Part shown: piece by piece, positions 1 through 64,000 of the stretch | Position numbering within the stretch: the stretch's first letter is position 1 | Layout of the letters: every line of letters starts with the position of its first letter | NCBI RefSeq assembly: GCF_003325375.1 | Contig: NZ_CP030862.1 | Coordinates: 4,777,501 to 4,841,500, forward strand | DNA length: 64,000 nt | DNA from: Streptomyces globosus | Lineage (GTDB): Bacteria > Actinomycetota > Actinomycetes > Streptomycetales > Streptomycetaceae | Reading direction: 5' to 3' | Position numbers and translations under genes: made by a program | Notes under the pieces: generated by a model | Database searches by the model: none | The model's input: the letters and a program-made list of their open reading frames with translations, nothing else | What the model was told of the DNA's origin: nothing

Positions 1-398
1 GCTGCGAGCTGCACCTGCGCCTCGTTGTGTCGAGCGAGTCCTCACTGCCTGTTCCCGCGGGCCTGCGGTATGACACGGCCGACCCCTACGCCGTGCACGC
101 CACCTTCCACACCGGCGCCGAGGAGACGGTCGAGTGGGTGTTCGCCCGCGACCTGCTCGCGGAGGGCCTGCACCGGCCCACCGGAACCGGGGACGTCCGT
201 GTCTGGCCGTCCCGCAGCCACGGTCAGGGCGTCGTCTGCATCGCCCTGAGCTCACCGGAGGGAGAAGCTTTGCTCGAGGCGCCCGCCCGGGCACTCGAGT
301 CATTCCTCAAGCGGACGGACGCCGCGGTCCCGCCCGGGACCGAGCACCGGCACTTCGACCTCGACAAGGAGCTCTCACACATCCTGGCCGAGAGCTGA
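1..398 (+). CDS. ssgB: SsgB sporulation/cell-division regulator, 5' end cut by window edge
   Basis: SsgB localises with SsgA and recruits FtsZ to start sporulation septation in aerial hyphae. The frame is open from base 3 and the residues before the first internal GTG (CELHLRLVVSSES) match the conserved SsgB N-terminus, so roughly six codons lie outside the window and the GTG at 27 is not the start. The visible part carries the SsgA-like signature HATFHTGAEETVEWVFARD and the closing ELSHILAES. From memory it is nearly identical to S. coelicolor SsgB (137 aa); one difference I notice is Lys instead of Thr in FDLDKELS. It ends just before a hairpin and stands apart from the next gene. Identity as SsgB rather than another SsgA-like paralogue rests on the N-terminal residues and is strong. 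Confidence 0.95.
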   Translation, partial: CELHLRLVVSSESSLPVPAGLRYDTADPYAVHATFHTGAEETVEWVFARDLLAEGLHRPTGTGDVRVWPSRSHGQGVVCIALSSPEGEALLEAPARALESFLKRTDAAVPPGTEHRHFDLDKELSHILAES

Positions 399-421
399 GC
401 CGGCCCCACGGGGAAGAAACT

Positions 422-473
422 CCCGGCTGAGGCCGGGGGCCGCTCGGCACCGTCCGACTCGGGGCGACGGTGC
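422..473 (+). terminator. Two tandem hairpins downstream of ssgB
   Basis: CCCGGC at 422-427 pairs with GCCGGG at 432-437 around a 4-base loop. GCACCGTC at 447-454 pairs perfectly with GACGGTGC at 466-473 around an 11-base loop. No T-run follows, as is common for terminators in this GC-rich group. Probably ends ssgB transcription. Confidence 0.55.
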
Positions 474-659
474 GGGCCGGCTGGAGAACCACATACGGCA
501 GTGCCGGCGCTGTTCCCGCGGAAGCCGTCCGCGGGAGCGGCGCCGGTGTGCTTGTTCGCGCCGGAGGCACCTCCCGGCCGGGGCGCCGGGCGGCTAGAGT
601 CGGCCCCCGGCGGCGACACCGGCCCGTCGCAGCAGGCCCGGCCACAGGGAGCGAGTTCC

Positions 660-1289
660 GTGCAGATCCCCCACGACACCCGTCGAGCGCTCGACGTCGT
701 CGTCGCTCTGGTGAACACGGCCGCCGAGGCGGACCAGCCCGACGGCCTCGCGGACCTGGGCTCGCTGCGCGCCTTCGTCCGGGAGTACGACATCAGCGAC
801 GTCGGCGAGCTCGGCGTGCGGGACCTGGCGGGCGTGCGGACGGTCCGGGGCAAGTTCGCGCAGGTCTTCGCCGCGCCGACCGCCCGCGCCGCGGCCTCGC
901 TGATCAACGAGCTGGTGGCGACGGCGGGAACCACGCCGCAGCTCACCGACCACGACGGCTACGACTGGCACGTGCACTACTTCGCCCCCGGCGCCTCCCT
1001 GGGAGACCACCTGGCCGCCGACGGCGGGATGGCGCTCGCGTTCATCGTCGTCGCGGGCGAGGAGGAGCGGCTGCGCCGCTGCGAGGCGCCGGACTGCCGG
1101 CGGGCCTTCGTGGACCTCTCCCGCAACCGCTCCCGGCGCTACTGCGACAGCCGGACCTGCGGGAACCGGCTGCACGTGGCGGCGTACCGGGCGCGGCGCA
1201 AGGAGGCCGACGCGGGGCCGGCGGGCCGCTCAGAGCAGGAACAGGTCGTGCACGCCGGCCAGCAGCAGCAGGGTGCCGACCACCGCTAG
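660..1289 (+). CDS. ABATE / CGNR zinc-finger putative transcription regulator
   Basis: A 209-residue protein with an N-terminal region typical of the ABATE (stress-induced regulator) family and a C-terminal CGNR zinc finger. The metal ligands are visible as RCEAPDCRRAFVD followed by RYCDSRTCGNR, giving the C-x4-C...C-x4-C arrangement that names the family, and then a basic helix (RARRKEAD). GTG at 660 is preferred because AGGGAGCGA sits about six bases upstream; in-frame codons further upstream lack such a site. The family is annotated as DNA-binding, but targets are unknown. The last 60 bases overlap the end of a convergent small membrane-protein gene. Confidence 0.8.
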   Translation: MQIPHDTRRALDVVVALVNTAAEADQPDGLADLGSLRAFVREYDISDVGELGVRDLAGVRTVRGKFAQVFAAPTARAAASLINELVATAGTTPQLTDHDGYDWHVHYFAPGASLGDHLAADGGMALAFIVVAGEEERLRRCEAPDCRRAFVDLSRNRSRRYCDSRTCGNRLHVAAYRARRKEADAGPAGRSEQEQVVHAGQQQQGADHR

Positions 1290-1436
1290 GAAGATCATCA
1301 GCGGGGGCTGCGAGAGCGCGAAGAGGCAGCCGCGCTGCTCCTCGGCGGCGTGAGCGGGGGCCGTGGCGGGCGTCCGGGCCGGTGCGGCCGGCGCCCCGTG
1401 CGGTGTGTCCGGCATGTCGGGGCGATGATGGCCCAC
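1230..1436 (-). CDS. Small single-pass membrane protein (68 aa)
   Basis: A short protein with a Pro/Ala-rich N-terminal half (HGAPAAPARTPATAPAHA), a QRGCLFALSQPP linker and one hydrophobic segment (MIFLAVVGTLLLLAG) ending four residues before the stop. This looks like a C-tail-anchored membrane peptide. No strong ribosome-binding site precedes the GTG at 1436; the internal ATG at 1415 (MPDTPHG) is an alternative. The 3' end overlaps the convergent CGNR gene by 60 bases. Function unknown. I call it because the composition change from disordered to membrane segment is protein-like and differs from the antisense shadows nearby. Confidence 0.5.
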   Translation of the reverse strand: MGHHRPDMPDTPHGAPAAPARTPATAPAHAAEEQRGCLFALSQPPLMIFLAVVGTLLLLAGVHDLFLL

Positions 1437-1536
1437 ACACGGTGCGGGGCCGGCCCCAACACGCCTGTGCGGCGGCCGCGTTCACCCCTTCCGGTCACCG
1501 GCGCGGCAATGCGGGGGCGGGCGGCGGGGCGCCGGC

Positions 1537-1965
1537 TCAGATGCCGTGCTTCTTCAGGATGGCCTCGATGTCGGAGAAGTCCTCCTCGGGAGCGGCCGCC
1601 CGGCCCGGTGCGGCCGGCGGGCGGCTCCCCCGGCCGACCTGGGGCGCCGCCGCGGCGGGGGCGACGGCCTGCGGGCCGGAGGCCTCGGCGGCCTTGCGCG
1701 CCTTGCCCGCGCCGCGCCGCTCGACGGCCCTGGTGGCCGCCAGCAGCAGCCAGGACAGGCCCAGCAGGCCGAAGCCGACCCAGACGGCGGGCTGGAAGAC
1801 GATTCCCGCCGCCCACTCGACGACGCCGGTCAGCACCAGGCCCGCGGGGACCAGGGCGTACGCGGCGATCCTGGTGGCCGTGAGGTAGCGCCTGCGGAAC
1901 GCGGTCACCGCGGCGATGCCCAGGCCCGCCGCGGCCAGCGCGGAACATACGGTCTCGGCGAGCAT
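1537..1965 (-). CDS. Small integral membrane protein with conserved C-terminal tail
   Basis: A 142-residue protein starting MLAETVCSALAAAGLG, chosen because GGAGG lies five bases before the ATG at 1965. Three hydrophobic segments occupy about residues 4-20, 32-55 and 60-78, followed by a basic turn (RAVERRGAGKARKA), an Ala/Pro-rich linker and the acidic-basic end EEDFSDIEAILKKHGI, which looks like a short helical interaction motif. I do not recognise a characterised family. It stands alone between a convergent small gene and the divergent DsbA-like gene; the spacer of about 185 bases to the latter would contain both promoters. Confidence 0.75.
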   Translation of the reverse strand: MLAETVCSALAAAGLGIAAVTAFRRRYLTATRIAAYALVPAGLVLTGVVEWAAGIVFQPAVWVGFGLLGLSWLLLAATRAVERRGAGKARKAAEASGPQAVAPAAAAPQVGRGSRPPAAPGRAAAPEEDFSDIEAILKKHGI

Positions 1966-2150
1966 GCGGTCCTCCAGGGCGGCTGTCGGGGCCCTCTTCG
2001 TTCCCCGCTCCCTCCATCCTGCACCGCCGGCCGCCGGAGCGGCCACGATCCCCGGGGCTCCGGCGCCGATCTCCGGGACATCTCCGGGTCGGTCTCCTCC
2101 GCCGGGGGTGCGCGGGCCGGGCGCGGCCGGGCGGCTGGGAGACTGTCGGC

Positions 2151-2651
2151 ATGACCGATTCCGTGATCCTCGACGTCTGGTGCGAACTCCAGTGCCCGGA
2201 CTGCCACAGCGCCCTGGACGACGTACGGGCCCTGCGCGCCCGCTACGGCGACCGGCTGGACATCCGGCTGCGCCACTTCCCCCTGGAGAAGCACAAGCAC
2301 GCCTTCGCCGCCGCGCAGGCCGCCGAGGAGGCGGCCGTGCAGGGGCAGGGCTGGCCGTACGCGGAGGCGGTACTGGCCCGGACCGCCGAGCTCGCCGAGC
2401 GCGGCGAGGCGGTCCTGCTGGACGTGGCGCGCGAACTCGGCCTGGATGCCGAGGAGTTCGACACGGCTCTGATCGACGGCCGGCACATCCTGATCGTGGA
2501 CGCCGACCAGGCCGAGGGCAAGGCGATCGGGGTGTCCGGCACCCCGACGTACGTGATCGGCGGCGAGCGCCTCGACGGCGGCAAGAGCCAGGAGGGGCTG
2601 CGGGCCCGCATCGAGGAGATCGCGGACCGGCTGCTGGCCGAAGGCGCGTAG
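2151..2651 (+). CDS. DsbA-family thioredoxin-fold oxidoreductase
   Basis: A 166-residue cytoplasmic protein of the DsbA/FrnE type. The redox motif is C15-P-D-C18 near the N-terminus, and the cis-proline loop typical of the thioredoxin fold is GTPTYVIGG around residues 130-138. The helical insertion of DsbA proteins lies between (KHKHAFAAAQAAEEAA onward). There is no signal peptide, so it probably acts on cytosolic thiols or as a 2-hydroxychromene-isomerase-like enzyme rather than as a periplasmic oxidase. An extra Cys (C11) lies just before the CPDC motif. It ends 19 bases before a convergent GNAT gene. Confidence 0.85.
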   Translation: MTDSVILDVWCELQCPDCHSALDDVRALRARYGDRLDIRLRHFPLEKHKHAFAAAQAAEEAAVQGQGWPYAEAVLARTAELAERGEAVLLDVARELGLDAEEFDTALIDGRHILIVDADQAEGKAIGVSGTPTYVIGGERLDGGKSQEGLRARIEEIADRLLAEGA

Positions 2652-2670
2652 CCGGGGCCGGTTCGGCGGC

Positions 2671-3495
2671 TCAGAGCAGGTCCTTGCCGTAGGTGAACCG
2701 GACCGGGCGGTAGCCCAGCGACTCGTAGAGCCGCAGGGCGGGCGTGTTCCCTGCGAAGACCTGGAGGCCGAGCGTGCGGTGGCCGCGGGCGAGCGCGGCC
2801 CGTTCGGCCAGGAGCATCAGGGAGCGGCCGTGCCCGCGCCCGCGGTGCGCCTCTGCGACCGCGACGTCGTAGACGTACGCGCCGGATGCGGAGGGCCCGG
2901 TCCAGACGTGTCCGACCGGTTCCCCGGCCGCCTCCAGCACGAGGAGGTCGTTGCCGGGCGTGTCGCCTCCCTGCGGCAGCTGTCGGTCGTGGTCGTCCTC
3001 GGCCTTCCGCCGCGCCGCCGCGGCGGGCATGCCCCGGCTAGCCATGTCCTCGGCGTAGCCGTCGACGGCGGCGGGCAGCCACCGCGCGTACTCCTGCGCG
3101 GTCATCGGCCGGCCCGCGGTCCCGGCGGGCAGGGCGGGCGGGGCGTCGGGGAGCTCCTTGGCCATGGCGCGGCTGTACTCGGTGTAGCCGAGGGAGGCGG
3201 CCATGCGCAGGCCGCCCGGGGAGTCGGCGGGCACGGACGCCTGGACGCGCCGGCAGCCCCAGCCGCGCAGGACCTCCTCGGCGGCGAGCGCGCCGACGGT
3301 GGCGCGCCCGCGCCTCCGGTCGGGCTCGTCGACGGCGAGGTCGCGGATCTCGCCGACGGCCGGCCCGAAGGCGCTGTCGCAGGCGAGGAGCAGGGCGCCG
3401 ACGCGCCGGCTGTTGACCCGGATCTCGTACGGGCGCGAGCGGGCGCCGGCGGCGCCCTCCTGGAGCGGCCCGCTCGGCCGCAGCGTGGTGGTCAT
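2671..3495 (-). CDS. GNAT acetyltransferase with two tandem domains
   Basis: A 274-residue protein that reads as two GNAT folds in series. The first (about residues 20-115) shows an acetyl-CoA loop RRRGRATVGALAAEE and a degenerate end; the second (about 145-274) has the full motif A, EAHRGRGHGRSLMLLAERA, followed by GLQVFAGNTPALRLYESLGY, the classic C-terminal GNAT signature. The second domain is therefore likely to be catalytic. Substrate unknown. It lies downstream of pabB-pabC on the same strand, with a gap of 73 bases, so co-transcription is possible. A short lead of about 18 residues precedes the first beta strand. Confidence 0.85.
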   Translation of the reverse strand: MTTTLRPSGPLQEGAAGARSRPYEIRVNSRRVGALLLACDSAFGPAVGEIRDLAVDEPDRRRGRATVGALAAEEVLRGWGCRRVQASVPADSPGGLRMAASLGYTEYSRAMAKELPDAPPALPAGTAGRPMTAQEYARWLPAAVDGYAEDMASRGMPAAAARRKAEDDHDRQLPQGGDTPGNDLLVLEAAGEPVGHVWTGPSASGAYVYDVAVAEAHRGRGHGRSLMLLAERAALARGHRTLGLQVFAGNTPALRLYESLGYRPVRFTYGKDLL

Positions 3496-3568
3496 CAGGG
3501 ATGTGTACCCGCCGCGGGGCCCCGTACGACAGCGAATTCGGAGGCCGGCGCCCTCGGGCGCGGCCGGC

Positions 3569-4390
3569 CTACGGGTCGAGGTCGTCCGCGGCGCGCTCCT
3601 CGAAGATCCGCGCGGCGCGGGCCGTGACCGGTCCGGGGGCGGCGGGGGCGGTGCGGCCGTCGATGCGGTGGACGGCCTGGACGTCGCGCAGGGTGGAGGT
3701 GAGGAAGACCTCCTCGGCCTGCTCCAGGGCGGCGAAGGGGAGGTCGGCCTCCTTGGCGCCCACCCACTCGGCGACGAGGGCGCGGGTGATGCCGGCGAGG
3801 CAGCCGGAGGAGACGGGCGGGGTGTAGAGCTCGCCGTCGAGGACGACGAACACGTTGGATCCGGTGCCCTCGCACAGCTGGCCGACGGTGTTGGCGAAGA
3901 GGGCCTCGGAGGCGCCGGCCTTGTTCGCGGCGGCGAGGGCGACGACGTTCTCGGCGTACGAGGTGGTCTTGAGGCCGGCCACTGCGGAGCGCTCGTTGCG
4001 CACCCAGGGGACGGTGATCACGGCGGTGGTGTCGGGCCGCCGGGTGGCGGCGCCGAGGGCGACGAGGAGCGTGGGGCCGCTGTCCCCGCGGTCGGAGCCG
4101 AGGGGGGAGATGCCGCCGGTGTAGGTGATGCGCAGGCGGCCCAGGGGGACGGGGCTGTCGTCGAGGACGGCCGCGCAGGCGCGGCGCACCTCGTCCAGGT
4201 CAGGCTCGGGCAGTCCGAGGCCGCGGGCGGAGCGGGCGAGCCGCTCCAGGTGGCGGGTGAGTGCGAAGGCCTTCCCGCGCTCCGCCTTCACCGTCTCGAA
4301 CACGCCGTCGCCGACCGTCAGCCCGTGGTCGAACACGGACACGTGCGCGTGGTCGGCGTCCCGCAGTGCGCCGTCGAGCCAGATCCTCAC
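3569..4390 (-). CDS. pabC: Aminodeoxychorismate lyase / branched-chain aminotransferase-fold PLP enzyme
   Basis: Converts 4-amino-4-deoxychorismate to p-aminobenzoate and pyruvate for folate synthesis. The 273-residue product has the fold-type IV pattern: VFDHGLTVGDGVFET at about 19-33, the PLP-binding lysine K141 in GLKTTSYAENV, and EALFANTVGQLCEGTGSNVF near 167. The GTG at 4390 is chosen over an upstream in-frame ATG because GGAGGG lies eight bases ahead and the product then begins at the first beta strand (MRIWLDGALRDAD). It follows pabB by 16 bases, so the two are one transcription unit. A D-amino-acid or branched-chain transaminase is the alternative, but the pabB partner argues for PabC. 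Confidence 0.9.
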   Translation of the reverse strand: MRIWLDGALRDADHAHVSVFDHGLTVGDGVFETVKAERGKAFALTRHLERLARSARGLGLPEPDLDEVRRACAAVLDDSPVPLGRLRITYTGGISPLGSDRGDSGPTLLVALGAATRRPDTTAVITVPWVRNERSAVAGLKTTSYAENVVALAAANKAGASEALFANTVGQLCEGTGSNVFVVLDGELYTPPVSSGCLAGITRALVAEWVGAKEADLPFAALEQAEEVFLTSTLRDVQAVHRIDGRTAPAAPGPVTARAARIFEERAADDLDP

Positions 4391-4406
4391 CGTACGATCC
4401 CTCCGC

Positions 4407-5462
4407 TCACCCGGGGGCACCTGTCACCGCCCGGGAGCCCGACGCTACCTCCAGCAGGCGGGCGGCCTTCAGCTCGGTCTCGGCCCATTCGCGCTCGGGG
4501 TCGGATCCCCAGGTGATGCCGGCGCCGGTGCCGAAGAGGAGGCGGGCGCCGCCGGGGGCCCGGCGGTCGATCCAGAAGGTCCGGATGCCGACGGCGAGCT
4601 CGGCGAGGCCGCGATCGGCGTCCACCCAGCCGATGCCGCCGCAGTAGGGGCCGCGCGGGGCCGTCTCCAGCGCCTCGATGATCCGCAGCGCCGAGGACTT
4701 GGGGGCGCCCGTGACCGAGCCGGGCGGGAAGGTCGCGGCGAGCAGTTCGGGCCAGCCGGCGCCTTCGGCGAGTTCCCCGCTGACGGTGGAGACGAGGTGG
4801 ACGAGGCCGGGGTGCTCCTCGACGGCGCACAGTTCGGGGACGGCGACGGAGCCGGTGGCGCAGACGCGGCCGAGGTCGTTGCGGACCAGGTCCACGATCA
4901 TCACGTTCTCGGCGTGGTCCTTGGGGAGGAGGTCGGCGGCGGTGCGGCCGGTGCCCTTGATGGGCCCGGACTCGACGTGGCGGCCGGAGCGGCGCAGGTA
5001 GAGCTCCGGGGAGGCGGTGGCGATCTCCACTCCGTGCGCCGGCAGGCGGATCGTTCCTGCATAGGGGGCCGGGTTGCCGCGGGCCAGCAGTGCGGTCAGG
5101 GCGTCGACGTCGGCGCGGTCGGGGTCGGGCAGCGGTGCGGACATGACGCGGCACAGGTTGGCCTGGTAGACCTCGCCGGCGGCGATGTGCTCGCGGATGC
5201 GGCGGACGCCCGCCGTGTAGGCCGCGCGGTCCAGGGAGGAGGACCACCGGTCGGCGGCGGGGCCGCGCCAGGCTCCGGGGACGGGCTCCGGGACGGGGTC
5301 GGGGCGTATGTCCCCGAAGCGCGCGCAGACCAGGCGCCCCTCGAAGTCGGCGGCCACCGCCCAGAAGCCGGAGGAGTCCAGGGCCGCGGGGTCGCTGGTG
5401 ACGTCGCGGAGGTCGGTCGCGAGGAGGCCGCCGAAGCGGGCCAGGGGAAGCAGGTCGTGCAC
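4407..5462 (-). CDS. pabB: Aminodeoxychorismate synthase component I (chorismate-binding)
   Basis: Aminates chorismate to aminodeoxychorismate in p-aminobenzoate synthesis. The 351-residue protein contains the chorismate-binding domain with SPELYLRRSGRHVESGPIKG, the PIKGT motif at about 167-171 that marks PabB-type enzymes, NVMIVDLVRNDLGRV, and FPPGSVTGAPKSSA near 245-258. GTG at 5462 is the only sensible start close to the family's first residues; upstream sequence runs into the tRNA-promoter region. No clear ribosome-binding site is seen, so the message may be leaderless. The amidotransferase subunit (PabA) is not next to it, so glutaminase activity must come from elsewhere or the enzyme uses free ammonia. 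Confidence 0.9.
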   Translation of the reverse strand: MHDLLPLARFGGLLATDLRDVTSDPAALDSSGFWAVAADFEGRLVCARFGDIRPDPVPEPVPGAWRGPAADRWSSSLDRAAYTAGVRRIREHIAAGEVYQANLCRVMSAPLPDPDRADVDALTALLARGNPAPYAGTIRLPAHGVEIATASPELYLRRSGRHVESGPIKGTGRTAADLLPKDHAENVMIVDLVRNDLGRVCATGSVAVPELCAVEEHPGLVHLVSTVSGELAEGAGWPELLAATFPPGSVTGAPKSSALRIIEALETAPRGPYCGGIGWVDADRGLAELAVGIRTFWIDRRAPGGARLLFGTGAGITWGSDPEREWAETELKAARLLEVASGSRAVTGAPG

Positions 5463-5559
5463 GGCTGCGAGTCTAGGCCCGGTGGCCGAAAGGCGCCGGG
5501 GAGGTGACCGGCGGGTGACCGGTGGTGATCGGGCGGCAGCACGCTGCGGAAACGCGTTT

Positions 5560-5587
5560 TTGAGCTGGCCCGGGAATCCGCTAGAGT
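5560..5587 (+). promoter_or_regulatory. Promoter of the tRNA cluster
   Basis: TTGAGC at 5560-5565 and TAGAGT at 5582-5587 are separated by 16 bases. The second element fits the Streptomyces HrdB -10 consensus TAGRRT exactly. Transcription would begin near 5593-5595, about 50 bases before the tRNA-Gly. Confidence 0.7.
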
Positions 5588-5642
5588 TCAACACGTCGCC
5601 AGGGAGCGAAGGGGGAAACCCCGGAGCGAACAGGGTGACGGT

Positions 5643-5715
<73 letters not shown>

Positions 5716-5754
5716 CTGAGTGGGGGATCTTCCCGAGATACCCTGCAACTCCGA

Positions 5755-5825
5755 GGTGGAGTGGCCGAGAGGCGAGGCAACGGCCTGCAAAGCCGTCTAC
5801 ACGGGTTCAAATCCCGTCTCCACCT
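5755..5825 (+). tRNA. tRNA-Cys(GCA)
   Basis: Acceptor stem GGTGGAG (5755-5761) pairs with CTCCACC (5818-5824), and the discriminator is T, as expected for tRNA-Cys. The anticodon loop CTGCAAA presents GCA, and the T arm is CGGGTTCAAATCCCG. The genome happens to read CCA at 5826-5828, so the 3' end may be encoded. Second gene of the cluster. Confidence 0.96.
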
Positions 5826-5829
5826 CCAA

Positions 5830-5901
5830 GGACGATTAGCTCAGCGGGAGAGCGCTTCCCTGACACGGAAGAGGTCACTGGTTCAATCCCAGTATCGTCC
5901 A
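5830..5901 (+). tRNA. tRNA-Val(GAC), copy 1
   Basis: Acceptor stem GGACGAT pairs with ATCGTCC (5894-5900), discriminator A. The anticodon arm CTTCCCTGACACGGAAG presents GAC. It differs from the next two valine tRNAs only at acceptor positions 2 and 3 and their partners, so base pairing is preserved. It starts one base after the CCA of tRNA-Cys, so it is processed from a common precursor. Confidence 0.96.
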
Positions 5902-5920
5902 CAGGATCTTCGGATCCCCC

Positions 5921-5992
5921 GCGCGATTAGCTCAGCGGGAGAGCGCTTCCCTGACACGGAAGAGGTCACTGGTTCAATCCCAGTATCGCGCA
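5921..5992 (+). tRNA. tRNA-Val(GAC), copy 2
   Basis: Acceptor stem GCGCGAT pairs with ATCGCGC (5985-5991), discriminator A, anticodon GAC. All 72 bases are identical to copy 3. Confidence 0.96.
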
Positions 5993-6040
5993 CGCAGTAC
6001 CTGCAACACCGTTTCACCTGCGGCTGCACAGCCGTGGCCC

Positions 6041-6112
6041 GCGCGATTAGCTCAGCGGGAGAGCGCTTCCCTGACACGGAAGAGGTCACTGGTTCAATCC
6101 CAGTATCGCGCA
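6041..6112 (+). tRNA. tRNA-Val(GAC), copy 3
   Basis: Identical in all 72 bases to copy 2, with the same GCGCGAT acceptor stem and GAC anticodon. Last gene of the cluster; a strong hairpin begins seven bases downstream. Confidence 0.96.
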
Positions 6113-6118
6113 CCGACC

Positions 6119-6152
6119 GGAAGCCCCGGCCGTCTCGACGGCCGGGGCTTCC
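6119..6152 (+). terminator. Terminator of the tRNA cluster
   Basis: A perfect 16-base inverted repeat, left arm 6119-6134 starting GGAAGCCCCGGCC and right arm 6137-6152, leaves only two unpaired bases. It lies between the tRNA cluster and the convergent zinc-ribbon gene and probably stops transcription from both sides. Confidence 0.8.
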
Positions 6153-6170
6153 GCGTGTGCGGCCGGGGGA

Positions 6171-6479
6171 TCAGGACGAGAACAGCATGCGCCCGAAGCC
6201 CTTGCGGTGGTGCCCGGGGTGGCCGTGGTGCCCGTGGTGCGGGGCGCCCCAGGCCGGAGCGGCGTGCGGCGCCGCATGCGGGGCCGGGTACGGCGCCGGG
6301 GGCGCGGCCGGCGGCGGGACCTGCCCGTACTGGCCGGCGGTGTACTGCGACTCCAGCCGGGTCAGCGCCTCCAGCTCCCCGTAGTCGAGGAAGATGCCGC
6401 GGCAGCCGCTGCACTGCTCGATCTGGACGCCGTTGCGGTTGTAGGTGTGCATCATCGCGTGGCACTTCGGGCACTGCAT
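6171..6479 (-). CDS. TFIIB-type zinc-ribbon protein
   Basis: A 102-residue protein that begins directly with a zinc ribbon: MQCPKCHAMM then IEQCSGCRGIFLDYGELEAL, giving two CxxC pairs about 20 residues apart followed by the acidic helix typical of the zf-TFIIB family. The second half is low-complexity and rich in Pro, Ala, His and Gly (GHHGHPGHHRKG), possibly a metal-binding or flexible tail. Function unknown; the ribbon is often found in small proteins of actinobacteria. It stands alone between the tRNA terminator and a divergently spaced phosphotransferase gene. Confidence 0.8.
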   Translation of the reverse strand: MQCPKCHAMMHTYNRNGVQIEQCSGCRGIFLDYGELEALTRLESQYTAGQYGQVPPPAAPPAPYPAPHAAPHAAPAWGAPHHGHHGHPGHHRKGFGRMLFSS

Positions 6480-6547
6480 GGCCGGACCAACTCCTCGCCG
6501 TCGTGCGTCGGCACCGGGCGCCCGCCCGGTGCAGGGACGCCCTCACC

Positions 6548-7594
6548 CTACGCCGGACGGGTGCCTGCCAAGTCGGGCGGGAGCGTGCCGATTCGGGCAC
6601 AGGATTCGACCATGAGCCGCTCCACGTCGTCGAGCCTGCGCCGGTTCTCCGCGGCCTTGGCGAGGGCCAGCGCGGCCGTCTGCACGGTCAGGGCGCGGGC
6701 CGCCGTGTCCAGGGCCGGCCACGGGTCGCAGCCGGGGGGCCCCGCGGCCGGGCCGCCCGCGGCCCGGTAGGCCTCCAGGAACCGGCCCCAGGCGCTGCTG
6801 CCGAGGACCCCCGCGGCGAACCAGGCGGCGGGCCGGGCCAGGTCCCAGGCGGGCGCCCCCACCCCCAGGTCGTCGACGTCGATCAGCCGCCAGCCTCCGC
6901 CCGCGGCGCTCCCCCGCACCAACTGGCCCAGGTGGAGGTCGCCGTGGCACAGGACCCCGCCGCCCGGCGCCGGGGCCTCCCCGCGCGCCCACGCGGGCAG
7001 GGTCCGCGCCGCGTCCCAGACGGCCTGGGGGCCCAGGCCGGAGCCGCCCCGGCTGCCGCCCGGGGCGGGCGCGGAGTCCGCGTCCGGGCGGGGGCCGCGG
7101 TCCGGGCCGCCCGCGCGGGCCAGCCGGCCCAGGGCCCGCGCCAGCTTCGCCGGGCCCCGCATGGCGGGCAGCGGCCCGGGCAGGGCCGCCAGCGGGACCC
7201 GGTGCAGCGCCGCCAGCAGCTCCGCCGCCGCCTCCCACGGAGCGTCCTCCGGGCGCTCGGCGTCGACCGGGTCCCCGTACGGCCACAGCGACACCGGCCG
7301 GCCCCGCAGCAGTCCCGCCACCGGCCGCAGCGGCGGGAGCAGCACCCCCGCGAGGGCCCGGTCGGCGGCGATCCGCATCCGTACGGCCAGTTCCTCGGGA
7401 TCGCTGTCGGCGGCGTGCGCCTTGGCCACGACCTGCCCGCAGCGCACGACCGTGCCGTCCTCGCGCTCGGCGAGGAGCCGGTACGCCGGCTCCGGCTCGC
7501 CGGTGGCGTACGCGGCCAGTGCGGCGGGCAGCGGTGCGGCCGGCGCGGGCACCGCGCCCTTCCCGAGGCGCCGGGCGGCATGCTCCTGGTTCAT
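6548..7594 (-). CDS. Phosphotransferase (aminoglycoside phosphotransferase / choline kinase fold)
   Basis: A 348-residue protein of the APH superfamily. The catalytic loop is visible as LCHGDLHLGQLV (Brenner motif H-G-D-x-H-x-x-Q), followed by the metal-binding WRLIDVDDLGVGAPAWDLA. The N-lobe has YRLLAEREDGTVVRCG and QVVAKAHAAD with a likely ATP-binding lysine. ATG at 7594 is supported by GGGGAG six bases upstream. Nothing in the context points to antibiotic resistance: the gene lies in conserved core sequence. Substrate unknown. There is a 60-residue Gly/Pro/Arg-rich insertion before the catalytic loop. Confidence 0.8.
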   Translation of the reverse strand: MNQEHAARRLGKGAVPAPAAPLPAALAAYATGEPEPAYRLLAEREDGTVVRCGQVVAKAHAADSDPEELAVRMRIAADRALAGVLLPPLRPVAGLLRGRPVSLWPYGDPVDAERPEDAPWEAAAELLAALHRVPLAALPGPLPAMRGPAKLARALGRLARAGGPDRGPRPDADSAPAPGGSRGGSGLGPQAVWDAARTLPAWARGEAPAPGGGVLCHGDLHLGQLVRGSAAGGGWRLIDVDDLGVGAPAWDLARPAAWFAAGVLGSSAWGRFLEAYRAAGGPAAGPPGCDPWPALDTAARALTVQTAALALAKAAENRRRLDDVERLMVESCARIGTLPPDLAGTRPA

Positions 7595-7822
7595 CGCTGC
7601 TCCCCGCCTGTGCGTGACTGGGCCACCGGCCCTCGCACAGCAGGTTACGGAACGCCGCGGCGGCAACCGCGGCACGGCGGGAGGGCAAAAGAGCGTGCTG
7701 CCCGTCCGACTCCCCAGCCGCACGGGCAGCACCCTTCACCTGCCGTCCGCCGCTCCCCCGTCCCCACGGGGTTCGGCGGGCCGATGCCGCTGCCCGGGCC
7801 GCTCTCCCGGGCGGGGCGCCGC

Positions 7823-8008
7823 TCAGCGCCCCAGCATCGCGCCCACGGACGACGCCTGCGCCGCCACCTGCTCGAACCCCCCGAAGAGGAAGAGCAGGAG
7901 GGCGGCCAGGGGGAGGACCATGGCCGCGGCCACCAGCGGGTGGCGCGTACCGGACTCGTGGGCGTGGAACGCGAATGACTTGCGCCCGTGCCGTGCCGTG
8001 TCCGCCAT
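7823..8008 (-). CDS. Small membrane protein (61 aa)
   Basis: A short basic N-terminus (MADTARHGRKSFAFHAHES) leads into one hydrophobic helix (PLVAAAMVLPLAALLLFLFG) and a short hydrophilic end. The ribosome-binding site is strong (AGGGAGAAGGA just before the ATG at 8008), which is the main reason to accept such a short gene. No family recognised. It lies head-to-head with the Ser/Thr kinase gene across about 560 bases. Confidence 0.65.
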   Translation of the reverse strand: MADTARHGRKSFAFHAHESGTRHPLVAAAMVLPLAALLLFLFGGFEQVAAQASSVGAMLGR

Positions 8009-8573
8009 GGTCCTTCTCCCTGTCGTCTGGATGCGGCGGGCGCGTGACCTCGGGGGACGAGAGTGCGCCCGCCGCATGACCACCACACTAGGCACGGCGG
8101 GGGCACGCGGCGTCGTGCCCGCGTACCCATTGGCAGGCCTCCGGGAGGATGACGGGGCCGCCTGCGTGTACTCCCCTGGTTGGAGGCCGCCTCCCCTTCG
8201 TGGGGGTCTTCCCGGAGGGGGATGACCACAGCGTGGTGAGTTCGCTCACTTCCGTCACTCCCCGCACATGCGGGTCCCCGGACCGGGTGCACTGTGATCG
8301 CCCCGCCGGGTGCGCCCGGCGCACGCACCCGCCCTCCGGACCGCCCCGGGCGCCGCTGTATCCGACGACCCCTCAACCACCTGTCCAGAAAAGGGCGTTG
8401 TTGCCTCCGCACGGTGCCGGGCGGGGGCGGTTACGGCGGGGTTCCGCACCCCCGCGGAGGTCCCCGCGCACTGACGAGCGATTGCCCCGGTGAGGGCGCG
8501 GCCTCTGAGCGCTCGTGGCGGATGGTCCGTAAGCTGTGCCACGTCAACAGGACGACGGGTCAGCGGGGTGGAC
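8009..8573. other. Divergent intergenic region between small membrane protein and kinase
   Basis: About 560 bases with no convincing gene on either strand; frames that are open here lack ribosome-binding sites and protein-like composition. On the minus strand TAGTGT (8090 down to 8085) could be a -10 for the small membrane-protein gene. On the plus strand TAAGCT at 8530-8535 could be a -10 for the kinase. An inverted repeat lies at 8101-8120 (separate entry). Confidence 0.4.
8101..8120. repeat. Perfect inverted repeat, possible operator
   Basis: GGGCACG and CGTGCCC form 7-base arms around the 6-base spacer CGGCGT. It lies 10 bases upstream of a possible minus-strand -10 element, a plausible place for a regulator of the 61-residue membrane-protein gene. 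It could also simply be a hairpin. Confidence 0.3.
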
Positions 8574-9773
8574 ATGGCGATGATGCGGCTCCGGCGCGAG
8601 GACCCGCGTGTCGTCGGCTCGTTCAGGCTGCACCGGCGGCTCGGCGCCGGCGGCATGGGCGTGGTCTACCTGGGCTCCGACCGGCGGGGGCAGCGCGTCG
8701 CGCTCAAGGTGATCCGCCCCGACCTGGCCGAGGACCAGGAGTTCCGCTCCCGTTTCGCCCGCGAGGTGTCCGCCGCCCGGCGGATCCGCGGCGGGTGCAC
8801 GGCGCGCCTGGTGGCGGCGGACCTGGAGGCGGAGCGCCCGTGGTTCGCGACCCAGTACGTGCCCGGCCCGTCGCTGCACGACAAGGTCGCCGAGGAGGGC
8901 CCGCTGACGGCGGCGCAGATCGCCGCGATCGGGGCCGCCCTGTCCGAGGGGCTGGTCGCGGTGCACGAGGCGGGCGTCGTCCACCGGGACCTCAAGCCGT
9001 CGAACATCCTGCTGTCGCCCAAGGGGCCTCGGATCATCGACTTCGGGATCGCCTGGGCGACCGGCGCCAGCACGCTGACCCACGTGGGGACGGCCGTGGG
9101 CTCCCCGGGGTTCCTCGCGCCCGAACAGGTCCGCGGGGCGGCGGTCACGCCCGCCACCGACGTGTTCGCGCTGGGCGCCACCCTCGCCTACTCGGCGACC
9201 GCCGACTCGCCGTTCGGGCACGGCAGTTCCGAGGTGATGCTGTACCGGGTCGTGCACGAGGAGCCGGACCTGGTGGGCGTGCCGGACGCGCTGGCGCCGC
9301 TGGTGCGGGCCTGCCTGGCGAAGGACCCCGAGGACCGGCCCAGCACGCTCCAGCTGTCGATGCGGCTGAAGGAGATCGCGGCCCGGGAGGCGCAGGGCCT
9401 GTCGGACGGCCGCCCCCCGGCGCAGCGGGTGCGGACCGACCGGCCCACCGGACGGCTGACCCAGCCGTTCCCGGAGGAGCGGGCGGAGCGGCGCACCGGC
9501 CGCACGCCCGCGCCGCAGGGGGCGGGCAGCAGGGCCGTGAAGGGTGCGCAGGGCGGTCCGCCGTCGCGGCCGTCGTCGCCGCGGAACAGGGGCGGCGGGC
9601 CGTCGTCGCGGCCGACCGGCGGCCGGTCGGGCGGCCGTCCGGTGCCGCGGACGACGGGGGCGGGGCGGCGGCCGTCGCGGCCGGACCCGCGGCTGATGCG
9701 GCAGCGGCTGATCGTGTTCGTGGTGGTGACGCTGGTCGTGGCGCTCGGGATCGCGGCCGCGCAGAAGCTCTGA
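8574..9773 (+). CDS. Membrane-anchored Hanks-type Ser/Thr protein kinase
   Basis: A 399-residue kinase. All key elements are present: glycine loop LGAGGMGVVYLG (23-34), ATP lysine in VALKVI (K45), catalytic HRDLKPSN (137-144), DFG (156-158) and GSPGFLAPEQ activation segment. The kinase domain ends near residue 275, followed by about 100 residues rich in Arg, Pro and Gly and one hydrophobic helix at the very end (LIVFVVVTLVVALGIAAA). Unlike PknB it therefore has almost no outside domain: only QKL follows the helix. The ATG at 8574 or the GTG at 8568 could be the start. Substrates unknown. Confidence 0.88.
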   Translation: MAMMRLRREDPRVVGSFRLHRRLGAGGMGVVYLGSDRRGQRVALKVIRPDLAEDQEFRSRFAREVSAARRIRGGCTARLVAADLEAERPWFATQYVPGPSLHDKVAEEGPLTAAQIAAIGAALSEGLVAVHEAGVVHRDLKPSNILLSPKGPRIIDFGIAWATGASTLTHVGTAVGSPGFLAPEQVRGAAVTPATDVFALGATLAYSATADSPFGHGSSEVMLYRVVHEEPDLVGVPDALAPLVRACLAKDPEDRPSTLQLSMRLKEIAAREAQGLSDGRPPAQRVRTDRPTGRLTQPFPEERAERRTGRTPAPQGAGSRAVKGAQGGPPSRPSSPRNRGGGPSSRPTGGRSGGRPVPRTTGAGRRPSRPDPRLMRQRLIVFVVVTLVVALGIAAAQKL

Positions 9774-9798
9774 GCGCCGGGGCCGCGGGCCCCGGCGC
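9774..9798. terminator. Bidirectional terminator hairpin
   Basis: GCGCCGGGGCC at 9774-9784 pairs perfectly with GGCCCCGGCGC at 9788-9798 around a 3-base loop. It fills the short gap between the convergent kinase and rRNA methyltransferase genes. Confidence 0.7.
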
Positions 9799-9806
9799 CG
9801 TCCGCG

Positions 9807-10631
9807 TCACGCCTGCCGGTGCGGGCGGGTGGCGTAGAAGGCGACCGCGGAGGCCGCGGCGACGTTCAGGGAGTCGATGCCCTCGGCCATCGGGATGCGC
9901 ACCCACTCGTCGGCGGCGCGCAGGGCGTGCGTCGACAGGCCGTGCCCCTCCGAGCCCAGCATGATCGCGCAGCGTTCGAAGCGCTCCGGCGGGACCTGGT
10001 CCAGGGAGGCGGCCTGCGGGCTGGGCGTCATGGCGAGGATCCGGTAGCCGGCCGCGCGCACCTTCTCCAGGTCGGCCGGCCAGTCCGCGAGGCGGGCGTA
10101 CGGCACCGAGAAGACCGATCCCATGGACACCTTGATGGCGCGCCGGTAGAGCGGGTCGGCGCAGTCCGGGGACAGGAGTATCGCGCTGATGCCGAGGGCG
10201 GCGGCGCTGCGGAAGGCGGCGCCGAGGTTGGCGTGGTCGACGAAGCCCTCGAAGACGGCGATGCGGCGCCCGGAGCCGCCCTCCGCGAGGAGCTCGGCGG
10301 GCTCGGGCAGCGGCTTGCGCTGCATGGAGGCGAGCGCCCCGCGGTGCACGTGGTAGCCGGTGACGCGCTCGGCGACCTCGGGGGTGACCGCGTACACGGG
10401 GGCGGGGAGCTCGTCGATGACGTCGCGCATGACGTCGACCCACTTCGCGGACAGCAGCATCGACCGCATCTCGAACCCGGCGTCCTTGGCCCGCCGGATG
10501 ACCTTCTCGCCCTCGGCGATGAAGAGGCCCTCCTCGGGTTCGCGGCGGCGGCGCAGCTCGACGTCGGTCAGGCCGGTGTAGTCGCGCAGGCGCGGGTCGT
10601 CGGGGTCGTCGACGGTGATGAGATCAGCCAC
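9807..10631 (-). CDS. SpoU/TrmH-family RNA 2'-O-methyltransferase
   Basis: A 274-residue SPOUT methyltransferase. The trefoil-knot signatures are visible: NLGAAFRSAAALGISAILL, AIMLGSEGHGLS, and the closing VRIPMAEGIDSLNVAAASAVAFY, which binds S-adenosylmethionine. An N-terminal substrate-binding domain (DVELRRRREPEEGLFIAEGEKVI) resembles that of rRNA methyltransferases of the TrmH/RlmB type. GTG at 10631 is used because the conserved ADLITVDDPDDPR lead begins there. It may be co-transcribed with the cobA gene 62 bases upstream, though a hairpin lies between them. A second TrmH-type gene occurs near 62 kb. Confidence 0.88.
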   Translation of the reverse strand: MADLITVDDPDDPRLRDYTGLTDVELRRRREPEEGLFIAEGEKVIRRAKDAGFEMRSMLLSAKWVDVMRDVIDELPAPVYAVTPEVAERVTGYHVHRGALASMQRKPLPEPAELLAEGGSGRRIAVFEGFVDHANLGAAFRSAAALGISAILLSPDCADPLYRRAIKVSMGSVFSVPYARLADWPADLEKVRAAGYRILAMTPSPQAASLDQVPPERFERCAIMLGSEGHGLSTHALRAADEWVRIPMAEGIDSLNVAAASAVAFYATRPHRQA

Positions 10632-10666
10632 AGGGTGATACTGCCTTGTCCGGGGTGGGGTGCCAA

Positions 10667-10682
10667 CGCCCCTTGCGGGGCG
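10667..10682 (-). terminator. Hairpin downstream of the cobA/cysG gene
   Basis: CGCCCC at 10667-10672 pairs with GGGGCG at 10677-10682 around TTGC. It may separate cobA from the downstream methyltransferase gene. Confidence 0.45.
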
Positions 10683-10693
10683 CCGGGTCGGGC

Positions 10694-11929
10694 TCAGGTC
10701 GCGGGGGCCGCCGCGACGCGGACGACCTCGCCGATGACGATGACGGCCGGCGGGCGGACGTCCTCGGTGCGGACCCGCTCGCCGACGGTGGCCAGGGTGG
10801 CGTCGACGCGGCGCTGGTTCGCGGTGGTGCCCTCCTGGACGACGGCGACCGGGGTGTCGGCGGGGCGGCCGTGGCGGACGAGGGCCTCGGCGATCAGGCC
10901 GATCTTGTCGACGCCCATCAGGACGACGAGGGTGCCGGTGAGCCGGGCGAGCGCGGCCCAGTCCACCAGGGAGCGCGGGTCGTCGGGGCCGACGTGTCCG
11001 CTGACGACGGTGAACTCGTGGGCGACGCCTCGGTGGGTGACCGGGATGCCGGCGGCGGCGGGCACCGAGACGGAGCTGGAGATGCCGGGGACGACGGTGC
11101 AGGCGATGCCGGCCTCGGCGAGGGCCTGGAGCTCCTCCATGCCGCGGCCGAAGACGTACGGGTCGCCGCCCTTGAGCCGGACGACGGCCTTGCCGGCCTT
11201 GGCGTGCTCGACGAGGGCGTTGTTGATGGCCTCCTGGGCCATGTAGCGGCCGTACGGGATCTTCGCGGCGTCGATGACCTCCACATGCGGGGGGAGCTCG
11301 TCGAGGAGGTCGCGGGGGCCGAGCCGGTCGGCGATGACGACGTCGGCCTCGGCGAGGAGCCTCCTGCCGCGGACGGTGATCAGGTCGGGGTCGCCGGGGC
11401 CGCCGCCGACGAGGGCGACGCGGGGCCCGCCCTCGGCGCGGCGGCGGTGGCCGGGCGCGGCGAGGGTGCCGTCGCGCAGCCCCTCGACGACGGCGTCGCG
11501 GACGGCCGCGGAGCGGCGCGGGTCGTTGCCGGTGAGCACGGCCACGGTGACGCCCTCGACGCGGCCGGTGGCCGGCGTCCATGCGGTGGCGGCGGAGGCG
11601 TCGTCGGCGCGGACGCACCAGACCCGCTCGCGCTCGGCCTCGGCGGACGCCTGCTCGTTGACCTCGCGGTGCTGGGTGGCGATCAGGGCGTACCAGGCGC
11701 CGGCGAGGTCGCCCTCGCGGTAGCGGCGGCGCTCCCAGCGGATCTCGCCGGTCTCCGCCATGGCGTCGACGGACGGCGTGGCGGACGGCGAGACGAGCAG
11801 GATGTCGGCACCCGCGGCGACGAGCGCGGGAAGGCGGCGCTGGGCGACCTGCCCGCCGCCGATGACGACGACGCGGCGGCCGGCGAGGCGGAGGCCTACG
11901 GGGTACGCGGGGTGTGCCGGATGTGCCAT
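10694..11929 (-). CDS. cobA: Bifunctional precorrin-2 dehydrogenase-like / uroporphyrinogen-III C-methyltransferase
   Basis: Makes precorrin-2 from uroporphyrinogen III, feeding cobalamin and possibly siroheme. The 411-residue protein has two parts, as in CysG. An N-terminal NAD-binding domain (LAGRRVVVIGGGQVAQRRLP near residues 10-30) resembles precorrin-2 dehydrogenase. A C-terminal SUMT domain from about residue 168 shows VALVGGGPGDPDLITVRG, RLKGGDPYVFGRGMEE and VVPGISSSVSVPAAAGIP. ATG at 11929 has AGGAG about ten bases upstream. CobL and BluB-CobT genes lie just upstream on the same strand. The symbol could equally be cysG, since the N-terminal domain is siroheme-type. Confidence 0.9.
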   Translation of the reverse strand: MAHPAHPAYPVGLRLAGRRVVVIGGGQVAQRRLPALVAAGADILLVSPSATPSVDAMAETGEIRWERRRYREGDLAGAWYALIATQHREVNEQASAEAERERVWCVRADDASAATAWTPATGRVEGVTVAVLTGNDPRRSAAVRDAVVEGLRDGTLAAPGHRRRAEGGPRVALVGGGPGDPDLITVRGRRLLAEADVVIADRLGPRDLLDELPPHVEVIDAAKIPYGRYMAQEAINNALVEHAKAGKAVVRLKGGDPYVFGRGMEELQALAEAGIACTVVPGISSSVSVPAAAGIPVTHRGVAHEFTVVSGHVGPDDPRSLVDWAALARLTGTLVVLMGVDKIGLIAEALVRHGRPADTPVAVVQEGTTANQRRVDATLATVGERVRTEDVRPPAVIVIGEVVRVAAAPAT

Positions 11930-12074
11930 GGCGGTGCGGCTCCTGGGACGGCGGTGGTCTGCTGCCGCTGCTGCGCTGGAGCGGCCTGTCCGGTGTGACG
12001 TGCGGTTTCGGGTGTGCGAGTCCACGATACGACCCGGCCCGCCGACCGCTGCGCGGGGCCTTTCGGACCACGCG

Positions 12075-12165
12075 CCTCACACGCCGGCGGGGCTGATCCC
12101 AGCCCGCTCGGCGTTTGAGGGCACGGGCGCGGAGCCCACGTACGGGGTCCGGGGCGGAGCCCCGG
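12075..12165. repeat. Streptomyces-type dispersed intergenic inverted repeat
   Basis: Two structures lie side by side. CCTCACACGCCGGCGGGGCTG (12075-12095, 21 bases) is an imperfect inverted copy of 12100-12120, matching at 17 of 21 positions. CCGGGGC (12149-12155) pairs perfectly with GCCCCGG (12159-12165). The motifs CTCAAACGCCG and GGGGCGGAGCCCC are, from memory, extremely common between genes in Streptomyces chromosomes. The block lies between the BluB-CobT gene and cobA and may fold in RNA or act as a terminator. Confidence 0.6.
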
Positions 12166-12213
12166 TTCCGGGAAGGGGCGGGGAGGGGATCGGCCCCGCG
12201 CAGCGGGACGGTC

Positions 12214-15200
12214 CTACTTCTCGGTGACTCCCGCGGAGTCGAACGTGGCGACCTCGTGCATCGCGCGGGCAGCGCTCTGCACCAGCGGGAGGGCGAGGAG
12301 CGCCCCGGTGCCCTCGCCGAGCCGCAGGTCCAGGTCGACGAGCGGCCGCAGGCCGAGCTTGTTGAGCGCGGCGACGTGCCCGGGCTCGGCGCTGCGGTGC
12401 CCGGCGATGCACGCGGAGAGCGCCTCGGGGGCGATGGCCCGGGCCACCAGCGCGGCCGCTCCGGCGCTGACGCCGTCCAGGATGACGGGCGTGCGCAGGG
12501 AGGCGCCGCCGAGGAGGAGGCCGACGATCGCCGCGTGCTCCAGACCGCCGATGGCCGCGAGGACGCCGATGGGGTCCGCGGGGTCGGGCTGGTGCAGTTC
12601 CAGGGCGCGGCGGACGACGTCCACCTTGCGGGCGTGGGTCTCGTCGTTGATGCCGGTGCCGCGGCCGGTGACCTCCGAGGGGTCGGCGCCGGTGAACACC
12701 GAGATGAGGGCGGCGGAGACCGTGGTGTTCGCGATGCCCATCTCACCGGTGAGCAGGGCCTTGTTGCCGGCGGCGACGAGGTCGCGGGCGGTCTCGATGC
12801 CGACCTCGATGGCCGCGACGGCCTCTTCCCGGGTCATCGCGGGGCCTGCGGTGAGGTCGGCGGTGCCGGGGCGGACCTTGCGGGGCAGCAGGCCGGGGGT
12901 GGCCGGGAGGTCGCCGGCGACGCCCACGTCGATGACGCAGACCTCGGCGCCGACCTGGTTGGCGAAGGCGTTGCAGACGGCGCCGCCGCCGAGGAAGTTC
13001 GCCACCATCTGCGTGGTGACCTCCTGCGGCCAGGGGGTGACGCCCTGGGCGTGCACGCCGTGGTCGCCGGCGAAGATCGCGACCGCGGCGGGCTCGGGGA
13101 TCGGCGGCGGGCAGACCCGGGACAGCCCGGCGAGCTGCGCGGAGATGATCTCCAGCATGCCGAGGGCGCCGGCGGGCTTGGTCATGCGCTTCTGCCGCTC
13201 CCAGGCCTCGCCGAGCGCCTTGGCGTCGAGCGGGCGGATGCTGGCGACGGTCTCGGAGAGCAGGTCGTGCGGCGCCTCGCCGGGCAGGGCGCGGCGGCCG
13301 TACGTCTCCTCGTGGACGACCCAGGCGAGCGGCCGGCGCTGCGACCAGCCGGCCTGTGCGAGCTCGGGCTCCTCGGGGAACTCGTCGACATATCCGACGC
13401 ACAGGTAGGCGACGACTTCGAGGTGTTCGGGCAGGCCGAGCTCGCGGACCATCTCGCGCTCGTCGAAGAAGCTGACCCAGCCGACGCCGAGGCCCTCGGC
13501 GCGCGCGGCGAGCCAGAGGTTCTCCACGGCGAGCGCGGAGGAGTACGGGGCCATCTGCGGCTGGGTGTGCCGGCCGAGGGTGTGGCGGCCGCCGCGGGTG
13601 GGGTCGGCGGTGACGACGATGTTGACGGGGGTGTCGAGGATGGCCTCGATCTTCAGTTCCTTGAACTGCTTGGCCCGGCCCTTGGGCAGCGACTTGGCGT
13701 AGGCCTCGCGCTGGCGCTGGGCGAGCTCGTGCATCGTGCGGCGGGTCTCGGCCGAGCGGATGACGACGAAGTCCCAGGGCTGGGAGTGGCCGACGCTGGG
13801 CGCGTGGTGCGCGGCCTCCAGGACGCGCAGCAGCACCTCGTGCGGGATGGGGTCGGTGCGGAAGCCGTTGCGGATGTCGCGGCGCTCGCGCATGACCCGC
13901 AGGACGGCCTCGCGCTCGGCGTCGGCGTAGCCGGGGGCGGCCTCGCCGGCGGGGGCGGCGGGCTCCTGCGGCTCGGCTCCCTCGGCGGGCGCCGGGGCGG
14001 CGGCTTCGGCGGCGGCCGGGTCCGCGGGGGCCTCGGCCGGGGCCGGGGCCTCGGCGGGGGCGTCCGCCTGGGCGGCGGGCTCGGCGGCCGGGACGGGCTC
14101 GTCGACAGGCTGCGCGGCTGCGGGCGCGGCTGCGGCCGGCTGGACGACGGCTTCGGCGGGCTGCTCGGGGGTCTGGGGCGCCCCGGGCGCCTGTTCCTGC
14201 TCGGCGGGAGCCTGCGCGGCGAGCAGCTGCCCGGCGGCGGGGGCGCCCTCGGCGGCGGCCTCCGGCGCCGCGGGGGCGTCGGCCTGGACGGCCTCGGCGG
14301 GCTGCGCGGGGGCGGCGGCTTCGGCTGCCTCACCGGGAGCGGCCTGCTCGGCGGGCGCCTCGGCGGCCTGCGGGTCCGCGGGAACGGCCTGCGGGACGGC
14401 GACCGGCTCGGCGGGGGCCTCAGCCGCCGGCGCCTCCGCGGCGGGCGCCTCTGCGGGGGCCTCCGCGGCAGGAGCCTCGGCGGCCTCCGGCTGGGCCACG
14501 GCCTCCGGCTGTACGACCTCGGGCTGTACGGCCTCGGGCTGTACGGCTTCCGGCTGCGGGGCCTCGGGGACCTCCGCACCGGCCTCGGGCGCAGGGACGG
14601 CCTCAGGGGCGGGAACGGCCTCGGCAGCCGGTGCGGCTTCGGGGGCGGCGGCCTCCACCACCGGGGTGGCCTCCGGCGCGGGAGCGGCTGCGGCCTCGGC
14701 CTCGGGGGCCGTCTCGGGCGTCTCGGCCGTCACTGCCGCCTCAGGCGCCGGGACGGGCTGCGCCTGCTGCTCCGGGTGCGGCTGCGCCTGCTCCGGGGCG
14801 GGCTGCGGCTGCGCCTGCTCCGCGGCGGGGAACGCCTGCGCGGCGGCGGGCTGTGCCGCGGGCACCGGTTCGGCGCCCCAGGGCACGCCGGCCTGCGGCG
14901 GGACCTCGCCGAGCTGCGGGGCCGCCTGTGCAGGGACGTCCTGCCGGGGCACGTCCAGGTATTCGGGGCCGGTGGTCGGCGGGCCTGCCTGGCGCATGGG
15001 CATGGGCGGGACGGGGGCGCCCAGCGGCGCGGTCGGGGCGGGCGGCACGGGGGCGGCCGGGCCGCGGTCGGCGAGGGAGCGGACCACTCCGGTGGCCTCG
15101 GGCACGGCGGGGCCCATGTGCAGCGGCCGGCGGGGCGGGGCGGCGGGTGCGGCGGGCGCGGCGGCGTGCGGCGGCACCATCCCGCCGAGGTCCAGGGAGC

Positions 15201-15591
15201 CGGAGTCGCGGCCCCCGGCCTCGTGCACGCCGGCGCCGTACGAGGCGTCGGCGGGGTCGGGGAAGGCGGCCGGCGCGGGGTGGGCGGGTCCGGCGTAGGC
15301 GGCGTGCGGGTCGGCGTAGTCGGCGTAGTCGGCGTAGGGGGCGTCGCCGTAGGAGGTCTCGACGGGGTAGGCCGGCGCCGGCGGGACCACCTGCGGGTCG
15401 CTCCACGAGCCGTGGCCGTGGCCGCTCGGCATCAGCAGGAGTTCCTCGTCCTCGGCCTCGGCAGGGTTGTCCACGAGGTCCTGGAAGGCGTAGGCGCCCG
15501 GCTGCGGGACCTGAGCCGGAATGCCCTGCTGGTCCACCATGCCCGCGTTGTCCGGGAGTCCCTCGCCCGGTACCTGGCCGGTGTCGGTCAT
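12214..15591 (-). CDS. cobT: BluB-CobT fusion with long disordered N-terminal extension
   Basis: A 1125-residue protein in three parts. Residues 1-555 are low complexity, rich in Ala, Pro, Glu and Gln, with short near-repeats such as PEAVQPEAVQPEVV and APAAEAPAAEAPAE. Residues about 557-770 are a flavin nitroreductase of the BluB type (VMRERRDIRNGFRTDPIPHE, APSVGHSQPWDFVV, ENLWLAARAEGLGVGWVSFF), which makes the lower ligand 5,6-dimethylbenzimidazole. Residues about 780-1125 are CobT (RQKRMTKPAGALGMLEIISA, IFAGDHGVHAQGVTPWPQEV, GEMGIANTTVSAAL), which links it to nicotinate mononucleotide. ATG at 15591 has GAGGGG seven bases upstream. CobT alone is about 350 residues, so the fusion could channel the ligand. 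I have a memory of similar long CobT proteins in related species. Confidence 0.9.
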   Translation of the reverse strand: MTDTGQVPGEGLPDNAGMVDQQGIPAQVPQPGAYAFQDLVDNPAEAEDEELLLMPSGHGHGSWSDPQVVPPAPAYPVETSYGDAPYADYADYADPHAAYAGPAHPAPAAFPDPADASYGAGVHEAGGRDSGSLDLGGMVPPHAAAPAAPAAPPRRPLHMGPAVPEATGVVRSLADRGPAAPVPPAPTAPLGAPVPPMPMRQAGPPTTGPEYLDVPRQDVPAQAAPQLGEVPPQAGVPWGAEPVPAAQPAAAQAFPAAEQAQPQPAPEQAQPHPEQQAQPVPAPEAAVTAETPETAPEAEAAAAPAPEATPVVEAAAPEAAPAAEAVPAPEAVPAPEAGAEVPEAPQPEAVQPEAVQPEVVQPEAVAQPEAAEAPAAEAPAEAPAAEAPAAEAPAEPVAVPQAVPADPQAAEAPAEQAAPGEAAEAAAPAQPAEAVQADAPAAPEAAAEGAPAAGQLLAAQAPAEQEQAPGAPQTPEQPAEAVVQPAAAAPAAAQPVDEPVPAAEPAAQADAPAEAPAPAEAPADPAAAEAAAPAPAEGAEPQEPAAPAGEAAPGYADAEREAVLRVMRERRDIRNGFRTDPIPHEVLLRVLEAAHHAPSVGHSQPWDFVVIRSAETRRTMHELAQRQREAYAKSLPKGRAKQFKELKIEAILDTPVNIVVTADPTRGGRHTLGRHTQPQMAPYSSALAVENLWLAARAEGLGVGWVSFFDEREMVRELGLPEHLEVVAYLCVGYVDEFPEEPELAQAGWSQRRPLAWVVHEETYGRRALPGEAPHDLLSETVASIRPLDAKALGEAWERQKRMTKPAGALGMLEIISAQLAGLSRVCPPPIPEPAAVAIFAGDHGVHAQGVTPWPQEVTTQMVANFLGGGAVCNAFANQVGAEVCVIDVGVAGDLPATPGLLPRKVRPGTADLTAGPAMTREEAVAAIEVGIETARDLVAAGNKALLTGEMGIANTTVSAALISVFTGADPSEVTGRGTGINDETHARKVDVVRRALELHQPDPADPIGVLAAIGGLEHAAIVGLLLGGASLRTPVILDGVSAGAAALVARAIAPEALSACIAGHRSAEPGHVAALNKLGLRPLVDLDLRLGEGTGALLALPLVQSAARAMHEVATFDSAGVTEK

Positions 15592-15726
15592 GCGTACCCC
15601 TCGCCCATCGTGTTGCCTCTTCGATCGCCCGGCGCCCACAAGACCAACGAGCGGGGTTGCCGTGCGACGCGTCGTCCGCGTACGCACCCTGCGACAACCA
15701 GTAAGCATTGTCGCGCCCGTTCGCCG

Positions 15727-15750
15727 CCGCGGCGGCCGAAACCGCCGCGG
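15727..15750 (-). terminator. Hairpin in the gap between cobL and the BluB-CobT gene
   Basis: CCGCGGCGG at 15727-15735 pairs perfectly with CCGCCGCGG at 15742-15750 around CCGAAA. A second perfect 8-base hairpin (15848-15855 with 15859-15866) overlaps the last codons of cobL. The rest of the 250-base gap has no gene I can support and no cobalamin-riboswitch core. Confidence 0.5.
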
Positions 15751-15843
15751 TCTGCTGTGGACTGCGCCACGTCGCGCGTCTTGTTGTGCCGCCGTCCCTG
15801 GGCGTACCAGGGCAGTACGACGATCGGCCAGCCTACCCCGGGC

Positions 15844-17046
15844 TCAGGCCCGGTGGTTCACCGGGCGCCGGGCTGCCAGGAGGAACACGACGGTACGGTC
15901 CTGTTCGCTCCAGGTGAGGGGGTCGAGCCCGACGGACTGCAGGAGGGCGCATTCGACGGCGTATCCGCCCTCGGCGAGGGCCCGGCCGATCGCCTCGGCC
16001 TCGTCGCGGGTGGAGGCGTGGCTGACGATCCGTTCGGGGCGGCGTTCGGCGACTGCCGCGACGACGTCGGCGCCGCCGCCGCCGACGCGGACGACGTCGG
16101 GTTCGGGGAGGTCCTCCAGGACGTGCGGGGCGCGGCCTGCGAGGACCTGGAGCTGTACTCCGCGGGCGCGGGCGGCGGCGGCCGTGCGCTCGCAGGCCTG
16201 CGGGTCGGCGTCGACGGCGATGACGGCGGCCCCGAAGGCGGCGGCCTCGACGGCGAAGGCGCCGGAGCCGGCGCCGATGTCCCAGACGAGGTCGCCGGTG
16301 CGCGGGCCGAGCCGGGCGAGCTGTGCGGCGCGCAGGGTGGCCGACTCGCCTTCGCCGGTGCCGTCCTGGGGGCGGGCCCAGCCGCGTTCGGCGGTGCGGG
16401 CGGGGTTCTGGCCGAGGATCCAGGCGGGGTCGGCGGAGACCGTCTGGCCGCCGATGACGATGACGACGTTGGGGTTGCGCCAGGTGTGGTCGGCGGCCTT
16501 GTCGGAGGTGACGACGGTGACCTGCTCGCGGGCGGTGCCGAGTTCCTCGCAGATGACGAAGGTGCGGTGCACGGGCCCCAGCAGCAGGGCGAGTTCGGCG
16601 GGTCCGGCGCCGGGCGAGGTGAGGACGGCGACCTTGCCGTGGGCGCGGCAGACGTTGACGGCACGGCGCAGGGTGCGGGGGTGGGCGACGACGACCTGGG
16701 CGTCGTCCCAGGGCATGCCGGCGCGGGCGAAGGCGGCGGCGACGGAGGAGACGGCGGGGACGACCTCGACCTCCAGTCCGTGCTCGGGGGCGCGCAGGGT
16801 GCGGACGACGCCGAAGAAGCCGGGGTCGCCGTCGGCGAGGACGACGGCGCTGCCGCGGTGTCCGGCGATGCGGCGGGCGGCGAGGCCGAGGCTGCCGAGG
16901 CGGATGCGTTCGGCGGCGGGCGGCACCTCGGGGAGGGCGAGGTGGTGGGCGGCGCCGGCGACGAGGGTGGCGGCGGAGAGCGCGGAGCGGGCGGCCGCGG
17001 TCAGGGGGGAGCCGTCCCAGCCGATCACCGTGACCCGGTCGGCCAT
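15844..17046 (-). CDS. cobL: Precorrin-6Y C5,15-methyltransferase (decarboxylating), CbiE-CbiT fusion
   Basis: Methylates precorrin-6Y at C5 and C15 and decarboxylates the acetate side chain in cobalamin synthesis. The 400-residue protein has an N-terminal tetrapyrrole methylase domain of the CbiE type (VTVIGWDGSPL, VVLADGDPGFFGVVRTL, VEVVPAVSSVAAAFARAGMP) and a C-terminal CbiT domain from about residue 235 with the Rossmann SAM motif VWDIGAGSGAFAVEAA and AVDADPQACERTAA. ATG at 17046 is preceded by AGGAGA about ten bases upstream. BluB-CobT and CobA are encoded downstream on the same strand, separated by a hairpin-bearing gap. The length and domain order agree with CobL. Confidence 0.93.
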   Translation of the reverse strand: MADRVTVIGWDGSPLTAAARSALSAATLVAGAAHHLALPEVPPAAERIRLGSLGLAARRIAGHRGSAVVLADGDPGFFGVVRTLRAPEHGLEVEVVPAVSSVAAAFARAGMPWDDAQVVVAHPRTLRRAVNVCRAHGKVAVLTSPGAGPAELALLLGPVHRTFVICEELGTAREQVTVVTSDKAADHTWRNPNVVIVIGGQTVSADPAWILGQNPARTAERGWARPQDGTGEGESATLRAAQLARLGPRTGDLVWDIGAGSGAFAVEAAAFGAAVIAVDADPQACERTAAAARARGVQLQVLAGRAPHVLEDLPEPDVVRVGGGGADVVAAVAERRPERIVSHASTRDEAEAIGRALAEGGYAVECALLQSVGLDPLTWSEQDRTVVFLLAARRPVNHRA

Positions 17047-17128
17047 CGTCGTCTGTCTCCTGGGGTGGTGGGGGGAAGGGCGGTCGGGGGCCGGTCGTGC
17101 CGCCGGGGCGGCCCGGCGGGGCGGGGCG

Positions 17129-17809
17129 TCAGTTCCAGTCTGCGCCGACGCGCAGGCCGCCGGTCTCGACGGGGCGGGCGAGGGCGTTGCCGTAGCCGTA
17201 GCCGTCGGAGGCACCGTACGCGTCGGCGTCTTCGAGGTCCTCGGGCAGCAGGCTCCAGACGATGAGGTCGGTGCGGGCGTGGCTCCAACTGCCGTCGCCG
17301 TTCTGGATGCGGGCTATCCAGGCGTTGCGCAGGACGCCTTCGCTGATGCAGCCGATCTTCTGGGCGACCTGCTGGGAGGCGGTGTTGTCGGCGGCGGTGC
17401 GCATTTCGAGGCGTTCGAAGCCCAGGTCGCGGAAGAGCCACTGGGCGACGGCGAGGACGGACTCGCCGGCGTAGCCCTCGCCGCGGGCCCAGGGGGCGGT
17501 GATGTAGGCGGCCTCGGTGCTGCGGGTGCGCCAGTCGGTGTTCTTCAGGTGGACGGTGCCGACGAGGCGCTGGGTGAGGAACTCGGCGACGGCGAAGACG
17601 ATGCCGCGGCCGCTGGTGCGTTCGGCGTGGGAGTGCCGGGTGGCCCAGCCGTGGGCGTCGGCGTGGGTGTAGGGGTGCGGTGCGGGGGTCCAGGCGGTGA
17701 CGTGCTCGTCGTTCATCATCTCGGCGAGCGCGGTGACGTCCTCCACGTCGAAGGGGCGCAGCACCAGCCGGTCCGTGCTGATGGTGACGTCCGGGAAGGT
17801 GGTAGTCAT
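17129..17809 (-). CDS. RimJ/RimL-type GNAT acetyltransferase
   Basis: A 226-residue GNAT protein that resembles ribosomal-protein or Ala N-acetyltransferases: TDRLVLRPFDVEDVTALAEM at the N-terminus, AAYITAPWARGEGYAGESVL as the CoA loop, and FERLEMRTAADNTASQQVAQ followed by KIGCISEGVLRNAW as the C-terminal signature. ATG at 17809 is chosen because GGAGCTG lies just ahead; a further ATG four codons upstream has no site. The last 30 residues (DADAYGASDGYGYGNALARP and onward) extend past the usual fold. It sits between metQ and cobL, with a terminator separating it from metQ. Confidence 0.87.
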   Translation of the reverse strand: MTTTFPDVTISTDRLVLRPFDVEDVTALAEMMNDEHVTAWTPAPHPYTHADAHGWATRHSHAERTSGRGIVFAVAEFLTQRLVGTVHLKNTDWRTRSTEAAYITAPWARGEGYAGESVLAVAQWLFRDLGFERLEMRTAADNTASQQVAQKIGCISEGVLRNAWIARIQNGDGSWSHARTDLIVWSLLPEDLEDADAYGASDGYGYGNALARPVETGGLRVGADWN

Positions 17810-17953
17810 GCGCAGCTCCATGCCTGGGAGGTGGGGCGACCGTGGTGCGGGACCGGGTGGGCGGGGGCGCCGTCGTGCGGGCCGTCCAGCCACAGCATGC
17901 AGCATCGAACGGCCTGTGTGCATGGCCGCCCCTGCCCGCTCGCGGGCAGCGTG

Positions 17954-17987
17954 CGGCCCCGCACGCCCGGTCGGGTGTGCGGGGCCG
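17954..17987 (-). terminator. Terminator of the metNIQ operon
   Basis: CGGCCCCGCACGCCCG (17954-17969) pairs with CGGGTGTGCGGGGCCG (17972-17987), 16 pairs with one G-T and a 2-base loop. It lies about 45 bases downstream of the metQ stop on the minus strand. The rest of the 220-base gap holds nothing else I can support. Confidence 0.78.
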
Positions 17988-18030
17988 TGTGCCCGGGGCG
18001 GCCGCGCCCGGTGCGGGCGCGGGAGCGGGG

Positions 18031-18894
18031 TCAGGAGGCGGGGGTGCCGAAGGCCGGGGTGACGGAGCCCTGGTACTTCTCCTCGATGAACGCGCGGACC
18101 TCGTCGGAGTTGAGGAGCTTGGCGAGCTTCTGGACGCGCGGGTCCTTCTCGTGGCCTGCCTTGACCGCGAGGAAGTTGGCGTACGGGTTGCCCTCGGACT
18201 TCTCCAGGACGAGGGCGTCCTTGGCCGGGGAGAGCTTCGCCTCCAGGGCGTAGTTGCCGTTGATGACGGCGGCGTCGACGTCGTTCAGGGCGCGCGGGAC
18301 GGTGGCGGCCTCCAGCTCCTTGAACTCCAGGCCCTTCTTGTCGGTGATGTCGGACAGCTTGGCGCTGGTGCCGACGCCCTCCTTGAGGGTGATCAGGTTG
18401 TTGGCGGCGAGGAGCTGGAGGGCGCGGCCCCCGTTGGTGGTGTCGTTGGGCACGGCGACGGTGTGGCCGGGCCGGAGGTCCGTGACCGCCTTGACCTTCT
18501 TGGAGTAGAGGCCGAGGGGCTCCAGGTGCACGTTGGCGACGGGCACGATGTGGGTGCCGTTCTTCTTGTTGAAGTCGTCGAGGTACGGCTTGTGCTGGAA
18601 GTAGTTGGCTCCGACCTGGCCCTGCTCGGTGGCGGTGTTGGGCAGGACGTAGTCGGTGAACTCCTTGACCTCCAGCTTGAGGCCCTCCTTGGCGGCCAGC
18701 TTGTCCTTGACGAAGTTCAGGACGTCGGCGTGCGGGCTCGGGGAGGCCGCGACGACGAGGGGCTTGCTGTCGTCGGCTGCACCGCCGGACGCGGCGGAGG
18801 AGGAGGGGTCGGAGGCGCTGCCGCATGCGGTGAGGCCGAGGGCGAGGGCTGCGGTCGCGGCGGCGAGGAGGGTGGGCTTGGTGTTCTTACGCAC
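18031..18894 (-). CDS. metQ: Methionine ABC transporter substrate-binding lipoprotein
   Basis: The methionine-binding component (NlpA family) that delivers D/L-methionine to MetNI. The 287-residue precursor has a signal peptide with lipobox LTAC, so Cys24 would be lipidated after cleavage. The mature part has the NlpA pattern: VVAASPSPHADVLNFVK, LEVKEFTDYVLPNTA, NYFQHKPYLDDFN, HLEPLGLYSKK and AVPNDTTNGGRALQLL. It is last in a metN-metI-metQ order with 126 bases between metI and metQ, and a terminator follows. Confidence 0.94.
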   Translation of the reverse strand: MRKNTKPTLLAAATAALALGLTACGSASDPSSSAASGGAADDSKPLVVAASPSPHADVLNFVKDKLAAKEGLKLEVKEFTDYVLPNTATEQGQVGANYFQHKPYLDDFNKKNGTHIVPVANVHLEPLGLYSKKVKAVTDLRPGHTVAVPNDTTNGGRALQLLAANNLITLKEGVGTSAKLSDITDKKGLEFKELEAATVPRALNDVDAAVINGNYALEAKLSPAKDALVLEKSEGNPYANFLAVKAGHEKDPRVQKLAKLLNSDEVRAFIEEKYQGSVTPAFGTPAS

Positions 18895-19020
18895 GAAGAG
18901 TGCCTTTCATTGCGGTGCAAGTGCGCGGGTCGTGCGCAGGTCTTGCAGGTGGTGGCCCAAGCACGACAAGTGCGGGCTTTCGGGGGGTGGGTGGTTCGGG
19001 GGCCGCCGGGCGGGCCGGTG

Positions 19021-19689
19021 TCAGGCCGTGCGGCCGCGGCGGGCGAGGAGGCGTACGGCGCCGTCGCCGATGAGCTGGATCACGGTGACGAGGGCGATGA
19101 GGACGGCGACGGTGGCGAGCATGAAGCCGGTCTCGAAGCGCTGGAAGCCGTAGGTGACGGCCTTGGAGCCGAGGCCTTCGCCGCCGACGGCGCCGGCCAT
19201 GGCCGAGTAGCCGACGAGGGTGATCAGGGTGGTGGTCACGGCGGCGACGAGCGAGGGCAGGGCCTGGGGCAGGAGCACCTTGGCGACGATGGTCGGGACT
19301 CCCCCGCCCATGGACTCGACGGCTTCGACGAGGCCGTGGTCCACCTCGCGGACGGCGGTCTCGACGAGGCGGGCGAAGAAGGGGATGGCGCCGATGGCCA
19401 GCGGGACGATCATGGCGGTGGGGCCGATGAAGGTGCCGACGACGGCGGTCGTGACCGGGATCAGGGCGATCAGCAGGATGATGAACGGCAGCGAGCGGCC
19501 GATGTTCACGACCACGCCGAGGACCTTGTTGAGCGGCCGGTTCTGCAGGAGGCCGCCCTTGTCGGTCAGGACGAGGAGGATGCCGACGGGCAGGCCGCCC
19601 AGCACGGTGACGAGGGTGGACCACAGCACCATGTAGAGCGTGTCGTACGTGCCCTGGGTGAGCAGGGGCTGCATCTCGGACCAGGTCAC
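19021..19689 (-). CDS. metI: Methionine ABC transporter permease
   Basis: The membrane subunit of the methionine importer. The 222-residue protein has about five hydrophobic helices and the permease EAA-type loop VEAVESMGGGVPTIVAKVLL, which contacts MetN. It starts with GTG at 19689 inside the metN stop (GTGA overlap), so translation is coupled to metN. An internal ATG five codons later (MQPLLTQGTYDTLY) is an alternative start. PFIILLIALIPVTTAVVG and SAMAGAVGGEGLGSKA are typical of MetI. Confidence 0.94.
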   Translation of the reverse strand: MTWSEMQPLLTQGTYDTLYMVLWSTLVTVLGGLPVGILLVLTDKGGLLQNRPLNKVLGVVVNIGRSLPFIILLIALIPVTTAVVGTFIGPTAMIVPLAIGAIPFFARLVETAVREVDHGLVEAVESMGGGVPTIVAKVLLPQALPSLVAAVTTTLITLVGYSAMAGAVGGEGLGSKAVTYGFQRFETGFMLATVAVLIALVTVIQLIGDGAVRLLARRGRTA

Positions 19690-20744
19690 TTGGCACCTTC
19701 CTTGACGAGTTCGGCGATCTCGGTGTCGAGGTCGGGGCCGGCGGTGTCGACGGGCTCGACCTGGAGGCCCTGTTCGCGCAGGAAGCCGACGGGCACGACG
19801 TTGTCCTCGTAGCGGCCGGGCAGCTCGATGCGCATGCGGCCGACCTGGCGTCCGCCGACGGTGTCCATCGCGGCGCCGAGGATCGAGATGTCGATGTTGT
19901 AGGTCCGGGACAGCTGGGAGATGACCGGCTGGGTGGCGGCGTCCCCGTGGAAGGTGACGTCGACGACCGTGCGGTCGGGGCCGCCGGCGGCGCCGGTGAG
20001 GGGGAACAGCTCCTCGGCGAGCTCGGAGCCGGGGGTGGCGAGGAGTTCGGCGACGGTGCCGGACTCGGTGATCCGGCCGCGCTTCATGAGGGCGGCGGAG
20101 TCGCAGACGGTCTTGACGACGTCCATCTCGTGCGTGATGAGCAGGACGGTCAGGCCGAGGCGCTGGTTGAGGTCGCGCAGCAGCTGGAGGATGGAGCGGG
20201 TGGTCTCCGGGTCCAGGGCGCTGGTGGCCTCGTCGGAGAGGAGCACCTTGGGGTCGCCGGCGAGGGCGCGGGCGATGCCGACGCGCTGCTTCTGACCGCC
20301 GGAGAGCTGGCCCGGGTAGGCCTTGGCCTTGTCGGCGAGGCCGACGAGGTCGAGGAGTTCGAGGGCCTTGCGGGAGCGCTCGCGGGAGGGGGTGCCGAGG
20401 ATCTCCAGGGGGAGTTCGACGTTGGCCTGGACGGTCCGCGAGGACAGCAGGTTGAAGTGCTGGAAGACCATCCCGATGCGGCTGCGGGCCTCGCGGAGCT
20501 CCCGGCCGGCGCGGCGGCCGCGGCCGGCGAGGGCGGTGAGGTCGACGCCGTCGACGGTCACGGTGCCGGAGGTGGGGCGCTCCAGCAGGTTGACGCAGCG
20601 GATGAGGGAGGACTTGCCGGCGCCGCTCTGGCCGATGACGCCGAAGACCTCGCCTTCGCGGACATGGAGGTCGACGCCGTCCAGGGCGGTGACCTCGCGG
20701 CCACGGGACTGGTAGACCTTCGTGAGGCCCGATGTGGTGATCAC
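19686..20744 (-). CDS. metN: Methionine ABC transporter ATP-binding protein
   Basis: The ATPase of the methionine importer, 352 residues. Walker A is GQSGAGKSSL, the signature is LSGGQKQRVGIARAL, Walker B is VLLSDEATSALD and the switch histidine is in LLITHEMD. The C-terminal NIL domain (about 275-340, with QPVISQLSRTYNIDISILGA) lets internal methionine inhibit transport. GTG at 20744 begins the conserved ITTSGLTKVYQSRG; an upstream in-frame codon at 20807 would add 21 residues unlike the family. First gene of the operon; it overlaps metI by four bases. The long upstream region is described separately. Confidence 0.95.
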   Translation of the reverse strand: MITTSGLTKVYQSRGREVTALDGVDLHVREGEVFGVIGQSGAGKSSLIRCVNLLERPTSGTVTVDGVDLTALAGRGRRAGRELREARSRIGMVFQHFNLLSSRTVQANVELPLEILGTPSRERSRKALELLDLVGLADKAKAYPGQLSGGQKQRVGIARALAGDPKVLLSDEATSALDPETTRSILQLLRDLNQRLGLTVLLITHEMDVVKTVCDSAALMKRGRITESGTVAELLATPGSELAEELFPLTGAAGGPDRTVVDVTFHGDAATQPVISQLSRTYNIDISILGAAMDTVGGRQVGRMRIELPGRYEDNVVPVGFLREQGLQVEPVDTAGPDLDTEIAELVKEGAK

Positions 20745-21237
20745 AGGATTTCCGTCGCTGTCGAGTGCGCGGCGCAGCAGTGTGCGCTGGGCGCCGTGCA
20801 CGGGCAAACATCTGGGGCGCGATACGGGTCAAACCGGATTCATGCGGCGGTTTCCACGTAGGCGCGGGGCAGGAGCGGTCCGTTCCGTCCTGCGGGGCAG
20901 GTGCGGGGCGGACGGGCTCGGCCGGTCTCGCTTCGGGGCGCGGGACGGGTGGAGAGGGGCCCTCAGAAAGCGCACATTCGACACATACAACGAGCACCGG
21001 GCGTCATCGTCGCCTCGGTCGCAAGGGTGCGGCTGCTCGTCGTGGTCATGGGCCCCAGTAAACCAGACATATCCCTTGACCGATCAATTATGTCCGAATA
21101 GCGGACGATCATGAGTCGGATACCGGACACGGCCGGTCGCCTCCGGACACCCCGCCCTCACGGTCCGGCGGGCCGTGCGCGGCGGCCCGCGCAGGGGCGC
21201 GCGCAGCCGCTCCCCCGGCCCGTAATACGCTCGCTGC
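20745..21237. other. Divergent intergenic region upstream of metN
   Basis: About 490 bases between metN (minus) and a small membrane-protein gene (plus). I looked for a SAM riboswitch on the minus strand and see no GGCAACC-type core. The interval 21060-21110 is unusually AT-rich for this genome and contains TTGACC (21076-21081) followed after 17 bases by TAGCGG, a possible plus-strand promoter. The inverted repeat and spaced CGGAC elements around it are given separately. Confidence 0.45.
21092..21148. promoter_or_regulatory. Putative operator: palindrome plus evenly spaced CGGAC half-sites
   Basis: GTCCG at 21092-21096 and CGGAC at 21102-21106 form a perfect palindrome with a 5-base spacer. 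CGGAC recurs at 21124-21128 and 21144-21148, so the three copies are 22 and 20 bases apart, about two helical turns each. The second copy also belongs to GTCGGATACCGGAC, which resembles the first palindrome. Likely a binding array for one regulator serving metN, the membrane-protein genes, or both. Confidence 0.4.
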
Positions 21238-21606
21238 ATGCTCGACGCCCTGACGGTCGCCATCGGCGCGGCCGCCCTCGCCCTCGCCGCCTGGTGCGGT
21301 TTCGCCGCCCTGCGGAACCAGCCCACCAAGGACTGGCACTTCATCGGCATGGGTGTGGTGACCCTGCTGGTCCTGGCCCAGCTGGTGGTCGGCATCGTGA
21401 TGCTGGCCCGCGGCGAGCGGCCCGACGAGAGCTCTGTGATCTTCCTGGCGTACCTGGTCGGCGCGTTCGCCGCGGTCCCGGCCGCCGGGCTGCTCTCGCT
21501 GAGCGAGCGCACCAAGTGGGGATCGGTGACGGTGGCCGCCGGCGCGGTGGTCCTCGCCGTCCTCGAAGTACGGCTCTACGACATCTGGGGGACCCCCGGT
21601 GCCTGA
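21238..21606 (+). CDS. Small integral membrane protein (122 aa)
   Basis: A hydrophobic protein with four predicted helices: residues about 3-20, 38-58, 66-86 and 94-112, with short polar loops (RNQPTKDWHF, ARGERPDESS). The start MLDALTVAIGAAALALA follows a GC-rich leader without a strong ribosome-binding site. The end overlaps the start of the next gene by eight bases, so the two are translated together and probably work together. No family recognised. Confidence 0.75.
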   Translation: MLDALTVAIGAAALALAAWCGFAALRNQPTKDWHFIGMGVVTLLVLAQLVVGIVMLARGERPDESSVIFLAYLVGAFAAVPAAGLLSLSERTKWGSVTVAAGAVVLAVLEVRLYDIWGTPGA

Positions 21607-22057
21607 CACGGACCACACCCCGGCAGCGGCGAAAGGCGCCGAGGCCGCCCCGGACGCCCCCGCGGCCCCCGGCCCGCGGCGGCTCGTCTCCGGCCCCGGG
21701 CTGCTGCTCGTCTGGCTGTACGGCGTGATCACGGTCGGCGCGGTCTCGCGCTCCGTCTACCAGATCTCGACCGAGTTCGACCGGGCGCCGCTGCCGTACA
21801 CGCTGACCGGCGCGGCCGCACTCGTGTACTGCTTCATCACGTACTCGCTGGTGCGCGGCGGCGAGCGGGCCCGCAGGGCGGCGCTGCTGTGCTGCGCCGC
21901 CGAGCTGGCGGGCGTCCTCGTCGTCGGCACCTGGACGCTGCTGCGCCCCGAGGCCTTCCCGGACGCCACCGTGTGGTCGCAGTTCGGGATGGGCTACCTG
22001 TTCATCCCGGTGATCCTGCCGGTCACCGGGATGCTCTGGCTGCGCGTCAGGCGCTGA
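21599..22057 (+). CDS. Integral membrane protein (152 aa)
   Basis: A GTG start inside the previous gene gives a protein with an Ala/Pro-rich cytoplasmic lead (about 30 residues) and four hydrophobic helices, starting at about LLLVWLYGVITVGAVSRSVY and ending with FIPVILPVTGMLWLRV. Four-helix pairs of this kind are common in actinobacteria and have no assigned function. The gene overlaps the previous one by eight bases and the convergent GNAT gene by eleven. Confidence 0.78.
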   Translation: MPDTDHTPAAAKGAEAAPDAPAAPGPRRLVSGPGLLLVWLYGVITVGAVSRSVYQISTEFDRAPLPYTLTGAAALVYCFITYSLVRGGERARRAALLCCAAELAGVLVVGTWTLLRPEAFPDATVWSQFGMGYLFIPVILPVTGMLWLRVRR

Positions 22058-22559
22058 CCGCGAAGTCGGCGGCGCCCGCCGCCCTCTCCTTCTCCAGGAC
22101 CACCAGGCGCACGCCGTCGGACGCGGTGCGCCCGCCGACCTGCACGTAGCCCGCCTTGCGGTACAGCCGCAGGTTCGACTCGCTCTTGTGGCCGGTGTGC
22201 AGGCGGAAGCGGGTGGGGGCGGACTCGCGGCCGCCGAGGGCCTCCTCGACGGCGTGCAGGAGGCGGGCGCCGAGGCCGTGGCCCTGGAGGCGGGGGTGCA
22301 CGCACAGCTTGGCGATGCTGCCGGCGCCGTCCTCGTCGATGCGGCCGCGCACGGTGCCCACCACTTCCTCGCCGAGCCGGGCGACGAGCACGGTGTCGGA
22401 CGCGAGTTCCGCCTTCAGGGAGTCCAGGGTCTGGGTGAGCGGCTGGATGCGGTAGTTGCCGTACAGCTCGGCCTCGCGCTGGAACGCCAGGTACTGCAGT
22501 TTGAGGATCTGCTCGGTGTCCTCGGCAACCGCCGCCGAAATGGTCACGCTCATGCCCAT
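22047..22559 (-). CDS. GNAT acetyltransferase
   Basis: A 170-residue single-domain GNAT protein: VTISAAVAEDTEQILKLQYL at the N-terminus, GSIAKLCVHPRLQGHGLGAR as beta-strand 4 and CoA loop, and LHTGHKSESNLRLYRKAGY as the C-terminal signature. ATG at 22559 has AGGAGG nine bases upstream; a second ATG two codons later is possible. It follows a sigma-factor gene by about 40 bases on the same strand, so the two may be one operon. The 3' end overlaps the convergent membrane-protein gene by 11 bases. Substrate unknown. Confidence 0.87.
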   Translation of the reverse strand: MGMSVTISAAVAEDTEQILKLQYLAFQREAELYGNYRIQPLTQTLDSLKAELASDTVLVARLGEEVVGTVRGRIDEDGAGSIAKLCVHPRLQGHGLGARLLHAVEEALGGRESAPTRFRLHTGHKSESNLRLYRKAGYVQVGGRTASDGVRLVVLEKERAAGAADFAVSA

Positions 22560-22597
22560 GTGCGCACGCCTCCTGCTCACCTGGTGGCCCGTTGGTT

Positions 22598-23113
22598 CTA
22601 CCGCTCCCTTCCCCGAAGGCCAGGAGCCCCAACCTCTGACGCGAGCATTCTGCGCAGACATCCCAGGCAACGGGAACGGACGGGCCCCAAACTTCCTTGT
22701 GAGATACCCAACTCTCCTGCGATTTCACGGTAAGTCAGGTCTCTGGGCGACAGAAGTGCCCGCATCAGCTCGGGACAGCGTCCGGGCAGTCGGGCGACCG
22801 CCGAACGGAGTGCCCGGTGCTCCTCCCCGTGCAGGGCGGCCTCCTCGGGCGCGGCGCCCGCGTTCCCGGGCCGGCTCCCGTACGGGACCTCCCGCCGGGC
22901 CCGGCGCCGGGCGCGGCGGGCCTCGGCCCGTACGGCCCGGCGCAGCCAGCGGGCGGGCTCGGCGGGGGCGGGGCCGGCCTCCAGCAGCCTGACCCAGACG
23001 GCCTGTTCCAGGTCGGCGGCCTCCATGCCCGCGCCGGCGGCCTCCGCGGCCGCCTCGGCGGACAGCAGGGGGCCCAGTCGGTCGACTACCTCGGAGTCCT
23101 TCAGCAGGTCCAT
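22598..23113 (-). CDS. Sigma-70-family RNA polymerase sigma factor, small and divergent
   Basis: A protein of about 171 residues whose C-terminal half is a clear sigma region 4: ALRSAVARLPGRCPELMRAL, LTYREIAGELGISQGSLGPV, RSRCLGCLRRML. The N-terminal half has a shortened region 2 (MEAADLEQAVWVRLLEA) followed by a very Arg-rich linker (AEARRARRRARREVPYG). This fits small ECF-like sigma factors. The ATG at 23113 or the GTG at 23161 could be the start; neither has a convincing ribosome-binding site. No anti-sigma gene is adjacent; the neighbour is a GNAT gene. Confidence 0.82.
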   Translation of the reverse strand: MDLLKDSEVVDRLGPLLSAEAAAEAAGAGMEAADLEQAVWVRLLEAGPAPAEPARWLRRAVRAEARRARRRARREVPYGSRPGNAGAAPEEAALHGEEHRALRSAVARLPGRCPELMRALLSPRDLTYREIAGELGISQGSLGPVRSRCLGCLRRMLASEVGAPGLRGRER

Positions 23114-23243
23114 GCCGGGCGGGACGCACGGGCGGTGCCCGGCGGTTTCCCCTCCCGGCACGGCCCACCCGAAGGCGGTGCTCCGCTTCCTGGTTGACGT
23201 ACGTCCGGGCGGCGGACGGGAGGCTCGGGGGCGGCCGCGGCCG

Positions 23244-24428
23244 TCAGGGGCGGCCGCGTCCGGGCCGGAAGTCCTCGGCCGCGAGCAGCGCGGTGTCGGG
23301 CTGGTCGGTGAAGATGCCGTCGATGCCCTGCGCGAAGTAGGCCCGCAGCGCGCCGAAGGCGTCGCCGTAGGCGGCGGGGTCGGTGCCCTTGCGGAACTCG
23401 GCCGGCAGGAAGGCGTTCTCGTTGCGGGCGGTGTAGGGGTGCAGGACCAGCCGCCGGGCGTGGGCGTCGCGGACGAGGGTGGTGGGGGTGCCCAGCCGGC
23501 CGTCCGCGGTGCGCGGGATGACCAGGTCGAGGGTGGGGCCGATCCCCTGTGCGAATCCGGCGATCCACTTCAGCCCTTCGGGCGTGACGAGGTCCGCGAC
23601 GGTGCGCGGGTCGCCGGCCAGGACGAAGTCCCAGGGGCGGCTGCGGGCGTCGGAGAGCAGCACGACGCGCGGCGTGTCGACCAGCCGGGCGAGCCGCTGG
23701 ATGCTGGACGGCTCGAAGGACTGGAGGAAGACGGGGGCGTCCCGGCCGTCGCGGCCGTGGCGGCGCAGCAGCCGGGCGAGGGGCTCCTCCAGCCCGAGGC
23801 CGAGCGAGCGGAAGTAGCTGGGGTGCTTGGTCTCGACGTGCAGCCAGACCCGGCGCCCGCGCCGCCGGCCCTCGCGGTCGGCCCAGCGCAGCACCTCCTC
23901 GAAGGTGGGGACGTCCCAGCGCCCGTCGTAGAGGGTGTTGCGCTGCCGCAGGGCGGGGATGCGCTCCTTGGCGCGCAGCCTCTTCAGTTCCGCGAGGGTG
24001 AAGTCCTCGGTGAACCAGCCGGTCACGGCGGTCCCGTCGACGGTCCTGGTGGTGCGGCGGGAGGCGAACTCCGGGTGGTCGGCGACGTCGGTGGTGCCGC
24101 CGATCTCGTTCTCGTGCCGGCACACCAGGTGCCCGTCGCGGGTCGGCACCAGGTCCTGCTCGACGACGTCGGCGCCGAGGTCGAGGGCGAGCGCGTACGA
24201 GCCGAGGGTGTGCTCGGGCCGGTGCCCTGAGGCGCCCCGGTGGCCGATGACCAGCGGCACGGGCAGCCCCCGGTACCCGCCGCCGCGCCGGTCCTCCCCG
24301 GCCAGCCGCTCCTGCCCGGGCTCCGCGGCGGCCGCGGAGCCCGCGGAGAGTCCGGCCGTGCCTGCGGCGCCCGCCGCCAGGACGGCTGCCCCGAGGACCG
24401 TGCGCCGTGCTGCCCCACCCTGCGTCAT
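23244..24428 (-). CDS. glpQ: Secreted glycerophosphodiester phosphodiesterase
   Basis: Hydrolyses glycerophosphodiesters from phospholipids or teichoic acid to glycerol-3-phosphate. The 394-residue precursor has a twin-arginine type signal (ARRTVLGAAVLAAGAAG) ending near SAAAAEP. The catalytic signature is VIGHRGASGHRPEHTLGSY followed by ADVVEQDLVPTRDGHLVCRH, with the expected His, Arg, Glu and Asp residues; WLHVETKHP and GIDGIFTDQPD complete the barrel. ATG at 24428 has AGGGAGTG eight bases upstream. From memory the S. coelicolor gene at this locus, glpQ1, is under PhoP control; a matching site may be present upstream. Divergent from the acyltransferase gene. Confidence 0.92.
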   Translation of the reverse strand: MTQGGAARRTVLGAAVLAAGAAGTAGLSAGSAAAAEPGQERLAGEDRRGGGYRGLPVPLVIGHRGASGHRPEHTLGSYALALDLGADVVEQDLVPTRDGHLVCRHENEIGGTTDVADHPEFASRRTTRTVDGTAVTGWFTEDFTLAELKRLRAKERIPALRQRNTLYDGRWDVPTFEEVLRWADREGRRRGRRVWLHVETKHPSYFRSLGLGLEEPLARLLRRHGRDGRDAPVFLQSFEPSSIQRLARLVDTPRVVLLSDARSRPWDFVLAGDPRTVADLVTPEGLKWIAGFAQGIGPTLDLVIPRTADGRLGTPTTLVRDAHARRLVLHPYTARNENAFLPAEFRKGTDPAAYGDAFGALRAYFAQGIDGIFTDQPDTALLAAEDFRPGRGRP

Positions 24429-24561
24429 GAATGGCACTCCCTGCTGGTCGGGGGCCGCGGCGGGACCGGTGCGCCGGCGTCCGCGGCGGCCCGGATCGGC
24501 GAGCCGATGGTAGGCACCGGCGGATGGCCCGGAGGGGGTTGCCGGCCGAACATGGCGCAAA

Positions 24562-24594
24562 CGCGCGTCAACAGTGCGTTGCAAACCGGTGAAC
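24562..24594 (-). promoter_or_regulatory. Possible PHO box upstream of glpQ
   Basis: On the minus strand three consecutive 11-base units read GTTCACCGGTT, TGCAACGCACT and GTTGACGCGCG. The first fits the PhoP direct-repeat consensus (GTTCAYYYR) well, the third fairly, the middle poorly. The position about 135 bases before the glpQ start fits a promoter region. Confidence 0.4.
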
Positions 24595-24688
24595 CCGATG
24601 TGCGATCAGACCTGACCCGCGAGTATCGTCCTCACCTGCACGGCCTCTGCGCCGTGCACAGCCGCTTTTGGATGCCGGAGGGCTCACG

Positions 24689-25360
24689 TTGTTCCGTACC
24701 GCGCTCATCAAGGCCACCGTCGGACCGGTCATGCGCATGATGTTCCGCACCCGTGTGGAGGGCGTCGAGAACATCCCCGGCTCCGGGCCGGTGATCCTGG
24801 CGGGCAACCACCTCACGTTCATCGACTCGATGATCCTGCCGCTGGTCTGCGACCGCACCGTCCACTTCATCGGCAAGGACGAGTACGTCACGGGCAAGGG
24901 TCTCAAGGGCCGCGCCATGGCCTGGTTCTTCACCGGCTCCGGCATGATCCCCGTCGACCGGGACGGCGCCAACGGCGGCGTCGCCGCGCTGATGACCGGC
25001 CGCCGCATCCTGGAGGAGGGCAAGATCTTCGGGATCTACCCGGAGGGCACCCGCTCCCCCGACGGCCGCCTCTACCGCGGCCGCACCGGCATCGCCCGGC
25101 TCACCCTGATGACCGGCGCCCCCGTCGTGCCGTTCGCGGTGATCGGCACCGACAAGCTCCAGCCGGGCGGCAAGGGCATGCCCCGCCCCGGCCGGGTCAC
25201 CGTCCGCTTCGGCGAGCCGATGGAGTTCTCCCGCTACGACGGCATGGACCGCGACCGCTACGTGCTGCGCGCCGTCACCGACTCCGTGATGGCCGAGGTC
25301 ATGCGCCTGTCGGGCCAGGAGTACGTGGACATGTACGCCACCAAGGCGAAGGCCGCCTGA
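24689..25360 (+). CDS. plsC: 1-acyl-sn-glycerol-3-phosphate acyltransferase
   Basis: Acylates lysophosphatidic acid to phosphatidic acid at the membrane. The 223-residue product has motif I NHLTFID (H41 and D46 of HX4D) and motif III YPEGTRSPDG. TTG at 24689 is chosen because GGAGG lies seven bases upstream and the product then starts at MFRTALIKATVGPVMR; another TTG seven codons upstream would place the ribosome-binding site inside the gene. A hydrophobic start and FTGSGMIPVDRDG between the motifs are typical of actinobacterial PlsC proteins. It faces away from glpQ across 260 bases. Substrate specificity within the family cannot be told. Confidence 0.9.
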   Translation: MFRTALIKATVGPVMRMMFRTRVEGVENIPGSGPVILAGNHLTFIDSMILPLVCDRTVHFIGKDEYVTGKGLKGRAMAWFFTGSGMIPVDRDGANGGVAALMTGRRILEEGKIFGIYPEGTRSPDGRLYRGRTGIARLTLMTGAPVVPFAVIGTDKLQPGGKGMPRPGRVTVRFGEPMEFSRYDGMDRDRYVLRAVTDSVMAEVMRLSGQEYVDMYATKAKAA

Positions 25361-25380
25361 CCCGGGCCCGCGCCGTGCCC

Positions 25381-26859
25381 CTACTGCCGGCGCAGTGACC
25401 GGCTGATGCCCGCTGCCGTCGTCGTGGCGAGGACCCAGCCGGTCACGATCAGCAGGTACGACAGCCACTGCGCCCAGCCGCGCGGCGCGAAGGCCTGCTC
25501 CTGCCCGAACCCGATGATCGGCAGCATCAGGTCCAGGGTGTAGAAGACCGGGTTGAACTCGGGAGCCTCGTCCGGCTTCAGCGGCGGCGGGGGCCTCATC
25601 CCGTACGCGACGGAGCCGGTCAGCAGCAGCGCCAGCAGCCAGAGCGCCGCGCGCAGCGGCCGGAAGCCGTAGCCGACGGTGGCGTCCTGGAGGAGCCCCC
25701 ACAGCCGGCCGTGCCGGGGCAGCGTCCCCCGGTGGCGGCGGAGCTTGGCGAGCTGCACCGTGCGGGCGGCGGCCTCGTCGCCCACGGTGAGGTAGGCGGC
25801 GGCGAGCTGCTCGTAGGCGTACGGGAGGTAGCCGGACTCCTCGCGCTCCAGCGCGGGCAGCCGCTCCTCGGCCGGCAGGTGCGGGGCGAGGGTGCGGTAG
25901 GTCAGGCCGTCGACGCGGATGCGGTCGGGCCAGGCGGTCGGCGGGACGTGCAGCAGGTCGAAGGTGGAGCGCCGCAGGTTCACCGACCCCTGGAGGGTGG
26001 GGCACTCCCGCAGCCAGAGCTCCCCGGCCGTGCAGCTGGAGGCGCGCAGGGCGACTCCGCCCGGGTTGGCGAAGGAGGCGTAGGCGAGGTTCAGCTGGCC
26101 CGGTATCCGGGATCCGGTGAGGTTGACGCGGCCGCGGGCCTGCATGCGCATGGCGCGCAGGTCGGTGCCGACGGTGAGGGTCTCGGCGTGCAGGGCGGTG
26201 CCGCCGGGGGCGAGGAGGCGGGCGTCGTCGAGGTTGATCCGGCCGCCGACGGTGGCGCCGTTGATCCGCGTCTGGCCGTGGACGGTCAGGCCCGCCGCGA
26301 TGACGTCGGTGCCGATGTGGGCGTGGTTGAACTGCAGCGGCGGCTCCTCCCCCTCCCGTCCGGCGGTGTCCGGGTCGCCTATGACGGCCTTCTTCAGGAA
26401 GAAGCCGCCGCCTATCCGGGCCCCGGCGAGCCGGACGGGGCCGGTGATCCGGCAGCAGGCGAGGCGGAGGGCGAGGTCGACGGTGAGCGTCGAGGCGGTC
26501 AGGCCGGGCAGCACCGAGTCGGTGAGCGACAGCGCCCGCAGCCGGGCCCCGAACAGGACCGGCTTGCGCTCGAAGAGGCAGGCGCGCAGCCGGATCGCGT
26601 GGTCGACGTCCGCGTACTTGAGGACGAGCTTGCCGGTGATGCGGGCGCCGCGCACGTTCAGGCCCGCGACCTGCCCGTCCCGCGTGGGGCCGGTGAGCAG
26701 GAGCGCGGCCAGCGCCTCGGCGCGCAGGGTGCGCTCGGGCCCCCACGAGGACCCGGCCGCCGGGTCCTCGTCGGGGTGCTCCCGGAAGTCGACGCCCTCG
26801 CCGCGCGGGAAGGCGTCCCAGACGCGGCGCTCCGCGGGGGTCAGCTCGATGATCTCCAC
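25381..26859 (-). CDS. Beta-helical repeat protein with C-terminal membrane segments
   Basis: A 492-residue protein. About residues 60-320 are a run of short strands with a regular hydrophobic step (GLNVRGARITGKLVLKYADV, GLTVHGQTRINGATVGGRIN, GSRIPGQLNLAYASF), which looks like a right-handed beta-helix of the pentapeptide-like type. A helical stretch follows (YEQLAAAYLTVGDEAAARTV), then three membrane segments (ALWLLALLLTGSVAYG, YTLDLMLPIIGFG, WLSYLLIVTGWVLATTTAA). No catalytic motif or cofactor site is visible. Related proteins have, I believe, been labelled membrane-associated oxidoreductase; I see no support for that. It follows the MFS gene by 68 bases on the same strand. Confidence 0.75.
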   Translation of the reverse strand: MEIIELTPAERRVWDAFPRGEGVDFREHPDEDPAAGSSWGPERTLRAEALAALLLTGPTRDGQVAGLNVRGARITGKLVLKYADVDHAIRLRACLFERKPVLFGARLRALSLTDSVLPGLTASTLTVDLALRLACCRITGPVRLAGARIGGGFFLKKAVIGDPDTAGREGEEPPLQFNHAHIGTDVIAAGLTVHGQTRINGATVGGRINLDDARLLAPGGTALHAETLTVGTDLRAMRMQARGRVNLTGSRIPGQLNLAYASFANPGGVALRASSCTAGELWLRECPTLQGSVNLRRSTFDLLHVPPTAWPDRIRVDGLTYRTLAPHLPAEERLPALEREESGYLPYAYEQLAAAYLTVGDEAAARTVQLAKLRRHRGTLPRHGRLWGLLQDATVGYGFRPLRAALWLLALLLTGSVAYGMRPPPPLKPDEAPEFNPVFYTLDLMLPIIGFGQEQAFAPRGWAQWLSYLLIVTGWVLATTTAAGISRSLRRQ

Positions 26860-26927
26860 CGGCGGGATGGTGTCCCGCCGGCCGACGGACTGTCAACCAC
26901 CCTCCGCGCGGCGCCCCTTGGCCGCGG

Positions 26928-28490
26928 TCAGGGGTGCGCCGGGGCACCGTCCTGGAGCTTCTGGCCCTTGAGCAGGAACCACGCGGCGACCGCGGTGGCC
27001 AGCAGGACGAGCGCGCTGACCCCGGAGGCCAGCCGCAGCCCCTCCACGAAGGTGTCCTGGGCGGCGGTGACCAGGGCGTGCGCGGTCTGCGGGTCCAGCG
27101 AGGACGCCGCCTCCACTGCGCCGCCGAGCGAGTCGTGCGCCGCCTCCGCGACGGCCGGAGGCACCTGCGCCGGGGCGGTGAACCCCTGGTAGACGCCGGT
27201 GACGATGGAGCCGAGGAGGGCGATGCCGAGAGCTGCCCCGAGCTCGTACGCGGTCTCGGAGACGGCCGAGGCGGCGCCGGCCTGCTCCTTGGGCACGCTG
27301 GAGAGGATCACGTCGGCGGTGACGGTGAAGGAGAAGCCCGCACCGACGCCGACGGCCAGCAGGGATGCGCCGAGCAGCGGGTAGCCGCTGGTCCGCTCGA
27401 CCGCGGTGAGCGCGGCGAGCGCCAGGCCGATGGCGCCGAGCCCGCCCGCGACGACGGCCCGCACCGAGAAGCGGCGGGCCCAGGCGCCGGCCACCAGGCC
27501 GGTGGCGACGGCGCCGACGGCGGCGGGCAGTTCGGCCAGGCCGGCCTCCAGCGGCTCGCGGCCCTGGACCAGCTGGAGGAACTGGGAGAGGAAGAACAGC
27601 AGTCCGGACAGGCCGAACACGGTCAGCAGGTCGGCGATGACGGCGCCGGAGAAGCCCCGGTCCTTGAAGAGCCGCACGTCGAGGAGCGGCGCGTCCAGGG
27701 TGAACTGGCGGCGGACGAAGGTGTACAGGGCGGCCGCACCGCCCAGCGCGGCCGCGGCGACCTCGGGGGTCAGGCCGTGCGTGGCGGCTTCCTTGACGGC
27801 GTAGACGACGCCGATGACACCGACGAGGGACAGCGCGACGCTGAGGAGGTCCCACGGGCCGGCGACCGGGTTCTTCGACTCGGGCAGCAGCTTCACGCCG
27901 ACGATGACGAGGACGGCCATGACGGGCAGGTTGATGAGGAAGACCGAGCCCCAGTAGAAGTGCTGGAGCAGCGCCCCGCCGACGACGGGCCCGACGGCCG
28001 CGCCCGCGGAGGCGGCGGCCCCCCAGATGCCGATGGCGAGGCTGCGCTCCCGCGGGTCGGTGAAGATGTTGCGGATCAGCGCCAGCGTGGACGGCATGAG
28101 GGTCGCGCCGGCGACGCCGAGGAGGGCCCGGGCGACGATCATCATCTCGGGGCTGGTGGCGCAGGCGGTGAGCACGGACACGGCGCCGAACGCGGTCGCG
28201 CCGGTCAGGAGCAGCTTCTTGCGTCCTATCCGGTCGCCGAGGGAGCCCATGGAGACGAGCAGGCCGGCGATGACGAAGGAGTAGATGTCGCCGATCCACA
28301 GCAGCTGTGTGCCGGACGGCTTCAGGTCTTCGGAGAGGGATGGCGTGGCGAGGCCGAGGACGGTGGCGTCGACGGCGACGAGGAGGACGGCGAGGACCAG
28401 GACGGCGAGCGCGAGCCAGCGCCCGCGGCTGCCGCCGCCACTGGTGCCCTCCGCCCCGTTCAGGGGCTTCAGCTGCTCGGTGCGGGTCAT
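26928..28490 (-). CDS. MFS drug:proton antiporter, DHA2/EmrB-QacA type
   Basis: A 520-residue transporter with about 14 hydrophobic helices. Helix 1 carries LLVAVDATVLGLATPSLSED, the loop between helices 2 and 3 has GSLGDRIGRKKLLLTG (motif A) and helix 5 has GAAASAGAAVGPVVGGALL (motif C of exporters). It starts three bases after the stop of the TetR gene, so the two form one operon in which the repressor controls the pump. Substrate unknown, probably a toxic organic compound or antibiotic. The cytoplasmic end LLKGQKLQDGAPAHP is short. Confidence 0.92.
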   Translation of the reverse strand: MTRTEQLKPLNGAEGTSGGGSRGRWLALAVLVLAVLLVAVDATVLGLATPSLSEDLKPSGTQLLWIGDIYSFVIAGLLVSMGSLGDRIGRKKLLLTGATAFGAVSVLTACATSPEMMIVARALLGVAGATLMPSTLALIRNIFTDPRERSLAIGIWGAAASAGAAVGPVVGGALLQHFYWGSVFLINLPVMAVLVIVGVKLLPESKNPVAGPWDLLSVALSLVGVIGVVYAVKEAATHGLTPEVAAAALGGAAALYTFVRRQFTLDAPLLDVRLFKDRGFSGAVIADLLTVFGLSGLLFFLSQFLQLVQGREPLEAGLAELPAAVGAVATGLVAGAWARRFSVRAVVAGGLGAIGLALAALTAVERTSGYPLLGASLLAVGVGAGFSFTVTADVILSSVPKEQAGAASAVSETAYELGAALGIALLGSIVTGVYQGFTAPAQVPPAVAEAAHDSLGGAVEAASSLDPQTAHALVTAAQDTFVEGLRLASGVSALVLLATAVAAWFLLKGQKLQDGAPAHP

Positions 28491-28493
28491 GTC

Positions 28494-29039
28494 CTATCGC
28501 TTTCGTTGTGCTCCGCCGAGCAACAGCTCGGTGATCATGTGCTGGTAGTCCTTGGCGGCGACCCGGCCGTCCATGACGGCCCAGGCGCAGGTGCCGATGA
28601 GGCCGTAGAGCGCCTCGGTGAGCCAGGCGGGGCTGAGGTCGATGCGGATGTCGCCCTCGGACTGGCCGCGCCGGAAGAGGGCGCTGACGCGGGCGTCGAG
28701 CCGGGCCCAGCCCTCGTTGACCTGGTCCCCCTCGAAGAGCTGGTTCTCGGTGACGAGGAAGGCCAGCAGCTGGGCGTTCGCCTCGCTCTCGGCGACGAGT
28801 CGGCGCAGCGCCTCGACGGCGGTGCCCTCGCCGAGCCGGGCCCGGTCCAGGGCCTGCTCGAACTCGCGGATGCCGAGGTCTTCCAGGGCCCGTACGAGGG
28901 CGTCGCGACCGGCGAAGTGCCGGTGGAGGGTCGCGCGGCCGATGCCTGCGGCGCGGGCGACCTCGTCCATCGTGGCGGTCGACTTGCGGGAGAGCAGGGC
29001 TGCGGCGGCGCGGAGCACCTGGTCACGATCCATGGCCAT
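28494..29039 (-). CDS. TetR-family repressor of the adjacent efflux pump
   Basis: A 181-residue regulator with an N-terminal helix-turn-helix (TMDEVARAAGIGRATLHRHF, then AGRDALVRALEDLG) and an all-helical ligand domain (WLTEALYGLIGTCAWAV near residue 145). The ATG at 29039 falls at the position where the promoter would start RNA, so the message may be leaderless; a second ATG two codons later is possible. A perfect palindrome lies immediately upstream across the promoter, fitting autorepression. Co-transcribed with the MFS gene. Confidence 0.92.
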   Translation of the reverse strand: MAMDRDQVLRAAAALLSRKSTATMDEVARAAGIGRATLHRHFAGRDALVRALEDLGIREFEQALDRARLGEGTAVEALRRLVAESEANAQLLAFLVTENQLFEGDQVNEGWARLDARVSALFRRGQSEGDIRIDLSPAWLTEALYGLIGTCAWAVMDGRVAAKDYQHMITELLLGGAQRKR

Positions 29040-29045
29040 GAGACG

Positions 29046-29078
29046 ACGATACACCAAATGAGACACCGTTGTCTCATT
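29046..29078 (-). promoter_or_regulatory. TetR operator overlapping the TetR-MFS promoter
   Basis: AATGAGACA (29057-29065) and TGTCTCATT (29070-29078) are perfect 9-base arms around CCGT. On the minus strand GAGACA inside the operator could serve as -35 and TATCGT (29051 down to 29046) as -10, 18 bases apart. Repressor bound here would cover the core promoter. Confidence 0.8.
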
Positions 29079-29122
29079 CTATTCCGATGCCCTTGCCCAT
29101 CCCCGAGCGGAAGACTGCCGAC

Positions 29123-29638
29123 ATGACGAGTAAACCCCTGCTCCTGATCGACGTGGACGGCCCCCTGAACCCGTACGCCGCCCAGCCCGAGCGCCGCCCC
29201 GTCGGCTACACCACCCACCGGATGCGCCCGAGCGGCTGGACCGGGGCCGAGAGCTCGAAGCCGCTGCGCGTGTGGTTGAACCCCTCCCACGGTGCGGAGC
29301 TGCGCGCACTGTCGGACGCGTACGAGCTGGTCTGGGCGACCACCTGGAAGGACGAGGCGAACGACTGGATAGGCCCGCACCTCGGGCTGCCGCGGCTGCC
29401 GTACATCGACTGGCCGCAGATGCACGGGCGGGCACCGGGCGGCACCTTCTGGAAGACGCAGTACGTCCTGGAATATGCGCGCGGGCGGGAGTTCGCCTGG
29501 GTCGACGACGACATCACCGACGCGGACCGCGAGTACGCCGACCGCCACCACCTGCACCGGGCGCTGCTGATGCGGATAGACGAGCGGATCGGGCTGCTCC
29601 CGGCGGACTTCGACGCGCTGGCGCACTGGGCGGCGTGA
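29123..29638 (+). CDS. HAD-like hydrolase-fold protein
   Basis: A 171-residue protein beginning with the HAD motif I LLLIDVDGPLNPY (nucleophile Asp and second Asp two residues on). Later elements are WATTWKDEAN, which may hold motif II Thr, a Lys in GTFWKTQYVLEYA, and the acidic WVDDDITDADREYA as motif IV. It resembles the HAD domains linked to nucleic-acid repair (Swiss Army Knife type) more than sugar phosphatases, but I cannot assign a substrate. ATG at 29123 follows GGAAGA. It diverges from the TetR gene, so the operator could affect it as well. Confidence 0.78.
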   Translation: MTSKPLLLIDVDGPLNPYAAQPERRPVGYTTHRMRPSGWTGAESSKPLRVWLNPSHGAELRALSDAYELVWATTWKDEANDWIGPHLGLPRLPYIDWPQMHGRAPGGTFWKTQYVLEYARGREFAWVDDDITDADREYADRHHLHRALLMRIDERIGLLPADFDALAHWAA

Positions 29639-29729
29639 CCGCCCCGGATTTTGATCATGCGTGGACCGCACGCCTAGCATGCCCATGCCACCCCCGCTCC
29701 CCTCCGTCCCACGCCGACGAAAGCGACCC

Positions 29730-30908
29730 ATGCGCATCCAGCGGATCCTCGCCACGACCGCCGCCCTCACCTGCCTGACCGCCCTCGCCGGGTGCAAGGA
29801 GGGCGGCGACCCCGGCTCGCCTCCGGCCGGCGCCTCCGCCGCCTCCACCGCCGCTGCGGAGGGCGCCCTCGCCGCGGCGCAGGAGCAGCTGCGGAAGTTC
29901 GTCTCCTGCGAGGACCTCAGCTCCAAGCCCGGCGACCCGCGGCTGCCGGCCCGCGACTTCCCCAAGGCCGGCCAGTGGTCGGTGGAGGAGGTCGGCGTCT
30001 GCAGCGACACCTCCGAGACGGGCGCGATCGTGATCGCCGTCCCGAAGGACATGAAGGCCTTCCAGGAGGGCTACAAGACGTACGTCATGGACAGGATCGC
30101 CGCGGGCGACGGCGCCTACGGGCTGTTCGACCAGGTCCTGGTCGGCAAGGGCTTCGTCGTCTTCCCGACCCGCACGCCGACGTCCGTGAAGCTCGTCCGC
30201 TCCGACCTGCGCGTCCTCGTCTGCAACCCCGGCGGCCGGGTGCCCGAGGGGTACAAGCGGGAGAAGCCCCTCGTCGAGGGCTGCTCCCTCACCGACTTCG
30301 TCGCCTCCGAGGACGGCTCGGGCAGCCCGAACTTCGAGATGCCGCAGAACCCGGACGGCGGCGGCGAGGCCAAGCCCGGCCAGCCGAAGAGCGGCAGCCT
30401 CGGCCTCCCCCGCGCGGGCAGCCTCACCGAACTGCGCAAGCTCGTCGGCAGCAGCCTCGCCTGCGGGAAGAACTACTCGACCGACCCCGAGACCGTCGCC
30501 GTCTCCTCGATCGACTACGAGCCGGTGGTCACGGGCAACGCGCTGGACTGGGGCGTGACGGGCCGCGCCCTGTGCGGGCAGCCGGCCGGCGAACGCCGCG
30601 CCCACGACCTGAGCTGGCTGAGCACCGTCGGAGACATGAAGAAGCTCCAGGCGAAGGCCAAGGCCGCCCAGCAGGCCGACCTGAAGGACGACGGCCGGCT
30701 CAAGGCCACCACGAGCCTGCTGCTCGTCGGCGAGAACATCGCGGTCGAAACCAACAGTCCCTCGTCCCGGTTCGGGCTCTACCAGCTGCAGTTCCTCTAC
30801 CTGAACTGCACGCCCGGGTTCAAGGCCCCGGCCGGGTACCGGCTGGAGAAGGCCCAGGTCGAAGGCTGCGTCCTGACCAACTACGAGCCGGACAACCCGG
30901 CGGCCTGA
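29730..30908 (+). CDS. Lipoprotein with two similar halves
   Basis: A 392-residue precursor with a signal peptide (MRIQRILATTAALTCLTA) and lipobox LAGC, so the mature protein is tethered outside the membrane. After a disordered Ala/Ser stretch, two related segments follow. The first begins LRKFVSCEDLSS and ends PEGYKREKPLVEGCSLTDF; the second begins LRKLVGSSLACGKN and ends PAGYRLEKAQVEGCVLTNY. Each has paired cysteines that could form disulfides. I do not recognise the family. A 17-base-pair terminator follows and separates it from convergent argH. Confidence 0.8.
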   Translation: MRIQRILATTAALTCLTALAGCKEGGDPGSPPAGASAASTAAAEGALAAAQEQLRKFVSCEDLSSKPGDPRLPARDFPKAGQWSVEEVGVCSDTSETGAIVIAVPKDMKAFQEGYKTYVMDRIAAGDGAYGLFDQVLVGKGFVVFPTRTPTSVKLVRSDLRVLVCNPGGRVPEGYKREKPLVEGCSLTDFVASEDGSGSPNFEMPQNPDGGGEAKPGQPKSGSLGLPRAGSLTELRKLVGSSLACGKNYSTDPETVAVSSIDYEPVVTGNALDWGVTGRALCGQPAGERRAHDLSWLSTVGDMKKLQAKAKAAQQADLKDDGRLKATTSLLLVGENIAVETNSPSSRFGLYQLQFLYLNCTPGFKAPAGYRLEKAQVEGCVLTNYEPDNPAA

Positions 30909-30968
30909 GCCACGGGCGGGCGGCGCGCAGGCCGCGGGGCGCGGCTGGGGGCCGCACGCGAACGCGGC

Positions 30969-31007
30969 GGAGGGGCGGCCGGAGCACGGGGCTCCGGCCG
31001 CCCCTCC
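30969..31007. terminator. Bidirectional terminator between lipoprotein gene and argH
   Basis: GGAGGGGCGGCCGGAGC (30969-30985) and its exact reverse complement (30991-31007) form a perfect 17-base-pair stem with a 5-base loop. The adjoining convergent genes explain its position. Confidence 0.85.
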
Positions 31008-31104
31008 GGGCGTGCCGCGGCGTGCGGACCGGCATGCCCCGCGCCCGGGGGCGTGCGGGGGTGCCGGGCCGCAGGGCCGCGGGGTTCGGGGGCGGCCGCA
31101 GCCG

Positions 31105-32547
<1,443 letters not shown>

Positions 32548-32611
32548 TCAAGGCTGCTGCGACTGCCGCGTCTGCTTGTGATCGCTGCGTCTGCCGCGTG
32601 TGGGTGTGGGG

Positions 32612-32644
32612 CGGCCTCCCCGCCGCGGAGATACGGGGAGGCCG
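32612..32644 (-). terminator. Hairpin between argG and argH
   Basis: CGGCCTCCCCG (32612-32622) pairs perfectly with CGGGGAGGCCG (32634-32644) around an 11-base loop. It could terminate or attenuate transcription of argG before argH. Confidence 0.65.
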
Positions 32645-32684
32645 TCCGGGTACTGCGTGGTGCGCCTGGCCGCCGGGCCTCGCC

Positions 32685-33878
32685 TCAGGCGAGGTCCCGC
32701 TTCGCGGCGATCTTCGCGGAGAGGGCGAAGATGTCGATGAAGCCCTGCGCCTTGGACTGGTCGAAGGTGTCGCCCGTGTCGTAGGTGGCGAGGTTGAAGT
32801 CGTAGAGGGACTCCTCGGACTTCCGGCCCGTGACGACGGCCCGGCCGCCGTGCAGGGTCATCCGGATGTCGCCGGTGACGTGCTGGTTCGCCTCGTTGAT
32901 GAAGCCGTCCAGGGCCCGCTTGAGCGGGGAGAACCACAGGCCGTCGTAGACGAGCTCGCCCCAGCGCTGCTCGACCTGCCGCTTGTAGCGGGCGAGTTCG
33001 CGCTCGACGGTGACGTTCTCCAGCTCCTGGTGGGCGGTGATCAGCGCGATGGCGCCCGGCGCCTCGTACACCTCACGGGACTTGATGCCGACGAGGCGGT
33101 CCTCGACCATGTCGATCCGGCCGATGCCCTGGGCGCCTGCGCGCTCGTTGAGCTGCTGGATGGCCTGGAGGACGGTGACGGGCCTTCCGTCGATGGCCAC
33201 GGGCACGCCCTCCTTGAAGGAGATGACGACCTCGTCGGGCTCGCGCGGGGTGGCCGGGTTCGAGGTGTACTCGTAGATGTCCTCGATCGGCGCGTTCCAG
33301 ATGTCCTCCAGGAAGCCCGTCTCGACGGCCCGCCCGAAGACGTTCTGGTCGATGGAGTACGGGGACTTCTTGGTGGTGGCGATCGGCAGGTTCTTCGCCT
33401 CGCAGAAGGCGATGGCCTTGTCCCGGGTCATGGCGTAGTCCCGGACCGGGGCGATGCACTTGAGGTCGGGGCCGAGGGCCTGGATGCCGGCCTCGAAGCG
33501 GACCTGGTCGTTGCCCTTGCCGGTGCAGCCGTGGGCGACGATGCCGGCGCCGTGCTTCTTCGCGGCCGCGACCAGGTGCTTGACGATGGTGGGGCGGGAG
33601 AGCGCCGAGACCAGCGGGTAGCGGTCCATGTAGAGGGCGTTCGCCTTGATCGCCGGGAGGCAGTACTCGTCGGCGAACTCGTCCTTGGCGTCCGCGACCT
33701 CGGCCTCGACGGCACCGCAGGCGAGCGCGCGCTTGCGGATGACGTCCAGGTCCTCGCCGCCCTGGCCGACGTCCACGGCGACGGCGATGACCTCGGCGCC
33801 CGTCTCCTCGGCGATCCAGCCGATGGCGACGGAGGTGTCCAGGCCGCCCGAGTAGGCGAGTACGACGCGCTCGGTCAC
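32685..33878 (-). CDS. argG: Argininosuccinate synthase
   Basis: Joins citrulline and aspartate with ATP to give argininosuccinate. The 397-residue protein has the PP-loop ATP site [15 protein letters not shown] at the N-terminus, [13 protein letters not shown] near residue 120 and [17 protein letters not shown] in the C-terminal part. GTG at 33878 has AAGGAG seven bases upstream. The promoter has an ARG-box-like palindrome over its -10. In S. coelicolor I recall argG lying far from argH, so this neighbourhood may differ between species. Confidence 0.96.
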
Positions 33879-33909
33879 GGGTTTCTCCTTACGGTGCATT
33901 CAACGACAG

Positions 33910-33943
33910 GCATAACTATGCACTACTCCGTATGTTTCGTCAA
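33910..33943 (-). promoter_or_regulatory. argG promoter with ARG-box-like palindrome
   Basis: On the minus strand TTGACG (33943 down to 33938) and CATAGT (33920 down to 33915) are 17 bases apart, a good promoter. The perfect palindrome GCATA-AC-TATGC (33910-33921) covers the -10 and resembles half of the argC site, fitting ArgR repression. Confidence 0.7.
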
Positions 33944-34089
33944 TCGTGGCATGTGTCGGGGCGCTGAGCTGGGGTTTCGCGGGAATACTCGGATGTGGGG
34001 CGGCAGGGGGCGGGGGTAGGGTCGGCGTTCCGCGGTAGGGCGCCGGGGCCCGGCGAGAGGCCGGGCGGGATGCGGAGGGGATGGACCAC

Positions 34090-35568
34090 GTGGACGCACG
34101 GAGCCGGGAGGCCCGGCAGGGGAGCGCAGCCGCCTGCGCACTGCTGCGGGGCACGCCCCCGCCCGCCGGAGGGGTGCTGCGGTCGGCCGGACCCGACGCC
34201 TGGATCGCCTTCGACGAGGAGATCCGCAGCCACGGCCCCCTCCCCCAAGCAGCCGCACCCGCCTTCCGCGCGCGCGTCCTCGGGCTTACGGGCCGCGGCC
34301 GGCTGCCGGAACGCCCCGTCGAGGTGCTCCTGTGCCACCCCGACGGCAGGGTCCGCGAAGCCGCCCTCGGCACGCCGCAGCCCCCGCCGGAGCTTGTGGT
34401 GATCCGCTGCGCCGACTGGGCCGCCGCCGTACGCGAACCGGCCCGCCGCCTCCTCGCCCGCACGCTCGCCGACGCCCCCGCCGCCACCCTGGTCGCCCTC
34501 ACCCCGCTCGTCCTGCGACTCGCCGAGCGCGACCAGGGGGCCTGGGCACTCGCCCTCTTCGAAGCCGCCCTCCGCACCGACCCCCCGCTGCCTGGCGCCC
34601 CCGACCGGCCCGGCCCGGACACCGGGCCCGCCCCGCCCGCCGACCGCCCGAGCACGGTGCTTGCCCGCCTGCGCGGCAGCGCCGACCTGCCCACGCGCCG
34701 CTACGCCACCCGCCTCACCCTCGACACCCCGCCCCTGCGTGACCGGCTGACCGTACGGGACCTCGCCCGCCTCGCCGCCGCGGAACGCGACCCGGCGAAC
34801 GCCGCCGTGTGGGCGGACGCCACCCTGGGGGCGCTGGCCGCGGCGCGGCCCGACAGCAGGGGCCGCGATGGGGGCGGGCAGGACGAGTCGGCCGAGCGGG
34901 ACGAGGCGGTGGACCTCCTCCTCGGCAGCCCGCTCCCGACCGTCCGCGCCGCCGGCGTCACCGCCCTGCGCCGGGCCGGCCGCACCGCGGAGGGCGTGTC
35001 CCACCTCGCCGACCGATCCCCGCTCGTACGGGCCTGCGCGCGCTGGCTCGTCGCCCAGGACGGCGGCGACCCGCACGACCGCTACCGCCGCCTGGCCGCG
35101 GACCCGTCCGGCTGCTCCCCGCACGCGGTGGCCGGTCTCGCCGAGTGCGGCCGCACCGAGGACGTCCCCCTCCTGCGGAGCCTCCTCGACCACCCCTCAG
35201 GTGCCGTGCGCGCCGCTGCCGTGGCCGGGCTCCGCCGCCTGGGCGCCGACGTCGACCACACTGCGCTGCTCGCCCTCCTGGACGACCCCTCCCCCGCGGC
35301 GGCCCGCGAGGCAGCCCTCAGCCTCCGCCCGGTGGCGGAGGTCCTGGACACCGCGCACCTGCTGTCCCGCTGCACGCTGAAACAGCCCCTCCACACCCGC
35401 CGCGCGGCGTTCCGGCTACTCCAGGCCCAGGGCGGCACGGCCGCGAGGCAGGCCGCGGAGTCCCTGTCGTCGGACTGGGAGCCGGCCCTGCGCCGCGCGG
35501 CCCGCGCTGCGTCCCGGTACTACGCGGTGTCGGAACGCACCGGGCGGCGGGGGTGGTTGCGGGGGTAG
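34090..35568 (+). CDS. HEAT-repeat protein
   Basis: A protein of about 492 residues made almost wholly of helical repeats. The C-terminal half shows clear HEAT units such as LLLGSPLPTVRAAGVTALRR, LLRSLLDHPSGAVRAAAVAG and LLALLDDPSPAAAREAALSL, spaced about 30-35 residues. The N-terminal half (LLCHPDGRVREAALG and WAAAVREPARRLLARTLADA) appears to be more diverged repeats, giving a solenoid likely used for protein binding. GTG at 34090 lets GGAGGGGATGG serve as ribosome-binding site; the ATG three codons earlier lies too close to it. No catalytic motif is visible. Lies between the two arginine blocks without evident link. Confidence 0.8.
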   Translation: MDARSREARQGSAAACALLRGTPPPAGGVLRSAGPDAWIAFDEEIRSHGPLPQAAAPAFRARVLGLTGRGRLPERPVEVLLCHPDGRVREAALGTPQPPPELVVIRCADWAAAVREPARRLLARTLADAPAATLVALTPLVLRLAERDQGAWALALFEAALRTDPPLPGAPDRPGPDTGPAPPADRPSTVLARLRGSADLPTRRYATRLTLDTPPLRDRLTVRDLARLAAAERDPANAAVWADATLGALAAARPDSRGRDGGGQDESAERDEAVDLLLGSPLPTVRAAGVTALRRAGRTAEGVSHLADRSPLVRACARWLVAQDGGDPHDRYRRLAADPSGCSPHAVAGLAECGRTEDVPLLRSLLDHPSGAVRAAAVAGLRRLGADVDHTALLALLDDPSPAAAREAALSLRPVAEVLDTAHLLSRCTLKQPLHTRRAAFRLLQAQGGTAARQAAESLSSDWEPALRRAARAASRYYAVSERTGRRGWLRG

Positions 35569-35756
35569 GTGCACGGCCGTGGCGCTGTGCGCGGGGGTGG
35601 TGGCCGGTGGCGGGCCGCCAGTCCGGTGTCGCTCCAACCAGAAGTGACGCGGGGTCACGCCGGTCGCGGCGCCGCCGGAACGCGGAAGGCGCATCCGGGT
35701 GACCTTCCACCCCGCCTGCGCCGCCGGTGCCCGCTCCCCCGCGTACCGTCTGTTCC

Positions 35757-36473
35757 GTGCTGCTGCGTACCGCCCTCGTCACCGGCTCACTGATCGTCAC
35801 CGGCCTGCTCGCGCACGGATCCCCCGCGCATCCGTGGCCCCTGCCGCCGCCGCTGCCCGCGCGGCTCGCCGATACCGGGGGCGGCAGTCAGCTGATCACC
35901 GCCGTGGCGCCTGCGCCCGGGTCGACCACCGGGCGCGTGACGTGGTGGGACCGGTGGGGCGGGCGCTGGTACGAACGGGGCAGTGCCGAGGCGCGGTTCG
36001 GCGCGAACGGCCTGACGGAGGGCGCGAGCCGCGCCCAGGGCACGAACACCACGCCGACGGGCCTGTACGAGCTGCCGTACGCCTTCGGCATCCGCCGGGC
36101 CCCCGCGGGAACGGAGTTCGCGTACCGGCCGGTCACCGATGCGTCGTGGTGGTGCCAGGACAACGCGTCGGGCAGTTACAACCGCTGGGTGGAGCCACTG
36201 CCCGCGGACTGCGCGCCGGGCGAGGCGGAGCACCTGGTCGCGTACGGGCAGCAGTACGCGCATGCGATGGTGATCGGCTTCAACTACGGGGAGCCGGTGC
36301 GCGGGCGGGGTGCGGGCATCTTCCTGCACGTCAACGGCAAGGGCGCGACGGCCGGTTGCGTGTCGGTGCCGGAGGGTGCGATGCGGGCGATCCTGCGCTG
36401 GGCGGACCCGGAGCGCGACCCCCACATCGCGATCGGTACGGAGTCCGGGGCGCTGGCCGTCACCCGCTACTGA
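35757..36473 (+). CDS. L,D-transpeptidase (YkuD-type) family protein
   Basis: An exported protein of about 238 residues with a hydrophobic N-terminus (TALVTGSLIVTGLLAHG). The catalytic segment is GIFLHVNGKGATAGCVSVPE, with the YkuD histidine and the cysteine nucleophile in TAGC; the usual His before the Gly is Ala here, as in an actinobacterial subgroup I recall. NTTPTGLYELPYAFG upstream of it is also typical of the fold. Such enzymes crosslink peptidoglycan or attach proteins. The start is uncertain: GTG at 35757 begins at the signal peptide, GTG at 35727 would add ten residues. A terminator follows. Confidence 0.82.
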   Translation: MLLRTALVTGSLIVTGLLAHGSPAHPWPLPPPLPARLADTGGGSQLITAVAPAPGSTTGRVTWWDRWGGRWYERGSAEARFGANGLTEGASRAQGTNTTPTGLYELPYAFGIRRAPAGTEFAYRPVTDASWWCQDNASGSYNRWVEPLPADCAPGEAEHLVAYGQQYAHAMVIGFNYGEPVRGRGAGIFLHVNGKGATAGCVSVPEGAMRAILRWADPERDPHIAIGTESGALAVTRY

Positions 36474-36488
36474 CCGGCTCGCCCGACC

Positions 36489-36513
36489 GTCCCGCCCGAG
36501 GATCGGGCGGGAC
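36489..36513. terminator. Bidirectional terminator between transpeptidase gene and argR
   Basis: GTCCCGCCCGA (36489-36499) pairs perfectly with TCGGGCGGGAC (36503-36513), leaving a 3-base loop. It closes the argCJBDR operon from the other side. Confidence 0.8.
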
Positions 36514-36528
36514 CGGCCGGCCCGACCG

Positions 36529-37092
36529 TCACCCCTCCTTCTGCGCCAGCCTCAGCATGTGGTCGGCCAGCGCCTGGCCCCCGGCCGGGTCGCGGCTGAT
36601 CAGCATGAGGGTGTCGTCGCCGGCGATGGTGCCGAGGACGGCGTGGAGTTCGGCCTGGTCGATCGCCGAGGCGAGGAACTGGGCCGCACCGGGCGGGGTG
36701 CGCAGGACGACGAGGTTCGCGGAGGCCTCCGCGGAGATCAGCAGTTCGCCGGAGAGGCGGCGCATGCGCTCCTCCTTGGCCGACTCGCCGAGCGGGGCCT
36801 GCGGGGTGCGGAAGCCGCCCTCGCTGGGCACCGCGTAGATCAGCTCGCCGCCGGTGTTGCGGATCTTCACGGCGCCGAGCTCGTCGAGGTCGCGGGAGAG
36901 CGTCGCCTGGGTGACGCTCAGCCCGTCGTCGGCGAGCAGCTTGGCCAGTTGGCTCTGCGACCGGACCGGCTGCCGGTTGAGGATGTCCACGATCCGGCGG
37001 TGGCGGGCGGTGCGGGTCTGCGGGACGGCGGGGCCTCCCGCGGGTTCCGGCCGGGGGGAGGCCCACTGGTCGTTGTCCTGCGCCTGGCTCAT
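36529..37092 (-). CDS. argR: Arginine repressor
   Basis: Senses arginine and represses the biosynthetic genes. The 187-residue protein has the winged-helix DNA-binding domain ([40 protein letters not shown]) and the arginine-binding/hexamerisation domain ending with [19 protein letters not shown], where the GDD residues contact arginine. It is the last gene of argC-J-B-D-R, seven bases after argD, so ArgR limits its own synthesis through the argC promoter. The N-terminal 25 residues are disordered and longer than in E. coli ArgR. Confidence 0.95.
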
Positions 37093-37099
37093 CGTCGTC

Positions 37100-38305
37100 T
37101 CATTCCCCGGTTCGTCCGTCCCCGTTGGCTGCGTCGAGGATGCCGGGCAGGGCCCGGACGAACGCGTCCGCCTCGTCCTCGGTGAGCACGTACGGCGGCA
37201 TGAGCCGTACGACGTCGGGGGCGGGCGCGTTGACCAGGAAGCCGGCGTCCTGGGCCGCCTGCTGCACCTGCGGTGCGTACGGCCCGGTCAGCACGATACC
37301 CAGCAGGAGGCCCTCGCCACGGACGTGGGAGACCAGCGGGTGGCCGGTGCCCTCGATTCCGGAGCGCAGCTGTTCGCCGCGGGCCTTGACCCGGTCGAGG
37401 AGGCCGTCGGCGGCGATGGTGTCGAGGACGGCGAGTCCGGCGGCGCAGGCGACGGGGTTTCCGCCGAAGGTGGTGCCGTGGTGGCCGGGTTGGAGGAGGT
37501 CGGCGGCGGGGCCGAAGGCGGCGACGGCGCCGATGGGGAGGCCGCCGCCGAGGCCCTTCGCGAGTGTGACGAGGTCGGGGTCGACACCTTCGTGGGCCTG
37601 GTGGGCGAACCAGTGGCCGCAGCGGCCGGTGCCGGTCTGGACCTCGTCGAGGACGAGGAGGGTGCCGGTGGCGCGGGTGATCTCGCGGGCGGCCTTGAGG
37701 TAGCCGGCGGGCGGGACGACGACGCCGTTCTCGCCCTGGACGGGTTCGATGACGACGAGGGCGGTCTCCTCGGTGACGGCGGCGCGGAGGGCTGCGGTGT
37801 CGCCGTAGGGGACGTGGGTGACGTCGCCGGGCAGGGGCCGGAAGGGGTCCTGCTTCTTGGGCTGGCCGGTGAGGGCGAGGGCGCCCATGGTCCGGCCGTG
37901 GAAGCCGCCGTCGGTGGCGACCATGCGGGTCCGCCCGGTCAGCCGGCCGATCTTGAAGGCGGCTTCGACGGCTTCGGCACCGGAGTTGCAGAAGAAAATC
38001 CGGCCGGGGCGGCCGAAGAGCTGGAGGAGCCGTTCGCCGAGGGCGAGCACGGGCTCGGAGGCGTACAGGTTGGAGACGTGCCCGAGGGTGGAGATCTGGC
38101 GGGTGACGGCGCCGACGACGGCGGGGTGGGCGTGGCCGAGGGCGTTGACGGCGATGCCGCCGACGAAGTCGGTGTACTGCCTGCCGTCGGCGTCCCAGAC
38201 CTGGGCGCCGGCGCCGCGGACGAGGGCGACGGCGGGGGTGCCGTAGTTGTCGGTGAGCGAGGCCCGCCAGCGGGCCGCGTACTCCTGGTTGCTGCTGCCG
38301 GTCAC
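37100..38305 (-). CDS. argD: Acetylornithine aminotransferase
   Basis: Transfers an amino group from glutamate to N-acetylglutamate semialdehyde to give N-acetylornithine. The 401-residue class III aminotransferase shows [18 protein letters not shown], the cofactor Asp in [14 protein letters not shown] and the PLP lysine in [16 protein letters not shown]. The GTG start overlaps the argB stop (GTGA), so translation is coupled. Also could act on succinyl-diaminopimelate, as many ArgD enzymes do. Confidence 0.96.
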
Positions 38306-39255
38306 TGCCGCTGCCCTCCCTGTGCGTGCGCTGCCCTGTCGTCGGGCACGACCATGGTGCCGATGCCCTCGTCGGTGAAGATCTCCAGCAGGATCGAGTG
38401 CGGGACCCGTCCGTCGATGACGCGTGCGGTGCCGACGCCGCCGCGGACGGCGTGCAGGCAGCCCTCCATCTTGGGGACCATGCCGCTGGACAGCTCGGGC
38501 AGGAGCTTCTCCAGCTCGCCGACGGTGAGCCGGCTGATGACCTCGTCGCTGTTCGGCCAGTCGGCGTACAGGCCCTCGACGTCGGTGAGGACCATCAGCG
38601 TCTCCGCGCCGAGGGCAGCTGCGAGGGCGGCCGCCGCGGTGTCGGCGTTGACGTTGTAGACGTGTCCGTCGTCGGCGCTGCGCGCGATGGAGGAGATGAC
38701 GGGGATCCGGCCGTCTGCGAGGAGCGCTTCTATGGCGCCGGTGTCGATGGCGGTGATCTCGCCGACGCGCCCGATGTCGACGGCCTCGCCGTCGATCTGC
38801 GGGGTGTGCTTGGTGGCGGTGATGGTGTGGGCGTCCTCGCCGGTCAGGCCGACGGCGAGCGGGCCGTGCTGGTTGAGCAGGCCGACGAGTTCGCGCTGGA
38901 CCTGCCCGGCGAGGACCATGCGGACGACGTCCATGGCCTCGGGGGTGGTGACGCGCAGGCCGGCCTTGAACTCGCTGACGAGGCCCTGCTTGTCGAGCTG
39001 GGCGTTGATCTGGGGGCCGCCGCCGTGCACGACGACGGGCTTCAGGCCGGCGTGGCGCAGGAAGACGACGTCCTGGGCGAAGGCCGCCTTGAGGTCGTCG
39101 TCGACCATGGCGTTGCCGCCGAACTTGATGACGACGACCTTGCCGTTGTGGCGGGTGAGCCAGGGCAGGGCCTCGATGAGGATCTGCGCCTTGGGCAGGG
39201 CGGTGTGCTTGCGGGCGGTGGTGCCGGGCCGGCCGGCCTTGTCGTGGTCGGTCAT
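38302..39255 (-). CDS. argB: Acetylglutamate kinase
   Basis: Phosphorylates N-acetylglutamate, the usual arginine-feedback step in organisms with the acetyl cycle. The 317-residue amino-acid-kinase-fold protein has [37 protein letters not shown] and [20 protein letters not shown]. The N-terminal extension before [12 protein letters not shown] is the region that in arginine-sensitive kinases forms the regulatory helix, so feedback inhibition is likely. ATG at 39255 overlaps the argJ stop (ATGA). Confidence 0.96.
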
Positions 39256-40409
39256 GACGAGTACGCGCTGTTCTCGTGGACGTAGTCGGCGGTGAGGTCG
39301 TTGGTCCAGATGACGGCGGAGGCGCTGCCGGTGGCGAGGTCGGCGGTGATGCGGACTTCGCGGTCCTTCATGGAGACGAGGTCGCGGTCCTCGCCGACGG
39401 AGCCGTTCTTGCAGACCCAGACGCCGTTGATGGCGACGTTCAGCCGGTCGGGGTCGAAGGCGGCGGAGGTGGTGCCGATCGCGGAGAGCACCCGGCCCCA
39501 GTTGGGGTCCTCGCCGTGGATGGCGCACTTGAGGAGGTTGTTGCGGGCGATGGACCGGCCGACCTCGACGGCGTCGTCCTCGTCGGCCGCGCCGACGACC
39601 TCGATGCGGATGTCCTTGGAGGCGCCTTCGGCGTCGCCGATGAGCTGGCGGGCGAGGTCGTCGCAGACGGTGCGCACGGCTTCGGCGAACGACTCGTAGG
39701 CGGGGGTCTTGCCGGAGGCGCCGGAGGCCAGCAGCAGCACCGTGTCGTTGGTGGACATGCAGCCGTCGGAGTCGACGCGGTCGAAGGTGGTGCGGGTGGC
39801 GGCGCGCAGCGCCCGGTCGAGGGTGGCGCTGTCGAGGTCGGCGTCGGTGGTGAGGACGACGAGCATGGTGGCGAGGCCGGGGGCGAGCATGCCGGCGCCC
39901 TTGGCCATGCCGCCGACGGTCCAGCCGTCCTGGGTGGCGGAGGCGGTCTTGTGGACGGTGTCGGTGGTCTTGATGGCGACGGCGGCGGCCTCGCCGCCGT
40001 CGGCGGAGAGGGCGGCGACCGCGGTGTCGATGCCGGGCAGGAGCTTGTCCATCGGGAGGAGGACGCCGATGAGGCCGGTGGAGGCGACGGCGACCTCGCC
40101 GGCGTTGTGCTCGCCGCCGAGGGCCTCGGCGGCCTTCTCGGCGGTGGCGTGGGTGTCCTGGAAGCCCTTGGGGCCGGTGCAGGCGTTGGCGCCGCCGGAG
40201 TTGAGGACGACGGCGCTGACCGCGCCGCCGCGCAGGACCTGCTCGGACCACTGCACGGGGGCGGCCTTGACGCGGTTGGAGGTGAAGACGCCGGCCGCGG
40301 CCAGTCGGGGCCCGTTGTTGACCACGAGGGCCAGGTCCGGGTTTCCGTTGTCCTTGATTCCCGCGGCGATGCCCGCCGCGGTGAATCCCTGTGCTGCCGT
40401 GACGCTCAC
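39252..40409 (-). CDS. argJ: Bifunctional ornithine acetyltransferase / N-acetylglutamate synthase
   Basis: Recycles the acetyl group from N-acetylornithine to glutamate and can also use acetyl-CoA. The 385-residue precursor is self-cleaved at an Ala-Thr bond: the conserved motif is visible as [20 protein letters not shown], with the Thr nucleophile after LA. The N-terminal half has [17 protein letters not shown] and PVQWSEQVL, the C-terminal half has [18 protein letters not shown] start at 40409, 81 bases after argC; the end overlaps argB by four bases. Confidence 0.96.
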
Positions 40410-40490
40410 TGCGCCTTCTCCTTCGGTTCGTCGTCCGCGCGCGGCGGGCCGGCGCGGTCTTCGGGGCGTACGGGGGTCGGGGGATCGGCG

Positions 40491-41571
<1,081 letters not shown>

Positions 41572-41806
41572 AGAGTCGGCCCTTACCTGCCGGGCGGGCA
41601 TGTGACTGAGTCTTTCAGTTGGCCCGTGAGCGGTCGAGCCGGCCCGTGCGCGCCTGTGCGGCTCGGACCGAGGTGATCTGCGCTCGGTCGCAGCAGGTCG
41701 GCGACGCCCGCATCCACCTGCGGTCTCTGCGCTGTGGTCGGGGTGAGGCGGGACCTCCGGCAAAGGGTGACGTGTTCTGTCAGTTTTGGCATGAACGATG
41801 GATGCC

Positions 41807-42787
41807 ATGGCGAACGAGAACAGCACCATCCGGAACACTCGAAACACCGTGCAGGGCGGCACAGCGGGTCCGCTGGCGGGGCGGGTAGCCCTCGTGGCGG
41901 GTGCTACCCGCGGGGCGGGACGGGCTCAGGCCGTGGAGCTGGGCAGGGCCGGTGCGACGGTGTATGTCACCGGCCGCACCACCCGGGCCCGGGCCAGCGA
42001 GGTCGGCCGGACCACCGAGACCATCGAGGAGACCGCCGAACTCGTCACCGCAGCGGGCGGCACCGGGATCGCGGTGCCCACCGACCATCTCGACGAAGCC
42101 CGGGTACGCGCCCTCGTCGAGCGCATCGACCGGGAGTGCGGGCGGCTCGACATCCTCGTCAACGACCTGTGGGGCGGCGAGCACCTTCTGGTCACCTCGG
42201 TGTTCGGGAAGAAGAGCTGGGAGACACCGCTTGCTGACGGCCTGCGGATCCTGGAGCTTGGCGTGCGCTCGCACGTGATCACGGCGGCGCTGCTGCTTCC
42301 GTTGCTGATCCGCTCCGACGCGCCGCTGCATGTGGAGGTAACCGACGGCACCGCGCACTTCAACCGCCGTTACCGGGAGAACATCTACTACGACCTGGCG
42401 AAGAACGCCCTGATCCGCCTCGCGTTCGGGCTGGGACAGGAGCTCGCCCCGTACGGGGGCGCGGCGGTCGCGGTCTCGCCCGGCTTCCTGCGCTCGGAGC
42501 AGATGCTCTCCCACTTCGGTGTGAGTGAGGAGAACTGGCGTGACGCGATCGCCCAGGAGCCGGCGTTCGCGATCGCGGAGTCCCCGCGCTACTTGGCCCG
42601 TACGGTCGCGGCACTTGCCGCCGACCGGGACCGCGCCAAGCGGTGGAACGGCAAGTCCACCTCCAGCGGGGAACTCGCCAGGGCGTACGGGGTGACGGAC
42701 GTGGACGGCAGCCGCCCGGACGCCTGGGCGTACTTCGAGGACGTGGTGTACGGCGGCAAGGAAGCCTCCGCCGAGGACTACCGCTGA
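41807..42787 (+). CDS. Short-chain dehydrogenase/reductase
   Basis: A 326-residue SDR. The NAD(P) site is [20 protein letters not shown], with RTT after the second strand suggesting [18 protein letters not shown] replaces the usual NNAG; and the catalytic Tyr-Lys pair appears as [14 protein letters not shown]. The C-terminal 60 residues ([40 protein letters not shown]) extend past the classical fold. The ATG at 41807 or that three codons upstream may be the start. The 3' end overlaps the convergent WYL regulator gene by ten bases. Substrate unknown. Confidence 0.88.
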
Positions 42788-43830
42788 TCCTCGTCTTCCT
42801 CGGGCGACGCCGTCCCGGGGGCGGCCTGGTAGAGCGCGGCCAGCGCCGCCGCGTGCACACGGAAGCGGGCGCGCAGCCGGGCAGGGGCCAGCACCTCGGC
42901 GTCCGCGCCGAGCCGGGCCAACTGGTCGAAGGCGACGTCCTCGGACTCCGCCGGCAGGTCGACGGTGACCAGGCCGGCGGAGTCCGGGGCGCTCGCCGAG
43001 GCGAGTGCGTCCGCAACGGCGGCCCCGTCCACCACGGCGGGCAACCGGTCCAGCCCCCGGCCGGTGAGCCGGACCGTGACGGTGGTGCGCAGCAGGGTGC
43101 GGGCGAAGGCAGCTGAGTGAGCCTCCCAGTGCGCGGCCAGGTCGAAGGACGGGTCGCGCACGAACGGTTCCTGTACGTCGGGCGCGGGGCCCAGCGCAGT
43201 GATCCGGTCGACCCGGTAGGTGCGCCAGCCGTCGTCCCGGTCCTCGCCCGGGACGCGGGCCACGACGTACCAGGTGCCGGCCTTCAGTACGAGCCCATAC
43301 GGCTCCACCACCCGGGCCACGGCGGCGGGCGGCGCCCCGTCCCGGCCGGGCCGCGCGTACGACAGTTGGACGGCCCGGTCCGCCCACACCGCGCGGGCCA
43401 GCTCCGGCAGTAGTTGCGGGGTGGCGGGTTCGCGAAACCAGGCGGGGGCGTCGAGGTGGAAGCGGCGCACCGATGACTCGGCGGCCTGGCGTACCGACGG
43501 GAGCAGGGTCGCGGTCAGCTTCAGCCGGGCGGTTTCCGCCGCGTCCGACAGCCCCAGGTCCCGCAACGCCGAGGGCAGACCGGACAGGAACAGGGTCTCC
43601 GCCTCGCTCGCATGGAGCGTGGTGAGCCGGGTCCGGTATCCGGCGGCAAGGAAATACCCGCCCACCCGGCCCCGCTCCGATCGGACGGGGACGCCGGCTT
43701 CCTGCAATGCCTGGGCGTCGCGGATCACGGTCCGCTCGGAGATCTCCAGCTCACGAGCCAGGGCGGCCGCGGTCAGGCCGGGGTTGGACTGAATCAGGAG
43801 AGCCATACGAATCAGACGGGCAGCACGCAT
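42778..43830 (-). CDS. WYL-domain (YafY/DeoR-type) transcription regulator
   Basis: A 350-residue regulator with an N-terminal winged helix-turn-helix (LTAAALARELEISERTVIRD, then EAGVPVRSERGRVGGYFL) and a WYL sensor domain (VEPYGLVLKAGTWYVVARVP, RTYRVDRITAL). WYL domains bind nucleic acid or small ligands. The ATG at 43830 starts the first helix; the open frame extends upstream without a better start. It is convergent with the SDR gene, overlapping it by ten bases, so it may regulate that gene, though no operator is evident. Confidence 0.88.
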   Translation of the reverse strand: MRAARLIRMALLIQSNPGLTAAALARELEISERTVIRDAQALQEAGVPVRSERGRVGGYFLAAGYRTRLTTLHASEAETLFLSGLPSALRDLGLSDAAETARLKLTATLLPSVRQAAESSVRRFHLDAPAWFREPATPQLLPELARAVWADRAVQLSYARPGRDGAPPAAVARVVEPYGLVLKAGTWYVVARVPGEDRDDGWRTYRVDRITALGPAPDVQEPFVRDPSFDLAAHWEAHSAAFARTLLRTTVTVRLTGRGLDRLPAVVDGAAVADALASASAPDSAGLVTVDLPAESEDVAFDQLARLGADAEVLAPARLRARFRVHAAALAALYQAAPGTASPEEDEDQR

Positions 43831-43981
43831 TCTCAAAGGATCACCGACCCGACGAACAAGCGGGATCTCCTGCTGCCACTGGCCCACCCGGGACAGTGCG
43901 AGAACCGAGCTCCGGACTCGGCCGCACGGGCCGGCTACGACGCTCGGTCACAGGGCACCGTCGGCGGCCTCGTCATGTGCA

Positions 43982-44833
43982 TCAGGCCGCGCCCGCACCA
44001 TTCGAGGAGCCGGTCGCCCGGGTGGAGCGGGGTTGGGCGCGCAGCGCGGGCAGCCGGGCCTGGTGGGCTGCCCCGGAGAGGCTCTCGCCGAGGGCCAGCA
44101 GGGAGAGGAGCCGCACGGTCCGGCCGGCCGCGGCGGCGGCCTCCAGCTTGTGGTGGCCGTCGAGGAGGAAGTGGGTCAGGCCCCAGTGCACGGAAAGGTC
44201 ATCCTGCAAGTCGAGCGCGGGCTGGCACACGTCGAGCGTGGAGACCGCCACTGCCGTGGGGACCGCTCCCTCTGCCGTGAGCATGAGGTATTCCTCGACG
44301 CGTTGCCGGTCGTTCCAGGCCGGGGGAACCATGGGGACGACGAATTCGTAGAGGTGGGCGTCCGAGTCCACCGCGGTCTCGAAGGTCCGGTAGTACGGGG
44401 TGTGCGGATACTGGGGAAGGCCCCAGAACTGGTCGATCCCCCACGACGCGACCTGCTCCTCGCTGAAGTAGTCGCCTTCCCTGCCGGGGGTGATCAGCTT
44501 GGGTTCCACGCTCAGGAGCAGCGGAAGGTACTCGCCCTCCGGCAGCAGCGCACCGAACGCATCGATCACACCGGCGTCGTCCGGATCGTCCAGTGCTCCG
44601 GTGAGACGTTCCTGCATGCTCTCCAGTGACAGCTTCTCCCGTCCGGATTCCAGCCTGCGGAACAGGAGCGGGCAGGTCCCGCAGGGGAAGCTGAGCTCGA
44701 AGGCGGGTTCGTCGTCGACGAAGAGCAGGCGGCGCCGCGGCCCGCCGCCGGCCTTCTGCAGTTCCGCGTCGAAGCGCAGCCGCGCCTCGGAGGGAGCGAC
44801 GCCGAGGGTGCGGGGGGCGGCCGTTTTGATCAT
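43982..44833 (-). CDS. Protein of unknown function with DGHHK motif
   Basis: A 283-residue soluble protein I do not recognise. Visible elements are RRLLFVDDEPAFELSFPCGT followed by CPLLFRRLE (a C-x2-C pair), YFSEEQVASWGIDQFWGLP, and near the C-terminus WGLTHFLLDGHHKLEAAAAA. The last recalls the DGHHR-type segment of ParB/Srx-fold proteins that bind nucleotides, but the rest of that fold is not clear. The start could be ATG at 44833 or GTG one codon earlier; no ribosome-binding site is seen. It lies 33 bases from a small membrane-protein gene upstream on the same strand. Confidence 0.7.
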   Translation of the reverse strand: MIKTAAPRTLGVAPSEARLRFDAELQKAGGGPRRRLLFVDDEPAFELSFPCGTCPLLFRRLESGREKLSLESMQERLTGALDDPDDAGVIDAFGALLPEGEYLPLLLSVEPKLITPGREGDYFSEEQVASWGIDQFWGLPQYPHTPYYRTFETAVDSDAHLYEFVVPMVPPAWNDRQRVEEYLMLTAEGAVPTAVAVSTLDVCQPALDLQDDLSVHWGLTHFLLDGHHKLEAAAAAGRTVRLLSLLALGESLSGAAHQARLPALRAQPRSTRATGSSNGAGAA

Positions 44834-44866
44834 CACGGTACGACCGTACGCGACGCACGGCCGCGG

Positions 44867-45307
44867 CTATCGCGGTGCCAGGCGCTGCCGCACGGCCGAG
44901 GCGGCTCCCGTGAGGAGAGCGAGCAGGAACAGGACGAGACCGGTGACGACCACGGGATTCACCCACGTCGGCACGAGCTCCGTGCCCACGCCGCCCCGGG
45001 TGACGCACTGCGCGCTGACCGGCAGCGTCCACCGCGTCACGATGCGGTCGCCGCGCACGCCCTGCGCCGCGCACATCTGGTCGGGGTCCAGGATGTAGAA
45101 CCCCGACATCACGCCCCGGCTGTAGGCGCCGAACGACACCGCGGCGGCGATGGCGGCGACCAGCGCGCAGGTGGCGGCGCTCGGCGTACGCCCGGCGGTG
45201 GGCCGCTGGTCGCGGGCCCGTCGGACCAGCAGGGCGACAGCGCCCAGGATGACGCAGGGCACCAGGACCGGGGCCCAGAGGACGGCCGGGAACAGGAAGT
45301 TCTTCAC
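44867..45307 (-). CDS. Membrane protein with cysteine-bearing outer loop
   Basis: A 146-residue protein with three hydrophobic segments, about residues 4-28, 43-62 and 116-137. Between the second and third lies a polar loop of about 50 residues (GVMSGFYILDPDQMCAAQGV, LPVSAQCVTRGGVG) with two cysteines that could pair outside the cell. No family recognised. Its position 33 bases upstream of the DGHHK protein gene, on the same strand, suggests co-transcription. Confidence 0.72.
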   Translation of the reverse strand: MKNFLFPAVLWAPVLVPCVILGAVALLVRRARDQRPTAGRTPSAATCALVAAIAAAVSFGAYSRGVMSGFYILDPDQMCAAQGVRGDRIVTRWTLPVSAQCVTRGGVGTELVPTWVNPVVVTGLVLFLLALLTGAASAVRQRLAPR

Positions 45308-45365
45308 CCTCGGCCAGACACCGCCCGGGCGGGTCCGGTTCCGCCCCGCGCTGCTCCTGCGGGCG

Positions 45366-46736
45366 TCAGGGGGAGGTGGCGGCGCGGTGGATTGCGGCCA
45401 GGGTGCGGGTGACGTCCTCCGGGGTGGTCGCCCAGTTGCTCACCGAGATGCGCATGACGCGGCGGCCGCGCCAGGTGGAGCCGCTGATCCACGCCGTGCC
45501 CTCGTCCAGGAGGCGGGCGAGGACGCGGTCGGTGCGGGCGTCGCTGCCGAAGGCGGCGCAGACCTGGGTGAAGACGACGTCGTTCAGGACGGTCGCCCCG
45601 TCGATCTCGGCGATGCCCTCGGCGAACGTGCGGGCGTGCCGGCACAGGCGGTCGACGAGGTCGGCGACGCCGGTCCGGCCCAGGGAGCGCAGGGCGGCCC
45701 ACACGGTGAACGCGCGGCCGCGCCGGGAGAGTTCCGGGACCTTGTCGACGGGATCGCCCTGCCTGTCGTCCTGGATGAGGTACGCACCGTGCAGGCCCAT
45801 GGCGGCGCGCAGGGCGGACGGGTCGCGGACGACGGCGAGGCCGCAGTCGTAGGGGACATTCAGGGTCTTGTGGGCGTCGGTCGCCCAGGAGTCCGCTCCG
45901 GCGCAGCCGGCCGTCAGGTGGGCGAGGGACGGGGAGGCTGCGGCCCACAGGCCGAACGCGCCGTCGACGTGCACCCAGGCGCCGGCCCGGTGCGCGGCAC
46001 GGACGGCCTCCTCGAACGGGTCGAAGGCGCCGGTGTGGATGTCGCCGGCCTGGAGGACGACGACGGTCGGGTCCGTCCCGGCGGCGTCCAGGGCGTGGCG
46101 CAGCGCCTCGGGCCGGATGCGGCCCTGCCCGTCGGCCTCGACGAGGGCGGGAGTGCCGAGGCCGAGGTAGCGCAGGGCGAGGTCGACGGCCATGTGGCGG
46201 TCCTCCCCGGCGAGGACGTGCACCGGGGGGCCGCCGGCCAGGCCGTCGCGGGCGGGGTTGCGGCCGGCCCGGGCGAGGACGGCGTCGCGGGCGGCGGCGA
46301 GGCAGGTGAAGTTCGCCATGGTGGCGCCGGTGGTGAAGCCGACGGCGCTGCCGGCGGGCAGGCCCAGCAGGTCCAGGAGCCAGGCGGCGGCGATGTCCTC
46401 GACGGCCGTGTGCGCGGGCGAGACGGTGCGCATCACGCAGTTCTGGTCCCAGGCGCTGACGAGCCAGTCGGCGGCGAGCGCGGCCGGTTCGGTGCCGCCG
46501 ACGACGAACCCGAAGAAGCGGCTGCCGGGGAAGGCGGTCAGGCCGGGCTCGCAGGCGCCGGCGAGCAGGTCGACGACGTCGGCGGGCGGGGTGGGGCCGT
46601 CGGGCAGTTCGGGGCCGAGCGCGCGCACCACCTCGTCGACCGTGGCGCGGGCGGGCACCCGGCGGTCGGGCAGGCTCGCGAGCCATCGGACGGCATGGTC
46701 GTGGGCCCGCCGGAGCGCGGCCTCGCGCGCGTCCAT
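45366..46736 (-). CDS. PLP-dependent amino-acid decarboxylase (group II)
   Basis: A 456-residue enzyme of the aromatic-amino-acid/glutamate decarboxylase family. Substrate and cofactor segments are FFGFVVGGTEPAALAADWLV, GFTTGATMANFTCLAAARD, the His in WVHVDGAFGLWAAAS and the PLP lysine in SWATDAHKTLNVPYDCGLA, preceded by ADSWATD as in the family. The C-terminal domain ends VMRISVSNWATTPEDV. Substrate (aromatic amino acid, 2,4-diaminobutyrate or other) cannot be told. The ATG at 46736 has only a closely spaced GAGG upstream. A tandem 23-base repeat lies upstream. Confidence 0.9.
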   Translation of the reverse strand: MDAREAALRRAHDHAVRWLASLPDRRVPARATVDEVVRALGPELPDGPTPPADVVDLLAGACEPGLTAFPGSRFFGFVVGGTEPAALAADWLVSAWDQNCVMRTVSPAHTAVEDIAAAWLLDLLGLPAGSAVGFTTGATMANFTCLAAARDAVLARAGRNPARDGLAGGPPVHVLAGEDRHMAVDLALRYLGLGTPALVEADGQGRIRPEALRHALDAAGTDPTVVVLQAGDIHTGAFDPFEEAVRAAHRAGAWVHVDGAFGLWAAASPSLAHLTAGCAGADSWATDAHKTLNVPYDCGLAVVRDPSALRAAMGLHGAYLIQDDRQGDPVDKVPELSRRGRAFTVWAALRSLGRTGVADLVDRLCRHARTFAEGIAEIDGATVLNDVVFTQVCAAFGSDARTDRVLARLLDEGTAWISGSTWRGRRVMRISVSNWATTPEDVTRTLAAIHRAATSP

Positions 46737-46820
46737 ACCTCGGACTATGGGACGGCGGCGCCGGGCGCGCAAGCGGCGCCCCCGTGCGCGGGCGCGCAGC
46801 CACGGCACCCGTCCCGCGCC

Positions 46821-46874
46821 GCCCGGCGTACGGAGCCGCGTGCGCCCGGGGTACGGAACCGCGTGCGCCCGGCG
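46821..46874. repeat. Tandem 23-base repeat, 2.3 copies
   Basis: The unit GCCCGGSGTACGGARCCGC plus GTGC occurs at 46821-46843 and 46844-46866 with two differences, and an eight-base third start follows (46867-46874). It lies in the 212-base gap upstream of the decarboxylase gene and downstream of a GNAT gene, both on the minus strand. The rest of the gap holds nothing else I can support. Confidence 0.6.
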
Positions 46875-46948
46875 CAGGCCCCGCAGACCGGACCGCGGAG
46901 GTCCGGCGCGGCGGGCGCGCGGCCGGTGGCCGCCCGCTGGGCGGTGTC

Positions 46949-47698
46949 TCAGGTCAGGGAGTGGCGGACCCACACGTTGGCCTCGACGAGGACCGCGTAG
47001 CCCTCCTGCGGGTGGCAGTGGACGGGGGCCAGGGCTCCGGGGACGCGGACCGGGCCGGGCGTGTCGAAGGGGAGGCCGGTCCACTCGCGCCAGTCGGCGG
47101 TCGGCGCGCTGATCGTCTGCGAGAGCGGCGCCACGGAGTCGATGGCGGCTCCGGCGCGGACGTGCACGCGCAGCCAGGGGTCGTACGGGAGGCCGTCGTC
47201 GCGGGTGCGGTACGCGTACTCCTGCATCGGCGTGTCGGGCTCGGCGGCCTTGGCGCTGGGCCGGACCGGTGCCACGACCTCGGCGAAGCCGCGGGCGCGC
47301 GCGTTGTCCCGCATCGCGGCCAGAACGGCCCCGGACAGGCCGCGGCCCTGCCGGGCGGTGTCGACGCTGATCTCGACGGCTCCGACGGTGTCCGCGGCCG
47401 TGCCGCGGCGCCGGTCGGAGAAGGCCCACATGAGGAGCTGGTCCCAGCCCCGGGCGGGCAGGGTGCCGTCGCGGCCGGGGGCGTGCTGGGCGAAGGGGAG
47501 GCTGAAGGCGCGTGCCGCGATGGCGTCGCCTTCGGTGGCGACCAGGATGTACTCGGGGAACTCCGCGACCATGCGCGGGTAGAGCAGCCAGGCGAGCGGG
47601 TCGTGCTCGGCGAAGGCGGGCCACGAGTCCTGCATGTCCCAGAGCCGCCCGGCGAGTTCGGGGCGCTCCGCAAGGGTGGTGATCTTGATCCCGGTCAT
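46949..47698 (-). CDS. GNAT acetyltransferase (long form)
   Basis: A 249-residue protein with a GNAT core in its middle: GAVEISVDTARQGRGLSGAV as beta-strand 4 and CoA loop, followed by MRDNARARGFAEVVAPVRPS. The C-terminal 90 residues (YDPWLRVHVRAGAAIDSVAP, SADW-type core and VHCHPQEGYAVLVEANVWV) extend past the usual fold and recall acetyltransferases acting on larger substrates. The N-terminal part has WPAFAEHDPLAWLLYPRMVA. Substrate unknown. Upstream in the same direction lies the phosphatase-like gene, 55 bases away. Confidence 0.85.
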   Translation of the reverse strand: MTGIKITTLAERPELAGRLWDMQDSWPAFAEHDPLAWLLYPRMVAEFPEYILVATEGDAIAARAFSLPFAQHAPGRDGTLPARGWDQLLMWAFSDRRRGTAADTVGAVEISVDTARQGRGLSGAVLAAMRDNARARGFAEVVAPVRPSAKAAEPDTPMQEYAYRTRDDGLPYDPWLRVHVRAGAAIDSVAPLSQTISAPTADWREWTGLPFDTPGPVRVPGALAPVHCHPQEGYAVLVEANVWVRHSLT

Positions 47699-47753
47699 GT
47701 GCGCAGGCTAGGGGCGGTTCCGGGCCGGGTTCCACCCGGTTTCCGTACGGGGT

Positions 47754-48329
47754 TCAGGCGCGGGCCTGGAGCGAGAGGTGCCAGTGCCCGGCGCTGCCGG
47801 TGAGGGTGACGGTGGACAGCGGCCGGACGTCCACGCTCCAGTACGTCTGCGGGGCGGCCCGCAGGGCGTAGACGAGGGCGGCGCGGACGGCGGACGGCTC
47901 GGCGACAGCGACGATGGCGCCGCCGTCCTCGGCGGGCCGGGAGTCGAGCCAGCCGCCGATGCGCGCGATGAAGGCGAGCAGGGTTTCGCCGCCGTGCGGG
48001 GCGGCGTGCGGGTCGGCGAGCCAGCGCTCGACCGCTCCCGGCTCGCGGGCGGCGACCTCGGCGAGGGTCAGGCCGCGCCACCGCCCCATGTCCCATTCGC
48101 GCAGGGCGACCTGGGCGAGCGGGGCGTAGCCGAGGGCCTGGCCGGTGGCGCGGCTGCGCGGGCCGGGCGAGCAGTACCGCAGTTCGGCGGCGGCGAGCGG
48201 GACGAGTTCGTGGGCGGCGGATTCGAGGGCCCGCCAGCCCTCGCCGTCCGGTGGGCGGTCGTCGTCGAAGCGCTCGGCGAGCAGCGTGGAGGCGCGGGCT
48301 GCGGCGACGAGCGTGACCCGAACGTTCAT
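47754..48329 (-). CDS. Histidine-phosphatase-fold protein lacking catalytic histidines
   Basis: A 191-residue protein with the outline of the phosphoglycerate-mutase/histidine-phosphatase family: YCSPGPRSRATGQALG corresponds to SPxxRAxxTA, REWDMGRWRGLTLAEV to the WEG motif, and HGGETLLAFIARIGGWLDS to the GES motif. The first catalytic motif, normally LVRHG, is LVAAARAS here, and the second, normally VSHG, is VAEPSAV. Both histidines are therefore absent and phosphoryl transfer is unlikely. It may bind a ligand or be regulatory. It follows the MocR gene by 31 bases on the same strand, suggesting a shared transcript. Confidence 0.75.
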   Translation of the reverse strand: MNVRVTLVAAARASTLLAERFDDDRPPDGEGWRALESAAHELVPLAAAELRYCSPGPRSRATGQALGYAPLAQVALREWDMGRWRGLTLAEVAAREPGAVERWLADPHAAPHGGETLLAFIARIGGWLDSRPAEDGGAIVAVAEPSAVRAALVYALRAAPQTYWSVDVRPLSTVTLTGSAGHWHLSLQARA

Positions 48330-48360
48330 GCGGTGATGGTGGGGCGCCTGCCGCCGCGGG

Positions 48361-49818
48361 TCAAGCGTCGTGCGGACCGGGGTCCGGGTCCGCGCCGCCG
48401 CCGAGGGCGGTGCGCAGCCGGTGGACGGCCTCGCCGAGCTCGGCCGCGCCGGAGACCCCGGCGAAGCCGAGGCGGACGTACGGGCCGGGGGGCTCCGCGC
48501 AGAAGTACGGGCGCCCGGGCGCGACGGCGACGCCCGCGCGCAGGGCGGCGGCGGCGAACCCGGCGTCGTCCCCGGTGTCGGGCCGGACCCACAGCTGGTA
48601 GCCGCCGGCGGGCAGGTGGGCCAGGTGCAGTCCGGGCAGGGAGCGCCGCAGCGCGCCGGCGAGGACGTCGCGCCGGTGGCGCAGTTCGGCGGCGACGGTG
48701 CGCAGGTGGCGGGGCCAGGAGGGGGCGCCGACGAGTTCGAGGGCGGCCTCCTGGAGCGGGCGGGGGACGAAGAAGCTGTCGACGACCTGGATGGCGCGCA
48801 GCCGGTCCATGACGGGGCCGCGGGCGGCGAGGGCGCCGACGCGCAGGCTGGGCGAGGTGGCCTTGGTCAGCGACCGGACGTGGACGACGACGCCGTCGTG
48901 GTCCTCGGCGGCCAGCGGGACGGGCAGCGGGCCGGCGTCCTCGTGGGCGAGGTGGCGGGCGTAGTCGTCCTCGACGACGAACGCCCCGGCGGCGCGGGCG
49001 GTCCGCAGCACCTCGGCGCGCCGCTCGGCGGACAGGACGGCGCCGGTGGGGTTCTGGAACAGCGGCTGGCATACGAAGACCCGCGCGCCGGTCGCCTCGA
49101 ACGCAGCGGCCAGCAGCTCCGGCCGGACGCCCTCGGCGTCGACGGGGACGGGCACGGGCCGGCACCCGGAGGCGCGGGCGATGGACAGCAGGCCGGGGTA
49201 GGTCGGGGACTCGACGAGGACGGGTGCGCCGGGCGGGGCGAGGGCGCGCAGGGCGGTGGTGAGGGCGCTCTGCCCGCCGGCGGTGACGAGGACGTCGGCG
49301 GCGGTGGCGGACCCGCCGATCTCCCGGGCGAACCAGTCCCGCAGTTCGGGCAGTCCCTCGACGGGCGGGCGGCTCCAGGCGCCGGGGCGCCGCCCGGCCC
49401 GGGCGAGGGCGGCGGCCATGGCGCGCTCGGGCTGGAGGGAGGGGTGCAGGTAGCCGCCGCTCAGCTCGATGACCCCGGCAGGCGGGGCGGACAGCGAGTG
49501 GAGCACGCCGGAGGCGTCGACGGAGCGGGGCACGATGTCGCCGGCGCCCTCGGCGCTCAGCGCGACCTCCTGCCAGGAGGTGTCGCCGGGCGCGGGTTCG
49601 GCCGTACGGGGGCGGGCGCGGTAGGCGCCGGCGCCGGGGCGGGTGACGACGAGGCCTTCGGCGGCGAGGAGGGCGAGGGCGCGGGAGACGGTGACGGGGC
49701 TGACGCGGTACCGCTCGACCAGGGCGCGGCTCGACGGCAGCTTTCCACCGACCGAGTAGCGGTCCAGCTCGGAACGCAGGGAAGACGCCAACTCCGCCAC
49801 ACTGCTACGCTCGTACAT
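48361..49818 (-). CDS. MocR/PdxR-type GntR regulator with aminotransferase domain
   Basis: A 485-residue fusion. The N-terminal winged helix is GntR type (LPSSRALVERYRVSPVTVSR, ALALLAAEGLVVTRPGAGAY), and from about residue 115 a fold-type I aminotransferase domain follows: VTAGGQSALTTALRALAPPG, QPLFQNPTGAVLSAERR, FVVEDDYARHL and the PLP lysine in VRSLTKATSPSLRVG. Such proteins sense PLP or an amino compound and often activate neighbouring genes. Its ATG at 49818 overlaps the ATG of the divergent EamA exporter gene by two bases, so it very likely controls that exporter. Confidence 0.92.
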   Translation of the reverse strand: MYERSSVAELASSLRSELDRYSVGGKLPSSRALVERYRVSPVTVSRALALLAAEGLVVTRPGAGAYRARPRTAEPAPGDTSWQEVALSAEGAGDIVPRSVDASGVLHSLSAPPAGVIELSGGYLHPSLQPERAMAAALARAGRRPGAWSRPPVEGLPELRDWFAREIGGSATAADVLVTAGGQSALTTALRALAPPGAPVLVESPTYPGLLSIARASGCRPVPVPVDAEGVRPELLAAAFEATGARVFVCQPLFQNPTGAVLSAERRAEVLRTARAAGAFVVEDDYARHLAHEDAGPLPVPLAAEDHDGVVVHVRSLTKATSPSLRVGALAARGPVMDRLRAIQVVDSFFVPRPLQEAALELVGAPSWPRHLRTVAAELRHRRDVLAGALRRSLPGLHLAHLPAGGYQLWVRPDTGDDAGFAAAALRAGVAVAPGRPYFCAEPPGPYVRLGFAGVSGAAELGEAVHRLRTALGGGADPDPGPHDA

Positions 49819-50833
49819 GAGAGCACAGAATAGCGCTACCCGGTCCACGCCGATAGCGGTCGCCGGCCCCGCTCCCGCGGCCCGCTCCCGCACGGCGGCG
49901 ACCCCTGCGGCTTCGGCCTCCGCCTCCGCCGCCCCTACCGCCCCTACCGCCCCCGCTGCCTCTCCCGCCCGCCGCAGCGCCCGCGGCGGCACCGTGCTCG
50001 CCTGCCTCGGCGTCGTCGCCTTCTCGCTGACGTTCCCCGCCACCGCCTGGGGTCTGGAGAGCTTCGGCCCCTGGTCCTTCGTCGCCGTGCGCAGCGTGCT
50101 CGCCGCCGCCGTCGCGGGCGCGTTCCTGCTCGCCGCCCGCGCCCCGCTGCCCGCGCGGCGGCACTGGCCGGGCCTCGCCGTCGTCGCCGGCGGGGTCGTC
50201 GTCGGGTACCCGCTGCTGACCACTCTGGCGCTGACCACCGCGACCACCTCGCACGCCGCCGTCGTCGTCGGGCTGCTGCCCCTGACCACGGCGGCCCTGT
50301 CCGCGCTGCGGACCGGCGTCCGGCCCTCGCGCCGCTTCTGGGCCGCGGCCGTCGCCGGCGCCGCCGTCGTCCTCGCCTTCACCCTGGCGCAGAGCGGCGG
50401 CTCCCTGTCCGCCGGCGACGGCTACCTCTTCGCCGCGCTGCTCGCCTGCGCGGCCGGCTACACCGAGGGCGGGCGGCTGGCCCGCGACCTGCCCGGCTGG
50501 CAGGTCATCGGCTGGGCACTGGTGGCGTGCCTGCCCCTCAACCTGGCGGGAGCCGCGGCCGGGCTCGCGTACGAGCCGGTGCACCTCGGCGTCCACGGCG
50601 TGGCGGGCCTGCTGTGGGCGGCCGTCGGCTCGACCTTCCTCGGCCTGTACGTGTGGTACCGCGGGATGGCGGAGATCGGCGCCCCACGCGCGAGCCAGCT
50701 CCAGCTCGCCCAGCCGCTGCTGACGCTGCTGTGGTCGGTGGCGCTGCTGGGCGAGCAGCTGTCCCCGGCCGCCCCCGCCGCGGCCTGCGCGGTGCTGGTC
50801 TGCATCGCCGCCACCCAGCGGGCTCAATCGTGA
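49817..50833 (+). CDS. EamA/DMT-family transporter
   Basis: A 338-residue protein with a 55-residue Ala/Pro/Ser-rich N-terminus and about ten hydrophobic helices in two EamA halves (GVVAFSLTFPATAWGLESFG to LAFTLAQSGG, then GYLFAALLACAAGYTEGGRL to the end). FLGLYVWYRGMAEIGAPRAS and QPLLTLLWSVALLGEQLS are typical of the second half. Probably exports a metabolite such as an amino acid. TACGCT (49806-49811) could be a -10 giving a leaderless message. Its start codon overlaps that of the MocR gene; an internal start nearer the first helix is also possible. Confidence 0.88.
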   Translation: MRAQNSATRSTPIAVAGPAPAARSRTAATPAASASASAAPTAPTAPAASPARRSARGGTVLACLGVVAFSLTFPATAWGLESFGPWSFVAVRSVLAAAVAGAFLLAARAPLPARRHWPGLAVVAGGVVVGYPLLTTLALTTATTSHAAVVVGLLPLTTAALSALRTGVRPSRRFWAAAVAGAAVVLAFTLAQSGGSLSAGDGYLFAALLACAAGYTEGGRLARDLPGWQVIGWALVACLPLNLAGAAAGLAYEPVHLGVHGVAGLLWAAVGSTFLGLYVWYRGMAEIGAPRASQLQLAQPLLTLLWSVALLGEQLSPAAPAAACAVLVCIAATQRAQS

Positions 50834-50887
50834 TGAATCGCCGTAAACTGCTGTCACCGGATCCAGACCGCCTCGGAGGAGGTCAGC

Positions 50888-51085
50888 ATGCGCGCGACCG
50901 AGGGCGACCAGCTCGTGCAACACGGCAGGATCGTGGGGCAGCACGACAAGGTCGGCGAGATCACTCAGGTGCTGGGCGAGAACGGCAACCCCCCTTACCG
51001 GGTCCGTTTCGCGGACGGCCACGAGGCCGTCATGTCCCCGGGCCCCGACTGCGTGGTGAAGCACCCAGCGGAACCCGGGCACTGA
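50888..51085 (+). CDS. DUF1918 small protein
   Basis: A 65-residue protein matching the DUF1918 pattern: MRATEGDQLVQHGRIVGQHD, KVGEITQVLGENGNPPYRVR and DGHEAVMSPGPDCVV. The fold is thought to be a small SH3-like beta barrel. The ribosome-binding site GGAGGAGG is strong. It lies 54 bases after the EamA gene and may share its transcript. Function unknown across the family. Confidence 0.9.
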   Translation: MRATEGDQLVQHGRIVGQHDKVGEITQVLGENGNPPYRVRFADGHEAVMSPGPDCVVKHPAEPGH

Positions 51086-51095
51086 CCGGGGCGGC

Positions 51096-52403
51096 TCAGC
51101 GCGGCGGCACCGCCGTCGGGTGGTGGTCCGCGACGACCCGCGCCAACGCCCCCGTGGGGTCCGTGACCACCTGCTGCGCGGAGAAGTAGCAGTGGCCGCG
51201 GACCTCGGCGTACCCCTTGGCGAGCGCCACGTGCCGGGTCAGCTCCTCCGGGTCGCGCCACGCCGCCGTCGCGCTCTGCGGGTCGCAGCGGTAGAGCCCC
51301 TCGCCGATGTAGAGGTCGACGCCGGTGCCGGCGACGGTCTGCGCCCACCAGGGGACGATCTTCGCGTAGTCGGCGGTCGGGTGCCCGATGTGCCAGTACA
51401 CCTGCGGGACGACGTAGTCGACCCAGCCCTCGCGCACCCACCTGCGGGTGTCCGCGTACAGGTCGTCGTACGTGCCCAGCGTCTGCGTGTCCGAGCCGAG
51501 CGGGTCCTTGTCCCGGTTGCGCCACACCGCGAACGGGCTGATGCCGAAGCGTGCCGAGGGGCGCACGGTGCGGACGCGCTCCGCCATCTCGCGGACCAGC
51601 GCGTCGGTGTTGTGCCTGCGCCAGTCGGCCCGCGAGGGGAAGCCGCCGCCGTGGCGGGCGTACGCGTCGTCGTCGTCGAAGGCCTCGCCGGCGACCGGGT
51701 AGGGGTAGAAGTAGTCGTCCCAGTGGACGCCGTCCACCGCGTAGCGGGACACCGCGTCGAGCATGGCCTCCTGTACGAAGGCCCGCACCTCCGGCAGCCC
51801 CGGGTTGTAGTACAGCTTGCCGCCGTACGCCACCGTCCAGCCGGGGTTGCGGCGCGCCGGGTGCGAGGCCGCGAGGCGGGCCGGGTCGGCGTGGGTGTTG
51901 GCCACCCGGTACGGGTTGAACCAGGCGTGGAACTCCAGCCCGCGGGCGTGGGCTTCGGCGACGGCCGTGCCCAGCGGGTCCCAGCCCGGGTCGCCGCCCT
52001 GCACCCCGGTCAGCCACTGCGACCAGGGCTCCCGGGCTCCGGGCCACATGGCGTCGGCGGTGGGCCGGACCTGGAGCACCACCGCGTTCAGGCGGCGCTC
52101 GACCGCGGTGTCGTAGAGGGCGGTCAGCTCGGCTCGCTGCCGCGCCGCCGACAGGCCGGTCCGCGAGGGCCAGTCGACGTTCTGGACCGAGGCGATCCAC
52201 ATCCCGCGGAACTCCGCCCCGCCCCTCCGCCCCCCGCCGGCCCGCTCCCGCTGCCGCTCCCCCGCCGGGCCGGGCGCCCTGCCCTGCGCCCCGGCCGCCC
52301 GGGCCCCGTCCTCGCGCGGCGCGGCCTGCGCCTGCCCTGCCGCGGCGGACGCCAGCGCCCCCGCGGCTCCGGCCAGCAGCCCCCGTCGACCCATGTGCGT
52401 CAT
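51096..52403 (-). CDS. Secreted family-10-like glycoside hydrolase (GHL10/DUF187)
   Basis: A 435-residue precursor with a twin-arginine type signal (MGRRGLLAGAAGALASAAAG), a charged low-complexity stretch and a TIM-barrel domain from about residue 65. Recognisable parts are FRGMWIASVQNVDWPSRTGL, RLNAVVLQVRPTADAMWPG, LEFHAWFNPYRVANTH, YAVDGVHWDDYFYPYP and WVDYVVPQVYWHIGH. Such proteins (relatives of YddW/YngK) are thought to act on peptidoglycan-type glycans. The ATG at 52403 or that three codons later may be the start. It converges with the DUF1918 gene and diverges from the dehydrogenase gene. Confidence 0.9.
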   Translation of the reverse strand: MTHMGRRGLLAGAAGALASAAAGQAQAAPREDGARAAGAQGRAPGPAGERQRERAGGGRRGGAEFRGMWIASVQNVDWPSRTGLSAARQRAELTALYDTAVERRLNAVVLQVRPTADAMWPGAREPWSQWLTGVQGGDPGWDPLGTAVAEAHARGLEFHAWFNPYRVANTHADPARLAASHPARRNPGWTVAYGGKLYYNPGLPEVRAFVQEAMLDAVSRYAVDGVHWDDYFYPYPVAGEAFDDDDAYARHGGGFPSRADWRRHNTDALVREMAERVRTVRPSARFGISPFAVWRNRDKDPLGSDTQTLGTYDDLYADTRRWVREGWVDYVVPQVYWHIGHPTADYAKIVPWWAQTVAGTGVDLYIGEGLYRCDPQSATAAWRDPEELTRHVALAKGYAEVRGHCYFSAQQVVTDPTGALARVVADHHPTAVPPR

Positions 52404-52576
52404 GTGCTCGCTCCGCTCCTCTGCGTGACATCTCCTGCGTGGGGTCAGCATGCCCGCCCCGGCCCTCTGCCACGGGCAGGGTCGGGGGTAACGTCGGGGG
52501 GCGTGGCGGGCGCCGGAAGCAGTCACCACTGCACGAACGGGGGACCCGCCCACCGATGACCAGCGAAAGGCACGAA

Positions 52577-53449
52577 GTGACTGACCTCCCTTCCGACATC
52601 ACCCGAGTCGGCGTAGTGGGCTGCGGCCAGATGGGCGCTGGCATCGCCGAGGTCTGCGCCCGCAGCGGACTGGACGTCAAGGTCGCCGAGACCACCGGCG
52701 AGGCCCTGGAGATCGGCCGGACCCGGCTGCAGAACTCCCTGTCGAAGGCCGCCGCCCGCGGCAAGATCAGCGAGGAGGAGCGGGACTCCACCCTGGCCCG
52801 CCTCTCCTTCACCACCGACCTCGGCGAGTTCGCCGACCGCGACCTGGTCATCGAGGCGGTCGTCGAGAACGAGCAGGTCAAGACGGAGATCTTCCAGGTC
52901 CTCGACCAGGTCGTCACCCGCCGGGACGCCATCCTCGCCTCGAACACCTCGTCGATCCCGCTGGTCAAGCTGGCCGTCGCGACCTCCCGCCCCGACCAGG
53001 TCATCGGCATCCACTTCTTCAACCCGGCGCCCGTGCAGAAGCTCGTCGAGCTGATCCCCGCCCTCACCACGGGCGAGGAGACCATCAAGCGGGCCGAGGC
53101 CCTGGTGCACAACGTGCTCGACAAGCACGCCATCCGCGCCCAGGACCGGTCGGGCTTCGTCGTCAACGCCCTCCTCGTCCCGTACCTGCTCTCCGCGATC
53201 CGGATGTTCGAGTCGGGCATCGCCAGCCGCGAGGACATCGACAACGGCATGGAGTTCGGCTGCGCCCACCCGATGGGCCCGCTGAAGCTGTCCGACCTGA
53301 TCGGCCTGGACACCGTGGCCTCGATCGCCGACTCGATGTACGCCGAGTTCAAGGAGCCGCTGTACGCCGCTCCCCCGCTGCTCCAGCGGATGGTCGACGC
53401 CGGCCGCCTCGGCCGCAAGACCGGTTCGGGCTTCTACCCGTACAACTGA
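52577..53449 (+). CDS. 3-hydroxybutyryl-CoA / 3-hydroxyacyl-CoA dehydrogenase
   Basis: Interconverts 3-hydroxyacyl-CoA and 3-oxoacyl-CoA with NAD(P). The 290-residue protein has the Rossmann site VGVVGCGQMGAGIAEVCARS, LVIEAVVENEQVK, the catalytic Ser-His region ILASNTSSIPLVKLA and GIHFFNPAPVQKLVELIP, and the C-terminal GFVVNALLVPYLLSAIRM and FGCAHPMGPLKLSDLIGLD. GTG at 52577 with AAAGG upstream fits the family start; an ATG seven codons upstream is possible. It is a single-gene unit closed by a hairpin. Likely used in short-chain acyl or polyhydroxybutyrate/ethylmalonyl-CoA metabolism. Confidence 0.93.
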   Translation: MTDLPSDITRVGVVGCGQMGAGIAEVCARSGLDVKVAETTGEALEIGRTRLQNSLSKAAARGKISEEERDSTLARLSFTTDLGEFADRDLVIEAVVENEQVKTEIFQVLDQVVTRRDAILASNTSSIPLVKLAVATSRPDQVIGIHFFNPAPVQKLVELIPALTTGEETIKRAEALVHNVLDKHAIRAQDRSGFVVNALLVPYLLSAIRMFESGIASREDIDNGMEFGCAHPMGPLKLSDLIGLDTVASIADSMYAEFKEPLYAAPPLLQRMVDAGRLGRKTGSGFYPYN

Positions 53450-53469
53450 CCCCGGCGCCCCGGGAGCAG

Positions 53470-53494
53470 CCCGGCCGCTCCGGCGGCGGCCGGG
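53470..53494. terminator. Hairpin between dehydrogenase and NsdA-like genes
   Basis: CCCGGCCGC (53470-53478) pairs perfectly with GCGGCCGGG (53486-53494) around a 7-base loop in the gap between these convergent genes. Confidence 0.6.
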
Positions 53495-53528
53495 GCCCCG
53501 CCCGCGCGACCGGCGGCGGCCCGAGCGG

Positions 53529-54869
53529 TCACAGCGGGACGCTCAGCGCACCGTCGATGAGGCGGGCCGTCTCCTCCGCGCCCGAACACCCGCTGGACAG
53601 CAGCTGTTCGCGGACCGCGCGCATCCGGTCGCGGAGCCGCTGCGACTCCATCCCCTTGGCCCGTTCGGCCATTTCGGCGGCTGCTGCGGCCGCCCGGTCC
53701 GCCTCGCCCTGGCGCAGCTGGATCTCGCAGAGCATCGCGAGCCGGTGGACCCGGCCGCGGTCGTGCGCCGGGGTGCCGACGGCGGCCGCGGCCTGCTCGT
53801 GGGCGGCGTCGAGTTCCCCGAGGCTGAGAAGGGCCTCCGCCACCTGGACGTTGACGAGGCCGGGCTGGACGTAGCCGGTCTCGTCGGGTTCGCAGCCGGG
53901 GCGGATCCGCTCGGCGGCGGCCTCCGCGTGCCGGATGCACCCCAGTGCGGCGGTGGTGTCCCCGAGTTGGGCGTACGCCTTGGCCTGCATCGCGTACAGG
54001 TCGGCGGCCAGTGCCGCGGTGGTGTGGCGGCCCGCGGCGCGCAGCGCGGTCTCGGCGAACGCGACGGCCTGGCGGTGGTCGCGCAGGTGGAGGGACTGGT
54101 TGACCAGCAGGGCGATGACGTAGGCGCCGAGTCCGCGGTCGCCGCTGGCCTTGGCCAGCCGCAGCGCCTGGTGGAAGTAGCGCTGGGCCAGGCCGTGCGC
54201 GTCGGAGTCGTACGCGCAGATCCCGGCGACGGCGACGAGGGAGCCGGCGGCCCGGTGCAGGCGGCGGCCGAGATCGTCGGGGTAGCTGCCGCGGAGCAGG
54301 GGCGCGGTCTCGCTGCCGAGGAAGCGGACGATGCGGGCGCGGGTGGCGATGCCGCCGGCCCGCCGGTACATCAGCTCGTAGTGGGCGCGGGCGGCGCGGA
54401 GGACCTCGATGTGCCCGGGGCCGACGCGCAGGGGCCCGTCGCGGGAGACGTCGGCGTCCTCGGGCGGGTTCTCCCACTCCCAGACGGGGATGACGGCCGG
54501 CGTGCCGGTGAGGGCGGGCGCCGCGTGCAGGGGGAAGCGGCCCTGCTCGTCGGAGCGCCACAGGGCCGCGGCCCTGTCGACGAAGCCGCTGAGCGGGGAG
54601 GCGTGCGGGCCGGCCGGTTGGCCCGGTACGCCGAAGCCGACGTCGTCGAGGGAGACCGGGCGGCGCAGCCGGCCCCCGAGCACCTCGCAGATCAGGTCGG
54701 GGACCTGCCCGCGGGGGCGCTGACCCTTCAACCACCGGTTGACGGCGGTGTGTTCGTAGCGCAGGGCGAGCCCGCGGGAGCGGCCCGCCTGGTTCACGTG
54801 CGCGGCGAGTCCTGCATGGGACATGCCCGCCTCGGCGAGGAGGGCGTCGAGCAGGGCGTTGGGCTGCAT
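53529..54869 (-). CDS. NsdA-like regulator with N-terminal HTH and TPR-like repeats
   Basis: A 446-residue protein of the Streptomyces NsdA type, whose members repress antibiotic production and sporulation. The N-terminus has a helix-turn-helix (LLAEAGMSHAGLAAHVNQAG, YEHTAVNRWLKGQRPRG). The rest is helical with TPR-like units (AQRYFHQALRLAKASGDRGL, LAADLYAMQAKAYAQLGDTT, LVNVQVAEALLSLGELDAAH). WEWENPPEDADVSR is a recognisable family segment. ATG at 54869 has GGAGG five bases upstream. Which paralogue it is cannot be told from sequence alone. Divergence from its neighbours leaves a 350-base region upstream. Confidence 0.85.
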   Translation of the reverse strand: MQPNALLDALLAEAGMSHAGLAAHVNQAGRSRGLALRYEHTAVNRWLKGQRPRGQVPDLICEVLGGRLRRPVSLDDVGFGVPGQPAGPHASPLSGFVDRAAALWRSDEQGRFPLHAAPALTGTPAVIPVWEWENPPEDADVSRDGPLRVGPGHIEVLRAARAHYELMYRRAGGIATRARIVRFLGSETAPLLRGSYPDDLGRRLHRAAGSLVAVAGICAYDSDAHGLAQRYFHQALRLAKASGDRGLGAYVIALLVNQSLHLRDHRQAVAFAETALRAAGRHTTAALAADLYAMQAKAYAQLGDTTAALGCIRHAEAAAERIRPGCEPDETGYVQPGLVNVQVAEALLSLGELDAAHEQAAAAVGTPAHDRGRVHRLAMLCEIQLRQGEADRAAAAAAEMAERAKGMESQRLRDRMRAVREQLLSSGCSGAEETARLIDGALSVPL

Positions 54870-55219
54870 GGGCCCCTCCAAGGGCTCGTCCGGACCAGGC
54901 TAGTGGGTGCGGCCTTCACACGGGGTGCGAACCGAGTACGCGCATAAATGCGATGCGTACCCTGCCGCGGGGAGCCCCGGGGGCGGTTCACTGAAGAGCC
55001 TCGCCAAGAGGCCGCACGGGTCGTCGGCTCCCCCTCGTACAGTGCGACGACCCGCCACCCGCGCCGCCCGTCCGCTGTCTGCCCGACACTCCACGGCCGG
55101 CGGGCGGCGCACCCCGGCTCCGCCGGCGCCCGGTTGGTCACCGGGCCCGGGCGCGAGCCGGCGGGAACGCGCGCCGGGCCCTCCCACCGGGGCCCGGTGT
55201 GCGGTTCCCGGCCGAAGGG
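54870..55219. other. Upstream region of the NsdA-like gene
   Basis: About 350 bases with no gene I can support. TAGCCT (54902 down to 54897 on the minus strand) may be the -10 for the NsdA-like gene. A 25-base imperfect palindrome lies at 54936-54960 (GTACGC...GCGTAC with GCAT-AA-ATGC inside). A short open frame on the minus strand crosses into the NsdA-like gene but has no protein-like features. Confidence 0.4.
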
Positions 55220-56308
55220 TCAGGCGCAGCGGTCGCTGCGGACCGCCAGCAGGGCGGCGTCGTCCGCGGGGTGCCCGCCGGTGTGGCGCAGCAGCGCCGC
55301 GTGCACGCCCGCGACCAGCCGCGCGGGCGTGGCCGCCGGCTGCCGGGCGGCGATGCCGGCAAGAACGCGGGGCAGGGGGAAGAACCGGCCGGCCGCGTCG
55401 CGGGCGTCCTCGGCGCCGTCCGTGTGCAGGAACAGCACGTCCCCGGGCCCGAGTCGGCCGCAGCCCCCCGCCTCGAGCCCGTCCGGTACGGGCGCCACCC
55501 CGAGCGGGGGCAGCGGATCGCCGCCGTCCAGGGCCCGTACGTCCGGCCAGGGGCAGGCGGGCGCGGGCACCGGGAGCGGGGCCGCCGGGACGGCGTCTGC
55601 GGCGGTGCGGGCGGCCGCGGCGGGCGGCAGTGCCCCGCGGGGCCGGGGGGCCGCCCGCGCACGCAGCACATAGGGCCAGGGGTGGCCGCAGTTGAGGGCG
55701 GTCAGCGTGCCGTCCTCGGCGACCTGGAGGAGGAGCACGGTCACGAACTCCTCGGCGGCGGACCCGGCCGCCGCGGCCCCGGCGGCGTGCCCGGCCGCCG
55801 CGCGGTCGCGGACGTGCCGGCCCAGGGCGCGTTCCATCCGGCGCAGCACCCCGGCCAGCGAGGGCTCGTCGTACGCGGCTTCCCGGAAGGCCCCGAGCAC
55901 GGCGGCGGCCGCGGCCGCCGAGGGCAGCCCGTGGCCCCGTACGTCGCCGATGACGACGCGGACGCCGTGCGCGGTGGGCACGGCGCCGTAGAGGTCGCCG
56001 CCGATCGCGGCGCCGCGGGTCGCGGAGAGCTGGGCGCCGGCCAGGGCGAGGCCGTCGAGCCGCGCAGGCAGGGGCCGCAGCAGTGCCCGCTGGGCGGCTT
56101 CGGCGACCTCCTGGGAGCGGCGCAGGCGGGCGAGGAGGTCACGGCGGACCCGGAGCGCGCAGCCGGCGGCCAGGAGCAGGAAGGCCGCGGTGCCGGCGAG
56201 GCTGTGCGCCCACCGGCCGGGGCCGGGCAGCTCCCGGTACGCCGTGGCGCCGCCCCCTGCGGGGACGCACGCCCGGCGCGGCTGGGGCATCTCCCCGCGC
56301 GTGATCAT
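55220..56308 (-). CDS. PP2C-type (SpoIIE-like) Ser/Thr phosphatase, membrane-anchored
   Basis: A 362-residue protein with one hydrophobic helix near residue 37-52 (LAGTAAFLLLAAGCALRV) and then a short helical linker (RRSQEVAEAAQRALLRPLP) leading into a PP2C domain of the SpoIIE/RsbU type. The metal-binding Asp residues are in GAAIGGDLYGAV, VVIGDVRGHGLPSAAA, DVLFLHTDGAEDARDA and PADDAALLAV. Such phosphatases usually act on anti-sigma-factor antagonists. No antagonist or kinase is adjacent. A 14-residue extension precedes the membrane segment. It is downstream in orientation from the terminator of pheT. Confidence 0.9.
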   Translation of the reverse strand: MITRGEMPQPRRACVPAGGGATAYRELPGPGRWAHSLAGTAAFLLLAAGCALRVRRDLLARLRRSQEVAEAAQRALLRPLPARLDGLALAGAQLSATRGAAIGGDLYGAVPTAHGVRVVIGDVRGHGLPSAAAAAAVLGAFREAAYDEPSLAGVLRRMERALGRHVRDRAAAGHAAGAAAAGSAAEEFVTVLLLQVAEDGTLTALNCGHPWPYVLRARAAPRPRGALPPAAAARTAADAVPAAPLPVPAPACPWPDVRALDGGDPLPPLGVAPVPDGLEAGGCGRLGPGDVLFLHTDGAEDARDAAGRFFPLPRVLAGIAARQPAATPARLVAGVHAALLRHTGGHPADDAALLAVRSDRCA

Positions 56309-56411
56309 CCCTTGGGACTCCTGTGTCTGCCCGCTGTGGGCACCCGGCGCAACGATTGTCCCGGCCCGTCACGCGAGAGGACACGGGTCACCGGGGTTTG
56401 CACCCGAACGA

Positions 56412-56446
56412 GTGAGGGGCGCCTCCGTGGTGGAGGCGCCCCTCAC
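56412..56446 (-). terminator. Terminator downstream of pheT
   Basis: GTGAGGGGCGCCTCC (56412-56426) pairs perfectly with GGAGGCGCCCCTCAC (56432-56446), a 15-base-pair stem with a 5-base loop, about 35 bases after the pheT stop on the minus strand. Confidence 0.82.
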
Positions 56447-56481
56447 CGGGCGCACCGGTCGGCGGCGCAGGCCGCGGCCGC

Positions 56482-59009
56482 TTACGCGCCGCGCAGCACC
56501 GCGCCCGTCCGCTCGGCCGCCAGCGCGACCGCCGCGTCGCGGGCCGCCGTGGACTCCTCGGCGGTCAGCGTGCGGTCGGCCGCCCGGAAGCGGAGCGCGT
56601 ACGCCAGGGACTTCTTGCCCCCGCCGACCTGCTCGCCGGTGAAGACGTCGAACAGCCGCAGCGATTCGAGGAGTTCGCCCGCGCCCTTGCGCAGCGCCGC
56701 CTCGACGTCGGCTGCCGGGACGGACGCGTCGACGATCAGGGCGACGTCCTGGGTGGCCACGGGGAAGGAGGAGATCCGCGGCGACTCCACGGGCGTGCCG
56801 CCGGCCGCCGCGAGGCGGTCGAGGTCGAGCTCCATGGCGCTGGTGCGGGCGGGCAGGCCGAGGGCCTTGACGACCCGCGGGTGCAGCTCGCCGGCGTGCC
56901 CGATGACCTGCTCCACCCCGTCGATGGTGACGACGAGCTCGGCGCAGCGGCCCGGGTGCCACGGGCCGTACTGGCCCTGCCGCACGACGAGGTCCGTACC
57001 GGCCTCGGCGGCCAGCAGGCGCGCGGCCTGGACGGCGTCCGCCCACTCGGCCGGGCGGCCCTTGCCCCACCAGCCGGCCTGCTCGCGCGCCCCGGCCAGC
57101 ACGACCGCGGCGTACCGCGGCTGCGCGGGCAGCGCCGCGTCGAGCGTGGCGATCTCCTCGTCCGAGGGGCGGCGGTCGACGGGCAGCCGCACGGCGACGC
57201 CCGGCTTCTCGCCGGCCCGGAAGACCAGGCCGGTCTCGAAGAGGGCCAGGTCGTGCGAGCCGCGGCTGTCGTTGCGGCGCAGCGCGCCCAGCAGGCCGGG
57301 CAGCAGCGTGGTGCGCAGCGCCGGCTCCTCGTCGGAGAGCGGGTTGACGAGGCGGACGACGTCCCGGGAGGCGTCGTGCGCGGGCAGCTGGAGCTGGTCG
57401 AAGACCTGCTCACCGATGAACGGGTAGTTCAGCGCCTCGACGTAGCCGGCGCCGGCCAGGGCGCGGCCGACCCGGCGGTGCAGCTGCTGCCGGGCGGTCA
57501 GGCCGCGGCCGGAGGGCACCTGGGGCAGCGTGGAGGGCAGGTTGGCATAGCCCTCCAGCCGGATGACCTCCTCGGCGAGGTCGTTCGGCTCGGCGAGGTC
57601 GGGCCGCCACGAGGGGACGGTGACGACGAGCTCGTCCTGGCCGTAGACGTCGCAGCCGACCTCCTGGAGGCGGCGGACGACCGTCTCCCGGCCGTACGCG
57701 ACGCCCGCCACCCGGTCGGGATGGTCGGCGCGCATCGCGACGGTCCGCGGCGCGCCCGGCGCGGTCAGCTCGGTGACGCCCGCCTCGGCGGTGCCGCCGG
57801 CGAGCAGCACCAGCAGGTCGACGGTGCGCTGCGCGGCGGCCGAGGCGGCCTGCGGGTCGACGCCGCGCTCGAAGCGCTTGGACGCCTCCGAGGACAGCCG
57901 GTGCCGGCGGGCCGTGCGCGAGATGGCGATCGGGTCGAAGTGCGCGGCCTCGATGACGACGTCGGTGGTGCCGGCGACCTGGCCGGTCTCCGGGTCGGCG
58001 GCGGCGTCGGCGATCTCCGTGTCCGCGCCGCCCATGACGCCGGCGAGGCCGATCGGGCCGCTGTCGTCGGTGATCACCAGGTCCTCGGCGTCGAGGGTGC
58101 GCTTGACGCCGTCGAGGGTGGTGAGGACCTCGCCCTGCTCGGCGCGCCGCACGCCGATCGCGCCGTCGAGGCGGGCGCGGTCGTAGGCGTGCAGGGGCTG
58201 GCCGAGCTCCAGCATCACGTAGTTGGTGACGTCCACGGCGAGGGAGATCGGGCGCATGCCGGCCTTCTGCAGGCGGCGCTTGAGCCAGATCGGGGACTTC
58301 GCCTCGGGGTCCAGGCCGGTGACGGTGCGCGCGGTGAAGCGGTCGCAGCCGGCCGGGTCGGAGACCTTGACGAGGTAGCCGTAGGAGTTCGGGGCGGGCA
58401 CGTCGAGGAGCGCCGGGTCGCGCAGCGGCAGGCCGTACGCGGTGGCGGTCTCGCGGGCGACGCCGCGCATCGACAGGCAGTAGCCGCGGTCGGGGGTGAC
58501 GGCGATGTCGAGAACCTCGTCGCGCAGCTCCAGCAGCTCGATCGCGTCGGTGCCGGCCTCGTGCTCCGGCGGCAGCACGATGATGCCGTGCGTGCCGTCG
58601 TCGCCCATGCCGAGCTCGTCGCCGGAGCAGATCATGCCGCTGGAGGTCCTGCCGTACGTCTTGCGCGAGGCGATCGCGAAGTCGCCGGGCAGGACGGCGC
58701 CGGGCAGGGCCACGACGACCTTGTCGCCGACGGCGAAGTTCCGGGCGCCGCAGACGATCTCCTGGGGCTCGCCGGTGCCGTTGGCGGTGCCGACGTCGAC
58801 GGTGCAGAAGCGGATCGGCTTCTTGAACTCGGTCAGCTCCTCGATCGTCAGCACCTGGCCGACGACGAGGGGGCCGGTGAGGTCGGCGCCGAGCTGCTCG
58901 ACGGTCTCGACCTCCAGACCGGCGTCGATGAGCTTGGCCTGCACGTCACGACCGGTTTCGCCCGCAGGCAGGTCGACGTACTCCCGCAGCCACGAAAGCG
59001 GGACCCGCA

Positions 59010-59010
<1 letters not shown>
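56482..59010 (-). CDS. pheT: Phenylalanyl-tRNA synthetase beta subunit
   Basis: Forms the alpha2-beta2 synthetase with PheS. The 842-residue protein has the expected order: N-terminal [17 protein letters not shown], the EMAP/tRNA-binding domain ([20 protein letters not shown]), the B3/B4 editing domain ([32 protein letters not shown]), B5 ([16 protein letters not shown]), the synthetase-like core and the C-terminal ferredoxin-fold anticodon-binding domain ([20 protein letters not shown]). Its ATG shares one base with the pheS stop (TGATG), so the subunits are made in a fixed ratio. Confidence 0.97.
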
Positions 59011-60227
<1,217 letters not shown>

Positions 60228-60285
60228 CTACGGGCCGCGGGGGGCGGAGGAGCCCGTGGGCCGCCTGGCGAGACGCTCCGCAGGA

Positions 60286-61503
60286 TTACTGCGAGAGGTA
60301 CGCCGGCGCGCCGACGGGCAGGATAAATCGGAATTCCGCGCCGCCGCCGGGTCCGCGGCCGACGGTGATCGTGCCGCCGTGCGCCTCGACGATGCCCTTG
60401 ACGATGTACAGGCCCAGGCCGGTGCCGCCGCGTTTGCTGCCCCGCCAGAAGCGGGTGAAGACGCGGCCCATCGACTCCTCGGGGATGCCGGGGCCCTCAT
60501 CGGTCACGGTGACGGCGGTTCCCTTCTCGGTCTTGCCCGCTGTGTTCGTCAGGCTGGTCGGCGACACGTCGATGGTGACGGTTCCGTCGCCGTGGCGCAC
60601 CGCATTTTCCAGCAGGTTGCCGAGGATCTGGTCGATCTTGTCGGGGTCGGCCCACAGGTCGGGCAGGGCGCGGCTGACGCGGACGAGGAACCGCTCGGGC
60701 GCCTGGCCGTTCGCGGTGAGCGCCTGGACGTGGCGGCCGACGGCGGTGGCGATGTCGACGGGCTGGCGGCGGACTTCGAGGCGGCCGGAGTCGATGCGCG
60801 AGATGTCGAGGAGCTCGGCGATCAGCCGGGTGACGCGGTTGGCGTCGGCGTCGACGGTCTCCAGCATGAGGCGCTTCTGGTCGTCGGTGAACCGCTCCCA
60901 CTTGGCGAGGAGGGTCGCGGTGAAGCCCTTGACGGAGGTCAGCGGGGAGCGCAGCTCGTGGGCGACGGTGGCGATCAGCTCGGCGTGGCTGCGCTCGGTG
61001 CGGCGGCGGGCCTCGGTGCCGCGGAGCGTCACGACGAGGCGGCGGAGCGGGCCGGCGGGCTGGGAGCGGACGTAGCGGGCGGAGACGAGGACCTCGCGGC
61101 CGCCGGGCAGGAGGAGGTTCCGCTCGGGCTGGCCGCGGCGGGTGGCGAGCCCGCCGTAGGGGTCGGTCAGGGCCCACCAGCGGCGGCCGTCGAGGTCTTC
61201 CAGCGGCAGGGCCCGCTCGATGCGGGCGCCGAGCGCCTCGGCGGGGGCGAGGGCGGTGATGCGGGCGGCGGCGGAGTTGAAGCAGATGACCCGGCCGGAG
61301 TCGTCGGCGACGACGAGCCCGTCGGGCAGGTCGTCGGGGTCGATGCCGAGCGCCGCGAGGCCCGCCGGGTCGGCGGGGCCGGGCGTGCCCGGCGCTGCGG
61401 CTCCCGGGCCGGGCGGGCCCGGGAGCTGTGCGGGAACGGTCGCCAGGGACGGCGCCCCCGCCGCGTCCGCGGCCCCTGGCGAGCTGTTCGTACCGACGGT
61501 CAT
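60286..61503 (-). CDS. Orphan cytoplasmic sensor histidine kinase (PAS-HisKA-HATPase)
   Basis: A 405-residue kinase with no membrane segment. After a Pro/Gly-rich lead of about 55 residues comes a PAS-like domain (DGLVVADDSGRVICFNSAAA, ARYVRSQPAGPLRRLVVTLR), then the HisKA box ELIATVAHELRSPLTSVKGF with the phospho-accepting His, and the ATPase boxes NLLENAVRHGDG (N), VTDEGPGIPEES (G1) and GGTGLGLYIVKGIVEAHGG (G2). No response-regulator gene lies nearby. It sits between an rRNA methyltransferase gene and pheS, in a block of translation genes. ATG at 61503 has GGGGAC upstream. Ligand and partner unknown. Confidence 0.92.
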   Translation of the reverse strand: MTVGTNSSPGAADAAGAPSLATVPAQLPGPPGPGAAAPGTPGPADPAGLAALGIDPDDLPDGLVVADDSGRVICFNSAAARITALAPAEALGARIERALPLEDLDGRRWWALTDPYGGLATRRGQPERNLLLPGGREVLVSARYVRSQPAGPLRRLVVTLRGTEARRRTERSHAELIATVAHELRSPLTSVKGFTATLLAKWERFTDDQKRLMLETVDADANRVTRLIAELLDISRIDSGRLEVRRQPVDIATAVGRHVQALTANGQAPERFLVRVSRALPDLWADPDKIDQILGNLLENAVRHGDGTVTIDVSPTSLTNTAGKTEKGTAVTVTDEGPGIPEESMGRVFTRFWRGSKRGGTGLGLYIVKGIVEAHGGTITVGRGPGGGAEFRFILPVGAPAYLSQ

Positions 61504-61559
61504 GTCCCCGTACCCCACATCTCCGAGTAGCGCAGTGGGCCCCCCGGGCCGCCACATTA

Positions 61560-62423
61560 CTAGCTGGGGGTCACGGAGCGGCACCCTCCGGACGCCCGCT
61601 GTGCACGGGCGGAGGCGTAGAGGCACACGGCGGCGGCCGTCGCGAGGTTCAGGCTCTCGGCCTTGCCGTGGATCGGGACGCGTACGACGGCGTCCGCGAG
61701 GGCGCGGGTCTCCTCGGGCAGGCCCCACGCCTCGTTGCCGAAGACCCAGGCGGACGGGCCGCCCATGGTGCCTGCGTCGAGCTCGGCGTCGAGGTCGTGC
61801 TCGCCCGCCCCGTCGGCGGCGAGGATCCGCACGCCGGCCGCCCGCAGCCCGGAGACGGCCTGCTCGACGGGGACGCCGACGGCGACGGGGAGGTGGAAGA
61901 GGGAGCCGACGGAGGCCCGTACGGACTTGGGGTTGTACAGGTCGACGGAGGCGTCGGTCAGGACGACCGCGTCGGCCCCGGCGGCGTCGGCGCAGCGCAG
62001 GACCGTGCCGGCGTTGCCGGGGTCGCGGACGTGCGCCAGGACGGCGACGAGCCGGGGCCGGGCGCGCAGGATCTCCTCGAACGGCGAGTCGAGGAAGTGG
62101 CAGACCCCGACGAGCCCCTGCGGGGTGACGGTCTGCGAGACCTCGGCGAGGACCTCGTCCGAGGCGTGGTGGACGCGCGCGCCGGAGGCCCGGGCCTCGG
62201 CGACGATCTCCGGGTAGCGCTCGGCGGCCTCGGCCGTGGCGAACAGCTCGATCAGGGTCGGGCCGCCGGGGCCGCGGTGCCCGACCGCCTCGCGGACGGC
62301 CTGCGGCCCCTCGGCGAGGAAGCGGCGCTCCTTGGTGCGGAAGTTGCGCCGGGCGAGGCGCTTGGCGGCGGCCACCCGAGGGGATCGGGGGGAGATCGGC
62401 TCGGCGGGGGCGGGGGTACCCAT
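61560..62423 (-). CDS. TrmH-family 23S rRNA 2'-O-methyltransferase
   Basis: A 287-residue SPOUT methyltransferase with an N-terminal RNA-binding domain (AKRLARRNFRTKERRFLAEG, PQAVREAV) and the knot motifs LVAVLAHVRDPGNAGTVLRC, SAWVFGNEAWGLPEETRALA and VVRVPIHGKAESLNLATAAA. Similar enzymes methylate 23S rRNA; some confer resistance to ribosome-targeting peptides such as thiostrepton, but this locus is conserved core and gives no hint of that. ATG at 62423 begins the shorter product; upstream in-frame codons would lengthen it by 20 residues. It follows the rplT terminator on the same strand. Confidence 0.9.
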   Translation of the reverse strand: MGTPAPAEPISPRSPRVAAAKRLARRNFRTKERRFLAEGPQAVREAVGHRGPGGPTLIELFATAEAAERYPEIVAEARASGARVHHASDEVLAEVSQTVTPQGLVGVCHFLDSPFEEILRARPRLVAVLAHVRDPGNAGTVLRCADAAGADAVVLTDASVDLYNPKSVRASVGSLFHLPVAVGVPVEQAVSGLRAAGVRILAADGAGEHDLDAELDAGTMGGPSAWVFGNEAWGLPEETRALADAVVRVPIHGKAESLNLATAAAVCLYASARAQRASGGCRSVTPS

Positions 62424-62487
62424 GGGCGGTCGGCTCGCTTCCGTGCGTACTGCGGGTGTGACTGGGCGGGGCGGCGGCCACAACGCA

Positions 62488-62518
62488 CGGACCCGCAGGC
62501 ACGGGGCCTGCGGGTCCG
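62488..62518 (-). terminator. Terminator of infC-rpmI-rplT
   Basis: CGGACCCGCAGGC (62488-62500) pairs perfectly with GCCTGCGGGTCCG (62506-62518), a 13-base-pair stem with a 5-base loop, about 40 bases after the rplT stop. Confidence 0.82.
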
Positions 62519-62559
62519 GGCTGAAGCCTGTCGAGGGCTTGCTGCGCGAAGCGTGTCGC

Positions 62560-62952
62560 TTAGGCGGCAGCGGCGGCCTTCGGGGCGTTCACGTCGGCCG
62601 GGAGCGCCTTCTGGGCGACCTCGACCAGCGCGGCGAACGCGTTGGCGTCGTTGACGGCCAGCTCCGCGAGGATCTTGCGGTCCACCTCGATGTTGGCGGC
62701 CTTCAGACCCTGGATGAGGCGGTTGTACGTCATGCCGTTCTGGCGGGCAGCGGCGTTGATGCGCTGGATCCACAGCTGACGGAAGTCGCCCTTGCGCTTC
62801 TTGCGGTCGTTGTAGTTGTAGACCAGCGAGTGGGTGACCTGCTCCTTGGCCTTGCGGTACAGGCGCGAACGCTGACCGCGGTAGCCGGAGGCCGCCTCGA
62901 GGATCGCCCGGCGCTTCTTGTGGGCGTTTACTGCCCGCTTGACGCGTGCCAC
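62560..62952 (-). CDS. rplT: Ribosomal protein L20
   Basis: Early-assembly protein of the 50S subunit that binds 23S rRNA. The 130-residue protein has the standard start [20 protein letters not shown], the basic helix [17 protein letters not shown], and the globular end [20 protein letters not shown]. The Ala-rich last 12 residues are an extension beyond the E. coli length. Last gene of infC-rpmI-rplT; in many bacteria L20 feeds back on translation of this operon, though I see no defined site for it here. Confidence 0.98.
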
Positions 62953-63054
62953 TTCTTGACTCCTTGTAGCGGGGCCGCGGGTGTCTTCACACGGCCCGGA
63001 AATTCGATGGGATCCCGGTCTTGGCGTCCCGCTCCCGGTGGGGGAGCGGCGACG

Positions 63055-63249
63055 TCAGATGCCGAGAAGCTTCTTGATCTTCGCGGCGTCGCCCGGGGCC
63101 ATCTCGGCGTTGCCCGTGAGGCGACGCGTCAGCTTGGACGACTTGTGCTCGAGCAGGTGGCGCTTGCCGGCGCGCTCGCGGAGCACCTTGCCGGAGCCGG
63201 TGACCTTGAAGCGCTTCTTGGTACCGCTGTGCGTCTTGTTCTTCGGCAT
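63055..63249 (-). CDS. rpmI: Ribosomal protein L35
   Basis: A 64-residue basic 50S protein: [39 protein letters not shown] and the end [14 protein letters not shown] at 63249 is the family start; the frame stays open 23 codons upstream without protein-like sequence. It lies between infC and rplT in the conserved order, with gaps of about 100 bases on each side. Confidence 0.98.
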
Positions 63250-63359
63250 GGCGCCGTTATCTCCTCGTCGGTGGCGTTCCCACCGGTCCGGTACCGGACC
63301 GGCTTGCGGGAGCGTCATGTTGTGTCGGTGATCCGGGACCGGATGCCCCGGAACCAGGC

Positions 63360-64000
63360 CTAGGCCTGCGCCTCGGGAGAGGCGTCGCCGGCTTCGGCGG
63401 AGGCGACCCCGGTGTCCCCTTCGGGCGCTTCCTTGGCGGCAGCGTCCGCGGCAGCACCCTGGCGCTCGGCCTTGCGGGCGGCCTGCGCCTCGCGGGCTTC
63501 GGCCATCGCCTCGGTCTTCTTCTTGTGCGGACCGAGAACCATGATCATGTTTCGGCCGTCCTGCTTCGGGTTCGACTCGACGAAACCGAGGTCCTGGACG
63601 TCCTCCGCCAGACGCTGCAGCAGCCGGTAGCCGAGCTCCGGCCGGGACTGCTCGCGACCGCGGAACATGATCGTGATCTTGACCTTGTCGCCCTGCTTGA
63701 GGAACCGAACGACGTGACCCTTTTTGGTGTCGTAGTCGTGCGGGTCGATCTTCGGCCGGAGCTTCATCTCCTTGATGACCGTGTGCGCCTGGTTCTTGCG
63801 CGCCTCACGGGCCTTCATCGCCGACTCGTACTTGAACTTGCCGTAGTCCATGAGCTTGCAGACCGGCGGGCGTGCAGACGCTGCGACCTCGACCAGGTCC
63901 AGGTCGTACTCCTGCGCGAGTTCAAGCGCCTTCGCAAGCGGGACGATGCCCACCTGTTCGCCGCTGGGACCGACGAGTCGCACCTCAGGGACACGAATCC
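63360..64000 (-). CDS. infC: Translation initiation factor IF-3, 5' end cut by window edge
   Basis: IF-3 checks start-codon pairing on the 30S subunit. The frame is open to base 64000: the residues [20 protein letters not shown] show that the N-terminal 20 or so residues lie beyond the edge, so the GTG at 63983 is not the start. The N-domain ends at [13 protein letters not shown], and the C-domain shows [20 protein letters not shown] and [22 protein letters not shown]-terminal extension of about 50 residues rich in Ala, Glu and Lys ([20 protein letters not shown]) goes beyond the E. coli protein and is common in actinobacteria. Confidence 0.97.

Follow-up and report, generated by a model that had tools for sequence, protein, structure and literature searches.

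A BluB-CobT fusion protein of Streptomyces globosus with a long, predicted disordered N-terminal half

Results

The bluB-cobT gene and its surroundings

The window analysed here is a stretch of 64,000 nucleotides from Streptomyces globosus (contig NZ_CP030862.1, positions 4,777,501 to 4,841,500). A single open reading frame on its minus strand fills positions 12214 to 15591 exactly, running from an ATG at 15591 to a stop codon at 12214 without an internal stop. It is flanked by two genes of corrin synthesis on the same strand. The first-pass annotation of this DNA was silent on the strand and on the N-terminal half of the protein. The features discussed below are:

10697 to 12025, minus strand: downstream neighbour, CysG/CobA-like uroporphyrinogen-III C-methyltransferase
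12214 to 15591, minus strand: bluB-cobT fusion gene, 1125 amino acids (open frame and family profile matches)
12226 to 13227, minus strand: CobT domain, residues 789-1122 (TIGR03160 profile)
13228 to 13311, minus strand: BluB-CobT junction, residues 761-788 (profile boundaries)
13312 to 13929, minus strand: BluB domain, residues 555-760 (TIGR02476 profile)
13930 to 15591, minus strand: N-terminal extension, residues 1-554, rich in A, P, E and Q (composition; no family match)
14953 to 15216, minus strand: short conserved motifs GGRDSGSLDL (126-135), RRPLHMGP (154-161), VRSLADRGP (170-178) and GPEYLD (208-213)
15394 to 15591, minus strand: conserved N-terminal block, residues 1-66, MTDTGQVPGEGLP..GAYAFQDL..EDEELLLMPSG..GSWSDP; a single occurrence in the genome
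15592 to 15609, minus strand: conserved leader with ribosome-binding stretch, GATGGGCGAGGGGTACGC, directly 5' of the ATG (conservation)
15847 to 17214, minus strand: upstream neighbour, CbiE/CbiT (CobL-like) precorrin methyltransferase

Every base of the 18-base leader GATGGGCGAGGGGTACGC is at least 90% conserved among 71 Streptomyces loci. An alternative in-frame ATG at 15708, which would yield 1164 amino acids, was dropped because this leader sits at the ATG at 15591. An internal start close to BluB was also rejected, given that only 12 of 80 loci have any ATG or GTG plus a Shine-Dalgarno-like sequence there. The plus-strand translation of the interval is stop-free as well, but this is what a GC-rich gene yields when read in antisense, and it was rejected. 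No cobalamin riboswitch was matched by Rfam in the window at the gathering threshold; the matches were five tRNA genes, clustered on the plus strand at 5643-6112. Genes that by eye resemble metQ, metI and metN of a methionine ABC transporter are located near the corrin genes (18031-20807), and a B12-methionine connection is possible.

Both enzyme domains are present with their active-site residues

The first-pass annotation had proposed that one polypeptide carries both BluB and CobT, and profile searches of the protein and its relatives bear this out. The NCBIfam profile TIGR02476 (BluB) matched residues 555-760 with 305 bits (cut-off 150) and TIGR03160 (CobT) residues 789-1122 with 418 bits (cut-off 319), both far above the cut-offs and within one intact frame, and the fusion is common to the relatives. 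Pfam agrees on both domains. An AlphaFold2 model of residues 544-1125, a monomer with two domains, reached a mean pLDDT of 91.9 and a pTM of 0.88. Foldseek matched it to CobT of Thermus thermophilus (1wx1, TMt 0.97) and BluB of Sinorhizobium meliloti (2isj, TMt 0.93), the nearest solved structures. While the likeness to these stand-alone enzymes and to S. enterica CobT (1d0s) extends over sequence, fold and active-site residues, they are separate chains without a tail.

Asp572 and Ser707 align with Asp32 and Ser167 of S. meliloti BluB (2isj), which we take to be the catalytic residues; a PMC search for literature on BluB active-site residues gave no match. Both residues and their flanking motifs are intact in the window protein and in every Streptomyces of the alignment. 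This speaks against the concern that the BluB half might lack its flavin site. In the CobT domain, Glu950, Lys989 and Glu1093 all sit in conserved motifs. We assume Glu1093 to be the catalytic Glu of the GEG motif and Glu950 the acidic residue of the TGEMG motif. By the names of the structure matches, S. enterica CobT structures include the mutants E317A and E174A, which presumably probe the GEG and TGEMG acids, respectively.

The fusion is general in Streptomyces and forms two clades

A search of 41 related genomes with the BluB profile alone found BluB in 37, the window included, and in all 37 (36 relatives plus the window) BluB and CobT share one frame. The fusion was likewise present in 80/80 named loci that were retrieved from GTDB genomes and belong almost exclusively to Streptomyces; this set is biased toward the fusion, because the fused protein served as query and the best hits were kept, whereas the search of the 41 genomes is unbiased. 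Neither a frameshift nor a stop codon between BluB and CobT, considered beforehand as a finding that would speak against the fusion, occurs in the window, the 36 relatives or the 80 named loci. As the two domains are joined in 37/37 genomes and 80/80 loci, the fusion is no sequencing artefact, and the earlier guess that it may be lineage-wide is well supported. Across the class, 77 of 198 genomes have BluB. All 16 Streptomyces in this survey have long frames consistent with the fusion. Outside Streptomyces, BluB is joined to CobT in 20 and not in 40 of the 60 loci examined.

Fusion proteins group into two supported clades in the BluB tree, one of the Streptomyces type (100/98) and a second (98/94) that includes proteins like the Propionibacterium freudenreichii fusion, which share little identity with the Streptomyces type and vary in their junction; P. 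freudenreichii itself was left out of the BluB and CobT trees. Measured by profile boundaries, all Streptomyces-type members have a junction of 18-19 residues, and the junctions of the P. freudenreichii-like clade range from 11 to 45. This pattern suggests two independent fusion events. It does no more than suggest them, since the AU test does not reject a grouping of all fused proteins in one clade (p 0.275 for BluB, 0.286 for CobT).

Several of the P. freudenreichii-like BluB domains (L099, L101, L102, L106, L112 and L279) have Thr where the active-site Ser would be expected; the P. freudenreichii fusion described in the literature, if it is of the same kind, is active. In one lineage (L095, L098, L113 and L134; genus g38, family f19), the proteins are still fused and have Gly or Pro at the position of BluB Ser167. 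Their flavin-site motifs are changed, CobT is intact, and each genome has just one strong BluB match. On sequence grounds, it looks as if one half of the fused enzyme is decaying here.

An additional CobT

The S. globosus genome encodes another CobT (L002 1465-2562; L071, G000:C1:5379381-5380385), which scores 331 bits with TIGR03160 against the cut-off of 319 and is 38% identical to the fused CobT. It lies directly 3' of a CobU-like gene, whose open frame is continuous with a metallo-hydrolase-like stretch upstream. The second CobT has an altered motif at the usual position of KPxGSLG. It could activate 5,6-dimethylbenzimidazole (DMB) in place of the fused protein. Lower-ligand choice therefore need not rest on the fusion alone, which weakens the earlier proposal that this choice is tied to one protein.

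The N-terminal half is an acidic, almost lysine-free tail

Residues 1-554 make up half of the window protein, belong to neither enzyme and have no Pfam or NCBIfam match. They carry a net charge of -74 and contain neither Lys nor Cys. From this composition, we regard them as an acidic, lysine-free, low-complexity region that is predicted to be disordered and holds no folded domain. Among the 71 named Streptomyces loci whose start could be recognised, the tail measures 385-1183 residues (median 645) and contains 20 Lys in 48,719 residues. The enzyme part has 2.6% Lys, and the remaining A/P-rich stretches in 464 kb sampled from the S. globosus genome have 0.49%. Arg is also scarce (about 1.3-1.7% vs 7.2% in the other A/P-rich stretches); a p value for the depletion of basic residues is overstated, because the 71 tails are related. 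At 523 residues, the tail is the longest A/P-rich stretch in the 464 kb, the next reaching 178, and it holds many short imperfect tandem repeats. In three Streptomyces loci (L047, L185 and L200), the frame 5' of BluB is broken within the tail, reflecting either an assembly error or a real frameshift.

MTDTGQ opens 71/71 of the Streptomyces tails, a count that is not independent since the motif itself helped to recognise the start. An acidic-hydrophobic motif (EDDDLLLMPG-like) was found in 69, RPLH-GP in 70 and SLADRGP in 66 of the 71 loci. Pairwise dN/dS against nine relatives, estimated by a simple Nei-Gojobori method on imperfect tail alignments, was about 0.25-0.67 for the tail, except for the first 80 residues in one near-identical pair, and 0-0.12 for the BluB and CobT domains. 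The conserved leader and start, the motifs, dN/dS and the scarcity of Lys indicate, on this evidence, that the tail is translated and under constraint.

Beyond the gene itself, nothing in the genome significantly matches the first 75 residues. Other long tails of different sequence occur in families f3 (MVWNDRIEEP..., G/P-rich) and f19 (GGLLDGLPE motif), and families f2, f15, f14, f35, f42 and f25 have little or no tail. Since some fusions of the Streptomyces-type clade are without a tail (L067, f15, f14 and f35), it appears to be lineage-specific and not needed for catalysis.

Discussion

BluB makes DMB from FMNH2 and O2, and CobT converts DMB to alpha-ribazole phosphate. The window protein very probably unites both of these lower-ligand steps of B12 synthesis in a bifunctional enzyme; this is the best explanation of its sequence. 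Its BluB domain would form DMB from reduced FMN and O2, and its CobT domain would transfer the phosphoribosyl group of nicotinate mononucleotide (NaMN) to DMB, giving the nucleotide-loop precursor alpha-ribazole phosphate. We infer these activities from homology, from active-site conservation and from the assays of the P. freudenreichii fusion. The assayed homologue argues for them with less force, in that it is just 34% identical to the S. griseus fusion and its like fall into a different clade. The fusion most likely fixes a 1:1 ratio and would hold the source of DMB beside its only consumer. The acidic, lysine-free tail is most likely a translated, disordered arm, which may keep the enzyme soluble or spaced and dock a partner via its conserved motifs.

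The BluB-CobT fusion itself is already known, including the extra N-terminal part in S. griseus. Deptula et al. (2015) purified the P. freudenreichii BluB/CobT2 fusion and showed both activities (PMC4657239), and in 2023 the fusion served as a means of finding B12 producers (PMC10038948). The first-pass annotation, which knew of no functional description, was therefore mistaken for the family; the S. griseus protein is mentioned in the same article, with an additional N-terminal part of unknown function (PMC4657239). For Streptomyces fusions, we found no kinetic, localisation, expression or functional study in a literature search that was thin on subscription journals. P. freudenreichii BluB/CobT2 (CBL56167.1) resembles the window protein in having the same two enzymes in the same order on a single chain, but it comprises 626 amino acids, has no long N-terminal region and has a proline-rich spacer of about 34 residues; proteins resembling it form the separate clade, in part with Thr for the BluB active-site Ser. 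The S. griseus fusion shares the whole architecture of the window protein, N-terminal extension included, and a S. griseus locus retrieved for this analysis (L191) shows the same start block. While its N-terminus is called a 'protein of unknown function' in PMC4657239, it appears here as a low-complexity, predicted disordered region and not as a domain. New in this study are the character of the N-terminal half, the two fusion clades, the lineage losing BluB and the second CobT in the genome.

That the fusion is merely a convenience of co-expression, and the N-terminal region a neutral low-complexity expansion of the sort common in GC-rich actinobacteria, is conceivable, though we lean against it. 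The tail evolves fast, varies widely in length, contains imperfect repeats and is missing in some proteins of the same clade, as expected under neutrality. However, 52-71 of the 71 Streptomyces retain the start block and several motifs, basic residues are far scarcer than in other A/P-rich stretches of the genome, and the tail is by far the longest of these stretches. Rather unlikely, in our judgement, is true channelling, the direct passage of the ligand that the first-pass annotation had raised as a possibility, in which the fused active sites would hand DMB from BluB to CobT before it equilibrates with bulk solvent. Deptula et al. describe efficient metabolite channelling by the fusion, given that in the presence of NaMN there was no more than trace DMB and 2-3 fold more product (PMC4657239). 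The constant junction of the Streptomyces type and the monomer model (pTM 0.88) are compatible with this, but trace free DMB is equally expected if CobT simply outpaces BluB, and the junctions of 11 to 45 residues in the P. freudenreichii-like clade indicate that the geometry is not conserved across fusions.

A more speculative and improbable extension is that the tail acts as a scaffold which recruits partners, e.g. a flavin reductase or nucleotide-loop enzymes, via its motifs and so organises late B12 synthesis. The tail is kept over hundreds of residues in Streptomyces and is of different sequence in two neighbouring families. The lack of Lys may in addition spare it from pupylation; lysine deserts are reported to be common in pupylating Actinobacteria (PMC10665810). 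Pup is encoded in the window genome, yet the scarcity of Lys may simply reflect the acidic composition, since Arg is depleted too. The proposal that BluB is degenerate and CobT works alone draws on the family f19 lineage, with its Gly or Pro at the Ser167 position, altered flavin-site motifs and intact CobT; it is highly improbable for the window protein, in which, as in all aligned Streptomyces, Asp, Ser and flanking motifs are intact and BluB dN/dS is 0-0.12. Cargo enzymes of family 2 encapsulins have disordered N-termini, and two family 2 (SrpI-like) shell genes are present in the genome (L290 and L291, G000:C1 at about 6338000 and 1085500). One is located beside a methyltransferase and a terpene cyclase resembling 2-methylisoborneol synthase, the other beside a polyprenyl synthase. 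A role of the N-terminal region in loading such a shell is nevertheless extremely improbable: both shell genes lie more than 1.5 Mb from bluB-cobT, each next to other likely cargo, the cyclase motif GLGTASLHWAR is by inspection unlike the BluB-CobT motifs, and the genome contains nothing else that significantly matches the BluB-CobT start block. bluB-cobT thus has neither an adjoining shell gene nor a shared loading motif, the features by which family 2 cargo is recognised.

For the bifunctional enzyme that we favour, a giant motif-bearing, predicted disordered arm makes up the entire N-terminal half of the Streptomyces protein. Which cobamide a bacterium makes, true cobalamin or another, is decided by BluB together with CobT, and the two fusion clades offer a natural comparison for the question of whether fusion itself improves the use of DMB.
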